Shown here piece after piece: positions 1 to 39,995 of a DNA stretch of 39,995 nucleotides. Made by a program: the position numbers and the translations under genes. Below the pieces are notes generated by a model. It saw only the letters and a list, made by a program, of their open reading frames with translations, did no database searches and was not told the origin of the DNA. Each line of letters opens with the position of its first letter. Positions within the stretch are counted from its first letter, which is position 1. The DNA comes from a virus. The stretch is from IMG/VR virus record IMGVR_UViG_3300046000_006760, positions 1 through 39,995 of that record. One strand, 5' to 3'.

Positions 1-57
1 AGATAGGAAAATGCGGGCTAAATGTGTCTCTAATGATTTTTTGAGGCGATCAACAAC

Positions 58-432
58 ATGGATTTTCAGCCAGTGAACGGGGAAGGGGCCGTACTGTGCG
101 AGGATCAGCCAGTTAGGGTGATTCAGAGGGATTTGCAGTTGATCGGCAGGGCAAGGAGACAGGGCTGGTTGAGTGATCCCAGTGACATGCAGAGGATTGC
201 CAGTCGAGTCGTAAAAATTGCCCTGAACACCCCGGACGAAGAACTTGCTGTGAGGGCCGCTGCGGAAGTCCGGCAGATGGTCGCACAGGACTTGAAGATC
301 GAAGCCGATGGCGTCCCCCAACAAATCGAACACCATCACACCCACGAACTCGGCCCGGTAACGGCGGACAACTTTGCAGAGTCAAAAAGAAAACTCGCTG
401 AAAGAATTGCTCGACTCGGCAGAGACTCCTGA
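58..432 (+). CDS. Hypothetical protein upstream of terminase
   Basis: A 124-residue soluble protein with no family that I recognise. The N-terminal half is charged and helical, a middle segment (about residues 45-80) looks like a helical bundle, and residues 91-95 hold a histidine cluster (HHHTH). The ATG has a GAGG about ten bases upstream. It is the first gene of the rightward packaging cluster and ends just before the better start of the small terminase gene. Its position suggests a role in packaging or DNA recognition, but that is only inference from location. Confidence 0.6.
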   Translation: MDFQPVNGEGAVLCEDQPVRVIQRDLQLIGRARRQGWLSDPSDMQRIASRVVKIALNTPDEELAVRAAAEVRQMVAQDLKIEADGVPQQIEHHHTHELGPVTADNFAESKRKLAERIARLGRDS

Positions 433-448
433 AGACGTTGAGGCGGTC

Positions 449-967
449 ATGCAGTTGGTCGCTGAGATTGAGCAGTCGACCAAGGATCGTGACAGATTTG
501 ACCTCAAGACGCTTTCAGAAGTCGCGGAGTTCTTTGGCCTTGATGAGCAGACGGTGCGAACATGGAGACTCAAGACACCAGCGATGCCAGGGGAGCCGGG
601 CAAATGGCCGATCAAGTCAATCGTTCAATGGCGATGCAACTGGATCCAGCAAACAGATTTGGCAGCAGCAAAGAGGCAACAGGACTTCGAGCTTGGACAG
701 ATTCAGGTCGAGACGAAGCGGTTGGAATTGGATCGTGAAAAGGGGTTGATTCTCGACCGGCAAGACGTGGAACTGTGGGCGTCGACAGCTCTGATTGAAC
801 TCAGAGAGGGAATCATGCAGTTGCCGGAAATGTTAGCTGCATCGGCTCCGCAAGAACTCAAGGACTTCACCCGCAGCGAAACAGACAGACATTGCCGAGA
901 CTTACTCACGGCGACACATCGACGGCTTGAGATGGCAGAGATCGGAAAGGAGGGATTGAAAGAATGA
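449..967 (+). CDS. Terminase small subunit-like protein (Nu1-type HTH)
   Basis: Probable DNA-recognition subunit of the packaging motor. A HTH-like segment near the start contains L-S-E-V-A-E-F-F-G-L and then T-V-R-T-W, resembling the winged-helix N-terminus of lambda Nu1. A long charged helix (about residues 70-110) could mediate oligomerisation. The next gene is a gpA-type large subunit and overlaps it by ATGA, which supports the call. I chose ATG 449 because GAGG stands five bases upstream and this start avoids the preceding gene. An in-frame TTG at 374 would add 25 residues but has no clear ribosome site and would overlap the preceding gene by 59 bases. Another DNA-binding phage protein remains possible. 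Confidence 0.65.
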   Translation: MQLVAEIEQSTKDRDRFDLKTLSEVAEFFGLDEQTVRTWRLKTPAMPGEPGKWPIKSIVQWRCNWIQQTDLAAAKRQQDFELGQIQVETKRLELDREKGLILDRQDVELWASTALIELREGIMQLPEMLAASAPQELKDFTRSETDRHCRDLLTATHRRLEMAEIGKEGLKE

Positions 968-2847
968 TCAAGCTAAACGCGACGCGATTCCTCCGACCGC
1001 ATCAAAAATATTCTGCCCGCGAATGGCTGCCTAAGCACGTTCAGATGCCAGTTGGCACTGAGACGGCCGGAATGCCGTTCAGTTTGGCTGCATTCCCTCA
1101 CGTCGATTCCGTGCTTGATGCGTTTGACGATCCAAAGGTGCGCCAGATCGTTTTGCAATGGGCGTCTCGACTTGGGAAAACGACGACATGCCTGTCACTC
1201 ATGGCAAAGGTCGCGGGGACGAATCCGAGAAACATGATGTTTGCAGGCCCAACAAAGGACGCGGCTGGGCGAGTCATTGGTTCAAGGCTTTACCCAATAC
1301 TCGGATCGGCTGAAGGCGTTCGGCAGCAACTTCCGCCAGAGGCCCGCAGAAGCAAGCTGCACGTCAAGCTGGAGTCATGCCAGATTTTCGTTGGATGGTC
1401 AGGATCTGAAACAAGCCTTGCAGACGTGGGAGCATTCTTTGGCCACGCATCCGAGATCGACAAGTGGGATGATTCCGCCAGCAAGGAAGGCGACTCGCTA
1501 AAGCTGTTCGTCAATCGATTCAAAGGCTTTCCCGATCACAAAATCATTTTCGAATCTACGCCGACGATCGCGGGTCGGAGTCGCATCGAAAAGAAGATGA
1601 CGGAAAGCAACCAGCATCGCCGGTATGTTCCATGCCCGCACTGCGGAGAGTTTCAAGTGCTGATTCAGGGCGTCGAAGGCGTTCCGGGCGGCTTTGACTG
1701 GGATCGTGACAGCAGCGGAAAGTCAGATCCTGACGTTGCTCTGCAGACGGCTCACTACGTTTGTAAGTTCTGCCAAAAAAAGATTGAGAACCATCACCGG
1801 ACTGTCATACTTCGCGCGGGTGTTTGGGTTCCGAATGGATGCACGATAACACCGGACGGGGCGATTCATGGCAAGGCACTGAAAGACGGTTCAGATGTTG
1901 TCGGCTTTGGTCCACTGGCATCGTGGTACGCACTCACAGAGACATGGGGAAACTTCGCAAGGCTCTGGATTCAAGCACAGAAGCGGCCAAGGGATTTGCA
2001 GGACGTTGTGAATTCCTACAAGGGCGAGACATGGGCGATTCGGAAGAGCAAGAGCACGCCGGAAAAGGTCGGAATCAAACTTCGCACGGACATTCCGCGA
2101 CGGCTATTGCCGGGCTGGACGCGGCTAGTGACGGTTACGATCGACCAACAAAGATCAGACGGCGGGTATCGGCTTTGGGTGTGTCTTGCTCACGGAATCA
2201 ATCGGGCTGCTCACGTCGTTGATTACGGACTTTGCCAACATCTTGAAGAGGTTTGGGATCGGCACATTCGATCACCGTATCAGCACGAAGACGGCGGCAA
2301 TCCGATGATGCCACACGCCGCGGCGGCGGACTCTGGATGGGACACCAAAAAGACATACGACTTTTGCAACGCACACAACGGAATGCTGCCATTGAAAGGC
2401 AGTTCTGGCGACATCAGCGGCGGACTGCCGTACAAAGTCGCCGAGGTCGAATCGGGCCAGTACAAAGGGCAGTCATTGTTCACGGTGAACACTGACTTTT
2501 GGGAAACGGATCTTCAAGCGAGACTTGACGAGCGGGATCCGGGAGAAGATGAATCACTGTCACTCTGTGCCGGTGCCGATGGGGATTTCGAATTCCTCGA
2601 ACAGCTGTGCAACGGCACGCTGACCGACAGAGTCGACGGGCGAAATCAGGCGAAATTGTTATGGGTCAAAAAAGACGAATCGCTTCCAAATGACTACCGC
2701 GACGCGGTTAGATACGGGCTCTGCCTTGCACACGCTTACATCGACGAAAACGGAGGCTATCCGCCCCGCAGCAACGTCTGGACGCAATCAAAAACAGTCG
2801 TCAACTCAGGAACGCAGCGGCCGGACGGAAGGAACTGGAATGAGTAA
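964..2847 (+). CDS. Terminase large subunit, gpA family
   Basis: ATP-driven packaging motor and nuclease, 627 residues, a normal length for the lambda gpA family. The ATPase part shows a variant Walker A at residues 66-75 (W-A-S-R-L-G-K-T-T-T), then A-G-P-T, and a Walker B-like H-A-S-E-I-D-K-W-D around 161-169. A zinc ribbon follows (C224-x2-C227 and C267-x2-C270), as in many gpA proteins. The C-terminal part looks like the RNase H-fold nuclease, with D394 in a V-T-I-D strand, D456 in A-D-S-G-W-D and a final N-D-Y-R-D-A. The start overlaps the upstream stop (ATGA), so the two terminase genes are probably translationally coupled. gpA-type terminases are typical of cos packaging. Confidence 0.93.
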   Translation: MIKLNATRFLRPHQKYSAREWLPKHVQMPVGTETAGMPFSLAAFPHVDSVLDAFDDPKVRQIVLQWASRLGKTTTCLSLMAKVAGTNPRNMMFAGPTKDAAGRVIGSRLYPILGSAEGVRQQLPPEARRSKLHVKLESCQIFVGWSGSETSLADVGAFFGHASEIDKWDDSASKEGDSLKLFVNRFKGFPDHKIIFESTPTIAGRSRIEKKMTESNQHRRYVPCPHCGEFQVLIQGVEGVPGGFDWDRDSSGKSDPDVALQTAHYVCKFCQKKIENHHRTVILRAGVWVPNGCTITPDGAIHGKALKDGSDVVGFGPLASWYALTETWGNFARLWIQAQKRPRDLQDVVNSYKGETWAIRKSKSTPEKVGIKLRTDIPRRLLPGWTRLVTVTIDQQRSDGGYRLWVCLAHGINRAAHVVDYGLCQHLEEVWDRHIRSPYQHEDGGNPMMPHAAAADSGWDTKKTYDFCNAHNGMLPLKGSSGDISGGLPYKVAEVESGQYKGQSLFTVNTDFWETDLQARLDERDPGEDESLSLCAGADGDFEFLEQLCNGTLTDRVDGRNQAKLLWVKKDESLPNDYRDAVRYGLCLAHAYIDENGGYPPRSNVWTQSKTVVNSGTQRPDGRNWNE

Positions 2848-3121
2848 GCAAAGACCAGAGAAGCCAGTTGAAAAGCCAGTCGAAAGGGTTGTTGAAAAAC
2901 CGCAGACGCGCGTGATTGAAGAACACCGGCATTGCCCGATTTGTTGGTCAGGGAATGGGGGCTACGGGACAGCATATTCCACGCAAGGCCAGACACGATA
3001 CTACAAGTGCAACCAGTCGACGACCGACAAAGGGCCGTGCGGTCACACCTGGACGGTTTTGGTAAAGCTTGAGGTAATCAGGGTTGAGCACCGAATCGTG
3101 AGCGTCGAGGGACAGCGGTAA
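2840..3121 (+). CDS. Small zinc-ribbon protein
   Basis: A 93-residue protein with two parts. Residues 5-30 are a low-complexity basic and proline segment with repeated E-K-P-V units. The rest is a zinc-ribbon-like module with C-P-I-C, a later single C, and C-G-H-T-W. ATG 2840 is preceded by GGAAGGA and overlaps the terminase stop. The position, between the large terminase and gpW-like genes, is often occupied by small accessory proteins in lambda-like phages. A nucleic-acid-binding role is plausible but not shown. Confidence 0.7.
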   Translation: MSKQRPEKPVEKPVERVVEKPQTRVIEEHRHCPICWSGNGGYGTAYSTQGQTRYYKCNQSTTDKGPCGHTWTVLVKLEVIRVEHRIVSVEGQR

Positions 3122-3184
3122 TCCGTTTACCAACCTAGCAACACTGGTAAGGACATTTGTGGTTTAGTCTCGCAAACTGCGAGC

Positions 3185-3397
3185 ATGACAACTGCCTCCG
3201 ATCTTCTCGACGCGACTAACGCCGCAATCTTGAAGGCTCTGACATCGCAAGAATATCAGGGTCCGGGCGGTCGTCGGCAACGAATGGCGGATCTGGCTCA
3301 GCTTCGGCAGACTCGAAAAGAGTTAATGGACGAAGTCGCAATGGGCTCGACCGGCTCAATGTGCTCTCTCCTTTCAATGGGAGATGCGAGCCTATGA
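3185..3397 (+). CDS. gpW-like head-tail joining protein
   Basis: A 70-residue protein whose helix-loop-helix pattern matches the lambda gpW family: an amphipathic N-terminal helix with L-L-D-A-T-N-A-A-I-L-K-A-L, a turn with Q-G-P-G-G-R-R, then R-M-A-D-L-A-Q-L-R-Q-T-R-K-E-L. In lambda, gpW sits between terminase and portal and joins the capsid vertex to the tail connector; the gene order here is the same apart from the small zinc-ribbon gene. Its stop overlaps the portal start by ATGA. The call rests on order, size and pattern, not on an alignment. Confidence 0.65.
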   Translation: MTTASDLLDATNAAILKALTSQEYQGPGGRRQRMADLAQLRQTRKELMDEVAMGSTGSMCSLLSMGDASL

Positions 3398-5103
3398 GCT
3401 TGATCGATTCCATCGTCGGCATCTTTTCGCCAGCCGCGCAGCTCCGACGCATGGAAGCACGGGCTACGATTCAGCAGGTCAACAAACTGCTTGGCACTGC
3501 AAAAGGCCCGTACGCTGCGGCCAATATCAATCGACTGAATGCACTTCGCGCAATAGTTCAAAAAGAGAATGAAGTAAGCGGAAGCCGGATTGAATTTCTT
3601 CGCGCTCAATCATGGGATCTGTACCGAGACAATCCAAGCTGCAGAAAAATCGTCCGATCCCTTGAAGCCAAGGTGATTGGCAAGGGGATGCACCCTGAAT
3701 CACTCGCATTGTTCGCCGATGGCACTCCAAATGTGCCTTTTCGAGAGCGTGCAATGCAGTTGTGGGAGCAGTTGCAGAGCGGATTCGATGCCCGTGGACT
3801 GCCCGGAAAAGGCGGTTTAACGATGGGCTGCCAGCAGAGATTGGCGTTCCGGTCTGTCATTTTGTCCGGCGATACGCTTTATAGAATCAAGCCGATCAAT
3901 GCTGCTGAACAATCGCGGCGGAACCTTCCGATTGCTGTGGTTCTGCAGTTGGTCGATACCTGTCGGCTGGCGAGTGAATCAGAGATTACTGGCGGCACAT
4001 TAGCTTCCGGCAATCGCATCTTCCGTGGCATCGAACTCAATGCGAACGATGAACGTGTTGCGTATTGGGTCAAAAATAACTCCGTTTCTGACTCGGCAGC
4101 GGCTCCGGCAACGGCAATCCGGATCCCAATCGACAAGATGGGACATCTTTACATCGAAGAAGACATTGACGAGCTTCGCGGAGTGCCGTGGTTTTCGTCT
4201 GCAATCCTTCGCGCTCGTCGCACTGATGACCTTGAATACAACGTTCTGACCGCTTCGGCGATGGCGTCGTGCATGGTTGCGGCCTACAGCAAGCCGACTG
4301 GTGCTAATAAGCTCGGGCTGAATCAGGGATCCGACTACAACTCGACATCTGCGGACGGCTCCGATCTGACGGACAGTAACGGCAACACGATCAACAAAAT
4401 TCAGCCGGGCATGGTTGTCAATAAAGGCAAAGACGGTTCGTTTGAGCTTCTCAGCCCTAACCAACCGAACATGAACCCGGAAGCGTTCGTGCAGCATCTC
4501 CAGCGTGGCACGGCATCGGCCATGCCAGGCACAAAAGCCAGCACTGTCACCGGGGACTATCGCAACAGTTCATTCAGTTCTGAGCGATCGGCGGACAACG
4601 ATTGCTGGCCAGAAATCCAGATTGTGCAGGAGTGGTTCGCGTCGCACTACTGCCAACCAATTTGGGAAACAATTCTTCGCACCGCAGTCTTCGAAGGGTA
4701 TTTCGATGGCATCGTGTCGGCTGAAGAGTTCCAGTCAAATCCGGAAATGTTTTCAGCAGCCAACTGGCAAGGCCCGGTCGCTCTTTCCATCAATCCGAAA
4801 GATGACGTTAGAGCAGCCAGCGAACGAATTCACGCTGGGCTTTCTTCACTTCAGATGGAATGTGCCAAGATAAACGTGAACTGGCGAGACGTGCTGAACG
4901 ATGCCGCTGAACTTTATTCAGTGGCTAAGTCTAAAGGCATTCCGCCCGAAGTGATTAACAACATTATGGGCGTCGACGCACAGGATCAGATTGCAGCGGC
5001 CACGATGGCAGATCAATCGGCGGCTGAATCACAAGTCATCTCTGGCCAACAGCCAAGAAGCCTGAACGAAGCCGAGCTAATGGAGCAAATTGTCAATGCG
5101 TAA
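3394..5103 (+). CDS. Portal protein, lambda gpB type
   Basis: Dodecameric ring at the capsid vertex through which DNA enters. The 569 residues fit the lambda gpB portal family: an N-terminal segment ending S-W-D-L-Y-R-D-N-P, the portal-typical helix with K-I-V-R-S-L-E-A-K-V-I-G-K-G, a G-D-T-L-Y-R strand, and a C-terminal helical part with W-E-T-I-L. The N-S-S-F-S-S-E-R motif around position 400 is characteristic of this family. I chose ATG 3394 over the upstream GTG at 3361 because it has a GGGAG ribosome site and overlaps the gpW-like stop. The protease-capsid gene overlaps its end by eight bases. Confidence 0.92.
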   Translation: MSLIDSIVGIFSPAAQLRRMEARATIQQVNKLLGTAKGPYAAANINRLNALRAIVQKENEVSGSRIEFLRAQSWDLYRDNPSCRKIVRSLEAKVIGKGMHPESLALFADGTPNVPFRERAMQLWEQLQSGFDARGLPGKGGLTMGCQQRLAFRSVILSGDTLYRIKPINAAEQSRRNLPIAVVLQLVDTCRLASESEITGGTLASGNRIFRGIELNANDERVAYWVKNNSVSDSAAAPATAIRIPIDKMGHLYIEEDIDELRGVPWFSSAILRARRTDDLEYNVLTASAMASCMVAAYSKPTGANKLGLNQGSDYNSTSADGSDLTDSNGNTINKIQPGMVVNKGKDGSFELLSPNQPNMNPEAFVQHLQRGTASAMPGTKASTVTGDYRNSSFSSERSADNDCWPEIQIVQEWFASHYCQPIWETILRTAVFEGYFDGIVSAEEFQSNPEMFSAANWQGPVALSINPKDDVRAASERIHAGLSSLQMECAKINVNWRDVLNDAAELYSVAKSKGIPPEVINNIMGVDAQDQIAAATMADQSAAESQVISGQQPRSLNEAELMEQIVNA

Positions 5104-7294
5104 ACGCAGCCAAAGAGATCAGGCTACAGCCGACACAAACTATCGATCTTTAATCGTTCGAGCCGCGACGTTCAACGAAGAAGGCCGAAGCGTTGAGGCG
5201 GTCATCAGCACCGAGCAGCCGGTGGATATGCCGGACTGGGGTCGCCAGGCGATGGTTCCGGAAGTTCTAGTGCCATCCGGAGCAGAGTTTCCATCGAATC
5301 GGCAGGTTCCGTTTCTTGATTCACATCAACGCCGATCGGTCAAAGATCAACTCGGCTCGGCTCGAGAAATCAAGGTCAACGGGAACGAAATCACGGCGAC
5401 GCTGGTGTTTCGCAAAAGCAAAGAATCTGACGACGCACTTGGCGGCGTTCGGGACGGTCACATCACCGACGTTTCGGTCGGATATGACGTTCTCAAACGC
5501 CAGTACATCGAAGCCGGGGCAAAGAAAACAATCGGAAATCGGACCTATGAAGGGCCGGTGAATGTTGTGACGAAGTGGCGGCTCCGAGAAGTCTCGTTGA
5601 CTCCGATCGGGGCAGATGATCAGGCAAAGTTGCGTGGGCTGGACCCCGCAAAGGTCCGTTTTAAGTCCTCAGAAGAACAGGAAGAATTCACAATGAACGC
5701 AGAACTCCGCGCTTTGCTGCTGTCAAAAGGCATGTCAGCAGATCTCACAGACGAACAGGCTCAGCGATGGTTGATCGACAACGCCGCCAAGCTCAGCGAG
5801 GTTAAAGAAGAGAAGAAGGAAGAACGCAGCCAGTCTCAGAGCCCACTGCCATCTGCGGTAGATCTCGCGAAGCTGGTCGCTGATGCGACCCGCCAGGCCA
5901 TTGCCGATCAGGCTGCAACGCGCAAGGCGTTCGAGGTCGATGTGCGTGAACTTTGCGAACTGTCCGATATGCCCGGAGAGATCGACGCTTGCCGAGCCTT
6001 GGAAGATATCGCGGCTGTGCGAAAACACATCAAGGACGTGAAAGCAAAGACTGCCGAGCACGTTCCATACGGTGCGAGCGTTCGACATGTTGGCAGCGGT
6101 GCTGAGCGTCTTCGCTCCGATATCGGTTCCATCTTAGCAGAAAAGGCCGTTCGCTCTGCTGTAAACGGCGACGAGGCAAAACTGGAAAAGCATCTTCCAG
6201 CGGCCAATCGCTCAAAGACTGCTGGCCAGTTGACTCACGCAACGTTGCTCGATTTGGCTACTGAATTCGTCCGATCGCAGGGTGTTCAAGTTCTCGGATT
6301 GACACGCGAACAAATCGCCATTTGTGCGATGTTCGGGCCAAAGGTCGCAGGCATTCGCAACCAGCGAGATGACGGTGCATATAACACCACTGGAAGCTTT
6401 GCGAACCTGACGCTGGATGCCATCAATAAATCCATGATGGTCGGCTATCAGGAAGTTCCAGCAACATGGCGTGGGCCAATGCGTCAAGGCGATTCAGTCG
6501 CGGACTTCAAGGCCATCAATCGCATTCGCCTCGGTGGTATCCCGAATCTTCCGGTCTGGAATACGACTGAAGAGCCTGACCGGGCAAGCATGAAGGACGC
6601 GAAAGAAAGCTACGCGGTTGAAGCTCGATCCATTGGGGTCGATTTCAACTACAAGCTGATCGTGAACGATGACATGAGTGCCTTGACTCGCATCCCGTTG
6701 GCTCTTGGTGATTCAGCCGCGCGAACTGTCAATGCCGTGGCATGGTCACAGATCACCAGCAACCCAACAATGGGCGACAGCGTCGCATTGTTTTCTGGCG
6801 TGTCAGGAAACCGGAAGCAGAGCAACGCAACGACTGGTTCCGTGAGCGACTACACAGCCGCCATCAACACGATGACCAATCTGATGATGGTAATGAAGGG
6901 CGAGAACACTCCAGAAGAAGCAGCCGGGCCGGATATTCTTGCTCTGATGCCGACATACTGCGTGTTTCCTGCCGCACTTCGCGGGACGCTGTTGCAGTTG
7001 ATCTACTCACAGACAGATCCAAAGGCATCCGTTGCGGGCATTCCGAACATCAACAACGGGTTGATTCCTGTGGTTGAGCCGCTGTTGGATGGTGCTTCGA
7101 CTACAGCGTTTTACCTGTTCGCAAATCCAAGCCGAATCGACACCGTCGAAGTAACCTTCCTGCAAGGTCAGGAGACTCCACAGGTTCGAAGCGTCATGGA
7201 CGAACATACATTGGCGATGACTTACTACGTGCTCCAGAGCGTAGGGGCCAAACCGCTGAATCATCGCGGCATCCAACGACATGCCGGAGCGTAA
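5096..7294 (+). CDS. Prohead protease-major capsid protein fusion
   Basis: One 732-residue reading frame joins two capsid assembly functions that are usually separate. Residues 14-180 are an HK97-type prohead protease, with likely catalytic His77 (F-L-D-S-H), Ser127 (I-T-D-V-S-V-G-Y) and Glu165 (R-E-V-S-L-T-P). Residues 200-330 are charged and helical, as expected for a scaffold or delta domain. Residues 340-732 resemble HK97-fold major capsid proteins of the Mu gpT-like group. The protease is expected to cleave itself and the scaffold from the capsid domain. ATG 5096 overlaps the portal stop; TTG 5090 is an alternative. An internal ATG at residue 200 has a good ribosome site and could yield scaffold plus capsid protein alone. 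Confidence 0.9.
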   Translation: MRKRSQRDQATADTNYRSLIVRAATFNEEGRSVEAVISTEQPVDMPDWGRQAMVPEVLVPSGAEFPSNRQVPFLDSHQRRSVKDQLGSAREIKVNGNEITATLVFRKSKESDDALGGVRDGHITDVSVGYDVLKRQYIEAGAKKTIGNRTYEGPVNVVTKWRLREVSLTPIGADDQAKLRGLDPAKVRFKSSEEQEEFTMNAELRALLLSKGMSADLTDEQAQRWLIDNAAKLSEVKEEKKEERSQSQSPLPSAVDLAKLVADATRQAIADQAATRKAFEVDVRELCELSDMPGEIDACRALEDIAAVRKHIKDVKAKTAEHVPYGASVRHVGSGAERLRSDIGSILAEKAVRSAVNGDEAKLEKHLPAANRSKTAGQLTHATLLDLATEFVRSQGVQVLGLTREQIAICAMFGPKVAGIRNQRDDGAYNTTGSFANLTLDAINKSMMVGYQEVPATWRGPMRQGDSVADFKAINRIRLGGIPNLPVWNTTEEPDRASMKDAKESYAVEARSIGVDFNYKLIVNDDMSALTRIPLALGDSAARTVNAVAWSQITSNPTMGDSVALFSGVSGNRKQSNATTGSVSDYTAAINTMTNLMMVMKGENTPEEAAGPDILALMPTYCVFPAALRGTLLQLIYSQTDPKASVAGIPNINNGLIPVVEPLLDGASTTAFYLFANPSRIDTVEVTFLQGQETPQVRSVMDEHTLAMTYYVLQSVGAKPLNHRGIQRHAGA
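5679..5695 (+). promoter_or_regulatory. Internal ribosome site and ATG inside protease-capsid gene
   Basis: AGGAAG at 5679-5684 stands eight bases before an in-frame ATG at 5693, exactly where the protease domain ends and the helical scaffold-like part begins. A nested start here would resemble lambda Nu3, which starts inside gene C. It would let the phage make far more capsid subunit than protease from one gene. Confidence 0.5.
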
Positions 7295-7312
7295 TGAGTT
7301 TGTGATTTGATA

Positions 7313-7347
7313 GCCAAAGCCGCTCCATCCGTGGGGCGGCTTATGGC
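7313..7347 (+). terminator. Stem-loop after capsid gene
   Basis: The arms 7317-7327 and 7332-7342 pair over 11 bases with one G-U pair around a TCCG loop, and four further pairs (7313-7316 with 7344-7347) extend the stem past a bulged A. No T-run follows, so this may be a weak terminator or a transcript-stabilising stem below the highly expressed capsid gene. Confidence 0.5.
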
Positions 7348-7425
7348 AGTAGAAAAGTCAGTTCTCGGTGTTCCGGGAATACCTTAGTCCGCCAATAGCG
7401 GCAACACCATTTGAAAGGCATTGAA

Positions 7426-8103
7426 ATGATTACTCGTGGCACTGCAGAATTCTGCGACTTATTCGACCGGGCACAAACGTTTTCAACTACGCCAGGCGCG
7501 AAGGGCTGGACCATCGCTGATACCTCGGCGGCCGGCTCACCGACTTATCTCTGCATCACGGAAGACGGCGGAGCTGCCGCACTTACCTGTGCGGCAACGA
7601 GCGAAGCTGAAAACCTTTGCCTGTATTTCAACGATGTTCTGCCGTGGGATCTTGCAAACCTGCAATACGTCAAGTTCGTCGCGAAAGTGGCAGGCATCGA
7701 CTCAGTGACCACATTGACAATGGGCGTTGGATCGGCTCGAAACGATACCCCAGACAGCGTTGCTACGAACGCATGGTTCCGGATCGAAGGGTCAACTTCG
7801 ACTTCAAACGTAGTCGTTGAGACCGACGACGCGGTCACGGACAACGACGACAAAGCGACCGGGCAAACGCTGGCAGCGGTCTACAAAACATTCCTGATCG
7901 ATTTCACGAATGGACTGGCTGACGTTCGATTTTACATCGAAGGTGAGCGGGTCGCATCCGCGACGACGTTCAGCATGTCCGGCCTGACAGCTGGCTTGAA
8001 CGTGCAGCCGATTATCCAGATCCAGAAGGCTTCGGGAACTGGAGTTCCTGCAGTCACAATCGCTCTGGTTGAAGCTCAGTTCCGCTACGCATACGGTGCA
8101 TAA
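7426..8103 (+). CDS. Putative virion decoration or spike protein
   Basis: A 225-residue protein rich in Ala, Thr, Ser and Val with alternating beta-strand patterns and little charge, typical of secreted-like virion surface proteins. It lies directly after the capsid gene, the usual place for a head decoration protein. ATG 7426 follows AAAGG and is a better start than the TTG at 7411. The stop overlaps the next start (TAATG). I do not recognise a specific family; a carbohydrate-binding-like beta sandwich is possible, since the D-V-R-F-Y-I-E-G-E-R strand pattern resembles lectin-like folds, but this is a guess. Confidence 0.6.
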   Translation: MITRGTAEFCDLFDRAQTFSTTPGAKGWTIADTSAAGSPTYLCITEDGGAAALTCAATSEAENLCLYFNDVLPWDLANLQYVKFVAKVAGIDSVTTLTMGVGSARNDTPDSVATNAWFRIEGSTSTSNVVVETDDAVTDNDDKATGQTLAAVYKTFLIDFTNGLADVRFYIEGERVASATTFSMSGLTAGLNVQPIIQIQKASGTGVPAVTIALVEAQFRYAYGA

Positions 8104-8465
8104 TGTCTCTGAAAACGCAAATCATTTCCGACGTGGCTGATGTGTTTCTGCAGGTCGATGACTTTGCAGAAACCTGTCAGCGTTTCGTCGGAGGCGATGC
8201 GGGAGACATTCGGACAATCATTGGCATTCCCGGCGACGATATGACGGCTACAGACGATGTTCGCGGACGTGGCTACACGCATTCGCGGACATTTGATTTC
8301 GCCGAAACGTCGACGCTTACGGAAGCCGATGCGATCCGGATCGGTTCAGTTCGCTACGAAGTGGTTCACGTTTCAGACCCAATGCAGGGAATGAAAACGG
8401 CAAAGCTCGCACGCACACAGCAGGAAGTGAAAGGCGGGCGAGTGTTCCGCACTGGTGATCTGTAA
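8103..8465 (+). CDS. Putative head-tail connector (neck) protein
   Basis: A 120-residue protein with an N-terminal helix (M-S-L-K-T-Q-I-I-S-D-V-A-D-V-F) and several beta strands ending I-R-I-G-S-V-R-Y-E-V-V-H-V and K-L-A-R-T-Q-Q. Size and order (after capsid and decoration genes, before the tail terminator candidate) match head-closure proteins of the lambda gpFII type. It is linked by TAATG overlaps on both sides. The assignment is positional. Confidence 0.5.
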   Translation: MSLKTQIISDVADVFLQVDDFAETCQRFVGGDAGDIRTIIGIPGDDMTATDDVRGRGYTHSRTFDFAETSTLTEADAIRIGSVRYEVVHVSDPMQGMKTAKLARTQQEVKGGRVFRTGDL

Positions 8466-8950
8466 TGGCTGCTCTTGATGTTGGCACCGCACTCACGAGC
8501 CTGCGAACGATGCTTTCAGCACTGCCCGCATGGCAAACGATTTGCGGCGTATCGACATCAGCAGAAGCAGCGAAGAAAATTCATTACGGGGCCGTTGAGC
8601 TTGACTCGGACGAACCAACATCAAGCTCGAATCCCTGCATTGTTTTGGACATCACAAGCCTGTCAACAATTTGGAAAGCCACAAGGCTTCACGGGACGGC
8701 GGTCTTCGAAATCCGTTTCTATTTGGAAATGCCGGACGCAGAGAAAGCAACTTACGGAACGCAGTACATTTGGATCTGGCAAAAGTTCTCGGCATTGCTT
8801 GACGCGATCAACACCACACTCAGTCGCGACGGTGGCGAGATGGTCAAGACCGTCGACATTCCGCTGATGCCTGGGAGATTGGATCCGGACAACAACGGCG
8901 GCGGGAGTGAGTGGAACTTCGTGTTGTCGCTCGGGGTTGATTTTATATGA
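8465..8950 (+). CDS. Putative tail terminator protein
   Basis: A 161-residue alpha/beta protein. Its N-terminal helix (V-G-T-A-L-T-S-L-R-T-M-L-S-A-L-P-A-W) followed by strands and a helix W-I-W-Q-K-F-S-A-L-L-D-A-I resembles tail terminator or minor tail proteins that cap the tube and join it to the head. It lies in the expected slot between neck and tube genes. TAATG couples it to the upstream gene and ATGA to the next. No conserved motif confirms it. Confidence 0.5.
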   Translation: MAALDVGTALTSLRTMLSALPAWQTICGVSTSAEAAKKIHYGAVELDSDEPTSSSNPCIVLDITSLSTIWKATRLHGTAVFEIRFYLEMPDAEKATYGTQYIWIWQKFSALLDAINTTLSRDGGEMVKTVDIPLMPGRLDPDNNGGGSEWNFVLSLGVDFI

Positions 8951-9480
8951 CGATTAACATCGTTACGGAGATCCAGCGGGCACAGCTACTTCCGCGAGTT
9001 CACAACAGAATCATGCGGCAATTAAATCGCGAGAACATGGAACGCCATGTTGCGAATCGATTGCCAAAGCATTTTAAGATGGTCGCTTACTCTGAATACG
9101 GAGCCCGGCGACGATCGGCAAAGTGGGAGAAGACAAAGGCGAGACTGTACCGGACAAAGAACCTTCCGAACGTCGCCAGCGGAAAGATGAAGGAATCCAT
9201 CAGGACAAAGATCACGGCGACACCAGACGGAGCAAGGCTGCAGATCAGGGCGGCACTGGGGTCGAAACTACCGGCTGAGGAGTGGGCCGCAATGAGCCCG
9301 CAGCAGAAGGCCAGATGGACCCGACAAAACACACGCCGAATGGCATCGTGGCAGAAGCGAGAAATCGCGGTGATGTCGAAAGCGGAAATCGCTGAAGAAC
9401 GAAAACGACTGGCGATCGATTACAGGATCGCAGCACTGAACCCGGCCAATAGCCGCAAACGAAAACGAAGGACGAAATAA
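8947..9480 (+). CDS. Basic tail-completion-like protein
   Basis: A 177-residue strongly basic protein (many Arg and Lys, with K-R-K-R-R-T-K at the end). The central part has S-G-K-M-K-E-S-I-R, which recalls tail-completion proteins of the HK97 gp10 or phage-virion-morphogenesis type, where N-x-G-x-L-R-x-S occurs. Order between tail terminator and tube candidates agrees with that. The basic C-terminal half might bind DNA or a negatively charged surface. Low certainty on the exact role. Confidence 0.5.
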   Translation: MTINIVTEIQRAQLLPRVHNRIMRQLNRENMERHVANRLPKHFKMVAYSEYGARRRSAKWEKTKARLYRTKNLPNVASGKMKESIRTKITATPDGARLQIRAALGSKLPAEEWAAMSPQQKARWTRQNTRRMASWQKREIAVMSKAEIAEERKRLAIDYRIAALNPANSRKRKRRTK

Positions 9481-10379
9481 TGGCCAAATATTTTGTATGT
9501 GCGGATGCCTTGTTCGGTGCAACTAACATTCGGCAGGTGACGACCGCGAATCATTCGACCAATCAGGAACACCGCAAGGCCATGAACTCAGGCGGTGCGG
9601 CTGTCGTTCAGATCAGTGGCAAGTCGGGCGGGGAGATCTCGCAGATCGTCTCGGGCGATTTGGCCGCGTTGGTGGCATTAAACACGAGCACATTTTGCAG
9701 CGCTGGCCTGTCTCTTCTTGCCAGTACAATCACGATTCCTTTCAAGATTCGGTCTGCCGGTGCGTTGTTCGTGTCAGGATCAAACAATGTAAACCTCACC
9801 GGGGCGAATGCTCTGATCGTTCCAACGTCATTTGAAGCCAGCCAAGACGGTGACTTTGCTCTGGCGAATATGGACGTGCATTGGTTATCCGCTGACGGAC
9901 TCGTGAAGGGATGCGACGACACCGTTTCCGCAGCCATCGCGGCACAGTCATTCAATGCCGAATACACGCTCGGGCCATGCTACATCAACGGTACGGCAAT
10001 CGCGGGCGTTCAGTCCTTCCGGGTGACGCCAGGCATTGAAGTCGTAAAGCCGCCTTTGGGATCCGGCTCACTGTTTCCGCTGTTCGCATCGATCAAGGCA
10101 GCAGTTCCGACGATGCAGCTCACCGTAAACGACTTTGACGCAATCGCCGGAACTGTCGGCGACTTTACGGCGATGACTTCCGCCAACTTCTATATGAAGA
10201 AGCGGGCCGACTCTGGAACGTTCACCGCCAGTGCGACAGCCGAGCATATCCGATTCACGTTCGCTGCGGGACTTGCTGACACAGACAGCGTTTCCGTCAG
10301 CAACAACGACGATGGATCCGCGACGATCACGCTACACGGCAAAGTGCTAACTGCTGCAACTGCTGTTGCCCTGCCATAA
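9480..10379 (+). CDS. Putative major tail tube protein
   Basis: A 299-residue, beta-rich, weakly charged protein with Ser, Thr, Ala and Gly throughout, of a length common for siphovirus tube proteins with an added surface domain. It is followed, after one gene, by the tape measure gene, the normal order for a tube protein. The C-terminal part (from about residue 240: S-G-T-F-T-A-S-A-T-A, then S-V-S-N-N-D-D-G-S-A-T-I-T-L-H-G-K) could be a separate small beta domain displayed on the tail surface. The start overlaps the previous stop (TAATG). Confidence 0.6.
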   Translation: MAKYFVCADALFGATNIRQVTTANHSTNQEHRKAMNSGGAAVVQISGKSGGEISQIVSGDLAALVALNTSTFCSAGLSLLASTITIPFKIRSAGALFVSGSNNVNLTGANALIVPTSFEASQDGDFALANMDVHWLSADGLVKGCDDTVSAAIAAQSFNAEYTLGPCYINGTAIAGVQSFRVTPGIEVVKPPLGSGSLFPLFASIKAAVPTMQLTVNDFDAIAGTVGDFTAMTSANFYMKKRADSGTFTASATAEHIRFTFAAGLADTDSVSVSNNDDGSATITLHGKVLTAATAVALP

Positions 10380-10397
10380 TTTGCGAGAGGCTAACGA

Positions 10398-11066
10398 GTG
10401 CATTTCCTGACATTTATTCCGGACTGCTCACCACCCGAGATCGAGGACCGCGCAAAAGCTGCGGGGTTACTCGATTTGCTCGGCGGTCATAATGCCGTGC
10501 GGTGCATGAGCGGGCCGAATGAATTGGCCGGAATGATGATTGCTCACATGCACACAATCGGCTCTCGGCATGATTACTCGCCAACTGAGCAAGAGTGGGT
10601 TCCGTCAGTTCAGAAGATCGACGGGAAGCCGCTTTATTACGTGGGATTCTGGACGAAGGAAGAACCCAAGGAGGGCGAACTTCGCAGGAATTACACGCAG
10701 GCCGGTTCGCTGACTCAGTTCGGGGCCGCGAAGTGGAAGCTTCCGACACCTGACACCGTCGACGCTCGGGCAGTCTACGCTGATGACGGTTCGATGCGAT
10801 GGGAAACGATCCGCCAGTTCTCCTGGATGTGTGACGAAGCCAAATTGATCCGCGATGAGTATCTGCAATCGTTCGGCGTTCGTGACATGGTGTTCCGTGT
10901 TGAGCCATCAGTGCAGATCAACTGGTTGCTGAAGTTGCTGCGAGTCAATTACAGGCTTCTTCCTGAAGTCGCTGTGCGTCTCGACATGTGGACGGGCAAA
11001 GATCACATCATGGATACGTTCCTCTCGACGCTGGGGCTACAGAGAGGAGCATCTAGTGCCGGATGA
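10398..11066 (+). CDS. Hypothetical protein in tail-chaperone position
   Basis: A 222-residue protein starting at GTG with GAGAGG seven bases upstream. It lies between the tube and tape measure genes, where siphoviruses keep tail assembly chaperones (lambda G/GT). I see no obvious slippery sequence and its composition (many Trp, Asp, Met and Arg) is not typical of a chaperone, so this may be a different, phage-specific tail assembly protein. It overlaps the tape measure start by 11 bases. Confidence 0.55.
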   Translation: MHFLTFIPDCSPPEIEDRAKAAGLLDLLGGHNAVRCMSGPNELAGMMIAHMHTIGSRHDYSPTEQEWVPSVQKIDGKPLYYVGFWTKEEPKEGELRRNYTQAGSLTQFGAAKWKLPTPDTVDARAVYADDGSMRWETIRQFSWMCDEAKLIRDEYLQSFGVRDMVFRVEPSVQINWLLKLLRVNYRLLPEVAVRLDMWTGKDHIMDTFLSTLGLQRGASSAG

Positions 11067-13053
11067 AATCATAACCGTTGAATGGATCGCGACAGCCCAG
11101 AGTATGCTGGCGACGATTCAGAAGATTGACAGCAAGATCGAGCGTCAAGAAAAGTTGATGCAGAAGCTGACTGACACCTCAAAGAAAGGTGCTGACGCGG
11201 CGGCTGGCTCGTTTAATAAACTTGAAAGCGAGTTAAAGGACAATGAACTAGCGCTAAAAAAAATGTCAATGGGAACACAGGCGTTTGCGGATCAAAAGAA
11301 AAAGGTCGACGCTTTACGGGAATCTGTCATCGGGGCAAAGGGCGCTCTCGGTTCAATGACGGCGGAACAAGCCGGTGCAGCAAACATCGTCGATCAGTTT
11401 ACGTCAGCGATCGGCGGAACGGTGACTACGTTCCTCAGTATCGGGGCGATTGTTTCAAGCCTGAAAGCAGACCTTGAAAACCTTGCCCGCAAGCGAGAAA
11501 ACGAGCGACTAGCAGAAGTCGATTTTGGAACAGCACTGGCCGCCAGAACAATCAGCAATCTTCCGCAAAACGAACGCGCCGCTGTGAAGCCTTTAGCGTT
11601 AAACGTCGCGGACGAGATCGGAGCGAACCCCGGAGCAGTCGTGGAAGCGATCGGAGAATTGCGATCTGCTGGCGCTCAGGATCTGCTTGAGGCGGCGTCT
11701 TTCTTGAGAGAAGCGGCAAACGCCTTCCCGCAAGACCTAGCGGCAGCAAAAGGCATCGCCAGAGCAGCGTTAATCGAAGCCGGGGCGACTGGCAATCGAG
11801 ACGCAAAACAGGTGATCGGCGGAACCATCGCGGCGCAATCAGTCTCGCTTACAAAAAGTCCTGAAGAGTTTGCGAAGTCCTTCGGCTCAAATATCGCGGC
11901 GGGGGTCTCCGTCTACAAGCAAAAGCCGGAGCAGGCCCGTGAGGAAGCCGCAATCTTCAGTTTGCTGGAAACTCGCGGAGCAGAAGTGGCGGCTGATGCT
12001 CAGCGTTCGTTTTACAGTCAGATTGCGAAGTTTGTTCCAGAGAAATCCGCGACACTAAAGACCGGAGAAAAAACAGCGGTCGAGGCTGGAGCCATCAAGA
12101 GCTTTATGGACGCGGATTTTACAACGCGGCAAAAGATGCTTGAACAGGACGATAACCTGCGAAAGCAATTTATCGACAAGCTCCAGGAGACTGGCCGAAC
12201 TGCCATCATTCGACGTTTGCAGCCCACTAGCGAAGATCAAAAGATAATCGAGACGGCTCAGCAGGGCATCGGCTCAGACGCTCAAGGGGCTCAAATGCTT
12301 GCAGCTCAGCAGCAGCAGGCCGGAGTTGCAGCGGCGTTCGCAATCACTCAAGGACAGCGAGAAGCGCAGAAGCTGACTGCACAGATTAGGGCAGATCTCA
12401 AGGAAAAACTAACGGCGGAACTTGAGCAGACGCAAACCGCAATTGTAGAGCGAACTCGAGCTGGTGCTGGCGGTACTGCCCAAAGTAGCCTTGAGTCTTT
12501 CGGGGCATTCTTCGAACAGCTTATGAGCGGTGAATCACGGGGGCAGGTGTTGGAAAACACTGTTCAGTTTCAGGCGAACAACGAAGCGGATCCAAAGAAT
12601 CGAGAATTTGCGCAACAGCAGTTGCAGCGAATCACAGAATTGAAGGCACAAATGGTGCCTCTCGATGAGACGAACAAAACCGGAGTCGTCGAACTAAAAC
12701 GCATGGAAGACAATAGCGTCGCGGGGCGTGCTAGCCAGTTCGTGCAGGAAAAGGACGCGAACAAGGACGGCAAGATAGGACTGACCGAATTGAAAGACCT
12801 GCTCTCACACGGCATGGATCAGAAGAACTTAGACGCAATCCAAGGTATCCCCCGCGCGGATGGTCAAGAGTTCGTGACAGTCGCACAGATGCAAAAGGCG
12901 TTAATAGATTCCGGAGGGATATCGGAACTTATTCAACTCCAACGCGAAAACAATGAGATCCTGAAAGGGCAGGCACCGGCTAACAAGCAGGCAGCCCCGC
13001 CACAGAAACAACGGCCACAAGTTGCCCCACTACCAGCGGCCACAGCACCATGA
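11056..13053 (+). CDS. Tape measure protein with EF-hand
   Basis: A 665-residue, mainly helical protein, rich in Ala, Gln, Lys and Glu, that should fix tail length (about 100 nm). The N-terminal 110 residues are heptad-like coiled coil; residues 125-140 form a hydrophobic segment (T-V-T-T-F-L-S-I-G-A-I-V) of the type that may enter the host membrane; residues 240-560 are helical repeats. Residues 567-578 form a textbook calcium-binding EF-hand loop (D-A-N-K-D-G-K-I-G-L-T-E) with D1, N3, D5, G6, I8 and E12. The C-terminus is Pro- and Gln-rich. The start is GTG 11056 with GAGGAG seven bases upstream. No family match was tested. Confidence 0.85.
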   Translation: MPDEIITVEWIATAQSMLATIQKIDSKIERQEKLMQKLTDTSKKGADAAAGSFNKLESELKDNELALKKMSMGTQAFADQKKKVDALRESVIGAKGALGSMTAEQAGAANIVDQFTSAIGGTVTTFLSIGAIVSSLKADLENLARKRENERLAEVDFGTALAARTISNLPQNERAAVKPLALNVADEIGANPGAVVEAIGELRSAGAQDLLEAASFLREAANAFPQDLAAAKGIARAALIEAGATGNRDAKQVIGGTIAAQSVSLTKSPEEFAKSFGSNIAAGVSVYKQKPEQAREEAAIFSLLETRGAEVAADAQRSFYSQIAKFVPEKSATLKTGEKTAVEAGAIKSFMDADFTTRQKMLEQDDNLRKQFIDKLQETGRTAIIRRLQPTSEDQKIIETAQQGIGSDAQGAQMLAAQQQQAGVAAAFAITQGQREAQKLTAQIRADLKEKLTAELEQTQTAIVERTRAGAGGTAQSSLESFGAFFEQLMSGESRGQVLENTVQFQANNEADPKNREFAQQQLQRITELKAQMVPLDETNKTGVVELKRMEDNSVAGRASQFVQEKDANKDGKIGLTELKDLLSHGMDQKNLDAIQGIPRADGQEFVTVAQMQKALIDSGGISELIQLQRENNEILKGQAPANKQAAPPQKQRPQVAPLPAATAP

Positions 13054-13433
13054 CAATCACGCTTGGAGACATCGACACAGGCACACATCCGCACGGCAGC
13101 ATTAAGGCCGGGCCGTACGATTACGCGCGGGTAACGCAGCGGTGGTTCGGTGTGAACGGCGAATACACTATGGCAGGAGGAATCAGCGGCCGTGAGCTTT
13201 CTTGCTGGCTGCTTCTTACCGGGTACGCCAGCCATGCAGAGTTACACGCGGGACTGGCAAATCTCAATGGGCTTGCCAACACATCAGGGACGATGGACGT
13301 TGACGGTCTTGAATTTCTCAATGTGATTTTCAACGGATTCGAGCCTGAAGAAGATCCTTGGTACGACGGTTCAGGCGTAAACGGCTGGCAGGTTAAAGGC
13401 ATGATGAAATTTAGACAGGCGGTAAGCACATGA
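13050..13433 (+). CDS. Small tail protein
   Basis: A 127-residue soluble protein, acidic and rich in Gly and aromatic residues, with G-F-E-P-E-E-D-P-W-Y-D near the C-terminus. Located directly after the tape measure gene, where distal tail or minor tail proteins are usual. ATGA overlaps join it to both neighbours, so it is part of the tail operon. No family recognised. Confidence 0.6.
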   Translation: MTITLGDIDTGTHPHGSIKAGPYDYARVTQRWFGVNGEYTMAGGISGRELSCWLLLTGYASHAELHAGLANLNGLANTSGTMDVDGLEFLNVIFNGFEPEEDPWYDGSGVNGWQVKGMMKFRQAVST

Positions 13434-13612
13434 ACCAAGACGACGAAATCACGATTGAAGAATCGCCGGAGCCAAAGACGGAAAAGCCTGTCGACGTTGA
13501 TGCGACATGGGACGGCAAAGGCTCCTTAGACGAACACCGGCAGAAAGAATTTGCAAAGATCGAACAGCCGGGATTCGGCGAATCAGGAAAGGTGAAATCA
13601 GATGGCGAATGA
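13430..13612 (+). CDS. Small acidic protein
   Basis: A 60-residue, highly charged, apparently disordered protein (Asp, Glu, Lys, Pro). It overlaps the previous gene by ATGA and the next by 11 bases, so translation is probably coupled. An assembly helper is possible; nothing in the sequence shows it. Confidence 0.5.
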   Translation: MNQDDEITIEESPEPKTEKPVDVDATWDGKGSLDEHRQKEFAKIEQPGFGESGKVKSDGE

Positions 13613-13958
13613 AGTAACAAGCAACCTGAGACTGCAGTTGGCTTCAGGTGTTGTGAAGAACGATTTTAACCCCGGCCGAATACAGGTGACTTACACGCCG
13701 CTGGTGATCTACCACAAACGGCACTTGATCACCACGGGCGAGGTCACAATCACCCACGGCGTCACGAATCCACGGTTCTGCATTCTGTACAACCACGATG
13801 CGGTAAACTACGTGGAAGCCGGAACGACGACGACAGACTATCCGATTTACCTACGAGGTGCCTCGGTTGCTACGCAATTTGAAATTGGCCCCGGAAAGTC
13901 TTCTCTTTATCTGAAGGCAAACACGGCAAGTTGCTACGTCGATGTGATCGTGTACTAA
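13602..13958 (+). CDS. Small beta-rich tail protein
   Basis: A 118-residue protein made mainly of short beta strands with Thr- and Tyr-rich turns, resembling minor virion surface proteins. ATG 13602 has AAAGGTGA upstream. It sits between small tail genes and the hub gene. No recognised family. Confidence 0.6.
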   Translation: MANEVTSNLRLQLASGVVKNDFNPGRIQVTYTPLVIYHKRHLITTGEVTITHGVTNPRFCILYNHDAVNYVEAGTTTTDYPIYLRGASVATQFEIGPGKSSLYLKANTASCYVDVIVY

Positions 13959-13969
13959 GGCGGGACTAA

Positions 13970-15850
13970 ATGGGCACAGATGTCATTAATACAGAGGATT
14001 TGCTGTTCTGCTCCTATGCAGAAATGACAGTGCTTCTCGGGCCAGAAACCGGCGCGGCACCTGGTGCTGGCGAGGTCTTCGACAACGTCTACTGCTCAAT
14101 CGCTGTTCAGTCCGCAGGCAGTCGCATCGACTATGCGGAGCTGACGTGGGCACTCAGTGAATCTCTGCAGAACCGAGAACAGCCAGCGGCTTTTGCCAGG
14201 ATGGTTCAGGTGGAATTGCCGGACGCTGACGATACAAGGCTGCATCTCGGCGACTACATCAGCGAGGGCTTTCGGATTGATCAAGAGGGCGAAAGCCTGA
14301 CAGCCACGAGTCAGTTGCGACCGTATCACTTCGGCGTTCCGGTCACTGGCTATCTGGTTTGGGACGCAATCGACAGTGCTGAGCGAAACATTGCGGACCA
14401 TATTGTTTTCAATCCGACTGTTGATGAAAAGACACTGGGCAATCGCTCAGACAAGTATCGGACGGGGACGGGGTTCACTGGGCGGCTCTGGACGCATCCG
14501 GAACTGGCGGATTCTTTGGTTGGTGAAACGTACCAGGGGCAAACGCGAAGCGAATGGACGTTGTACGAATGTGTTCAGTCTTTGTGCGAACTACTGAATC
14601 CAGATCAGGAATTTATCGCTCGCCCGGTTACGGTGGATCTTGATGTCCTGACCGGCGCACCACCAATCAAGAATGTGTCGATCGAACTGGGCACCTATCT
14701 TCCGCAGGCACTCGACAAGATCTTGATTCCGCTTGGCTATAATCATTGGATTGATTACACGCAGCCAAAACCGCAAATCGTTTTCTTTAAGATCGGAGAG
14801 GGCGTTGAAAAGGAACTCAAGTATCCTGCGGTCAACGCGACTCTGGATCTTGCTGAAGCAAACACGAATCAGATCGTGGTCAATAACTCCATCGGGGACA
14901 GCTTCAATCAAGTCATTGTTTACGGAGATTTTGAAGAGGCTGAAGTCACCATGCCTCTTTACGCTGGTTGGCCATCTGCGAATGACACGATTGCATCGGC
15001 CGACCTTGCCAAGAAGGACGGGACAGAATACGCCTCGAACGAGTCAGCCTGGCGGTTGTTTATTGCCAACGAAGCTGGCGACATAGACCCGACAACATCA
15101 CGACTCGGCAGAACTCCCACCGTTCCGGATCTCGGCGGGGTATTCACAATCGCGACGCCACACCGGCGAACAATTGGCGAGCCGCTAACGTACCAGGTAA
15201 ATGACAGCGACACGAGCCAGAAGAAGCAGCGGCGGCCGGTGAAGGTAGAGTATTCGACCGACTCCGGGACAACTTGGAAGCCAGAGGAACCAGACTGGAC
15301 GATCAAGCTTTGCCCGGATCAAATCGGAGTGTACTTCGACGGCAATGATGTTCCTCTGGAAATCTATGACGCTGGCAGTGCTTTCAGGTTGCGAATCACA
15401 GGGACTGTCAAAGGCGATTACAGAGTTCGCGGATATGCTGCGAAGCAATCGTGGGCCGTCAACGCTCGCACGGTCGAGCAAGTTCTTTTCATGCCTGAAA
15501 AGTTTCAGCGACGATTCCGCCAATCAACAGGAACGTTTGCCTCTGTACTCACCGGGACCGCAGACACGAAAGACGATTCGACGGAGGCGGAGGACTACGC
15601 AGAAAAAGTGCGAGACCAGAATCATTACGCCGATGTCGATTGCGAGTTCCGATTGCCGGGTTGGCACATTGAATACAAGATCGGGGATCTAATCACCAAA
15701 GTGGCGGGGCGTGAAATCAGTTGCGACGGTGCGCCAGATACGGCACCAGTCAGGCGGTACGTTCAAGTGGTTGAGCGTCGGTTCGAGATGTCTCGAACTG
15801 GTGGACCATCAACCGTGCTGATAGTCGATCGAGGAGTTGCACCGATATGA
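13970..15850 (+). CDS. Putative tail hub / distal tail protein
   Basis: A 626-residue protein in the position of the hub (gp27/gpJ-like) of siphovirus tails, after tape measure and small distal tail proteins. It has beta-rich N-terminal sequence, an internal region with L-G-T-Y-L-P-Q-A-L-D-K-I-L-I-P-L-G (hub-like helix), a long domain around residues 300-350 (N-Q-I-V-V-N-N-S-I-G-D-S-F-N-Q-V-I-V-Y-G-D-F-E as separate strands) and a C-terminal receptor-facing part. The I-V-V-N-N...V-I-V-Y-G-D pattern is often seen in hub proteins, where a domain is closed by such strands. ATGA links it to the next gene. Confidence 0.65.
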   Translation: MGTDVINTEDLLFCSYAEMTVLLGPETGAAPGAGEVFDNVYCSIAVQSAGSRIDYAELTWALSESLQNREQPAAFARMVQVELPDADDTRLHLGDYISEGFRIDQEGESLTATSQLRPYHFGVPVTGYLVWDAIDSAERNIADHIVFNPTVDEKTLGNRSDKYRTGTGFTGRLWTHPELADSLVGETYQGQTRSEWTLYECVQSLCELLNPDQEFIARPVTVDLDVLTGAPPIKNVSIELGTYLPQALDKILIPLGYNHWIDYTQPKPQIVFFKIGEGVEKELKYPAVNATLDLAEANTNQIVVNNSIGDSFNQVIVYGDFEEAEVTMPLYAGWPSANDTIASADLAKKDGTEYASNESAWRLFIANEAGDIDPTTSRLGRTPTVPDLGGVFTIATPHRRTIGEPLTYQVNDSDTSQKKQRRPVKVEYSTDSGTTWKPEEPDWTIKLCPDQIGVYFDGNDVPLEIYDAGSAFRLRITGTVKGDYRVRGYAAKQSWAVNARTVEQVLFMPEKFQRRFRQSTGTFASVLTGTADTKDDSTEAEDYAEKVRDQNHYADVDCEFRLPGWHIEYKIGDLITKVAGREISCDGAPDTAPVRRYVQVVERRFEMSRTGGPSTVLIVDRGVAPI

Positions 15851-18342
15851 CTCGGCGTGAGTTTCGCATCATTGCAGGGCAAGGCACCGGCAGCCCGGAA
15901 CGACAAGCGACATCACGCAGGCACGCAACGCGGCGAGAGTTCAAAACAATTCATTGCGGTATGTTTGCAACGTCGCCGGACAGTGCATTTCCAATCAATC
16001 TGAGGGCATTTTCTGCCGCAAGTGGCTCAATGCTTTGGGAAGTTCGCAACTTCGCAGCCATCGCTCGCAGTCCAAACAACACGCTTTGGGGATGGTCCGT
16101 TCGAAAGGTGACCCCAAGCGGCTATTCTCGCCGGGTAATTTCTCAGGTGGTTGTGACATCGGTTGGAACGCAGCCGGGCGGCTCAACCTGGATAGCGAAA
16201 ACAAATCCAGCTGGATGGTCCACTGGTGTCAGAACGGTCGCAGTCGATCTGGCAAAAGTTACCCCGGCTGGCACAAAAAGCATACTCGTAACCGATTGGC
16301 TGATTTACACAGATACAGCATCAGCAACAGCTGGAGACCTGTTTTCTGATAAGCCGATTCCCACGGAAGGCTATGCGCCAACGCCAGCACTCTACAAGGC
16401 AAACAATGACGGGAGAGTGATTCAGTATTCTGCTGCCTCCGTTAGCTTGCCCGCCTTTCCGGAGCCGTCAAGCTCGTCAGCAGACATTGTTATTCAGGAT
16501 GGTCCGATCACTGCCAGCACGCTCAGCTTTACAATTCGGGCTCAGCCTTTATTTAAGCACGCCAGCGCTGGTGCCAATGCTCCGAAATGGAAATTTAAGC
16601 GGGCAGGAACGACGATAGATTTTCCATTGTACGGAACGACATCGGAAGTCATTACTGCTTTAGAGGCTCTGCCGGGCGTTGCGTCTGTTGCTGCGACTGG
16701 AGGCCCGTGTTGCTCTGTCAACATGCACATCACGGTCACATGGGATGATCCGAGTTATACCTTTTCTGATGCGTGGGTGACGTACGCAAACGCACAGGCG
16801 TCGAATCGAATGGTATGGAACTGGACCAATGGCGGCCCGTCGATGTTTTTGGTGCAAGGCGTGGAGTCTTTCACGTCGGACGGCACTGGGCTGCTTTCAA
16901 GCGTTGGGACGGATGGCCTGTTTCGTCGCAGGGCATGGGCGGCATCGTCAACGCATCCGTGGGACGATCAGAACGGAGCAAACGTTTGGGAAAAAACACC
17001 ATTCAAAATTGGAGCAGATTCTCTTTCGCAAACAAACGAAAGAACGAAAGTCGGTGCGGGCACAACATGGGCCGCTGTGCCTCGTTCGTTTACTTTGGCG
17101 GACGTGCGTGGGGGCTCTATCCTTCTGCATCAGACGCGAGGGCGAGTGCCTGTCGTCGAGCCATCTGCAAACGCAATGACGACGCACGCGACTGTCGACG
17201 AAACAACCGGAGACACTGACAGCCTGCATGATGCACACATTAATGAACCTGCCACTTCCCGGCTGACCGAAAGCGGGTATCTGACTTGCTGGGGCGCACA
17301 TTATGCCTATGCGTATCAGGCTGGCGACGAGGGTGTGGCCCCACCTCCCGGAAACTCATTTGATACCTCGCTAGGTTCATTTAAGCGATGCCACAGCGGA
17401 CGGCAATTCGCAACGGGAACGGGAGATTTGTTCGAGCCGTTTGCATTGCATGAAGCGCCCGAAAATACTTTAAATCATGCCGCTACTGATGCGAACTATT
17501 ACCTGACCGGTCTTGCTGACGACGGCCCTAATTTCGATTGGGATTTTGAAACCTATGGTGAGTTAAGCGCAAACGAATATCGATCCGCTGGCCGGTATGT
17601 TGCGTGCCGGTGGACAGCGTTCGCGGCTGGAACTCCGGACCCTGTATTGCCAGCACATCGGCGGGAATCATGGTTAACGTTCGCGGCACTGGAGTGGCCC
17701 GCAGCCCCGCCTGATTTAGAATGGCGTTTCGTGCATCATCTCGGCGGAACCAATCACAAGACCACAGCATGGTTTGCAATTGATGCCACAGAAGCAGAAG
17801 TAGAGACCGAACTTCAGGCGTGGTACGGAGAACCATTGACCGGATACCCGACAATCACAATTTCCGGCACGGTAGAAATCCATGACTTTCAGACTCAACC
17901 GTTTTGGCAATACATGCCGCTGGCTCATATTGAAATTTGGACTGACGCAACCGGCGCAGTCTTTGCGCCTCGCGGTCGAGTGCTCGGGCTCGAAGTTCGA
18001 AATGGAACGGCCTTCGGTCGCAAGGCACTTGTCACGATGAATCGAACAACAGGTGCCATCAAATGGCAAAAGGACGTCGGTTTGGCTGACCCTGACTATA
18101 CGGCAGGAACCACGGTCTCTGGAAACATCGCGTTCGCTGATTCTGATCAGGTTGTTGTGGCGACACTCTGCAGGCCAGTTCTTCAGGATGACGTTGATCT
18201 GGGTGAATGCCTTTGGGAATGGAACGGCACTGCGTGGGCATTGATTACAGATGGCTGCAGTGAGATTTCAGAGGCTGTTGCACCAGTGGCCGCTGGTACA
18301 ACTATTGGTGAACAGCAGGCAGGAACGTGTGAGTTAATTTAA
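15847..18342 (+). CDS. Large tail tip / receptor-binding candidate
   Basis: An 831-residue protein, the last of the tail operon before a terminator. It starts with two copies of a T-R-R-E-F unit (residues 2-6 and 28-32), then has many beta-rich segments with W-D-D, W-T-N-G-G and similar aromatic turns, and few Lys. Size, Trp-rich surface patterns and location favour a tail-tip or host recognition protein. ATGA overlaps the hub stop. I recognise no catalytic motif, so depolymerase activity is not claimed. Confidence 0.65.
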   Translation: MTRREFRIIAGQGTGSPERQATSRRHATRREFKTIHCGMFATSPDSAFPINLRAFSAASGSMLWEVRNFAAIARSPNNTLWGWSVRKVTPSGYSRRVISQVVVTSVGTQPGGSTWIAKTNPAGWSTGVRTVAVDLAKVTPAGTKSILVTDWLIYTDTASATAGDLFSDKPIPTEGYAPTPALYKANNDGRVIQYSAASVSLPAFPEPSSSSADIVIQDGPITASTLSFTIRAQPLFKHASAGANAPKWKFKRAGTTIDFPLYGTTSEVITALEALPGVASVAATGGPCCSVNMHITVTWDDPSYTFSDAWVTYANAQASNRMVWNWTNGGPSMFLVQGVESFTSDGTGLLSSVGTDGLFRRRAWAASSTHPWDDQNGANVWEKTPFKIGADSLSQTNERTKVGAGTTWAAVPRSFTLADVRGGSILLHQTRGRVPVVEPSANAMTTHATVDETTGDTDSLHDAHINEPATSRLTESGYLTCWGAHYAYAYQAGDEGVAPPPGNSFDTSLGSFKRCHSGRQFATGTGDLFEPFALHEAPENTLNHAATDANYYLTGLADDGPNFDWDFETYGELSANEYRSAGRYVACRWTAFAAGTPDPVLPAHRRESWLTFAALEWPAAPPDLEWRFVHHLGGTNHKTTAWFAIDATEAEVETELQAWYGEPLTGYPTITISGTVEIHDFQTQPFWQYMPLAHIEIWTDATGAVFAPRGRVLGLEVRNGTAFGRKALVTMNRTTGAIKWQKDVGLADPDYTAGTTVSGNIAFADSDQVVVATLCRPVLQDDVDLGECLWEWNGTAWALITDGCSEISEAVAPVAAGTTIGEQQAGTCELI

Positions 18343-18400
18343 CGGAAGCAAGACCGTCATAGTCTGCGACCGGCAGGCAGGCAAAACCACAGCACTGGGA

Positions 18401-18429
18401 GAGCCAGAGTGTTCAGATCACTCTGGCTC
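18401..18429 (+). terminator. Bidirectional terminator between convergent genes
   Basis: GAGCCAGAGTG (18401-18411) and CACTCTGGCTC (18419-18429) form a perfect 11-bp stem with a seven-base loop. It separates the rightward tail operon (ending 18342) from the leftward block whose last stop codon lies in the dyad. It is therefore well placed to stop transcription from both sides, though no long T-run is present. Confidence 0.7.
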
Positions 18430-18741
18430 GCTGTGTTTCACGGCAGGTTTTGGTGGCTGAGCTTCTCGGCGGAACTCGTAAGCCACAAACTGAGCTTTTG
18501 TTTTCGACTCATTCCATCGAAAGCGAGCCCAGCAAGATGGGCATTGTGCAGGGCCATCGTTGAGATGTGTTCCACATTGCGGGCAGCGAGTTCGGCCTTC
18601 AAGAAATGCACAACCAAAAACGCCGATTGGACCAAACAGTAGGCAAAGAATAAAACCGCTGAGTGGCATATCTCGCTGGCTTGCAATCATGGTGCCCACA
18701 ATGATGGAAGCAAACCACGTCCCAAGGAAATAACCGGCCAT
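18418..18741 (-). CDS. Two-TM membrane protein with zinc ribbon
   Basis: A 107-residue protein with two hydrophobic segments (about residues 3-22 and 28-49) followed by a cytosolic zinc ribbon (C-P-Q-C and C-P-S-C, 11 residues apart) and a polar tail. ATG 18741 has GAGAGG upstream on the minus strand and overlaps the stop of the upstream micro-ORF (TGATG). It lies on the leftward block, the usual place for genes expressed in lysogens, so a superinfection-exclusion or host-modifying role is possible but unproven. Confidence 0.65.
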   Translation of the reverse strand: MAGYFLGTWFASIIVGTMIASQRDMPLSGFILCLLFGPIGVFGCAFLEGRTRCPQCGTHLNDGPAQCPSCWARFRWNESKTKAQFVAYEFRREAQPPKPAVKHSEPE

Positions 18742-18836
18742 CACGCACACCCTCTCATCACCCACATCAGCAGCAGAATCGGGCCTGCGAAAATGCAGGC
18801 GCGGAGATCACGGGCGATTCGGCGCGTTGGGTTCAT
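18741..18836 (-). CDS. Membrane micro-protein (31 residues)
   Basis: A 31-residue reading frame with a basic N-terminus (M-N-P-T-R-R-I-A-R-D-L-R) and a hydrophobic stretch (I-F-A-G-P-I-L-L-L-M-W-V-M). Its stop overlaps the start of the zinc-ribbon membrane protein (TGATG), consistent with translational coupling. There is no clear ribosome site, so it may be only a coupling leader or chance. Confidence 0.4.
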   Translation of the reverse strand: MNPTRRIARDLRACIFAGPILLLMWVMRGCA

Positions 18837-18920
18837 GGGGGACAGGATTGACGCAGTCGTGCGAAATGTCAAATGACTATCCAGCCGCACACAACCGTGC
18901 GACACTATAAGCATCGTAGT

Positions 18921-19265
18921 TCAGCATAAATGAACGTTTTGTAGAATGACCGCATTGCCTTCAGCCTGGGGGGATGTAAGATGTTCCCCGCCGCTTGTTG
19001 TGAGTCTACCGCGCTTGTGGCACTTTCTTATTTGCCATTTCGGGCTTCGTCCCGATGTCGCCCCGCGTTCATCAGGTAGACTCTGGTGGATGCGGGTTAT
19101 TTTTTGCGCGACACCTTGCAAGGCATCCAATGCGCTCGACATGCCCAACTCGCTGTTTCGATATCGCCTCTCAGTTTCGATCATGGCGCGTTTGCGAGTA
19201 GCTATCTGGTCCGCTTCCGCTTCTTCAGTCGAGCGACCTCGGCATTCAGCGTTTGACGTATCCAT
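18921..19265 (-). CDS. Possible coiled-coil protein (uncertain)
   Basis: A possible 114-residue product read leftward, overlapping the end of the basic DNA-binding gene by 64 bases. Residues 15-55 have helical heptad-like character with charged faces; the C-terminal half is less protein-like. No convincing ribosome site. I list it because it would otherwise leave about 365 bases (18837-19201) empty; apart from this frame I see nothing clear there. Confidence 0.25.
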   Translation of the reverse strand: MDTSNAECRGRSTEEAEADQIATRKRAMIETERRYRNSELGMSSALDALQGVAQKITRIHQSLPDERGATSGRSPKWQIRKCHKRGRLTTSGGEHLTSPQAEGNAVILQNVHLC

Positions 19266-19396
19266 TCGCTGAGATGCTTCAATCCAGCCGCTTCCCTCGC
19301 CTGATCGTACTGCGACCATTCAGCGTTGACCGCAACGAATGGGATTCGCTTCGACAGCTTTATGTCCGGATTCTTTTTTGGGCGTCCTTTTGCCAT
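19202..19396 (-). CDS. Small basic DNA-binding protein, RHH-like
   Basis: A 64-residue basic protein. It opens with an AT-hook-like G-R-P-K-K-N, continues with a beta-strand-like R-I-P-F-V-A-V and an amphipathic helix pair (W-S-Q-Y-D-Q-A-R-E-A-A-G, then L-S-E-W-I-R-Q-T-L-N), the order seen in ribbon-helix-helix repressors and mobilisation accessory proteins, and ends in a basic tail. It is the first leftward gene next to the palindromic operator at 19477-19492, so a lysogeny repressor or regulator role fits. I chose the ATG rather than the longer upstream start because the N-terminal K-G-R-P-K-K begins there. Confidence 0.6.
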   Translation of the reverse strand: MAKGRPKKNPDIKLSKRIPFVAVNAEWSQYDQAREAAGLKHLSEWIRQTLNAEVARLKKRKRTR

Positions 19397-19452
19397 GCGC
19401 GGAAACGTATCACCTAAAATACTTTGCGTCAATGTTGAACACTTAGGGCCAG

Positions 19453-19492
19453 TTTCGTTGTGCTACGTATTTACATTTCGTTGTGTAACGAA
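19453..19492. promoter_or_regulatory. Operator candidate: repeated TTTCGTTGTG with palindrome
   Basis: TTTCGTTGTG occurs at 19453-19462 and again at 19476-19485, 23 bases apart (about two helical turns). The second copy is part of a perfect palindrome, TTCGTT-GTGT-AACGAA (19477-19492). It lies between the leftward block and the rightward xis-int genes, so it is a good binding site for the phage repressor. On the minus strand a TTGACG at about 19413-19418 could be part of a promoter for the leftward gene. Confidence 0.55.
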
Positions 19493-19548
19493 TATGGTCC
19501 GTAAGCGTGGAGGCTCATCGACCAGGGTGGTTTCCAATCGAGCAATTG

Positions 19549-19730
19549 TCCGGTTCGCCGGATCTTCTTCCCTCGCACGGGTCTGGTCACTCGTGCGGGG
19601 GATTTTGCGTTCTCGGATTCATCAAACGAAAAAAGCTTTCGAAACCTGGCAGTCTCAAAAGCTTGTGATTCGTGGGGCCGGTTGGCCCTGATGATGTCAT
19701 TGTCCGGTCTTGGAGTAGTAATCCAAGACC
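19549..19730 (+). ncRNA. Structured leader with three hairpins before xis
   Basis: Three stems lie in a stretch without a good gene (19397-19800). First: TCCGG-TTCG-CCGGA (19549-19562). Second: CCCTCGCACG (19570-19579) with CGTGCGGGGG (19592-19601), 12-base loop, followed by ATTTT, which resembles an intrinsic terminator. Third: GGTCTTGG (19706-19713) with CCAAGACC (19723-19730). The loop of the second stem carries GTCTGGTC and 19727-19734 carries its complement GACCAGAC, so a longer alternative pairing exists. This could be an attenuator or antisense RNA controlling xis-int. Confidence 0.4.
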
Positions 19731-19800
19731 AGACGTATTCCTCAAATTCCCCGGCGGGAAATCATTCGGAACGACCATACTCTGGTCGAGAAGGTTAGAG

Positions 19801-20130
19801 ATGTCAACACAGGAAACGTGGAAATCATGGATTGACGAATGCAGAAAGCAGGAATTGCCGGTCGTAATAACAACTGGCGAGCCGTGGTTTTCGGTTCAAT
19901 ATCTATGCTCAAACTTTTTGATGATTGAAAAACACGAGGATTTTGCGAAACGCTGCAGGCAGGCGAATATCCAGATTCTGCGGGTGAATCGCAAATCTCT
20001 CATTCGATTTTCGGATGTGGAAAGCGTTTGCAATGAGCAGTCTGCAGAAGACGAAAACGGGATACCGGCTCCAGTTCCGGCTGAACAAAAAAGCACAAAC
20101 GCTAAGTCTCGGAAAAATCCGAAAGCCTGA
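19801..20130 (+). CDS. Excisionase-like DNA-binding protein
   Basis: A 109-residue protein likely to set recombination direction or regulate integrase. Residues 29-76 have the pattern of excisionase/MerR-like winged helices: P-W-F-S-V-Q-Y-L-C-S-N-F-L, then A-N-I-Q-I-L-R-V-N-R-K-S-L-I-R-F-S-D-V-E-S-V, which matches the usual R-V-G-R-R-x-x-I-R-x-S-D-L wing. The C-terminal tail is Pro/Lys-rich. ATG 19801 has AGAAGG upstream. The integrase gene starts inside its 3' end, as in many xis-int pairs (98-base overlap). Confidence 0.65.
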   Translation: MSTQETWKSWIDECRKQELPVVITTGEPWFSVQYLCSNFLMIEKHEDFAKRCRQANIQILRVNRKSLIRFSDVESVCNEQSAEDENGIPAPVPAEQKSTNAKSRKNPKA

Positions 20131-21160
20131 AGCTGAGTCGTTCAAGCTGCATTTCGACCGACTGGTTCTCGCCAACAAAGGGGCAGGGAAACTGACGTTA
20201 ATTGACGTCGGCTGGTTGGCCGATATGCCGGACGAGCTTCGCGGGCGGTTGAAGGCGACAGGACTGATTGCTGCGGAACCAAAGGCGGCACAGAGTTTCG
20301 TCGGAGCCCTGGACGATTACGCGGCCAGTATGCAGACGTGGGAGAATTCAACGATCAAGGCTTGGCGGACTCATAGACGCCGGGCCTTTTTGTTTTTCGC
20401 GAATCGGCCATTCGGCGACATCACCGCGGGAGACGCTCGCGACTTCAAGCAGTTCATGCTGTCGGATCCAATGGAATTGGCTGAGAATTCCGCTCGAAAG
20501 ACCATCGGCTGCTGCCGTCAGGTCTGCCAGTGGCTGATTGACCACGAGCGATTGACAAAGAATCCGTTTGGCGGCCAGCCAGTCGGCATCGGCAAAGCAA
20601 AGAATCAGGGGTACGTTTCAGCGGAGCAGGTTGAGCGGATCCTTCCTTCCTGCCCAAACAACGAATGGCGACTGCTGTTTGTGTTTGCTCGATTCGCTGG
20701 CATGCGATGTCCTTCCGAACCATTCAAGGCCAAATGGAGTTTCGTCGACTGGGATCGCGGCCGGATGCTTGTTGAAGCGCCGAAGAAAAAAGATACCCGG
20801 GTGATTCCGCTTTTCCCCGAGCTCCGGAAATATCTCGAAGAGTACCAGGCAGATCTGCCGGAAGGCGCATCGGATTGGATGCTGCCGAATCTTCGGCTGA
20901 CATCCGGAAGCCTGCACGCTCCGGCGACAAAGATAATCATGCGGGCGAAACTCGAGCTCTGGCCGCGGCTGTTCCATAATCTTCGCTCGAGCTGCCAAAC
21001 GGATCTGGCAGACAAGCACCCGCTGGCCGCGGTCTGCGCGTGGCTCGGGAACTCCGCGACAGTTGCGGCAAGGCATTATCTGCAGGTCACAGAAGCCCAT
21101 TTCGAGGCAGCGACGAAGACCGCAACGCTTAGCCCTGAAGCTACGACATCCGAGGTTTGA
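20033..21160 (+). CDS. int: Tyrosine integrase
   Basis: A 375-residue site-specific recombinase. Residues 1-45 form an arm-binding-like beta domain, residues 85-180 the SAM-like core-binding domain, and residues 195-365 the catalytic domain. Visible catalytic residues: Arg225 (A-G-M-R), Lys251-253 in the beta hairpin, His315 and Arg318 (H-N-L-R), and Tyr349 (A-A-R-H-Y-L-Q-V). The usual second His of L-G-H is Asn340 (W-L-G-N), a variant I associate with planctomycete integrases. ATG 20033 has GGAAAG ten bases upstream. It is followed directly by the attP candidate, whose first arm site lies inside the coding end. Confidence 0.92.
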   Translation: MSSLQKTKTGYRLQFRLNKKAQTLSLGKIRKPEAESFKLHFDRLVLANKGAGKLTLIDVGWLADMPDELRGRLKATGLIAAEPKAAQSFVGALDDYAASMQTWENSTIKAWRTHRRRAFLFFANRPFGDITAGDARDFKQFMLSDPMELAENSARKTIGCCRQVCQWLIDHERLTKNPFGGQPVGIGKAKNQGYVSAEQVERILPSCPNNEWRLLFVFARFAGMRCPSEPFKAKWSFVDWDRGRMLVEAPKKKDTRVIPLFPELRKYLEEYQADLPEGASDWMLPNLRLTSGSLHAPATKIIMRAKLELWPRLFHNLRSSCQTDLADKHPLAAVCAWLGNSATVAARHYLQVTEAHFEAATKTATLSPEATTSEV

Positions 21161-21342
21161 AAATGTCGTAGCACTACGACATGCGGTCGGATTATTGTCG
21201 TGATGGCGATGAATGCCATGAGCCGGAAACGAAGAAACCCCAGCAAACAAGGTATTTGCTGGGGTTTCGCGTTAAACAATATGGACGATATTGGACCAAT
21301 TTTTCAGGCGAATTCATTAGCGTAAATCACTCGCTACGACAT
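21140..21342 (+). other. Candidate attP with arm-type sites
   Basis: CTACGACAT occurs four times in about 200 bases next to int: forward at 21141-21149, 21174-21182 and 21334-21342, and reversed at 21163-21171, forming a tight dyad with the second forward copy. Three of the four are preceded by G. The copies flank the 14-7-14 dyad at 21234-21268 on both sides, the layout of a lambda-type attP with arm and core sites. That attP seems whole here suggests the excised form of the genome. Confidence 0.6.
21234..21268. other. Core-type dyad, 14-7-14, in attP (or terminator of int)
   Basis: GAAACCCCAGCAAA (21234-21247) and TTTGCTGGGGTTTC (21255-21268) are perfect inverted repeats around a seven-base spacer (21248-21254, CAAGGTA). 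Tyrosine integrases bind inverted core sites around a 6-8 bp overlap, so this fits a strand-exchange site. The alternative is an intrinsic terminator for int, but no T-run follows the stem. Confidence 0.5.
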
Positions 21343-21420
21343 TCCGACGACAAAAACAAAGAGGCCGCGGCTAAGCCTCTCAAATTACGTTTCCAAAACG
21401 CCTGTCAATAGTCTTCTCGC

Positions 21421-21488
21421 CTCGTTCCAAAACCACTCACACCGTTTCGGTATCGTCGTCGTCCGTTTCGGCTCGTTCCGGATTGACG
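21421..21488 (+). promoter_or_regulatory. Early promoter/operator candidate
   Basis: CCGTTTCGG occurs at 21442-21450 and 21463-21471, exactly 21 bases apart, flanked by CTCGTTCC at 21421-21428 and 21472-21479. A TTGACG follows at 21483-21488, like a -35 element, but no good -10 at the correct distance is evident. The first early gene starts at 21552, so this looks like a regulated early promoter. Apart from this and attP I see nothing in 21161-21551. Confidence 0.35.
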
Positions 21489-21551
21489 CAAAAAACCGCC
21501 CGTATCTTTCCCCTCGTCACAAGTGTGGCACACAAACAAAGGGGAATAAAA

Positions 21552-21773
21552 GTGATACAGGAAAACGCACTACTCACACGGAAGGAACTCGCTCGACAGT
21601 TGAGCGTTGATCCGAACACCGTTGAGAAGCTTGCCGCGGCCGGCCGCATTCCGGCACCGATCGACCTGGGAGTCGGTGGAAAGAAAATGCTGCGATGGCG
21701 TCGGACGGATTGGGAGCAATGGCTGGCGACTGGAGTTGTTGAAACTGCCGCATCGAATGGCGGTGCAACATGA
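21552..21773 (+). CDS. Small HTH protein, excisionase/MerR-like
   Basis: A 73-residue DNA-binding protein: L-L-T-R-K-E-L-A-R-Q-L-S-V-D-P-N-T-V-E at the start is a HTH, followed by A-A-G-R-I-P-A-P-I and a wing with M-L-R-W-R-R-T-D-W-E-Q-W-L. This is the standard pattern of the helix-turn-helix family found in excisionases and phage regulators. GTG 21552 has AAAGGGGAA upstream and is a clearly better start than the longer reading. As the first gene of the early region it may regulate that operon. ATGA couples it to the next gene. Confidence 0.75.
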   Translation: MIQENALLTRKELARQLSVDPNTVEKLAAAGRIPAPIDLGVGGKKMLRWRRTDWEQWLATGVVETAASNGGAT

Positions 21774-22597
21774 GCTTAACAACGTTTGAAATACGCGGCA
21801 CGGTCGTTGCTAAAGGTGCGCCGAATCGGTGCAAAGACGGAAGCACAAAGATGTGCTCGATCGTCGTTAGCGATGAACTGGGCCTGATTCGGCTTTACCC
21901 TCTTGCGGTATCCGAAGACAAAGACATTCGCATTTGGTCCCGAATTTCTGGGCAGGTCCGCAAGTCGAACACAGACCAGCGGGCAGAATCCTTCCGTGTC
22001 GTGGATGTCGAGCCAACAGGTTCCATTGATGACTCAAGGGCAAAAGCCGACCTGATGAACTCGTGCGTGTTGCGATCCGGATACGTCGACCCGATCGAAT
22101 TCCAGAACGAACGCAGACGCAGCATCTGTATCGTCAAGTCAGAGTCAGCACTCGGGGCTGAGCTGGAATCGAGAACGGAAGTCGATCAGGAACCGGCAAT
22201 CGACAACGAAGATGCCTGGGTGATGACTCAAGCCGACTTTCCGTTCAAGCCATACATTAAATGGCGAAGCGTTCAGGGAGTATCACACCGAACGCACATT
22301 TGCTCGCAGGAGGTCTACATGGGAATGAAGCACAATGCGTCAAGCCCGTTCCGAATCTTTGAGAATCTCCATGTTGGTGACGCAGATTACGAGCACTGGC
22401 TGATTCTCGGAAACATGCGAGACCGGCGGAACGTGTGGGTCATTGCTCACATGCACCGGCAAAAAAAAATTGCTTCCGCTACGAATACAAACTCGCTGAC
22501 TTTCGATGGCGACGAAAGAAACTGGCCCTACTCGCAGCAAGAGGCAATAAATGCGAGGACTGTGGAGCAACAAAGAACATTCAGCTTCACCACCTGA
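21770..22597 (+). CDS. N-terminal part of a probable frameshifted HNH protein
   Basis: The zero-frame product has 275 residues. Residues 1-85 are beta-rich and OB-like (F-E-I-R-G-T-V-V-A-K-G), and residues 150-230 end in N-M-R-D-R-R-N-V-W-V-I-A-H-M-H-R-Q-K-K. After a run of nine A (22461-22469) the zero frame becomes unlike a protein (Ser/Thr/Gln-rich), while the -1 frame continues with an HNH domain. The likely full product is residues 1-233 plus 73 residues ending at 22689, about 306 in all. Programmed -1 frameshifting, a true mutation and a base error in the A-run are all possible. Confidence 0.65.
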   Translation: MSLTTFEIRGTVVAKGAPNRCKDGSTKMCSIVVSDELGLIRLYPLAVSEDKDIRIWSRISGQVRKSNTDQRAESFRVVDVEPTGSIDDSRAKADLMNSCVLRSGYVDPIEFQNERRRSICIVKSESALGAELESRTEVDQEPAIDNEDAWVMTQADFPFKPYIKWRSVQGVSHRTHICSQEVYMGMKHNASSPFRIFENLHVGDADYEHWLILGNMRDRRNVWVIAHMHRQKKIASATNTNSLTFDGDERNWPYSQQEAINARTVEQQRTFSFTT

Positions 22598-22689
22598 TCT
22601 ACCAGATAGATCGTGAGCCGTGGGAATACGCAGATGCAGAACTGCGTTTGTTGTGTCGGAATTGTCACAAAAGGGAGCATGGGAAATGA
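22435..22689 (+). CDS. HNH endonuclease domain (-1 frame)
   Basis: This frame encodes an HNH nuclease module: L-A-D-F-R-W-R-R-K-K-L-A-L-L-A-A-R, then C-E-D-C-G-A-T, the catalytic H-H-L, and C-R-N-C-H-K-R-E-H-G. The two CxxC pairs bind structural zinc. A GTG at 22435 could start it alone, but it has only weak ribosome-site character (GGCGGAA). Joined to the upstream frame by a -1 shift, the D-F-R-W-R-R helix continues naturally from the H-R-Q-K-K helix. In phages such enzymes act in packaging or as homing or nicking nucleases; no specific role can be assigned. Confidence 0.65.
   Translation: MGHCSHAPAKKNCFRYEYKLADFRWRRKKLALLAARGNKCEDCGATKNIQLHHLIYQIDREPWEYADAELRLLCRNCHKREHGK
22460..22470 (+). 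promoter_or_regulatory. Slippery A-run, candidate -1 frameshift site
   Basis: Nine consecutive A (22461-22469) in the zero frame read CAA-AAA-AAA-ATT, giving the A-AAA-AAA heptamer, one of the best -1 slip sites in bacteria. A small stem (CTTTCG 22500-22505 with CGAAAG 22513-22518) lies downstream but about 30 bases away, further than usual for a stimulator. Confidence 0.5.
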
Positions 22690-23660
22690 AATATCACGAG
22701 GCGGCAAACATCTTTCCGCTGATGGATGAAGACGAACTGCGGACGCTGGCAGAAGACATCGGACTAAGGGGCCAGTTGGTTCCGATCGAAATATGCGACG
22801 GGATGATTCTCGACGGTCGCAATCGTTGGGCAGCGTGCGAGTTTGCTGGGATCGAACCACTGACGGTTGAGGTCAATCCGAAAGATCCGGTTGCCTATGT
22901 CCTGAGTTTGAATTTGCATCGTCGGCATCTTGACGAAACGCAGCGGGCAATGGTTGGAGGGCGGGCCAAAGGCGTTTATGAGAAGCAGGCCAAGGAGCGG
23001 ATGGCACGAAAGCCTTCTAATTCTGCTATGGCCAATTGTCCAGACCAAACAGGTACAGCACGAGACAAGGCCGGTGAGGCCGCGGGCGTCTCAGGCAAGT
23101 CAGTCGACCGAGCGGCCAAGGTGCTTGCATCAGGCTCAAAAGAACTGATCGCAGCATGTGACAGAGGAGAGGTGGCGGTTTCCGCCGCTGCGAAGATTGC
23201 AGACCTTCCGAAGGCTCGCCAGAACGAGATCATCAACAAGGCTAAGGACGAAGGTAAGCCGGTCGGCAAAGAGGTTGCAAAGGCCGCGAAGAACGTAGTG
23301 CCGCAATCTGCCGACGACTGGACCGAATCAGAAAAAGAACGCCGCGCCGCAGTGGAGCGAGGTGAGACCGTCGTAGCCAACAAAAAGGCGGATCGCCAGT
23401 TGATCCGATGGGCGAGCGAGAAGGGGCACTTCCTCCCAATCGACCGCGGAACTCAATGGGGAAATCCGTTCGTTGTCGGTGAGGACGGCGACAGAGACAC
23501 GGTCTGTGATTCCTTCGAAGTCTACTTCAATCTGAAGCCGAGCTTGCAAGTCAAGATTCCATCTCTTGCGGGGAAGGTGCTCGGTTGCTGGTGCTTCCCT
23601 GAGCGATGTCACGGCAATCATCTGGTTGAGCAACTTGTTGAGCAGGAGGTGACGCGATGA
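22686..23660 (+). CDS. ParB-like domain fused to DUF4326
   Basis: A 324-residue protein with two domains. Residues 1-100 are a ParB/Srx-like fold: D-E-D-E-L-R-T-L-A-E-D-I, then I-L-D-G-R-N-R-W-A-A (the G-R-N-R loop at 44-47) and L-N-L-H-R-R-H-L-D-E-T-Q-R-A. Residues 110-245 are helical with basic and Ala-rich parts. Residues 248-317 look like DUF4326: F-L-P-I-D-R-G-T-Q-W-G-N-P-F-V, later L-G-C-W-C and C-H-G-N-H-L. ParB-like domains act in DNA partition or as CTP- or nucleotide-dependent switches; DUF4326 has no known activity. It probably works on phage DNA. ATG 22686 has GGGAG upstream. Confidence 0.75.
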   Translation: MKYHEAANIFPLMDEDELRTLAEDIGLRGQLVPIEICDGMILDGRNRWAACEFAGIEPLTVEVNPKDPVAYVLSLNLHRRHLDETQRAMVGGRAKGVYEKQAKERMARKPSNSAMANCPDQTGTARDKAGEAAGVSGKSVDRAAKVLASGSKELIAACDRGEVAVSAAAKIADLPKARQNEIINKAKDEGKPVGKEVAKAAKNVVPQSADDWTESEKERRAAVERGETVVANKKADRQLIRWASEKGHFLPIDRGTQWGNPFVVGEDGDRDTVCDSFEVYFNLKPSLQVKIPSLAGKVLGCWCFPERCHGNHLVEQLVEQEVTR

Positions 23661-23869
23661 CGGGTGAAGAGTTTAAGGCAGGAGTTGCAGCAGCAAGGAA
23701 ACGTGTGCAGACAATGGATTCGATCGACGGTTTCAAAGATCGATTCATGGGGACAATCCTCGCAGCGATGAAAGCGGGAATCCTTTTCCCAGAGACCGGC
23801 GCTCAATTCGATGCGTATGTGATGCTGGAGGACTACATAGAGCTGAAGGATTGCGAGGCACACCCATGA
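23657..23869 (+). CDS. Small helical hypothetical protein
   Basis: A 70-residue, helical protein (F-K-A-G-V-A-A-A-R-K-R-V and D-G-F-K-D-R-F-M-G-T-I) with an acidic C-terminus. The ribosome site AGGAGGTGA is one of the best in the window. ATGA overlaps on both sides put it firmly in the early operon. No family recognised. Confidence 0.65.
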   Translation: MTGEEFKAGVAAARKRVQTMDSIDGFKDRFMGTILAAMKAGILFPETGAQFDAYVMLEDYIELKDCEAHP

Positions 23870-24072
23870 GCCGCGACATCATCCTACTAATCAACGGCGT
23901 GATCTATCAGGCCAGCCCGTGGCCGTCGCAAATGCCGAATCCCGGCAAGAACAGGTATCTGGTTTATCGCGAATCTGAATTCGTCGCGACTGCAAAGACC
24001 AAAAAGGAATTTGAAGAGAAGTGCAGGGACGGATGGTACGACGCATGTGCATCGGAGGTTACAGCACCATGA
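23866..24072 (+). CDS. Small hypothetical early protein
   Basis: A 68-residue soluble protein with a strand-rich N-terminus (D-I-I-L-L-I-N-G-V-I-Y-Q) and a charged helix (T-K-K-E-F-E-E-K-C-R). ATG 23866 is chosen because it overlaps the previous stop by ATGA. No known family. Confidence 0.6.
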   Translation: MSRDIILLINGVIYQASPWPSQMPNPGKNRYLVYRESEFVATAKTKKEFEEKCRDGWYDACASEVTAP

Positions 24073-24320
24073 GTGAAACAAGATCCGACAGATCCAAAGA
24101 AGTCCCTGCCCTGATGGCACGGTGGCGGAAGAAAACAGGCGTTTCAATGCCGATCGAGATTGCTCAGTTATGCCTGGAGAAGATCAAGCTGGCAGTGCGG
24201 CTGATCGAGAGAGGCGACGTGGTGGCAGTTCCGAAAAGCCTGTCACTGGGAAATCCAAGCAGGCCGATCGACATCAGCGATGACTCACTCATGGACTGGG
24301 ACAGAAACAGCGAGAACTGA
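24069..24320 (+). CDS. Small hypothetical early protein
   Basis: An 83-residue protein. A central helix (I-E-I-A-Q-L-C-L-E-K-I-K-L-A-V-R-L-I-E-R-G) is followed by an acidic tail (D-I-S-D-D-S-L-M-D-W-D). ATG 24069 overlaps the previous stop by ATGA. Function unknown. Confidence 0.6.
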   Translation: MSETRSDRSKEVPALMARWRKKTGVSMPIEIAQLCLEKIKLAVRLIERGDVVAVPKSLSLGNPSRPIDISDDSLMDWDRNSEN

Positions 24321-24321
24321 C

Positions 24322-24681
24322 ATGAGACAAGCGACGCTATTTGATGAGCCGAAAACGAAGGCCGCTCCGATCGCTAGGGCCAGTGATCCGGTAACGAGCC
24401 ACAAGGCGGCGGAGAAGATCGATGGAGCAGTGCATGTAACGCAGATGCAATGCTTGCAGATTCTTCGCGACAACGGCAGGCCAATGACATCAAACGAGAT
24501 CGCTCAAGCCTGCTGCGATCGGTACTGCGAAGACCTGAAGCATCACGCGGTGATGTACTCACGGAAGCTGAGCAACTATCGCAAGCGAGCCGACGAGATC
24601 AAACGCAATAAAGACATCTGCGAGAAGTTGGAAGAAGAGCGGAACGGATCGCAGTTGTTCAGGGCGAGGGAGCAGACATGA
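24322..24681 (+). CDS. Winged-helix phage regulator-like protein
   Basis: A 119-residue protein. The segment R-A-S-D-P-V-T-S-H-K-A-A-E-K-I is a widespread phage signature before a winged helix, here T-Q-M-Q-C-L-Q-I-L-R-D-N-G-R-P-M-T-S-N-E-I-A and then S-R-K-L-S-N-Y-R-K-R-A. It probably binds DNA. The start has only a weak ribosome site, two bases after the previous stop. ATGA couples it to the next gene. Confidence 0.6.
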   Translation: MRQATLFDEPKTKAAPIARASDPVTSHKAAEKIDGAVHVTQMQCLQILRDNGRPMTSNEIAQACCDRYCEDLKHHAVMYSRKLSNYRKRADEIKRNKDICEKLEEERNGSQLFRAREQT

Positions 24682-24965
24682 CAAGACCAATCCCGCACCC
24701 TGAATCACGATTCACTCCCCTATGGCAAGTCGAAGACTATGAACGAAATGACGGTCGAAGATACACGCAGTGGCTTTGCCAATGCTTGTGTGGAAAAACA
24801 AAAAAGGTCGCATCGCATCTGATTCGAAACGGGCACAAAAAGTCGTGCGGATGTTTGAGGCGAGAGAAGGCGAAAGCCAAGTGGGCAAGAGTCGCGGCGA
24901 TGGGCCGCAAGGTTCATTCGGAAAACTGCAAGCAAAGGAGGCTCAGCAATGCCGCCACAGAATGA
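24678..24965 (+). CDS. Zinc-finger protein with SCGC motif
   Basis: A 95-residue basic protein with W-L-C-Q-C-L-C-G-K-T-K-K and K-K-S-C-G-C-L-R-R-E-K. This C-x-C-x2-C...S-C-G-C arrangement is the DNA-binding module often found in phage homing endonucleases and related proteins. The nuclease part is absent here, so it may be a stand-alone DNA-binding protein or a remnant. ATGA overlaps the previous gene. Confidence 0.65.
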   Translation: MTRPIPHPESRFTPLWQVEDYERNDGRRYTQWLCQCLCGKTKKVASHLIRNGHKKSCGCLRREKAKAKWARVAAMGRKVHSENCKQRRLSNAATE

Positions 24966-25059
24966 AATTATCTGCAATTTGTTTGTTCCGATGGCAATCA
25001 CGCTCGGGCTGATCTGCACCGTGGCGTTGCAGTTCGCCTTTAACGGCAGCGACTTCTGA
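24949..25059 (+). CDS. Membrane micro-protein (36 residues)
   Basis: A 36-residue product starting at ATG 24949 with an excellent ribosome site (AAAGGAGG). Its sequence is one transmembrane helix (F-V-P-M-A-I-T-L-G-L-I-C-T-V-A-L-Q-F) and a short polar tail. It overlaps the previous gene by 17 bases. It could be a small inner-membrane effector; function unknown. Confidence 0.6.
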   Translation: MPPQNEIICNLFVPMAITLGLICTVALQFAFNGSDF

Positions 25060-25330
25060 AACAGTCCGCAGCTCACTCCCAGACTTTAAGTGCGTCCGAG
25101 TGAGACGATCTGGCGTGCTGTGCGGCAAGCAGCGACCAGAAGAACCGTGCGATCCGGTTTACTAAATCAAGAGTGTTCGGAAAGCGGCTGGCTCGTTGCT
25201 GGTCGTGGCCCCTTGCAACGGCGGGGGCCGAATACAAGCGGGCTCGGCATGGATCAAAGCCGATCGGGTGATCTCCGACGCAAACGATTTGCGGCCCGTT
25301 TTTTCAAACAACAAAGCAAGGAGGTGTTTA
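25060..25330 (+). promoter_or_regulatory. Gene-free leader before csrA
   Basis: I see no convincing gene. The stretch holds a GGCCCC/GGGGCC stem (25207-25212 with 25224-25229), then a CGCAAA-CGA-TTTGCG stem-loop shortly before a T6 run that precedes AAACAACAAAG and the AGGAGG ribosome site. It contains ATGGA and the AAGGA of the ribosome site, both like CsrA-binding cores (ANGGA), so CsrA could control its own translation here. Confidence 0.35.
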
Positions 25331-25522
25331 GTGTTAGTTCTGAGCCGAAAAGCCAATCAGGAAATCTGCATCGGTGATGACATCCGCGTGATGGTCATCG
25401 AGATCAGGGGCGACAAAGTCAGGCTTGGCGTTACGGCTCCGCGGGACACGTCTGTCCATCGTCACGAGATATATGACGCTATCAAGCAAGTCATTGAGTC
25501 CAACGACAGTGATTGTGATTGA
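25331..25522 (+). CDS. csrA: CsrA homologue
   Basis: A 63-residue RNA-binding regulator. The sequence matches CsrA/RsmA along its length: M-L-V-L-S-R-K at the start (beta 1), I-C-I-G-D-D-I, V-R-L-G-V-T-A-P, and S-V-H-R-H-E-I-Y in the last beta strand and helix, with Leu4 and Arg44 at their E. coli positions. CsrA dimers bind ANGGA in mRNA leaders and block or stabilise translation. Start GTG 25331 has AGGAGG seven bases upstream. In a phage it may rewire host carbon metabolism or time phage gene expression. It sits alone between two gene-poor stretches, so may have its own promoter. Confidence 0.93.
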   Translation: MLVLSRKANQEICIGDDIRVMVIEIRGDKVRLGVTAPRDTSVHRHEIYDAIKQVIESNDSDCD

Positions 25523-25608
25523 GTCACACCTGCGGGCGGCTCGCCAGCGGTGGCGTTCACGGTCGTCAATGGCCGTCCGCAGGATGTGTTTTGTATGGAG
25601 CATTTTGA

Positions 25609-25845
25609 ATGAGTGGCAGCACAAAACGTCGCGATGCAAAGCTGAATACATCAGGCCGATATTTTCCACAGGAGTATCCGAGCCACGAACAGATCGCAGA
25701 GCAAAAGCGGATACAGGCCGAGATCCTCGAGGAAAAGATTGCAAGGGGGCCGGTTGATCCGGAGGGCACATTGGTGAGGTCGACGAAAGTTTATTCGCTG
25801 AAGATGCTGCCCGGTGGTCGTGGAGTGCTGAGGGGTCAGGGATGA
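25609..25845 (+). CDS. Small charged hypothetical protein
   Basis: A 78-residue, highly charged protein with a helical centre (H-E-Q-I-A-E-Q-K-R-I-Q-A-E-I-L-E-E-K) and a Gly/Arg-rich end. ATG 25609 has GGAG seven bases upstream. Its stop overlaps a 17-residue micro-ORF. Function unknown. Confidence 0.55.
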   Translation: MSGSTKRRDAKLNTSGRYFPQEYPSHEQIAEQKRIQAEILEEKIARGPVDPEGTLVRSTKVYSLKMLPGGRGVLRGQG

Positions 25846-25895
25846 AAAACAGGAATCAAGGTAAGGCCAGCAAGTTTAGAAAGACAGCCAGATGA
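25842..25895 (+). CDS. Basic micro-ORF (17 residues)
   Basis: Seventeen residues (M-K-N-R-N-Q-G-K-A-S-K-F-R-K-T-A-R), all polar or basic. Its start overlaps the previous stop and its stop overlaps the next start, so ribosomes could pass through it from gene to gene. It may be a coupling device rather than a functional peptide. Confidence 0.35.
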   Translation: MKNRNQGKASKFRKTAR

Positions 25896-26782
25896 GTAGT
25901 GTGTCAGTTTTGAAGTGCCCGGATCCGGGTGTGTATGAGAACGTTGCCGCAGAGGACTACTTTGCTTGGTCGGCGGTCAGCAACTCGAAGTTGAGTCTGT
26001 TGAAGCGGTCCCCGCGGCACTATCAGCACGGGTTTAGCGAAGCAACGCCAGCAATGCAGTTGGGCTCATTGGTGCACAGCGGTGTGCTTGAGCCGTTGGC
26101 GATTGCGAAGCGTTATGTGTTCATGCCCGATTATGCCAAGCATCCCGGCAACACAACGGCCAGCGGTGATCGGTCGTTTTCCTCCGCTACCAAATTCGTG
26201 AAGCAGATGGAGGAGAATTTTCGCCAACTAAATTTCGACAAGGAGATTGTGACAGAAGACCAATACAACACGATGGTCGGCATGGCGACGGCTCTGGCGG
26301 ACAATGACAAGGCAAAGCATCTCCTGCGAGAAGGACGGGCCGAAGTCTCTGTTGTTTGGGACGATCCAGAAACGGGCTTGCGGTGCAAAGCTCGAGCGGA
26401 CTGGCTCAAGCCGGGCATTATGGCGGACCTGAAAACGACGATGGACGCGGGCCAGTTTGAGCGGTCAATTGTCAAGTTTGGTTATCACCGGCAGATGGCG
26501 TTTTACACGCGCGGCCTTATGGCCAACGGCATCGAAGCGGATCCGTGGATCATCTGCGTTGAAAAGTCTGCTCCATTCGGCTGCAGATGTGCCCCGATGG
26601 ATTCCGAAGCACTGCGGATTGGTGCAAACGAGATTGATGAACTGTTCGGCCTGCTTGTCGAGTGCCAGGCTCGTGACTTCTGGCCGGGGTATCAAAACCC
26701 GTCAGTCTGGAGTGTTCCGGAGTGGTACTCAAAATCTGAGCAGCTTGAACTTATTGTTGATGGTGAAACCGTTCTTATTTGA
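25892..26782 (+). CDS. RecE-type exonuclease (PD-(D/E)XK)
   Basis: A 296-residue nuclease of the RecE/exodeoxyribonuclease VIII group. Visible family marks: S-N-S-K-L-S-L-L-K-R-S-P near the start, G-S-L-V-H (His62), R-C-K-A-R-A-D-W-L with Asp170, D-L-K-T-T with Asp179 and Lys181, and F-G-Y-H-R-Q (Gln201), together the D...DxK...Q metal site. Such enzymes resect double-stranded DNA for annealing recombination. No clear RecT partner is present next to it; the following gene may provide the single-strand-binding function. Confidence 0.85.
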   Translation: MSSVSVLKCPDPGVYENVAAEDYFAWSAVSNSKLSLLKRSPRHYQHGFSEATPAMQLGSLVHSGVLEPLAIAKRYVFMPDYAKHPGNTTASGDRSFSSATKFVKQMEENFRQLNFDKEIVTEDQYNTMVGMATALADNDKAKHLLREGRAEVSVVWDDPETGLRCKARADWLKPGIMADLKTTMDAGQFERSIVKFGYHRQMAFYTRGLMANGIEADPWIICVEKSAPFGCRCAPMDSEALRIGANEIDELFGLLVECQARDFWPGYQNPSVWSVPEWYSKSEQLELIVDGETVLI

Positions 26783-26796
26783 TCTGGAGGTGTGTT

Positions 26797-27171
26797 TTGA
26801 AAGCGAATGAATTGTGCCCGTCCCCGAATCTGCAGGCGTTAGACATCGGAACGGAATTGGGTGACTCAGTCAACGTGACAATGAAGGGGTTCGACAAGTC
26901 GGAAGTGGGCAAGGAAAGGCAGGTCCGGTCTCGGCTGTTTGTCGAAGAGTTCGACAGGCCACTGGTGATCAATAGAACCAACGTGAAGGCGTTGATTGAT
27001 CTGTTTGGGAACGACACGGCAGACTGGATCGGAGAGTCATTCAATCTGTACGTCTCGGAAACGTCGTTGAACGGCGACACGGTTAGGTGCTTGCGAGTGC
27101 GAGCGGTGAAAGCGGAAAAGGTTGTGGAGGATAAGGCGGCCGGCACGAAGTCGACACGGAAAACTAAGTGA
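26797..27171 (+). CDS. Conserved phage recombination-module protein, SSB-like
   Basis: A 124-residue protein. Its core, V-I-N-R-T-N-V-K-A-L-I-D-L-F-G-N-D-T-A-D-W-I-G, then L-Y-V-S-E-T-S and V-R-C-L-R-V-R-A, is a pattern I know from a conserved phage protein encoded near RecE or RecT, thought to bind DNA. I do not recall a solid functional assignment. TTG 26797 is chosen because GGAGGTG is ideally placed upstream. It lies between the exonuclease and RusA, supporting a recombination role. Confidence 0.65.
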   Translation: MKANELCPSPNLQALDIGTELGDSVNVTMKGFDKSEVGKERQVRSRLFVEEFDRPLVINRTNVKALIDLFGNDTADWIGESFNLYVSETSLNGDTVRCLRVRAVKAEKVVEDKAAGTKSTRKTK

Positions 27172-27644
27172 GATCTGCTGTGATTCGATTGATCGTCAAC
27201 GCGGTTCCGATTGCACAACCACGAGCAAGGGCCACAAGTCGAGGGGCTCACGCTGCCATGTACTCGCCAACAACGGTGAAGACAAAAGCAGGTAGGAAAC
27301 CGCATCCGATTGTGGCGTTCAAAAATGCGGTACGGGCCGCGGCGGTCAGCAATGGGAATGATGGGACAAGCCTGATCGATTCTGCTTTGCGGGTCGACTG
27401 CTGTTTTGTCTTTCCAAGGCCGCAGCGACTGCTAAAGAAGAGTTCTCCGAAGTGTCGTTTGCCACACATCATTAAGCCGGACAGAGATAATCTTGACAAA
27501 GCTGTTCTCGATTCTCTGACCGGCCTTGTGTGGGTCGACGATTGCCAAGCTTATTCAGGGCTGATTGAAAAATACTACGTTGCTGCCGGGGAGGATCCTC
27601 ACGTTGTCATCGTTATCACAAAGATCGGATTCATCTGTGATTGA
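27168..27644 (+). CDS. rusA: RusA-type Holliday junction resolvase
   Basis: A 158-residue enzyme that cuts four-way junctions. The RusA signature is clear: K-P-D-R-D-N-L-D-K-A-V-L-D-S-L, with Asp105, Asp107, Asn108 and Asp115, and V-W-V-D-D-C-Q with Asp124-Asp125, the acidic metal site. The N-terminal strand (I-R-L-I-V-N-A-V-P-I-A-Q-P-R-A-R) is typical. RusA is expected to resolve junctions made during replication and recombination before packaging. GTG 27168 overlaps the previous stop (GTGA). Confidence 0.88.
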   Translation: MRSAVIRLIVNAVPIAQPRARATSRGAHAAMYSPTTVKTKAGRKPHPIVAFKNAVRAAAVSNGNDGTSLIDSALRVDCCFVFPRPQRLLKKSSPKCRLPHIIKPDRDNLDKAVLDSLTGLVWVDDCQAYSGLIEKYYVAAGEDPHVVIVITKIGFICD

Positions 27645-28164
27645 TCAAATTCCTGTTTCATATTTTGCCAGGCCATCATGGTTGCTCGCACCGCTCGAGG
27701 AACTGACTCAGTTTCCGACAGAGCGAATTGCCACAAATCTTTCGCGGCTGAATCGATATGCCGGGGCAGTTGAGTGGACTGTTGCTCAGCATTGTTTGTT
27801 GGTTCATGAGTTGTGCGAAGGGTACTCAAACCGCGTAAAACTGTGGGCGTTACTTCACGACGCTCACGAGTGCTGGATTGGGGATATGCTGCGGCCGGCA
27901 AAACAGTTCGCGGGCCATGCTATAACTGAAGCTGAAAGGCATCACGACGAGCAGATTTGGCGACTGTGTGGATTCACGCCGACGATTGAGGAACGGTTGA
28001 TTGTGGCTGAAAAGGACACTGCCGCGATAAATCATGAGTTCACGTTGGCAGAAACGCGGGGCACAGTGTTTGAAGTGCCAGTCAGTCAATGGACTGTGAA
28101 GTGGCGTTGGCACGATCGTGTTTCGTGCCTGCTGCTCGATGTGTCTCAGGAGTCTGGACGATGA
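27637..28164 (+). CDS. HD-domain phosphohydrolase
   Basis: A 175-residue HD protein. Conserved features: V-A-Q-H (His52), L-L-H-D-A-H-E (His74-Asp75), I-G-D (Asp83) and A-E-K-D (Asp127), the metal-binding set of the YfbR-like and phage HD group. The F-P-T-E-R-I-A-T-N-L-S-R-L-N-R-Y-A-G segment is also typical of this phage group. These enzymes dephosphorylate (deoxy)nucleotides, so it may adjust nucleotide pools. The start GTG 27637 has a weak ribosome site and overlaps RusA by eight bases. ATGA couples it to the next gene. Confidence 0.78.
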   Translation: MIDQIPVSYFARPSWLLAPLEELTQFPTERIATNLSRLNRYAGAVEWTVAQHCLLVHELCEGYSNRVKLWALLHDAHECWIGDMLRPAKQFAGHAITEAERHHDEQIWRLCGFTPTIEERLIVAEKDTAAINHEFTLAETRGTVFEVPVSQWTVKWRWHDRVSCLLLDVSQESGR

Positions 28165-28442
28165 GCGGCCATTCTTCGCGGCTGGCTTGGCTGAAGGCTC
28201 ACGGATTTCTGGCAGACAATCGAGCGGTGGAGCTGGCAGAAATTGGCAATGTGATCTGGGTCGATGGACACAAAGGCAAACGGATGGTGTCGCTTTGGCT
28301 CTCGACTCGAGACGGCAAGGCAATCATTCACGGGATCACAGAACCAGCGTTGACGTGGGAGCAGGTTCAGGAATGGATTGATCCAAAACCGGAACCAGAA
28401 AAAGAGCCGGTTAAGGTGCAGAAGAGTTTTTTTGAAGATTGA
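28161..28442 (+). CDS. Small hypothetical protein
   Basis: A 93-residue protein with a W-L-K-A-H-G-F-L segment, a strand-rich centre (I-G-N-V-I-W-V-D-G-H-K-G-K) and a Pro/Lys/Glu-rich tail. ATG 28161 overlaps the previous stop by ATGA and has AGGAG upstream. It lies just before the replication initiator. Function unknown. Confidence 0.6.
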   Translation: MSGHSSRLAWLKAHGFLADNRAVELAEIGNVIWVDGHKGKRMVSLWLSTRDGKAIIHGITEPALTWEQVQEWIDPKPEPEKEPVKVQKSFFED

Positions 28443-28454
28443 TGGAGCGTCTTT

Positions 28455-29387
28455 GTGGCTGGCGATTACCCGCAGAGGGATAGTTTTTTTTCGCATCGAT
28501 TCGTCAGGCTGCTGATGAAGTCATGTGCGGCGCTGGACATGGGGCCGACTGCGTGCCTCTTGTTGTGCTACGTCGCTCACACTGAGGACGCAGCAAAATA
28601 CAGGGGAGCTGTCAGGTTCTGGAATCAACAGTTGATGACCGTGATGGGGTTTAAGTCTCCAAAGCAACTTATTGACGCCAGGGCAAAGGCTGTTGAGGCT
28701 GGCTGGCTCGTTTATGAGCGGTCAGGAAATCGCGAAGTCGGTCAGTACTGGGTGACGGTTCCAGACCATTTTGAGGGGCTGACAGACGGAATCATTGAGG
28801 CGAACTGTTCCGTTAATCATTCCGAATCCGGAACGAATAGCGGAACGAATACGAAACGGATAGCGGAACGAATAAGTGACGGATCCCGGAACGAATACGA
28901 AACGGAAAGCGGAAAGCCTTCTATCCCTATACCTTTACCTGATCCTATACCAGAAACACAAAGGGACGCTGTCGCGTCCGTCGTGCCCCAAGTGGTTTCA
29001 GTCAATGCAGTGGATGCGGCTCCGGTCAAAGCTCCACGGCGGCCGAGCCAAGTGTTCGTGAAACCGACCGTCAGCGATGTCATCACCTATGTGATCGAGA
29101 TCAAAGCGACTGTCGACGCAAAGACGTTCTACGACTACTACGAGTCGAATGGATGGCGAGTCGGGCGCAACCCGATGAAGGACTGGAGAGCGACTGTCCG
29201 CCAGTGGCAGAATCGGAATCAGCAGGGGAGTTTGTACAGCAATGGCACAAAACCACGACATTCAGCGGCGACCAGAGAGCAGGCCAATGCAGACGCCTTC
29301 GCAGCCTTCGACGCCGCCGCTGCTGCCCAAAGCGGTCGAGATGCGTCCGAAGATTGGAGAGGCTCTGACACGCCTTTGCTCACTTAA
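28455..29387 (+). CDS. Replication initiator, lambda O-like organisation
   Basis: A 310-residue protein in three parts. Residues 1-115 resemble a winged-helix initiator or replisome organiser (L-M-K-S-C-A-A-L-D-M-G, then G-F-K-S-P-K-Q-L-I-D-A-R-A-K-A, G-W-L-V-Y-E-R). Residues 120-195 are a Ser/Thr/Pro-rich linker whose DNA contains the iterons. Residues 198-255 match the C-terminal phage replication motif (F-V-K-P-T-V-S-D-V-I-T-Y-V, D-Y-Y-E-S-N-G-W-R-V-G, M-K-D-W-R-A-T-V-R-Q-W). It should bind the origin and recruit a helicase loader. GTG 28455 has GGAG upstream. The next gene overlaps by 146 bases. Confidence 0.75.
   Translation: MAGDYPQRDSFFSHRFVRLLMKSCAALDMGPTACLLLCYVAHTEDAAKYRGAVRFWNQQLMTVMGFKSPKQLIDARAKAVEAGWLVYERSGNREVGQYWVTVPDHFEGLTDGIIEANCSVNHSESGTNSGTNTKRIAERISDGSRNEYETESGKPSIPIPLPDPIPETQRDAVASVVPQVVSVNAVDAAPVKAPRRPSQVFVKPTVSDVITYVIEIKATVDAKTFYDYYESNGWRVGRNPMKDWRATVRQWQNRNQQGSLYSNGTKPRHSAATREQANADAFAAFDAAAAAQSGRDASEDWRGSDTPLLT
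28830..28960. repeat. Iterons and AT-richer stretch: candidate replication origin
   Basis: GGAACGAAT occurs at 28830-28838, 28842-28850, 28865-28873 and 28888-28896. Two longer units begin CGGAACGAATACGAAACGGA at 28841 and 28887, 46 bases apart, identical over 20 bases and over 26 of 27. A pyrimidine- and AT-richer stretch (28919-28960) follows. Iterons inside the initiator gene next to AT-rich DNA are the layout of lambda ori in gene O. Confidence 0.65.
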
Positions 29388-29646
29388 AAATCAAGCACAG
29401 TTCACCACGCATCAGCTCGAGACGTGGTTGGCAACGCTGAGCATCTTTCCGCCAGAGGTTGTGAACCGTGCGATTTTGGAAATAGCACTCTCAACGGATC
29501 AGTTTCCAGACTGCGGAAAAGTCGTCGCGAAATGCCAGGTTGAAATGCAGAAGAAAACGAATCAGGTCACTCAGGCGGATCCAAACAAGCCGTCGAAGGG
29601 CACAGTTGACCGAGTGGCGGCGGCGTTCAATATCAAGGTCAGTTGA
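29242..29646 (+). CDS. Putative helicase loader
   Basis: A 134-residue protein after the initiator, in the place of lambda P. The first 35 residues are polar and Pro-rich; then a helical part with T-T-H-Q-L-E-T-W-L-A-T-L-S-I-F-P-P-E-V-V and F-P-D-C-G-K-V-V. The latter recalls the SPP1 G39P-type helicase loaders, in which a W...L...F-P helical bundle occurs, but I could not align it. ATG 29242 overlaps the initiator by 146 bases; ATG 29341 is an alternative short start. The overlapped DNA encodes the Ala/Asp-rich end of the initiator. Confidence 0.5.
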   Translation: MAQNHDIQRRPESRPMQTPSQPSTPPLLPKAVEMRPKIGEALTRLCSLKNQAQFTTHQLETWLATLSIFPPEVVNRAILEIALSTDQFPDCGKVVAKCQVEMQKKTNQVTQADPNKPSKGTVDRVAAAFNIKVS

Positions 29647-29687
29647 ACAGTTAAGACATCGGACGGAGCGCCGAAACCCTCACGGAT

Positions 29688-29702
29688 GATTCCATAGGAA
29701 TC
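29688..29702 (+). promoter_or_regulatory. Hairpin covering a ribosome site
   Basis: GATTCC (29688-29693), loop ATA and GGAATC (29697-29702) make a small perfect stem. The Shine-Dalgarno AGGAA (29696-29700) of the gene starting at 29708 lies mostly in the right arm, so pairing would reduce translation of that recombinase. Confidence 0.4.
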
Positions 29703-29707
29703 TTTGT

Positions 29708-30934
29708 GTGAGTTATGCAATGTCCGCAGTTCTCAGTGATTTTCAGTTTACGTTCGATGCGTGTTGTGTGGGCCAGATTCCTCTGCGGGTGTTTCTGGAA
29801 CCTCAGAGCAGTGTGATTGAGGCGGCAAAGCCTGAAGTGATTGATTGCTGGAGTTTGGTGGATTTGTACGACGAATTGTTGGCGGCCAGTGACAAGGAAA
29901 AGCGAGTGTCATTGAAGACAATCAGAGACAACCGGGCTGCACTCCACAAGTTTGAAGCCTGGGGGAAGGCTCAGCATCGAGTTGTGGCCGGCAGATCTTT
30001 GAGCCTGCTTGAGCAGCCAAAGATTCTTCGGAGTTATGCTGAGGTTCTCCGGGCTCAACCGAAAGGGAATTCGTCGGCGATGGCCTCAAAGGCTCTGTCG
30101 GCAGTTGGCAAGCTGGCCGGGGCATGTGTTCGGGCTGGAATGCTGAAGCAGAAGCCGGAGACGGTCAGTAAATCAACGATCAATCTGCTGAGGCCGCGGA
30201 CTGAAGAACAAAGAAGAGTCAAGGCCGTTCCGGTCACTGTGGGCGAGCTTCAGGCGATGCTGGCCGTTATTGACGGGTGCCGGTGGCCGCGGCTCGGGAA
30301 AGTGAAACCGTCAGTGTTTTGGCAGACCAGTTTGCTCGCTCATTACGTCTACGGGTTTCGTTCACAGGATTGGTTCGCCGCACGGTCGGCCGAGAAGAAA
30401 GGGCTATTGTGGTCCGGGGTGATAACCTCGAGTCAATGCCCTGCTCTGGATGATCTGCACAATGCAGCCGGTTGGGCGTGGTACCTGGTACACAAGACAG
30501 CGAAAAAGGATGAAGCGGCGGAGCGGCCGTCAGACGTGTTGGTTCCGTTGTCGGCGAAAATGCGTGATCTGCTCGAGCAGTTCCGCGGGCTGGATCCAGA
30601 CAGAGTGTTTCCACTGGCGAACAATTCGCGGACATACTCGGAAGAGTTCGCGAGACTGCTTGACCGTGCTGGGCTGTCTGATGACTCGCGACGGAAGGAA
30701 AACAAGCCGATCATTCGGCTGAGTCTCGGTCAGAGAAACGTGGCCAGTTTTCGAAAGGGATCGTCGGCCATGTGGGCGAAGTATGTCAGCCGGGCGGCAT
30801 CCAGTTACATGCTTCACCATGCGGTCAGCGAGGAGGGCGTAGCAAAGATGACCGCTGATAGTTACCTGCAGAACGAAGAGATCTTGAGAGACATTGTCGC
30901 GAAGATTGAAACGTTGCCGGTGTGGTCGCTTTGA
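29708..30934 (+). CDS. Second, divergent tyrosine recombinase-like protein
   Basis: A 408-residue protein with an N-terminal core-binding-like helical region (residues 45-160) and a catalytic-like C-terminal half. Candidate residues: Arg218 (Y-G-F-R-S-Q-D-W), Lys263 (H-K-T-A-K-K), Arg349 (S-F-R-K-G-S-S), His370-371 and Tyr386 (T-A-D-S-Y-L-Q-N). The first His of the HxxR motif appears to be absent (Ala346). It is not next to attP. It might resolve multimers, invert a segment, or have lost activity and become a DNA-binding protein. The start is GTG 29708; ATG 29720 is possible. Confidence 0.65.
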   Translation: MSYAMSAVLSDFQFTFDACCVGQIPLRVFLEPQSSVIEAAKPEVIDCWSLVDLYDELLAASDKEKRVSLKTIRDNRAALHKFEAWGKAQHRVVAGRSLSLLEQPKILRSYAEVLRAQPKGNSSAMASKALSAVGKLAGACVRAGMLKQKPETVSKSTINLLRPRTEEQRRVKAVPVTVGELQAMLAVIDGCRWPRLGKVKPSVFWQTSLLAHYVYGFRSQDWFAARSAEKKGLLWSGVITSSQCPALDDLHNAAGWAWYLVHKTAKKDEAAERPSDVLVPLSAKMRDLLEQFRGLDPDRVFPLANNSRTYSEEFARLLDRAGLSDDSRRKENKPIIRLSLGQRNVASFRKGSSAMWAKYVSRAASSYMLHHAVSEEGVAKMTADSYLQNEEILRDIVAKIETLPVWSL

Positions 30935-30982
30935 TATCGGAGTGGAACATCCGCTGTTCACAAAAACAAAGGGGAATTGCAA

Positions 30983-31651
30983 ATGACGAACATGAATCGA
31001 CTGATGCTGATCGGCTGCAGCAAGACCAAAAAAGCCTGCGAGTATGACAGTCGCGTCGGCGGTCGAGTCGTTCCGGAGCAGTTGTACGGATCTCAGTTGT
31101 TTTCGAAGCGGGTGGAGTATGCGAACGCTAAGAATCTTCGCTGGTATGTTCTCAGTGCTCGTTACGGCGTTTGGCGGCCGACGATCGGAATGAAGCCGTA
31201 CGACCAGACTTTCGCTGACATGACTCCGGCTGACATCGCAGCATGGCACTCCAGTTGTGCTCTGTGGCTGTTGGAGGAATTGTGGGAACCATTCCACCAG
31301 AAAGAGTCTGCGGAGCCGCTGAAGCCGTCAGAACTCACCATCGAGGTTCACGCCGGTGCTGACTACTGCCATCCGCTGGCGGAGATCCTGAAATCGGTGG
31401 GAATCGTGGTGGAGCTGCCGCTAGCTGGACTCGGGATCGGTGAGCAGTTGGCATGGTATTGTCAGGCTAAACCAGTCGAGAAGAAACTATGGAAGCAACG
31501 CAGAAAGGTATCTCATGTCGCAGCAATTGACGGGGCAGATTCGGCAGATCGACCTGGACAAGAGGACCGGGAGACTGTTGTCTGCGGAGGGCCGAAAAGT
31601 GGAGATCTATTTTGGGCCTCGGGAAGTGGAGGCAGTGAAGCGGTGCTTTAA
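30983..31651 (+). CDS. DUF6884-like protein
   Basis: A 222-residue protein that I match by memory to DUF6884: M-L-I-G-C-S-K-T-K-K at the start, E-Q-L-Y-G-S-Q-L-F-S-K-R, W-Y-V-L-S-A-R-Y-G-V, K-P-Y-D-Q-T-F and, later, G-L-G-I-G-E-Q-L-A-W-Y. The family is distantly like YaaA and its activity is not known to me. ATG 30983 has AAAGGGGAA upstream. The last 45 residues are unlike the rest and overlap the start of the next gene in another frame (137 bases), so the ancestral end may have been near residue 177. Confidence 0.7.
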   Translation: MTNMNRLMLIGCSKTKKACEYDSRVGGRVVPEQLYGSQLFSKRVEYANAKNLRWYVLSARYGVWRPTIGMKPYDQTFADMTPADIAAWHSSCALWLLEELWEPFHQKESAEPLKPSELTIEVHAGADYCHPLAEILKSVGIVVELPLAGLGIGEQLAWYCQAKPVEKKLWKQRRKVSHVAAIDGADSADRPGQEDRETVVCGGPKSGDLFWASGSGGSEAVL

Positions 31652-31724
31652 GGCAGGAGTCGCATGTGTCTTTGACGGCCAGTGGGTCGATGGTCTTTTC
31701 TTCGATGTGTGGGCCGTGCGATGA
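31515..31724 (+). CDS. Small OB-fold-like protein
   Basis: A 69-residue protein with an OB or S1/cold-shock-like strand order: L-T-G-Q-I-R-Q-I-D-L-D-K-R-T-G-R-L-L, then V-E-I-Y-F-G-P-R-E-V, G-V-A-C-V-F-D-G and L-F-F-D-V-W-A-V. It may bind RNA or single-stranded DNA. AAAGG precedes ATG 31515. It starts inside the previous gene in a different frame and ends with an ATGA overlap. Confidence 0.65.
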   Translation: MSQQLTGQIRQIDLDKRTGRLLSAEGRKVEIYFGPREVEAVKRCFKAGVACVFDGQWVDGLFFDVWAVR

Positions 31725-31888
31725 AAACGAAGAACAAGACGTACCAGACACGAAGGAATGCCGGACTCTGTGCGATGTGCGGCAAGGTTGAGAGCGTTCG
31801 ATTCCGCTGTGAGGAATGCAACGCGGTCAACAACCTGAGGATTTGGCGTTTGAGAAGGTCACGCCGCGAACTGGCGGCACAAGAGTAA
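31721..31888 (+). CDS. Small zinc-ribbon protein
   Basis: A 55-residue basic protein with R-R-N-A-G-L-C-A-M-C-G-K and R-C-E-E-C-N, a two-CxxC zinc ribbon followed by an Arg-rich helix. Such proteins are common in phage early regions and probably bind nucleic acid. ATG 31721 overlaps the previous stop. Confidence 0.65.
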   Translation: MKTKNKTYQTRRNAGLCAMCGKVESVRFRCEECNAVNNLRIWRLRRSRRELAAQE

Positions 31889-31922
31889 CAGAGGTATTCC
31901 GTTCCGATAACAGGGTGAAACC

Positions 31923-32135
31923 ATGACAATCGAAGAAATCATTGCTGAGCTATCTCAGCACAACCCAAAAGCACAGGTCACGTTCTCAGTCTCTATCGAT
32001 ACGTCGGAAGATCCTGAGCAGCGTTGGTTCTGCGAGGATGGGCCGGAATCGATTTTCGGGAATGCTCACCCAGTGCAGGAGCGAGAAAACGAAACCGTCG
32101 TGACGATTTGCCTCGTGGCAGAATCGAATCTGTGA
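31923..32135 (+). CDS. Small acidic hypothetical protein
   Basis: A 70-residue acidic protein: a helix (I-E-E-I-I-A-E-L-S-Q-H-N-P) followed by strands, including F-S-V-S-I-D-T-S and T-V-V-T-I-C-L-V-A. The N-terminal pattern is common in small phage proteins of unknown role. An AGGGTGAAA lies just upstream of the ATG. Confidence 0.6.
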   Translation: MTIEEIIAELSQHNPKAQVTFSVSIDTSEDPEQRWFCEDGPESIFGNAHPVQERENETVVTICLVAESNL

Positions 32136-32182
32136 GCAGCGGTGTGACGCTACCGCTGTCGGTTTTTGATGGGAGTTCACGC

Positions 32183-32392
32183 GTGGAAGATCCTGAAATG
32201 ATTTCGATGGGCATTATCACCATAGCGACGGTGGTAATTATTGCGGCTGCGATCTACGAGAAGCGTAGGCAGGAAAGGAAGCAGGCGGAGCGTGATAAAG
32301 CAATCCGTGCCCACCTGCTCAAACACGCGTTGTCATGGACAATAGAAACTCAGAACGACAAGACGCCGTTTATGAGTGATTTTCGTGAGTAA
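32183..32392 (+). CDS. Small membrane protein, one TM plus basic coiled coil
   Basis: A 69-residue protein with one transmembrane helix (G-I-I-T-I-A-T-V-V-I-I-A-A-A-I) followed by a highly charged helix (E-K-R-R-Q-E-R-K-Q-A-E-R-D-K). GTG 32183 has GGGAG upstream; an earlier GTG at 32132 overlapping the previous stop would add 17 residues. It could be an N-out/C-in anchor; no lysis role can be shown. Confidence 0.5.
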   Translation: MEDPEMISMGIITIATVVIIAAAIYEKRRQERKQAERDKAIRAHLLKHALSWTIETQNDKTPFMSDFRE

Positions 32393-32439
32393 ATGAGCAT
32401 CGGAATAACTGTCCTCTGGTGGTCTGGAAAGGCCGGAAC

Positions 32440-32667
32440 ATGCTAGATAAATCATTCCGAACGATCGCGGTGGAGGTAGATACAACCATCGAGCGGAAGT
32501 GTGAAACGTGCGTGCTCTGGCAACCTGACGTGGTCAATCCGTGGAACCTGGAGCGTCGTCGCTGCATGTGTGCGATTCCGGCATCGGTGCAGAGAGGCAC
32601 AAGATACTCAGGATACACGCGGTCATCGGATGGATCGCATTGTTTGTTCTGGAATCCAAAGAAGTAA
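32440..32667 (+). CDS. Small cysteine-rich protein
   Basis: A 75-residue protein with C-E-T-C, C-M-C and a final D-G-S-H-C-L-F-W, a pattern found in small phage zinc-binding proteins (C-x2-C...C-x-C...C). ATG 32440 follows GGAAAGG and is better than the GTG at 32419. Function unknown. Confidence 0.6.
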   Translation: MLDKSFRTIAVEVDTTIERKCETCVLWQPDVVNPWNLERRRCMCAIPASVQRGTRYSGYTRSSDGSHCLFWNPKK

Positions 32668-32702
32668 CAGCGGATAACCATAGCTCTGTTGGAGGTGATT
32701 CG

Positions 32703-32858
32703 ATGCCGGTTACGGTTTACGAAATCTGGAGCAAGCTGCAAAACGGGGCATGGGAAATGGTCGAGTCTGGGACTGGATCCGGTAAGTCTCGGCTCGCAAT
32801 GTACCAGAAGCGGCACCCGAAAATGGAGTTTCGATTAGACACCTCGGAGCGAAAGTAA
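32703..32858 (+). CDS. Small hypothetical protein
   Basis: A 51-residue basic protein with V-Y-E-I-W-S-K-L-Q-N-G-A-W and M-Y-Q-K-R-H-P-K. GGAGGTG stands five bases before ATG 32703, so translation should be strong. It is the last gene of the early region. Function unknown. Confidence 0.6.
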   Translation: MPVTVYEIWSKLQNGAWEMVESGTGSGKSRLAMYQKRHPKMEFRLDTSERK

Positions 32859-32892
32859 ACGCGGTTCGGAACTCCGGTGTTGCCCTAAGCCA

Positions 32893-32920
32893 TTGACAGC
32901 GAAACAAACCCTGGTACACT
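32893..32920 (+). promoter_or_regulatory. Sigma70-like promoter of lysis/fibre region
   Basis: TTGACA (32893-32898), a 16-base spacer and TACACT (32915-32920) form a good sigma70-like promoter in the gap before the holin gene. The perfect -35 element suggests host RNA polymerase can start here. Confidence 0.6.
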
Positions 32921-33007
32921 GACGGCACCGCTTGGCTCTCAAAACTACACTGTGACTGCTGACCGCCCTCAGAAATGTGGCGGACTTATCGCGTCGTGGG
33001 GTGAGCT

Positions 33008-33211
33008 GTGGCTGCAAAGTCCAAAAGCTGGTGGCAATCCAAAACGATTTGGATTAACGCAATCACTGCTGCGACCGCGACTCTCACCGTGCTTGGTGGT
33101 CAGCAGATCGTGGCCGATCACCCTGCAATCGCTGCGGGCATCGTCGCTGTCATTGGCGGGCTAAACATCGCCCTGCGAATCATCACCGTGCTGCCGATCG
33201 GTGGTGAGTGA
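33008..33211 (+). CDS. Holin
   Basis: A 67-residue membrane protein: W-W-Q-S-K-T-I-W-I-N-A-I begins the first TM helix (about 14-31), then a turn with V-A-D-H-P and a second helix (40-60) ending G-L-N-I-A-L-R-I-I-T. This S-K-T-I-W...N-I-A-L-R pattern is common in small two-TM phage holins. Holins make the membrane pores that start lysis. GTG 33008 has GGGTGAG just upstream and the promoter lies 90 bases before it. The next gene starts at the TGATG overlap. Confidence 0.8.
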   Translation: MAAKSKSWWQSKTIWINAITAATATLTVLGGQQIVADHPAIAAGIVAVIGGLNIALRIITVLPIGGE

Positions 33212-33654
33212 TGGCCAAAAAAGCCCCTGCAAAGACGGCACCGGCAAAGCGAAAGCCAGCGGCTAAGAAAGCCCCTGCCATCGCTGTCGTGCCACCGAAG
33301 TCAATCGCGTGGCGGTCTTGGTTAGTCAGTGGGGCCAAGGCTGCTGCGTGGATTGTTGCCGGGGCTGTGGCTGGCGTTTATGCGGCGGGCGGCATTGAGG
33401 TTGGGCCGGGGCCGGTTGGCGACGTGTTGCAGACATCCTATGCGGCTGACCGAGTAACACAGATTGCGGTGCTTCGGGATCTTGCAAAGCAGCCGTTCGA
33501 TGGAGCGACCGCAGACGGGAAAATCGCTGCTCAAGACTGGTTCAACGTCCAGCGGTTCCGCAATCGGCCAACGGATTACACGCCGTACACTGATGCGGTT
33601 GCGGAGGCAATCAACGCAAACTCCGAAGAGGCTTTAGCCAACGAATTAGAATAA
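33211..33654 (+). CDS. H1-like basic protein with one TM segment
   Basis: A 147-residue protein. Residues 1-32 repeat A-K-K-A-P-A-K units as in histone H1-like tails; residues 41-61 are a transmembrane helix (A-A-A-W-I-V-A-G-A-V-A-G-V-Y-A); the rest is a small helical domain (D-R-V-T-Q-I-A-V-L-R-D-L-A-K). With the basic tail inside the cell, the domain would lie outside the membrane. It is coupled to the holin and followed by a strong stem-loop, so a lysis accessory or spanin-like role is plausible but unusual. Confidence 0.6.
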   Translation: MAKKAPAKTAPAKRKPAAKKAPAIAVVPPKSIAWRSWLVSGAKAAAWIVAGAVAGVYAAGGIEVGPGPVGDVLQTSYAADRVTQIAVLRDLAKQPFDGATADGKIAAQDWFNVQRFRNRPTDYTPYTDAVAEAINANSEEALANELE

Positions 33655-33658
33655 AAAT

Positions 33659-33690
33659 GACCTGACCGGGATTGCACTCCCGATCAGGTC
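33659..33690 (+). terminator. Stem-loop after holin operon
   Basis: Arms 33659-33671 and 33678-33690 pair over 13 positions with one mismatch, around a six-base loop. There is no T-run, so it may be a terminator of the factor-dependent type or an RNA stability element. It separates the holin pair from the next gene. Confidence 0.55.
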
Positions 33691-33718
33691 TGACAAGGTA
33701 AAACTGGACGGAATCACA

Positions 33719-34618
33719 ATGTCAGAAATGATGATAACGCAGAAAACTGAACAATTCGAGCCAGAGCACACGCTGGGCGAATACAACGGAAATGCCGTGC
33801 GATGCCGATCCGTCAACGGGGTTCTGTTTCTGTCGGCCACTGATATGTGTCAGGCAGCCGGAAAGCGATGGAATAAGTACAACGCAAATCAGCAGACCCA
33901 AGAGTTTATCGCGAAACTATCCGAAGATTTACGATGCCCGAATTCGGGCATCGTGATTTCCCTGAAAGGCGGGCAGGGAGAGCAAGGAACGTGGGTTCAT
34001 GAAGACCTTGCCTATCACCTTGCAATGTGGTGCAGCCCTGAGTTCCAGTTGTGGTGCATCCGGCAGATAAAGGCACTGACACAAGGAAAGCCAGTTCATC
34101 GTGAGATCGCTGAAGCCCATGTCGACACAATGGGTCTTCTCAATCGCGTGGCAGAACTACTTCACTCGCAGGCGTCAGAGTCATACGCAAGAGATATGAG
34201 AATCGAAGTAAAGTTCGATAAGCACGCTGAGGAAGTTCGGAATGAGTTCAGCAATGTACACCAGCGACTTGACGAGATTCAGACGCGAAGAAACCTATCT
34301 GAAGCTACGAAGGCGAATCACTGTAGGATAGTGAGTATTTTTTACAGCGGGAAATGCCCTTGCTGTCAGGATGTTCGCATCATTGATGAGTGCGGATTCA
34401 AAATACCAAACATTCTGGAATACGATCACTGGCTCAGTAAAACACAACCCGGATTGTCACAGACATGGCCGGTGTGCAAGTCGTGTAATACAGAACTAAA
34501 AAAACAGGATGTCAAGGCTGCGGCAAGATCCTTCTTCGAGACATATCAAAAGCGGCGATCGCAGTTACATGATAGGCCGCGAGTCCGATGCCTGCCCGGA
34601 ATGGAGGACGCACGATGA
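33719..34618 (+). CDS. KilA-N domain protein with C-terminal HNH
   Basis: A 299-residue two-domain protein. Residues 20-120 are KilA-N-like (F-L-S-A-T-D-M-C-Q-A-A-G-K-R-W, W-V-H-E-D-L-A-Y-H-L-A-M-W-C-S-P-E-F-Q-L-W), a DNA-binding fold common in phage antirepressors. Residues 130-200 are helical and linker-like. Residues 210-260 are HNH-like, with C213-x2-C216, Y-D-H-W (Asp236-His237) and C253-x2-C256-N. KilA-N is usually fused to other DNA-binding parts; a nuclease partner suggests DNA cleavage or a selfish element. ATGA couples it to the peptidase gene. It sits in a lysis region, away from any replication gene. Confidence 0.75.
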   Translation: MSEMMITQKTEQFEPEHTLGEYNGNAVRCRSVNGVLFLSATDMCQAAGKRWNKYNANQQTQEFIAKLSEDLRCPNSGIVISLKGGQGEQGTWVHEDLAYHLAMWCSPEFQLWCIRQIKALTQGKPVHREIAEAHVDTMGLLNRVAELLHSQASESYARDMRIEVKFDKHAEEVRNEFSNVHQRLDEIQTRRNLSEATKANHCRIVSIFYSGKCPCCQDVRIIDECGFKIPNILEYDHWLSKTQPGLSQTWPVCKSCNTELKKQDVKAAARSFFETYQKRRSQLHDRPRVRCLPGMEDAR

Positions 34619-35442
34619 GCGATCCACGAGTCGGCTACTGGCTGCATGATGTTGAGGACTTTGATTTCCTGAAGTCTCTCCCCGGTGAATCGTCCGTTTT
34701 GGCGATGCGCGGCAGTTACAGTGAAGTCAAGGTTGATCCTCGCGCAGTGATGAAGATTGAAAATCAGGGCAGCGTTGGCAGTTGCCAAGGGCACGCCCTC
34801 AGTTCATGCGTCGAACTGTGCTACTACATTGCGACAGGCGACCTGACTCGGCAGTTAAGCAGAGCTTTCGGTTATTACGAAACGCAGCGAATCGACGGCA
34901 TTAACGGCGACAGGGGCTCGACCATAAGCGGCGGGATCAAACTCGCGACAACTCTCGGAATCCCACGGGAAGAACTCTGGAAATACTCTGGCCGCTACGA
35001 AAACCGCAGGCCATCGAATTGGAATGAAATCGTTGAAGACGCAAAGTTGCATCAGGTCGGCCAGTCATACCGAATGGAATCATACGACGGGGTTCGGACG
35101 TTCCTTGGAAGCGGACAAGGCGGCATTTCGATCGGAATTTCGTGGAGTGGGGAAGTTGACCGGCCAGTCGTCAACAGTTTCAGCGGAGCAGGCGGCGGCG
35201 GACATGCCATCGCGTTGCTTGGACTCTCAGAACGGCTTGATCAGTCCGGGCGTCCATACGTTTGGATGTTGAACAGTTGGGGAGCTAACTGGGGCAACAA
35301 AGGCTGGTCTGAGTGGGCTCCGAGTGCTGTTGAGCAAATGCTAAAGCATCAATACACGGCTTGCTTTGGGCTGTCAGACATGCCAAACGTCAAACCTCGT
35401 GAGTATACACTTGAAGATCTCAAAAAGGGGCTTGCGATATGA
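34615..35442 (+). CDS. Papain-like cysteine peptidase (C1A), candidate endolysin
   Basis: A 275-residue peptidase of the papain fold. Catalytic residues are plain: Gln51 and Cys57 in N-Q-G-S-V-G-S-C (papain: N-Q-G-S-C-G-S-C, same six-residue spacing), His197 in G-G-H-A-I-A-L-L-G, and Asn220 in L-N-S-W-G-A-N-W-G. The usual C1A order Cys-His-Asn is kept. There is no signal peptide and no pro-domain of normal length, though about 50 residues precede the active site. ATG 34615 has GGAGG upstream and overlaps the KilA-N gene. It lies between holin and lipoprotein genes and no peptidoglycan hydrolase is found elsewhere, so it may act as endolysin on cell-wall peptide bonds or protein layers. Confidence 0.88.
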   Translation: MSDPRVGYWLHDVEDFDFLKSLPGESSVLAMRGSYSEVKVDPRAVMKIENQGSVGSCQGHALSSCVELCYYIATGDLTRQLSRAFGYYETQRIDGINGDRGSTISGGIKLATTLGIPREELWKYSGRYENRRPSNWNEIVEDAKLHQVGQSYRMESYDGVRTFLGSGQGGISIGISWSGEVDRPVVNSFSGAGGGGHAIALLGLSERLDQSGRPYVWMLNSWGANWGNKGWSEWAPSAVEQMLKHQYTACFGLSDMPNVKPREYTLEDLKKGLAI

Positions 35443-36014
35443 GATGGTCATTGATTGCATTGCTGGCACTCGGATGCGGTGACTCAGGAGAATTGACTGC
35501 GTTAAAGCTATCACTGGCAAATGCTCAAGAATCTATTGTCGACACGCAATCAAAGCAGATCGACAAGACCGACGAAGCAATCGGCATTCTGAAAGACAAC
35601 ACAACCGCACTGGCCGCGATACAGGCCAATATCGAAGCACTACAGGTCAAATCCGAAACCCCCAAAGGTCAGGAGGTGATCCAGTCTAGTGAGTCCCCGG
35701 CAAAAGCGAACGACACCCCAAATCCTCTCAAGGTCGCTACGCCGGGGACTTCTTCTGAATCATTAACCGAACTGGCGACACGACTTTACGGCCAAGGCGT
35801 TTCAGTCCACATGAAGACCGAAGACCAGTTGCGAGCGATCGACGCGCAACTGAATGGAGGTGCGCCGGTCACTGGTGCAATCTTTCAAAATCAGCGAACG
35901 AGTGCAGTCACCAGTCAACGCTCTGCTGTTCGACTTGTTCCACGGGGGAAAGGTGTCGTTCGGTGGCAGAGAAATACGTCTGGACAAACCTGTGGTCCCA
36001 ACGGCTGTTATTGA
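35439..36014 (+). CDS. Putative lipoprotein with coiled coil
   Basis: A 191-residue protein with a short signal peptide and lipobox-like A-L-G-C13 (leader M-R-W-S-L-I-A-L-L-A-L-G), followed by a heptad-rich segment (residues 20-72), a disordered Pro/Ser part and a C-terminal C-G-P-N-G-C-Y. It would be membrane-anchored outside the cytoplasm and could be an outer-membrane or envelope spanin-like lysis factor. The C-terminal pair of Cys may bridge. ATGA couples it to the peptidase gene. The next gene overlaps by 140 bases. Confidence 0.65.
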   Translation: MRWSLIALLALGCGDSGELTALKLSLANAQESIVDTQSKQIDKTDEAIGILKDNTTALAAIQANIEALQVKSETPKGQEVIQSSESPAKANDTPNPLKVATPGTSSESLTELATRLYGQGVSVHMKTEDQLRAIDAQLNGGAPVTGAIFQNQRTSAVTSQRSAVRLVPRGKGVVRWQRNTSGQTCGPNGCY

Positions 36015-36162
36015 GGGCGATTGCTTGGTGTGGACATTCCCGGAGCCGGTAAAGGTGTCAACGCCGGGGCCGGATTCGAGATTGAGAGAAGTCAGACAGT
36101 ATCGAGATCGGATTGAGTTCGAGTTGTGGCCGTGGGCGAGTGTTAGGATCGAGTTTGAATGA
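35875..36162 (+). CDS. Small hypothetical protein in lysis region
   Basis: A 95-residue protein with several beta strands (L-F-H-G-G-K-V-S-F-G-G-R-E-I, L-V-W-T-F-P-E-P) and a final R-I-E-F-E-L-W-P-W-A-S-V-R-I-E-F. GTG 35875 is my preferred start, with GGAGGTG 13 bases upstream; ATG 35854 is possible. It overlaps the lipoprotein gene and is joined by ATGA to the next. Function unknown. Confidence 0.5.
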   Translation: MQSFKISERVQSPVNALLFDLFHGGKVSFGGREIRLDKPVVPTAVIEGDCLVWTFPEPVKVSTPGPDSRLREVRQYRDRIEFELWPWASVRIEFE

Positions 36163-36494
36163 CAGCAGCATTTTCACAACGCGACGCTTATTCAATCGAG
36201 GCGCAGGCCTGGCGAGAGTTCGGCGTCGTTCCAATAGCGGCCGGCGTGCTCAAGGAATCGAAGTCGCAACGACAGAAGCGGCATCGAATCAGCGAGACAA
36301 TAGCCAGCGGCTTGACGGTGCTGGAGTCGAACAGCCCACCGCGATCACGAGACGAAGCGATCAGAATGATCGTCGGAGCCGTCGGCATGGCTCTGGCGTT
36401 CTTGTTTCCGCAGTATCGCTTGGCAATTCAGGTTGCTGGCTGGCTGTGGGATTACGTGCACGGTGATCCAAAAGCAATAACACAACAAGACTGA
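36159..36494 (+). CDS. Small membrane-associated protein
   Basis: A 111-residue protein. Residues 68-99 contain one or two hydrophobic helices (I-R-M-I-V-G-A-V-G-M-A-L-A-F-L-F, then L-A-I-Q-V-A-G-W-L-W-D-Y), preceded by a basic segment (S-Q-R-Q-K-R-H-R). It may be a second holin-like or anti-holin protein, as the lysis region lacks another candidate; this is an inference. ATGA overlaps the previous stop. Confidence 0.5.
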   Translation: MTAAFSQRDAYSIEAQAWREFGVVPIAAGVLKESKSQRQKRHRISETIASGLTVLESNSPPRSRDEAIRMIVGAVGMALAFLFPQYRLAIQVAGWLWDYVHGDPKAITQQD

Positions 36495-36512
36495 CAACAG
36501 GAATCGAGGCGA

Positions 36513-37166
36513 ATGTGGATCGACGAAACAGCGAACGAGCATCATTTGAGGACATGGATTAAGCATTGTCCCGCGATGAAACTCGTCAGCACTTTGGATG
36601 GTCAAATTCTTTGGGCCAATGCAGCGTTTTGTGATTGGTCACAGTACACATTGACGGAGTTAAGGCGGCTCACATGGATGGCAATCAGCGTGCCTGACAA
36701 AAGTCTGGAAGCTGATGTTGATGAGGCGAGAAACCTCGATGCGTACAATCCAACGTACCAAGTTAAGAAGCAATATATCCCCAAAGGCGCGAAGCCGGAG
36801 TGGGGCCAGTTGACAGTTATGAGATACCCCTTGTCGGGTGAGATTGAATGTTGTCTCTGCACATGGGAGCCACTAAAAAACGGGACGGCAACAGCGTTTG
36901 CGATGGCGATGGAACATACTCAGAAACTGGATGCGAGAATTGAAGCGATGACGATGGAACTCAGGGCAGTGACAACGCAGACGGATGAGGACAAGTTCGT
37001 CCTCGGAGCAATCAGAATGGTTCAGCGATATCCCAAAATGACAGCCGCGTGCGTCGCGTTTGCGCTGTCGATTTTCGGTCTGAACAATGTTGTGGAATTG
37101 TTGCAGCGAACAGGGGTCGTGAACCTTCCAGTCAAGGTCACGATGCAGGAACAAGTCGGACAGTAA
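36513..37166 (+). CDS. PAS-domain protein with C-terminal TM helix
   Basis: A 217-residue protein. Residues 18-118 fit a PAS fold: M-K-L-V-S-T-L-D-G-Q-I-L-W-A-N-A-A-F-C, then T-L-T-E-L-R-R-L-T-W, a helix with A-D-V-D-E-A-R, and W-G-Q-L-T-V-M-R-Y-P. A coiled-coil-like helix follows (130-160), then a transmembrane helix (176-194, M-T-A-A-C-V-A-F-A-L-S-I-F-G-L) and a short tail. No kinase, HTH or other output domain exists. PAS domains sense ligands, redox state or light; here the output would be through the membrane. It lies at the end of the lysis cassette, before the tail fibre gene. ATG 36513 follows GAGG. Confidence 0.7.
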   Translation: MWIDETANEHHLRTWIKHCPAMKLVSTLDGQILWANAAFCDWSQYTLTELRRLTWMAISVPDKSLEADVDEARNLDAYNPTYQVKKQYIPKGAKPEWGQLTVMRYPLSGEIECCLCTWEPLKNGTATAFAMAMEHTQKLDARIEAMTMELRAVTTQTDEDKFVLGAIRMVQRYPKMTAACVAFALSIFGLNNVVELLQRTGVVNLPVKVTMQEQVGQ

Positions 37167-37204
37167 ACGCGGATCGTTGATCCGCTGTTGTTGAAAGTGA
37201 GCAA

Positions 37205-38428
37205 ATGAGCGTCGAAGCAGTCATTGCAACGCAGGTAATCGACACGACAACGGTCGGCAGGTCAGTCATGACTGCTGTAGACGCTGCGGCGGCACGGACG
37301 GCGTTAGGACTTGGGACTCTTGCGACACAATCCGGCACATTCAGCGGCACCCATTCAGGAACATCGAGCGGCACGAACACTGGCGACCAGACAACAATCT
37401 CTGGCAACGCTGGATCAGCAACAGTCCTGCAAACCGCCCGAACTATCAACGGAGTCAGTTTTGACGGCTCTGCGAATATCACAGTGACTGCTGCAGGATC
37501 TACCCTTTCGGACACTGTGACCGTCGCGAAAGGTGGCACTGGATTAACTGCACTCGGAACCGCATTGCAGGTGTTGCGAGTCAACGCTGGTGCGACGGCT
37601 CTGGAGTATGCCACGGCAAGCGGGGGAACTCCGGGCGGGTCATCAGGACAGGTCCAGTATAATAACGCCGGGGCGTTTGGCGGCATGACGGCTGTCGTGT
37701 ACGCAGGTTCCGGAACGCTCGTGACAGTGACGTCACAGGCCGCGTCAGACGTTCCACTCCTTGTAAAAGGTGCGGCAAGCCAGTCCGGAAATCTCATCGA
37801 GACGCGAAACAGCAGCAACACGGTGCTGACAGCGATCACGTCTGCTGGTGATATCCTCTGCGGTATGCTTCGCAGTAGCACTGGTGCAACTACGTCCGCA
37901 ATTTACGTAGCGGAAGGACTGCGAAAACGCTGGGAGCTAAGTGGCGCTGAGCAAAATCAGTACATGACTACCGGGTGTGCGTTTGACGGTGGGTCAAATT
38001 GGATCTTGATCGGTGGGGGCGGTGCTCCGAGTTATGCACCCGGATCATCGACGCATCGAGTATCACTCGACATCAGCAATCGGATCTTATACCTCGGTAC
38101 GAACGTGCTGACTTCACCGCTTGGATACACGCTCGCCGGTACGGGTGGAAGCGGCACGAACATCGCAGGCGGAAAGATTACAGTCGCTGCAGGACGTTCC
38201 ACTGGAAACGCAACTCCGGCGGTCGTGGCATTGGCATCAACATCTGCCGGTAGCAGCGGCACGACTCTACAAACACTTCGCGACTGCTTGCAGGTCGACG
38301 GCAATACGACGGCAGCGGAGACACCGTTGCTGTTGCTCGATATTGACAAGGGGACATTGCAGCGTGTCTCGATTGGTGCGGCAGATTCTGGCGGTACAGG
38401 TTTCAAAGTTTTGAGGGTGCCGAACTAA
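37205..38428 (+). CDS. Tail fibre protein
   Basis: A 407-residue fibre protein. The N-terminal part has A-A-R-T-A-L-G-L-G-T-L-A-T, then S-G-T-x repeats (residues 43-58), N-T-G-D-Q-T-T and T-A-R-T-I-N-G-V-S-F-D-G-S-A-N-I-T-V, all typical of phage tail fibres; the middle and end are Gly/Ser/Thr-rich beta repeats. It is expected to form a trimeric shaft reaching to host receptors. GTGAG stands three bases before the ATG. A TAATG overlap joins it to the next gene. Confidence 0.85.
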   Translation: MSVEAVIATQVIDTTTVGRSVMTAVDAAAARTALGLGTLATQSGTFSGTHSGTSSGTNTGDQTTISGNAGSATVLQTARTINGVSFDGSANITVTAAGSTLSDTVTVAKGGTGLTALGTALQVLRVNAGATALEYATASGGTPGGSSGQVQYNNAGAFGGMTAVVYAGSGTLVTVTSQAASDVPLLVKGAASQSGNLIETRNSSNTVLTAITSAGDILCGMLRSSTGATTSAIYVAEGLRKRWELSGAEQNQYMTTGCAFDGGSNWILIGGGGAPSYAPGSSTHRVSLDISNRILYLGTNVLTSPLGYTLAGTGGSGTNIAGGKITVAAGRSTGNATPAVVALASTSAGSSGTTLQTLRDCLQVDGNTTAAETPLLLLDIDKGTLQRVSIGAADSGGTGFKVLRVPN

Positions 38429-38760
38429 TGGACAAAATCACAATCACAATCACTCGCGGGTGTGACGCTCAAGGCGTCGGCGGTGCAGTCGTCGACAATG
38501 CGGCTGCTGTCCTCGGTTCGATGCCTGACGGTACGCCAATCGTTGACGCTCTTGTCGCTGCATTTGCAGACGCTTACGGAGTCCATGAGGTGGACGGCGA
38601 GCCAGTCAGCGGCTATCGCAACCTGTCTTACCGATGCCGTCAGTACATGACGGAAATCGTTGCAGCGTATGCAAGCAAACAGGCAGCAGCAGCGGCACAG
38701 AGTCAGGCTCAGGCTGCTGTTGCTCAGGCTCTTGGTTCTGTTCAGATTCTGGAGTCATAA
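38428..38760 (+). CDS. Fibre-associated small protein
   Basis: A 110-residue protein with a strand-rich start (K-I-T-I-T-I-T-R-G) and an Ala/Gln-rich helical end (K-Q-A-A-A-A-A-Q-S-Q-A-Q-A-A). Located directly after the fibre gene, in the position of a fibre assembly chaperone or second fibre subunit. The start overlaps the fibre stop. No family recognised. Confidence 0.55.
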   Translation: MDKITITITRGCDAQGVGGAVVDNAAAVLGSMPDGTPIVDALVAAFADAYGVHEVDGEPVSGYRNLSYRCRQYMTEIVAAYASKQAAAAAQSQAQAAVAQALGSVQILES

Positions 38761-38763
38761 TCC

Positions 38764-39237
38764 GTGGCGACACAAACAGTCGAATTCAGAAGCCCGCCAT
38801 CGCAAACAATCACGGCAAAATTGTTTGCTGTTGGTAGCGATACGCAGGTCGCGTCGGTATCCAGCACGGAAGCGACAAACCGAAAAGGCACTTATTCCGC
38901 AGCCTACACCGACGTTGCGGCAGGCGAGTATGAACTGATTGCACTGGTTGGTGCTGTGCCGGTTGCTCGATGGTTTGTGACTTTGACGCTGACGACTGCG
39001 ACGTTTCAGGCTTACGACAAATCAAGAGCGGAACTGGACTCCGCTGTTGGTACGCAGATAACGAACATCGAGAACGCATCAGGGTATCTCTTGGCTGTTC
39101 TGGCCGGAGCATGTGCAGACCCGCAGACGGCATCAGAGACTTATGCAATCACGGTGTTCGGGTCAACGTTTACGGTCGACATGGCCGGGCAGACATCCAC
39201 TGGAACAAGGACAGCTCCAACGCTGACTAAATCATGA
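38764..39237 (+). CDS. Accessory fibre / baseplate-like protein
   Basis: A 157-residue protein: beta-rich N-terminus (T-V-E-F-R-S-P-P-S-Q-T-I-T-A-K-L-F, D-V-A-A-G-E-Y-E-L-I-A-L-V), a charged linker (Y-D-K-S-R-A-E-L) and a second beta-rich part. It resembles small receptor-binding or upper-baseplate proteins, but no family is certain. The start is GTG three bases after the previous stop. ATGA connects it to the next gene. Confidence 0.55.
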   Translation: MATQTVEFRSPPSQTITAKLFAVGSDTQVASVSSTEATNRKGTYSAAYTDVAAGEYELIALVGAVPVARWFVTLTLTTATFQAYDKSRAELDSAVGTQITNIENASGYLLAVLAGACADPQTASETYAITVFGSTFTVDMAGQTSTGTRTAPTLTKS

Positions 39238-39452
39238 GCACGGGAAGATTTGCACAACGGGGGTTTGCCTTTCAGAGCTTTGCGTTTCGGACGTGGGGGC
39301 TGGCTGGGGGTTCAACGGCAGATTCAGGCGTTCCCTCTGGTGGTGTTGTCGCCAGTCAGTTAAGCCGATCCGTGTTTGCAAGGCCAGATCGATGTGTTGA
39401 TGCGTCACAGTTCAGCCGTGTTGTTGTGGCATTACCGGAGCGAATCAGATGA
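39234..39452 (+). CDS. Small hypothetical protein, fibre cluster
   Basis: A 72-residue protein with Phe- and Arg-rich first half (F-A-Q-R-G-F-A-F-Q-S-F-A-F-R) and two similar segments in the second half (S-Q-L-S-R-S-V-F-A-R-P and S-Q-F-S-R-V-V-V-A-L-P). It overlaps both neighbours by ATGA. Function unknown. Confidence 0.5.
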   Translation: MSTGRFAQRGFAFQSFAFRTWGLAGGSTADSGVPSGGVVASQLSRSVFARPDRCVDASQFSRVVVALPERIR

Positions 39453-39805
39453 CGACATGCGTCGATTTCGATGGCACTATTTGCAAGCACGTAGACGACA
39501 CGCTAGTACGGTATGCGGACTTCGGGCCAATGCTCACGAGTGCCGAAACTATTAGCTCGGCAACGGTGACATGCGCGGACGATACCGCCCTGACAATCAC
39601 AGCGGTGACAGTTATAAGCACTGACACATCGGTGCCGACACGACAGGGATCGCGATTGATCTCGGCCAACAAAGGGATCTCATTTGCCTTGGCTGCAGGG
39701 ACAGCGATTGCCGAGACCGCAGAGCCGATTCGGATGAAGATCTCAGCGACGCTCAGCACGGGCAAAATGGCGGTCAGAACGGCACGGTTGAGGGTGTCTA
39801 ATTGA
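39449..39805 (+). CDS. Small beta-rich fibre-cluster protein
   Basis: A 118-residue protein of mainly beta strands and Thr/Ser/Ala turns (A-T-V-T-C-A-D-D-T-A-L-T-I-T-A-V-T-V-I), like short virion surface proteins. It is the last gene before the A-tract region and overlaps its upstream neighbour by ATGA. Function unknown. Confidence 0.5.
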   Translation: MTTCVDFDGTICKHVDDTLVRYADFGPMLTSAETISSATVTCADDTALTITAVTVISTDTSVPTRQGSRLISANKGISFALAAGTAIAETAEPIRMKISATLSTGKMAVRTARLRVSN

Positions 39806-39809
39806 GGGT

Positions 39810-39946
39810 AAAAACGGGGTCAAAATCGGCCTAAAAACCGCCCTAAAATGGGCTTAAAAATGGCCCAAAACTAGGCAAAAACATGCCAAAAACACGGAAA
39901 AAACGCGACGGAATGCCACAAAACGCATCAAAAACATTGGGGTTTT
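39810..39946. repeat. Helically phased A-tract array (intrinsically bent DNA)
   Basis: Eleven runs of four to six A start at 39810, 39822, 39833, 39845, 39856, 39867, 39877, 39888, 39898, 39920 and 39930, plus TTTT at 39943. Centres are 10.5-11.5 bases apart, with one double step of 21. GC-rich linkers separate them. DNA with such phasing bends strongly in one direction, as near phage packaging sites or origins. Confidence 0.8.
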
Positions 39947-39969
39947 CGAATCGAAAGGTACTCCCAGCA

Positions 39970-39992
39970 CCCCCCGGAGGGGGCGCGCCTCC
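39970..39992. other. GC-rich dyad at window end
   Basis: Six C (39970-39975), GGA, then five G (39979-39983) form a short hairpin, followed by the palindrome GGCGCGCC (39982-39989) and CCTCC mirrored by GGAGG (39976-39980). Such a dyad after bent DNA and next to the terminase genes, if the ends join, is what a cos or pac site could look like. Confidence 0.35.
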
Positions 39993-39995
39993 TTC

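Follow-up and report, generated by a model that had tools for sequence, protein, structure and literature searches.

Papain-like cysteine peptidases are known as cell-lysing enzymes in the CHAP and C71 families (PMC10318531). The CHAP and NlpC/P60 endolysins of clan CA belong to the papain-like superfamily and serve phage lysis, and the pseudomurein endoisopeptidases PeiW and PeiP (C71), whose family also has members in viruses, lyse cells with non-murein walls (PMC10318531). Both groups differ in family from the enzyme described here: the window has no CHAP or NlpC/P60 match, and PeiW and PeiP act on archaeal pseudomurein. The closer kin are the papain C1/C1A peptidases (PF00112; solved structure 3ois), with which the window enzyme shares its core family, a Gln/Cys/His/Asn active site and a short N-terminal extension. 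It differs from them in sitting in what appears to be a phage lysis-type cassette, where its divergent counterpart (type B, below) has no Pfam match. The arrangement resembles the holin-endolysin-spanin cassettes, being a compact late cassette with a holin, a cytoplasmic enzyme, a membrane partner and a lipoprotein. Here, however, a C1 peptidase occupies the enzyme slot, and the lipoprotein is often thioredoxin-like in relatives.

The papain beside a GH25 lysozyme in the Thermoanaerobacterium phage THSA-485A is the nearest precedent. This protein (Tsac_2838, AFK87691.1) is likewise a phage C1A papain, of 277 aa and with no apparent signal peptide, and adjoins a wall-lysis gene; at positions 6948-8702 of this locus (L086), the papain gene directly follows the GH25 lysozyme gene. 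The system differs from the present one in its Firmicute host and in that lysozyme gene. Its papain is weakly similar to one planctomycete chromosomal homologue (L078; 26% identity, E=4e-3), and no similarity to the window protein was detected. The "papain-like amidase" of a Bacillus phage (PMC9703825) was ruled out as a counterpart, being described as a tail-associated permuted amidase. The first-pass annotation had supposed a C1A endolysin to be undescribed. That is close to correct: no published description was found in the open-licence literature, although GenBank already lists a phage papain gene next to a lysozyme.

The window, that is, the whole stretch of DNA analyzed, is an IMG/VR virus record of 39,995 bases, possibly a fragment. 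Its left end carries terminase, portal and capsid-protease fusion genes (PHROG and Pfam matches), and the fusion is the phage's own maturation protease. Ahead of the integrase gene, a stretch of ∼1.7 kb (18343-20014) gave no convincing gene in family searches. A tail-fibre-like gene lies near the peptidase gene. The features discussed below are collected in Table 1.

Table 1. Features of the window, with their coordinates and the evidence for each.
Feature	Position	Strand	Evidence
Prohead protease-major capsid fusion	5090..7294	+	phrog_4523 E=1.2e-109; PF04586 and PF25209
Putative holin, 67 aa	33008..33211	+	phrog_34682 "holin" E=0.0019 (weak)
Exported partner, one TM segment, Lys/Ala/Pro-rich N-terminus	33208..33654	+	Alignment, split identities
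KilA-N gene between partner and peptidase	33719..34618	+	PF04383 E=8.4e-22
Papain-like C1 cysteine peptidase, 275 aa, predicted lysis enzyme	34615..35442	+	Pfam, PDB, alignments, dN/dS
Codon of Gln51 (oxyanion hole)	34765..34767	+	Invariant in alignments of phage and planctomycete chromosomal homologues
Codon of Cys57 (nucleophile)	34783..34785	+	Invariant in alignments of phage and planctomycete chromosomal homologues
Codon of His197 (catalytic)	35203..35205	+	Invariant in alignments of phage and planctomycete chromosomal homologues
Codon of Asn220 (third catalytic residue, Asn-Ser-Trp-Gly)	35272..35274	+	Invariant in phage and planctomycete chromosomal homologues
Lipoprotein, lipobox LALGC, 191 aa	35439..36014	+	Lipobox pattern, hydropathy
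Small membrane protein often found after the cassette	36159..36494	+	92% identical in L010

The peptidase reading frame is real and keeps the coordinates first given for it. Comparison with C1 family profiles, proposed as a check of the assignment, confirmed it: the protein matches Peptidase_C1 (PF00112) at E=2.4e-8 and 34.7 bits, above the curated cut-off of 20.7. PF00112 was the only family reported at E<=0.05, with neither CHAP (PF05257) nor NlpC/P60 (PF00877) found in the protein. The best PHROG match was phrog_16701 "peptidase" (E=1.1e-6), and the best solved relative in a PDB search was the cysteine protease 3ois (E=9.5e-12, improving to E=4.7e-19 with a family profile). No propeptide family was matched in the papain-like peptidases.

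The claim of a full papain active site was also borne out, with all four residues at the positions proposed and invariant in homologues. Gln51, Cys57, His197 and Asn220-Ser-Trp are invariant across 10 phage homologues, and Gln51, Cys57, His197 and Asn220-Ser are retained in three planctomycete chromosomal homologues that are 39-40% identical. The dN/dS ratio is ∼0.06-0.10 against the window copy, where dS is near saturation, and 0.05-0.16 in closer pairs. The active site is thus intact and the gene is under purifying selection. The N-terminus (MSDPRVGYWLHDVEDF) has no hydrophobic stretch and no apparent signal peptide. The ATG at 34615 overlaps the stop codon of the preceding gene (ATGA), and the same -4 overlap recurs in relatives carrying this type of peptidase (type A). 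A search of 50,697 phage records gave no match to the window papain or to type B, and the type-A profile found nothing in a pattern scan of 84,980 GTDB genomes. AlphaFold models of both types, built from shallow alignments, had a mean pLDDT of about 40 and were too poor for use.

The gene was first described as lying between holin and lipoprotein genes. The position is right, although the holin is not an immediate neighbor, as a TM protein and a KilA-N gene follow it. The putative holin has no Pfam match; its gene also occurs in relatives L002 and L010-L019. The TM protein is the exported partner, whose C-terminal domain differs according to peptidase type. The KilA-N gene, whose C-terminal part is HNH-like by eye only, is missing here from most relatives, and because the TM protein overlaps the peptidase directly in those, it looks like an insertion. 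At the same junction, L012 carries a different gene (6736-7377), also HNH-like by eye, as if this site were favored by mobile genes.

The lipoprotein contains heptad-like sequence and, in its C-terminal part, a pair of Cys residues; this pair is conserved in the window and relatives as CPGGxCP or CGPNGC, and the relatives' lipoprotein also carries an HL..HGI.T.GMTHQ.M..IH motif. A lipobox lipoprotein alongside a TM partner recalls an o-spanin. Two things set it apart: changes in the TM partner go with the peptidase and not the lipoprotein, and, at 191 aa, it is larger than usual o-spanins. A search of 392 planctomycete genomes gave no member of the lipoprotein family, a negative that is uninformative. 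Beyond the cassette, the gene at 36513-37166, conserved in several relatives, encodes a protein that matches PAS folds weakly and bears a C-terminal membrane segment.

The comparison of the cassette covered about 45 related loci, drawn from IMG/VR and from the chromosomes of planctomycetes. Since either the peptidase or the holin served to collect these relatives, cassette sharing is partly due to selection and the co-occurrence counts are not independent samples. A tight order was found in them: a small holin-like protein, an exported partner, the papain-like peptidase and an exported protein or lipoprotein gene, with short overlaps between genes in most phage copies. The head gene is interchangeable, several types of small membrane proteins occupying the same spot. 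In L039, L051 and L052 it is the Pfam family Phage_holin_10 (PF23987, 1.6e-17 to 2.4e-20), so the peptidase does occur in a cassette with a holin in relatives, while the window's own holin scores weakly.

The holin-based search added five loci (L010, L015, L016, L018 and L019) in which the slot is filled by a different protein of ∼290 aa, termed type B. Its motifs are Q...DC.GN, GGGHA and NSHG, with the Gln-Cys spacing one residue shorter, and it matched nothing in Pfam or the PDB. When the type A and type B profiles were aligned with hhalign, a probability of 96.5 (E=1e-9) was obtained. Type B is probably a second, very divergent papain-like peptidase filling the same slot. As a query, it found 40 IMG/VR loci.

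The partner protein appears to follow this difference. Among phages whose TM proteins share a Lys/Ala/Pro-rich N-terminal half, these halves have a median identity of 0.83 both within and between peptidase types, whereas the C-terminal halves have a median identity of 0.71 within types and 0.25 between them. Because the C-terminal domain tracks the peptidase type, partner domain and peptidase appear to have been exchanged together. In other type-B phages, the same C-terminal domain is preceded by other kinds of export or membrane segment, suggesting that its site of action is extracytoplasmic.

Where the downstream gene could be read, its product appears, from its hydropathy and lipobox patterns, to be either exported or a lipoprotein. 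A thioredoxin-type CxxC is present in this protein in 20 of 43 such loci, and PF00085 scores above its cut-off in three (L049, 1.6e-6; L077, 1.5e-6; L078, 1.6e-5). The thioredoxin-like form is found in most of the distant type-B phages and in four planctomycete chromosomal loci; no thioredoxin motif or CxxC is present in the window lipoprotein. One type-A phage (L007, 6825-7577) carries a lipoprotein with an ACPPC thioredoxin-like motif and so bridges the two kinds of downstream gene.

A survey of 392 planctomycete genomes found the peptidase family in G204, G293 and G331 and, more weakly, in G115. Most of the weaker papain matches in this survey were domains in open frames of ∼570-860 codons and were rejected as cassette genes. 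In all four genomes, the exported partner comes first, then the papain and then the thioredoxin-like protein; G204 has an additional small gene ahead of the papain. The G204 cassette lies within a 44.8-kb prophage bounded by 46-bp direct att repeats, with one att copy at a tRNA-Arg gene and the integrase adjoining. The cassettes of G293, G331 and G115 (L078, L079 and L090) stand among ordinary chromosomal genes. No phage genes were evident around these three, which are possibly domesticated. The chromosomal copies, together with the joint exchange of peptidase and partner domain, carry most weight in identifying a lysis-type cassette, and the assignment of the peptidase to it can be called well supported on these genomic patterns.

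The capsid fusion also points to planctomycetes. Its best full-length relative found is in planctomycete genome G297 (31% identity over residues 16-732, E=5e-66); against isolated phages, matches reached ∼E=1e-30 over partial length, in a database of a different size. The type-B profile gave one match in the GTDB scan, on a phage-like contig in a Planctomycetaceae MAG, which is weak host evidence alone. From these relationships, we infer that the window phage infects planctomycetes.

Nine planctomycete regions found through the window capsid protein provided a less biased sample. One of them, a second prophage-like region of G204 (contig 19, L127-L128, 29552-32137), encodes a lipoprotein and a papain-like protein consecutively with a holin-like protein; this holin-like protein resembles the window holin, and the papain-like protein has 407 aa with hydrophobic segments at both ends. 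Because no papain-like gene was found in the other eight of the nine regions, the papain cassette is not general in planctomycete phages.

Taken together, the product of the peptidase gene is probably the enzyme that attacks the host wall in a holin-dependent lysis cassette of a planctomycete phage, and its setting is most simply explained by a role in lysis. The endolysin role first suggested for it is partly supported, by the lysis-type cassette with holins and by the want of a recognizable peptidoglycan hydrolase in the window and among the matches listed for relatives. The peptidase would stay in the cytoplasm, as its apparent lack of a signal peptide implies, until the holin opens the inner membrane. 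Once released into the periplasm, it would meet the exported, membrane-anchored partner encoded by the preceding cassette gene, which may either position or restrain it. It would then cleave peptide bonds of the envelope, the simplest target being the protein component reported for planctomycete walls. The exported thioredoxin-like protein of relatives may break disulfides in the envelope by reduction, or maintain the catalytic cysteine in its reduced state. Holin release, the envelope as substrate and the roles of partner and thioredoxin-like protein are all inferred.

The nature of the wall bears directly on this substrate. A passage in PMC3035269, citing work of the 1980s, describes a cysteine-rich, disulfide-stabilized protein envelope; later work showed that planctomycetes possess lysozyme-sensitive, DAP-containing peptidoglycan sacculi (PMC4432640). 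The earlier suggestion that a protein-cutting endolysin would fit the planctomycete envelope stands as far as the host is concerned, which chromosomal and capsid relatives support; however, because the peptidoglycan is lysozyme-sensitive (PMC4432640), a protein-degrading enzyme alone may not suffice. The peptidase could cleave the peptides of peptidoglycan, or work alongside a hydrolase that escaped recognition, as the THSA-485A arrangement suggests.

Searches for such a hydrolase were negative. The first-pass annotation had reported no other wall hydrolase in the window, and this holds for Pfam, with no peptidoglycan hydrolase among the 24 families matched in the rest of the window. Amidase_2 was absent from ten phage records. 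The matches listed for representative proteins (at least about 145 aa) from seven relatives include no peptidoglycan hydrolase, nor do those listed for the G204 prophage (25 of 36 Pfam families). In seven of the genomes whose capsid-found regions gave no papain-like protein, Phage_lysozyme, Amidase_2 and SLT had no match in the fetched regions.

This lack of a hydrolase match, in the window and among the matches listed for seven relatives, would also suit a peptidoglycan endopeptidase endolysin that cuts planctomycete peptide stems or cross-links as CHAP or NlpC/P60 enzymes do elsewhere. Such an enzyme would draw on the same cassette evidence and on the lysozyme-sensitive, DAP-containing peptidoglycan (PMC4432640). 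Yet the match is to Peptidase_C1 and not to CHAP or NlpC/P60, the closest solved relatives are papain-type proteases, and the frequent thioredoxin-like neighbor better suits a protein substrate, which leaves this explanation rather unlikely. An accessory lysis protease seems improbable. It would remove a protein layer, following or assisting a peptidoglycan hydrolase either too divergent for recognition or encoded beyond the ends of the record, and Pfam offers no hydrolase candidate in the window or, among the matches listed, in seven relatives. In its favor, the THSA-485A papain gene follows a lysozyme gene, the record may be a fragment, and the scans of relatives covered the listed matches of proteins of at least about 145 aa.

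Two further roles would place the peptidase outside lysis. Phages place accessory genes near lysis genes, and type B has no Pfam assignment, so an anti-host, exclusion or host-takeover protease could sit in the late region by chance. We consider this very unlikely, since the peptidase keeps a fixed site between holin/partner and lipoprotein in different phage backbones and a prophage, and is replaced only by another papain-like enzyme, the exported partner domain changing with it. A virion or capsid-maturation protease is scarcely credible despite the nearby tail-fibre-like gene, as the peptidase travels with holins and exported proteins rather than head or tail genes, and the maturation role was rejected because a prohead protease is already fused to the capsid protein.

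With the peptidase read as the wall-attacking enzyme of a holin-dependent cassette, a more specific proposal can be made tentatively. The cassette may be a system for disulfide-stabilized, protein-rich envelopes, in which a holin-released cysteine protease acts with a cognate exported partner domain and, in most lineages, an exported thioredoxin-like reductase, which would open up the wall or switch on the protease; this system would also stand alone in planctomycete chromosomes.

No description of phage lysis of planctomycetes was found in the literature searched. If the lysis reading is true, a C1A protease in the endolysin slot, often coupled to a thioredoxin-like protein, would represent a novel mode of escape from the cell, and the papain slot with its disulfide-reducing neighbor suggests a route across an envelope rich in protein. 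It would further inform the long-standing question of what the planctomycete wall is made of, between the disulfide-stabilized protein envelope described in that passage of PMC3035269 and peptidoglycan (PMC4432640), and it makes the peptidase a candidate enzyme for opening planctomycete cells.
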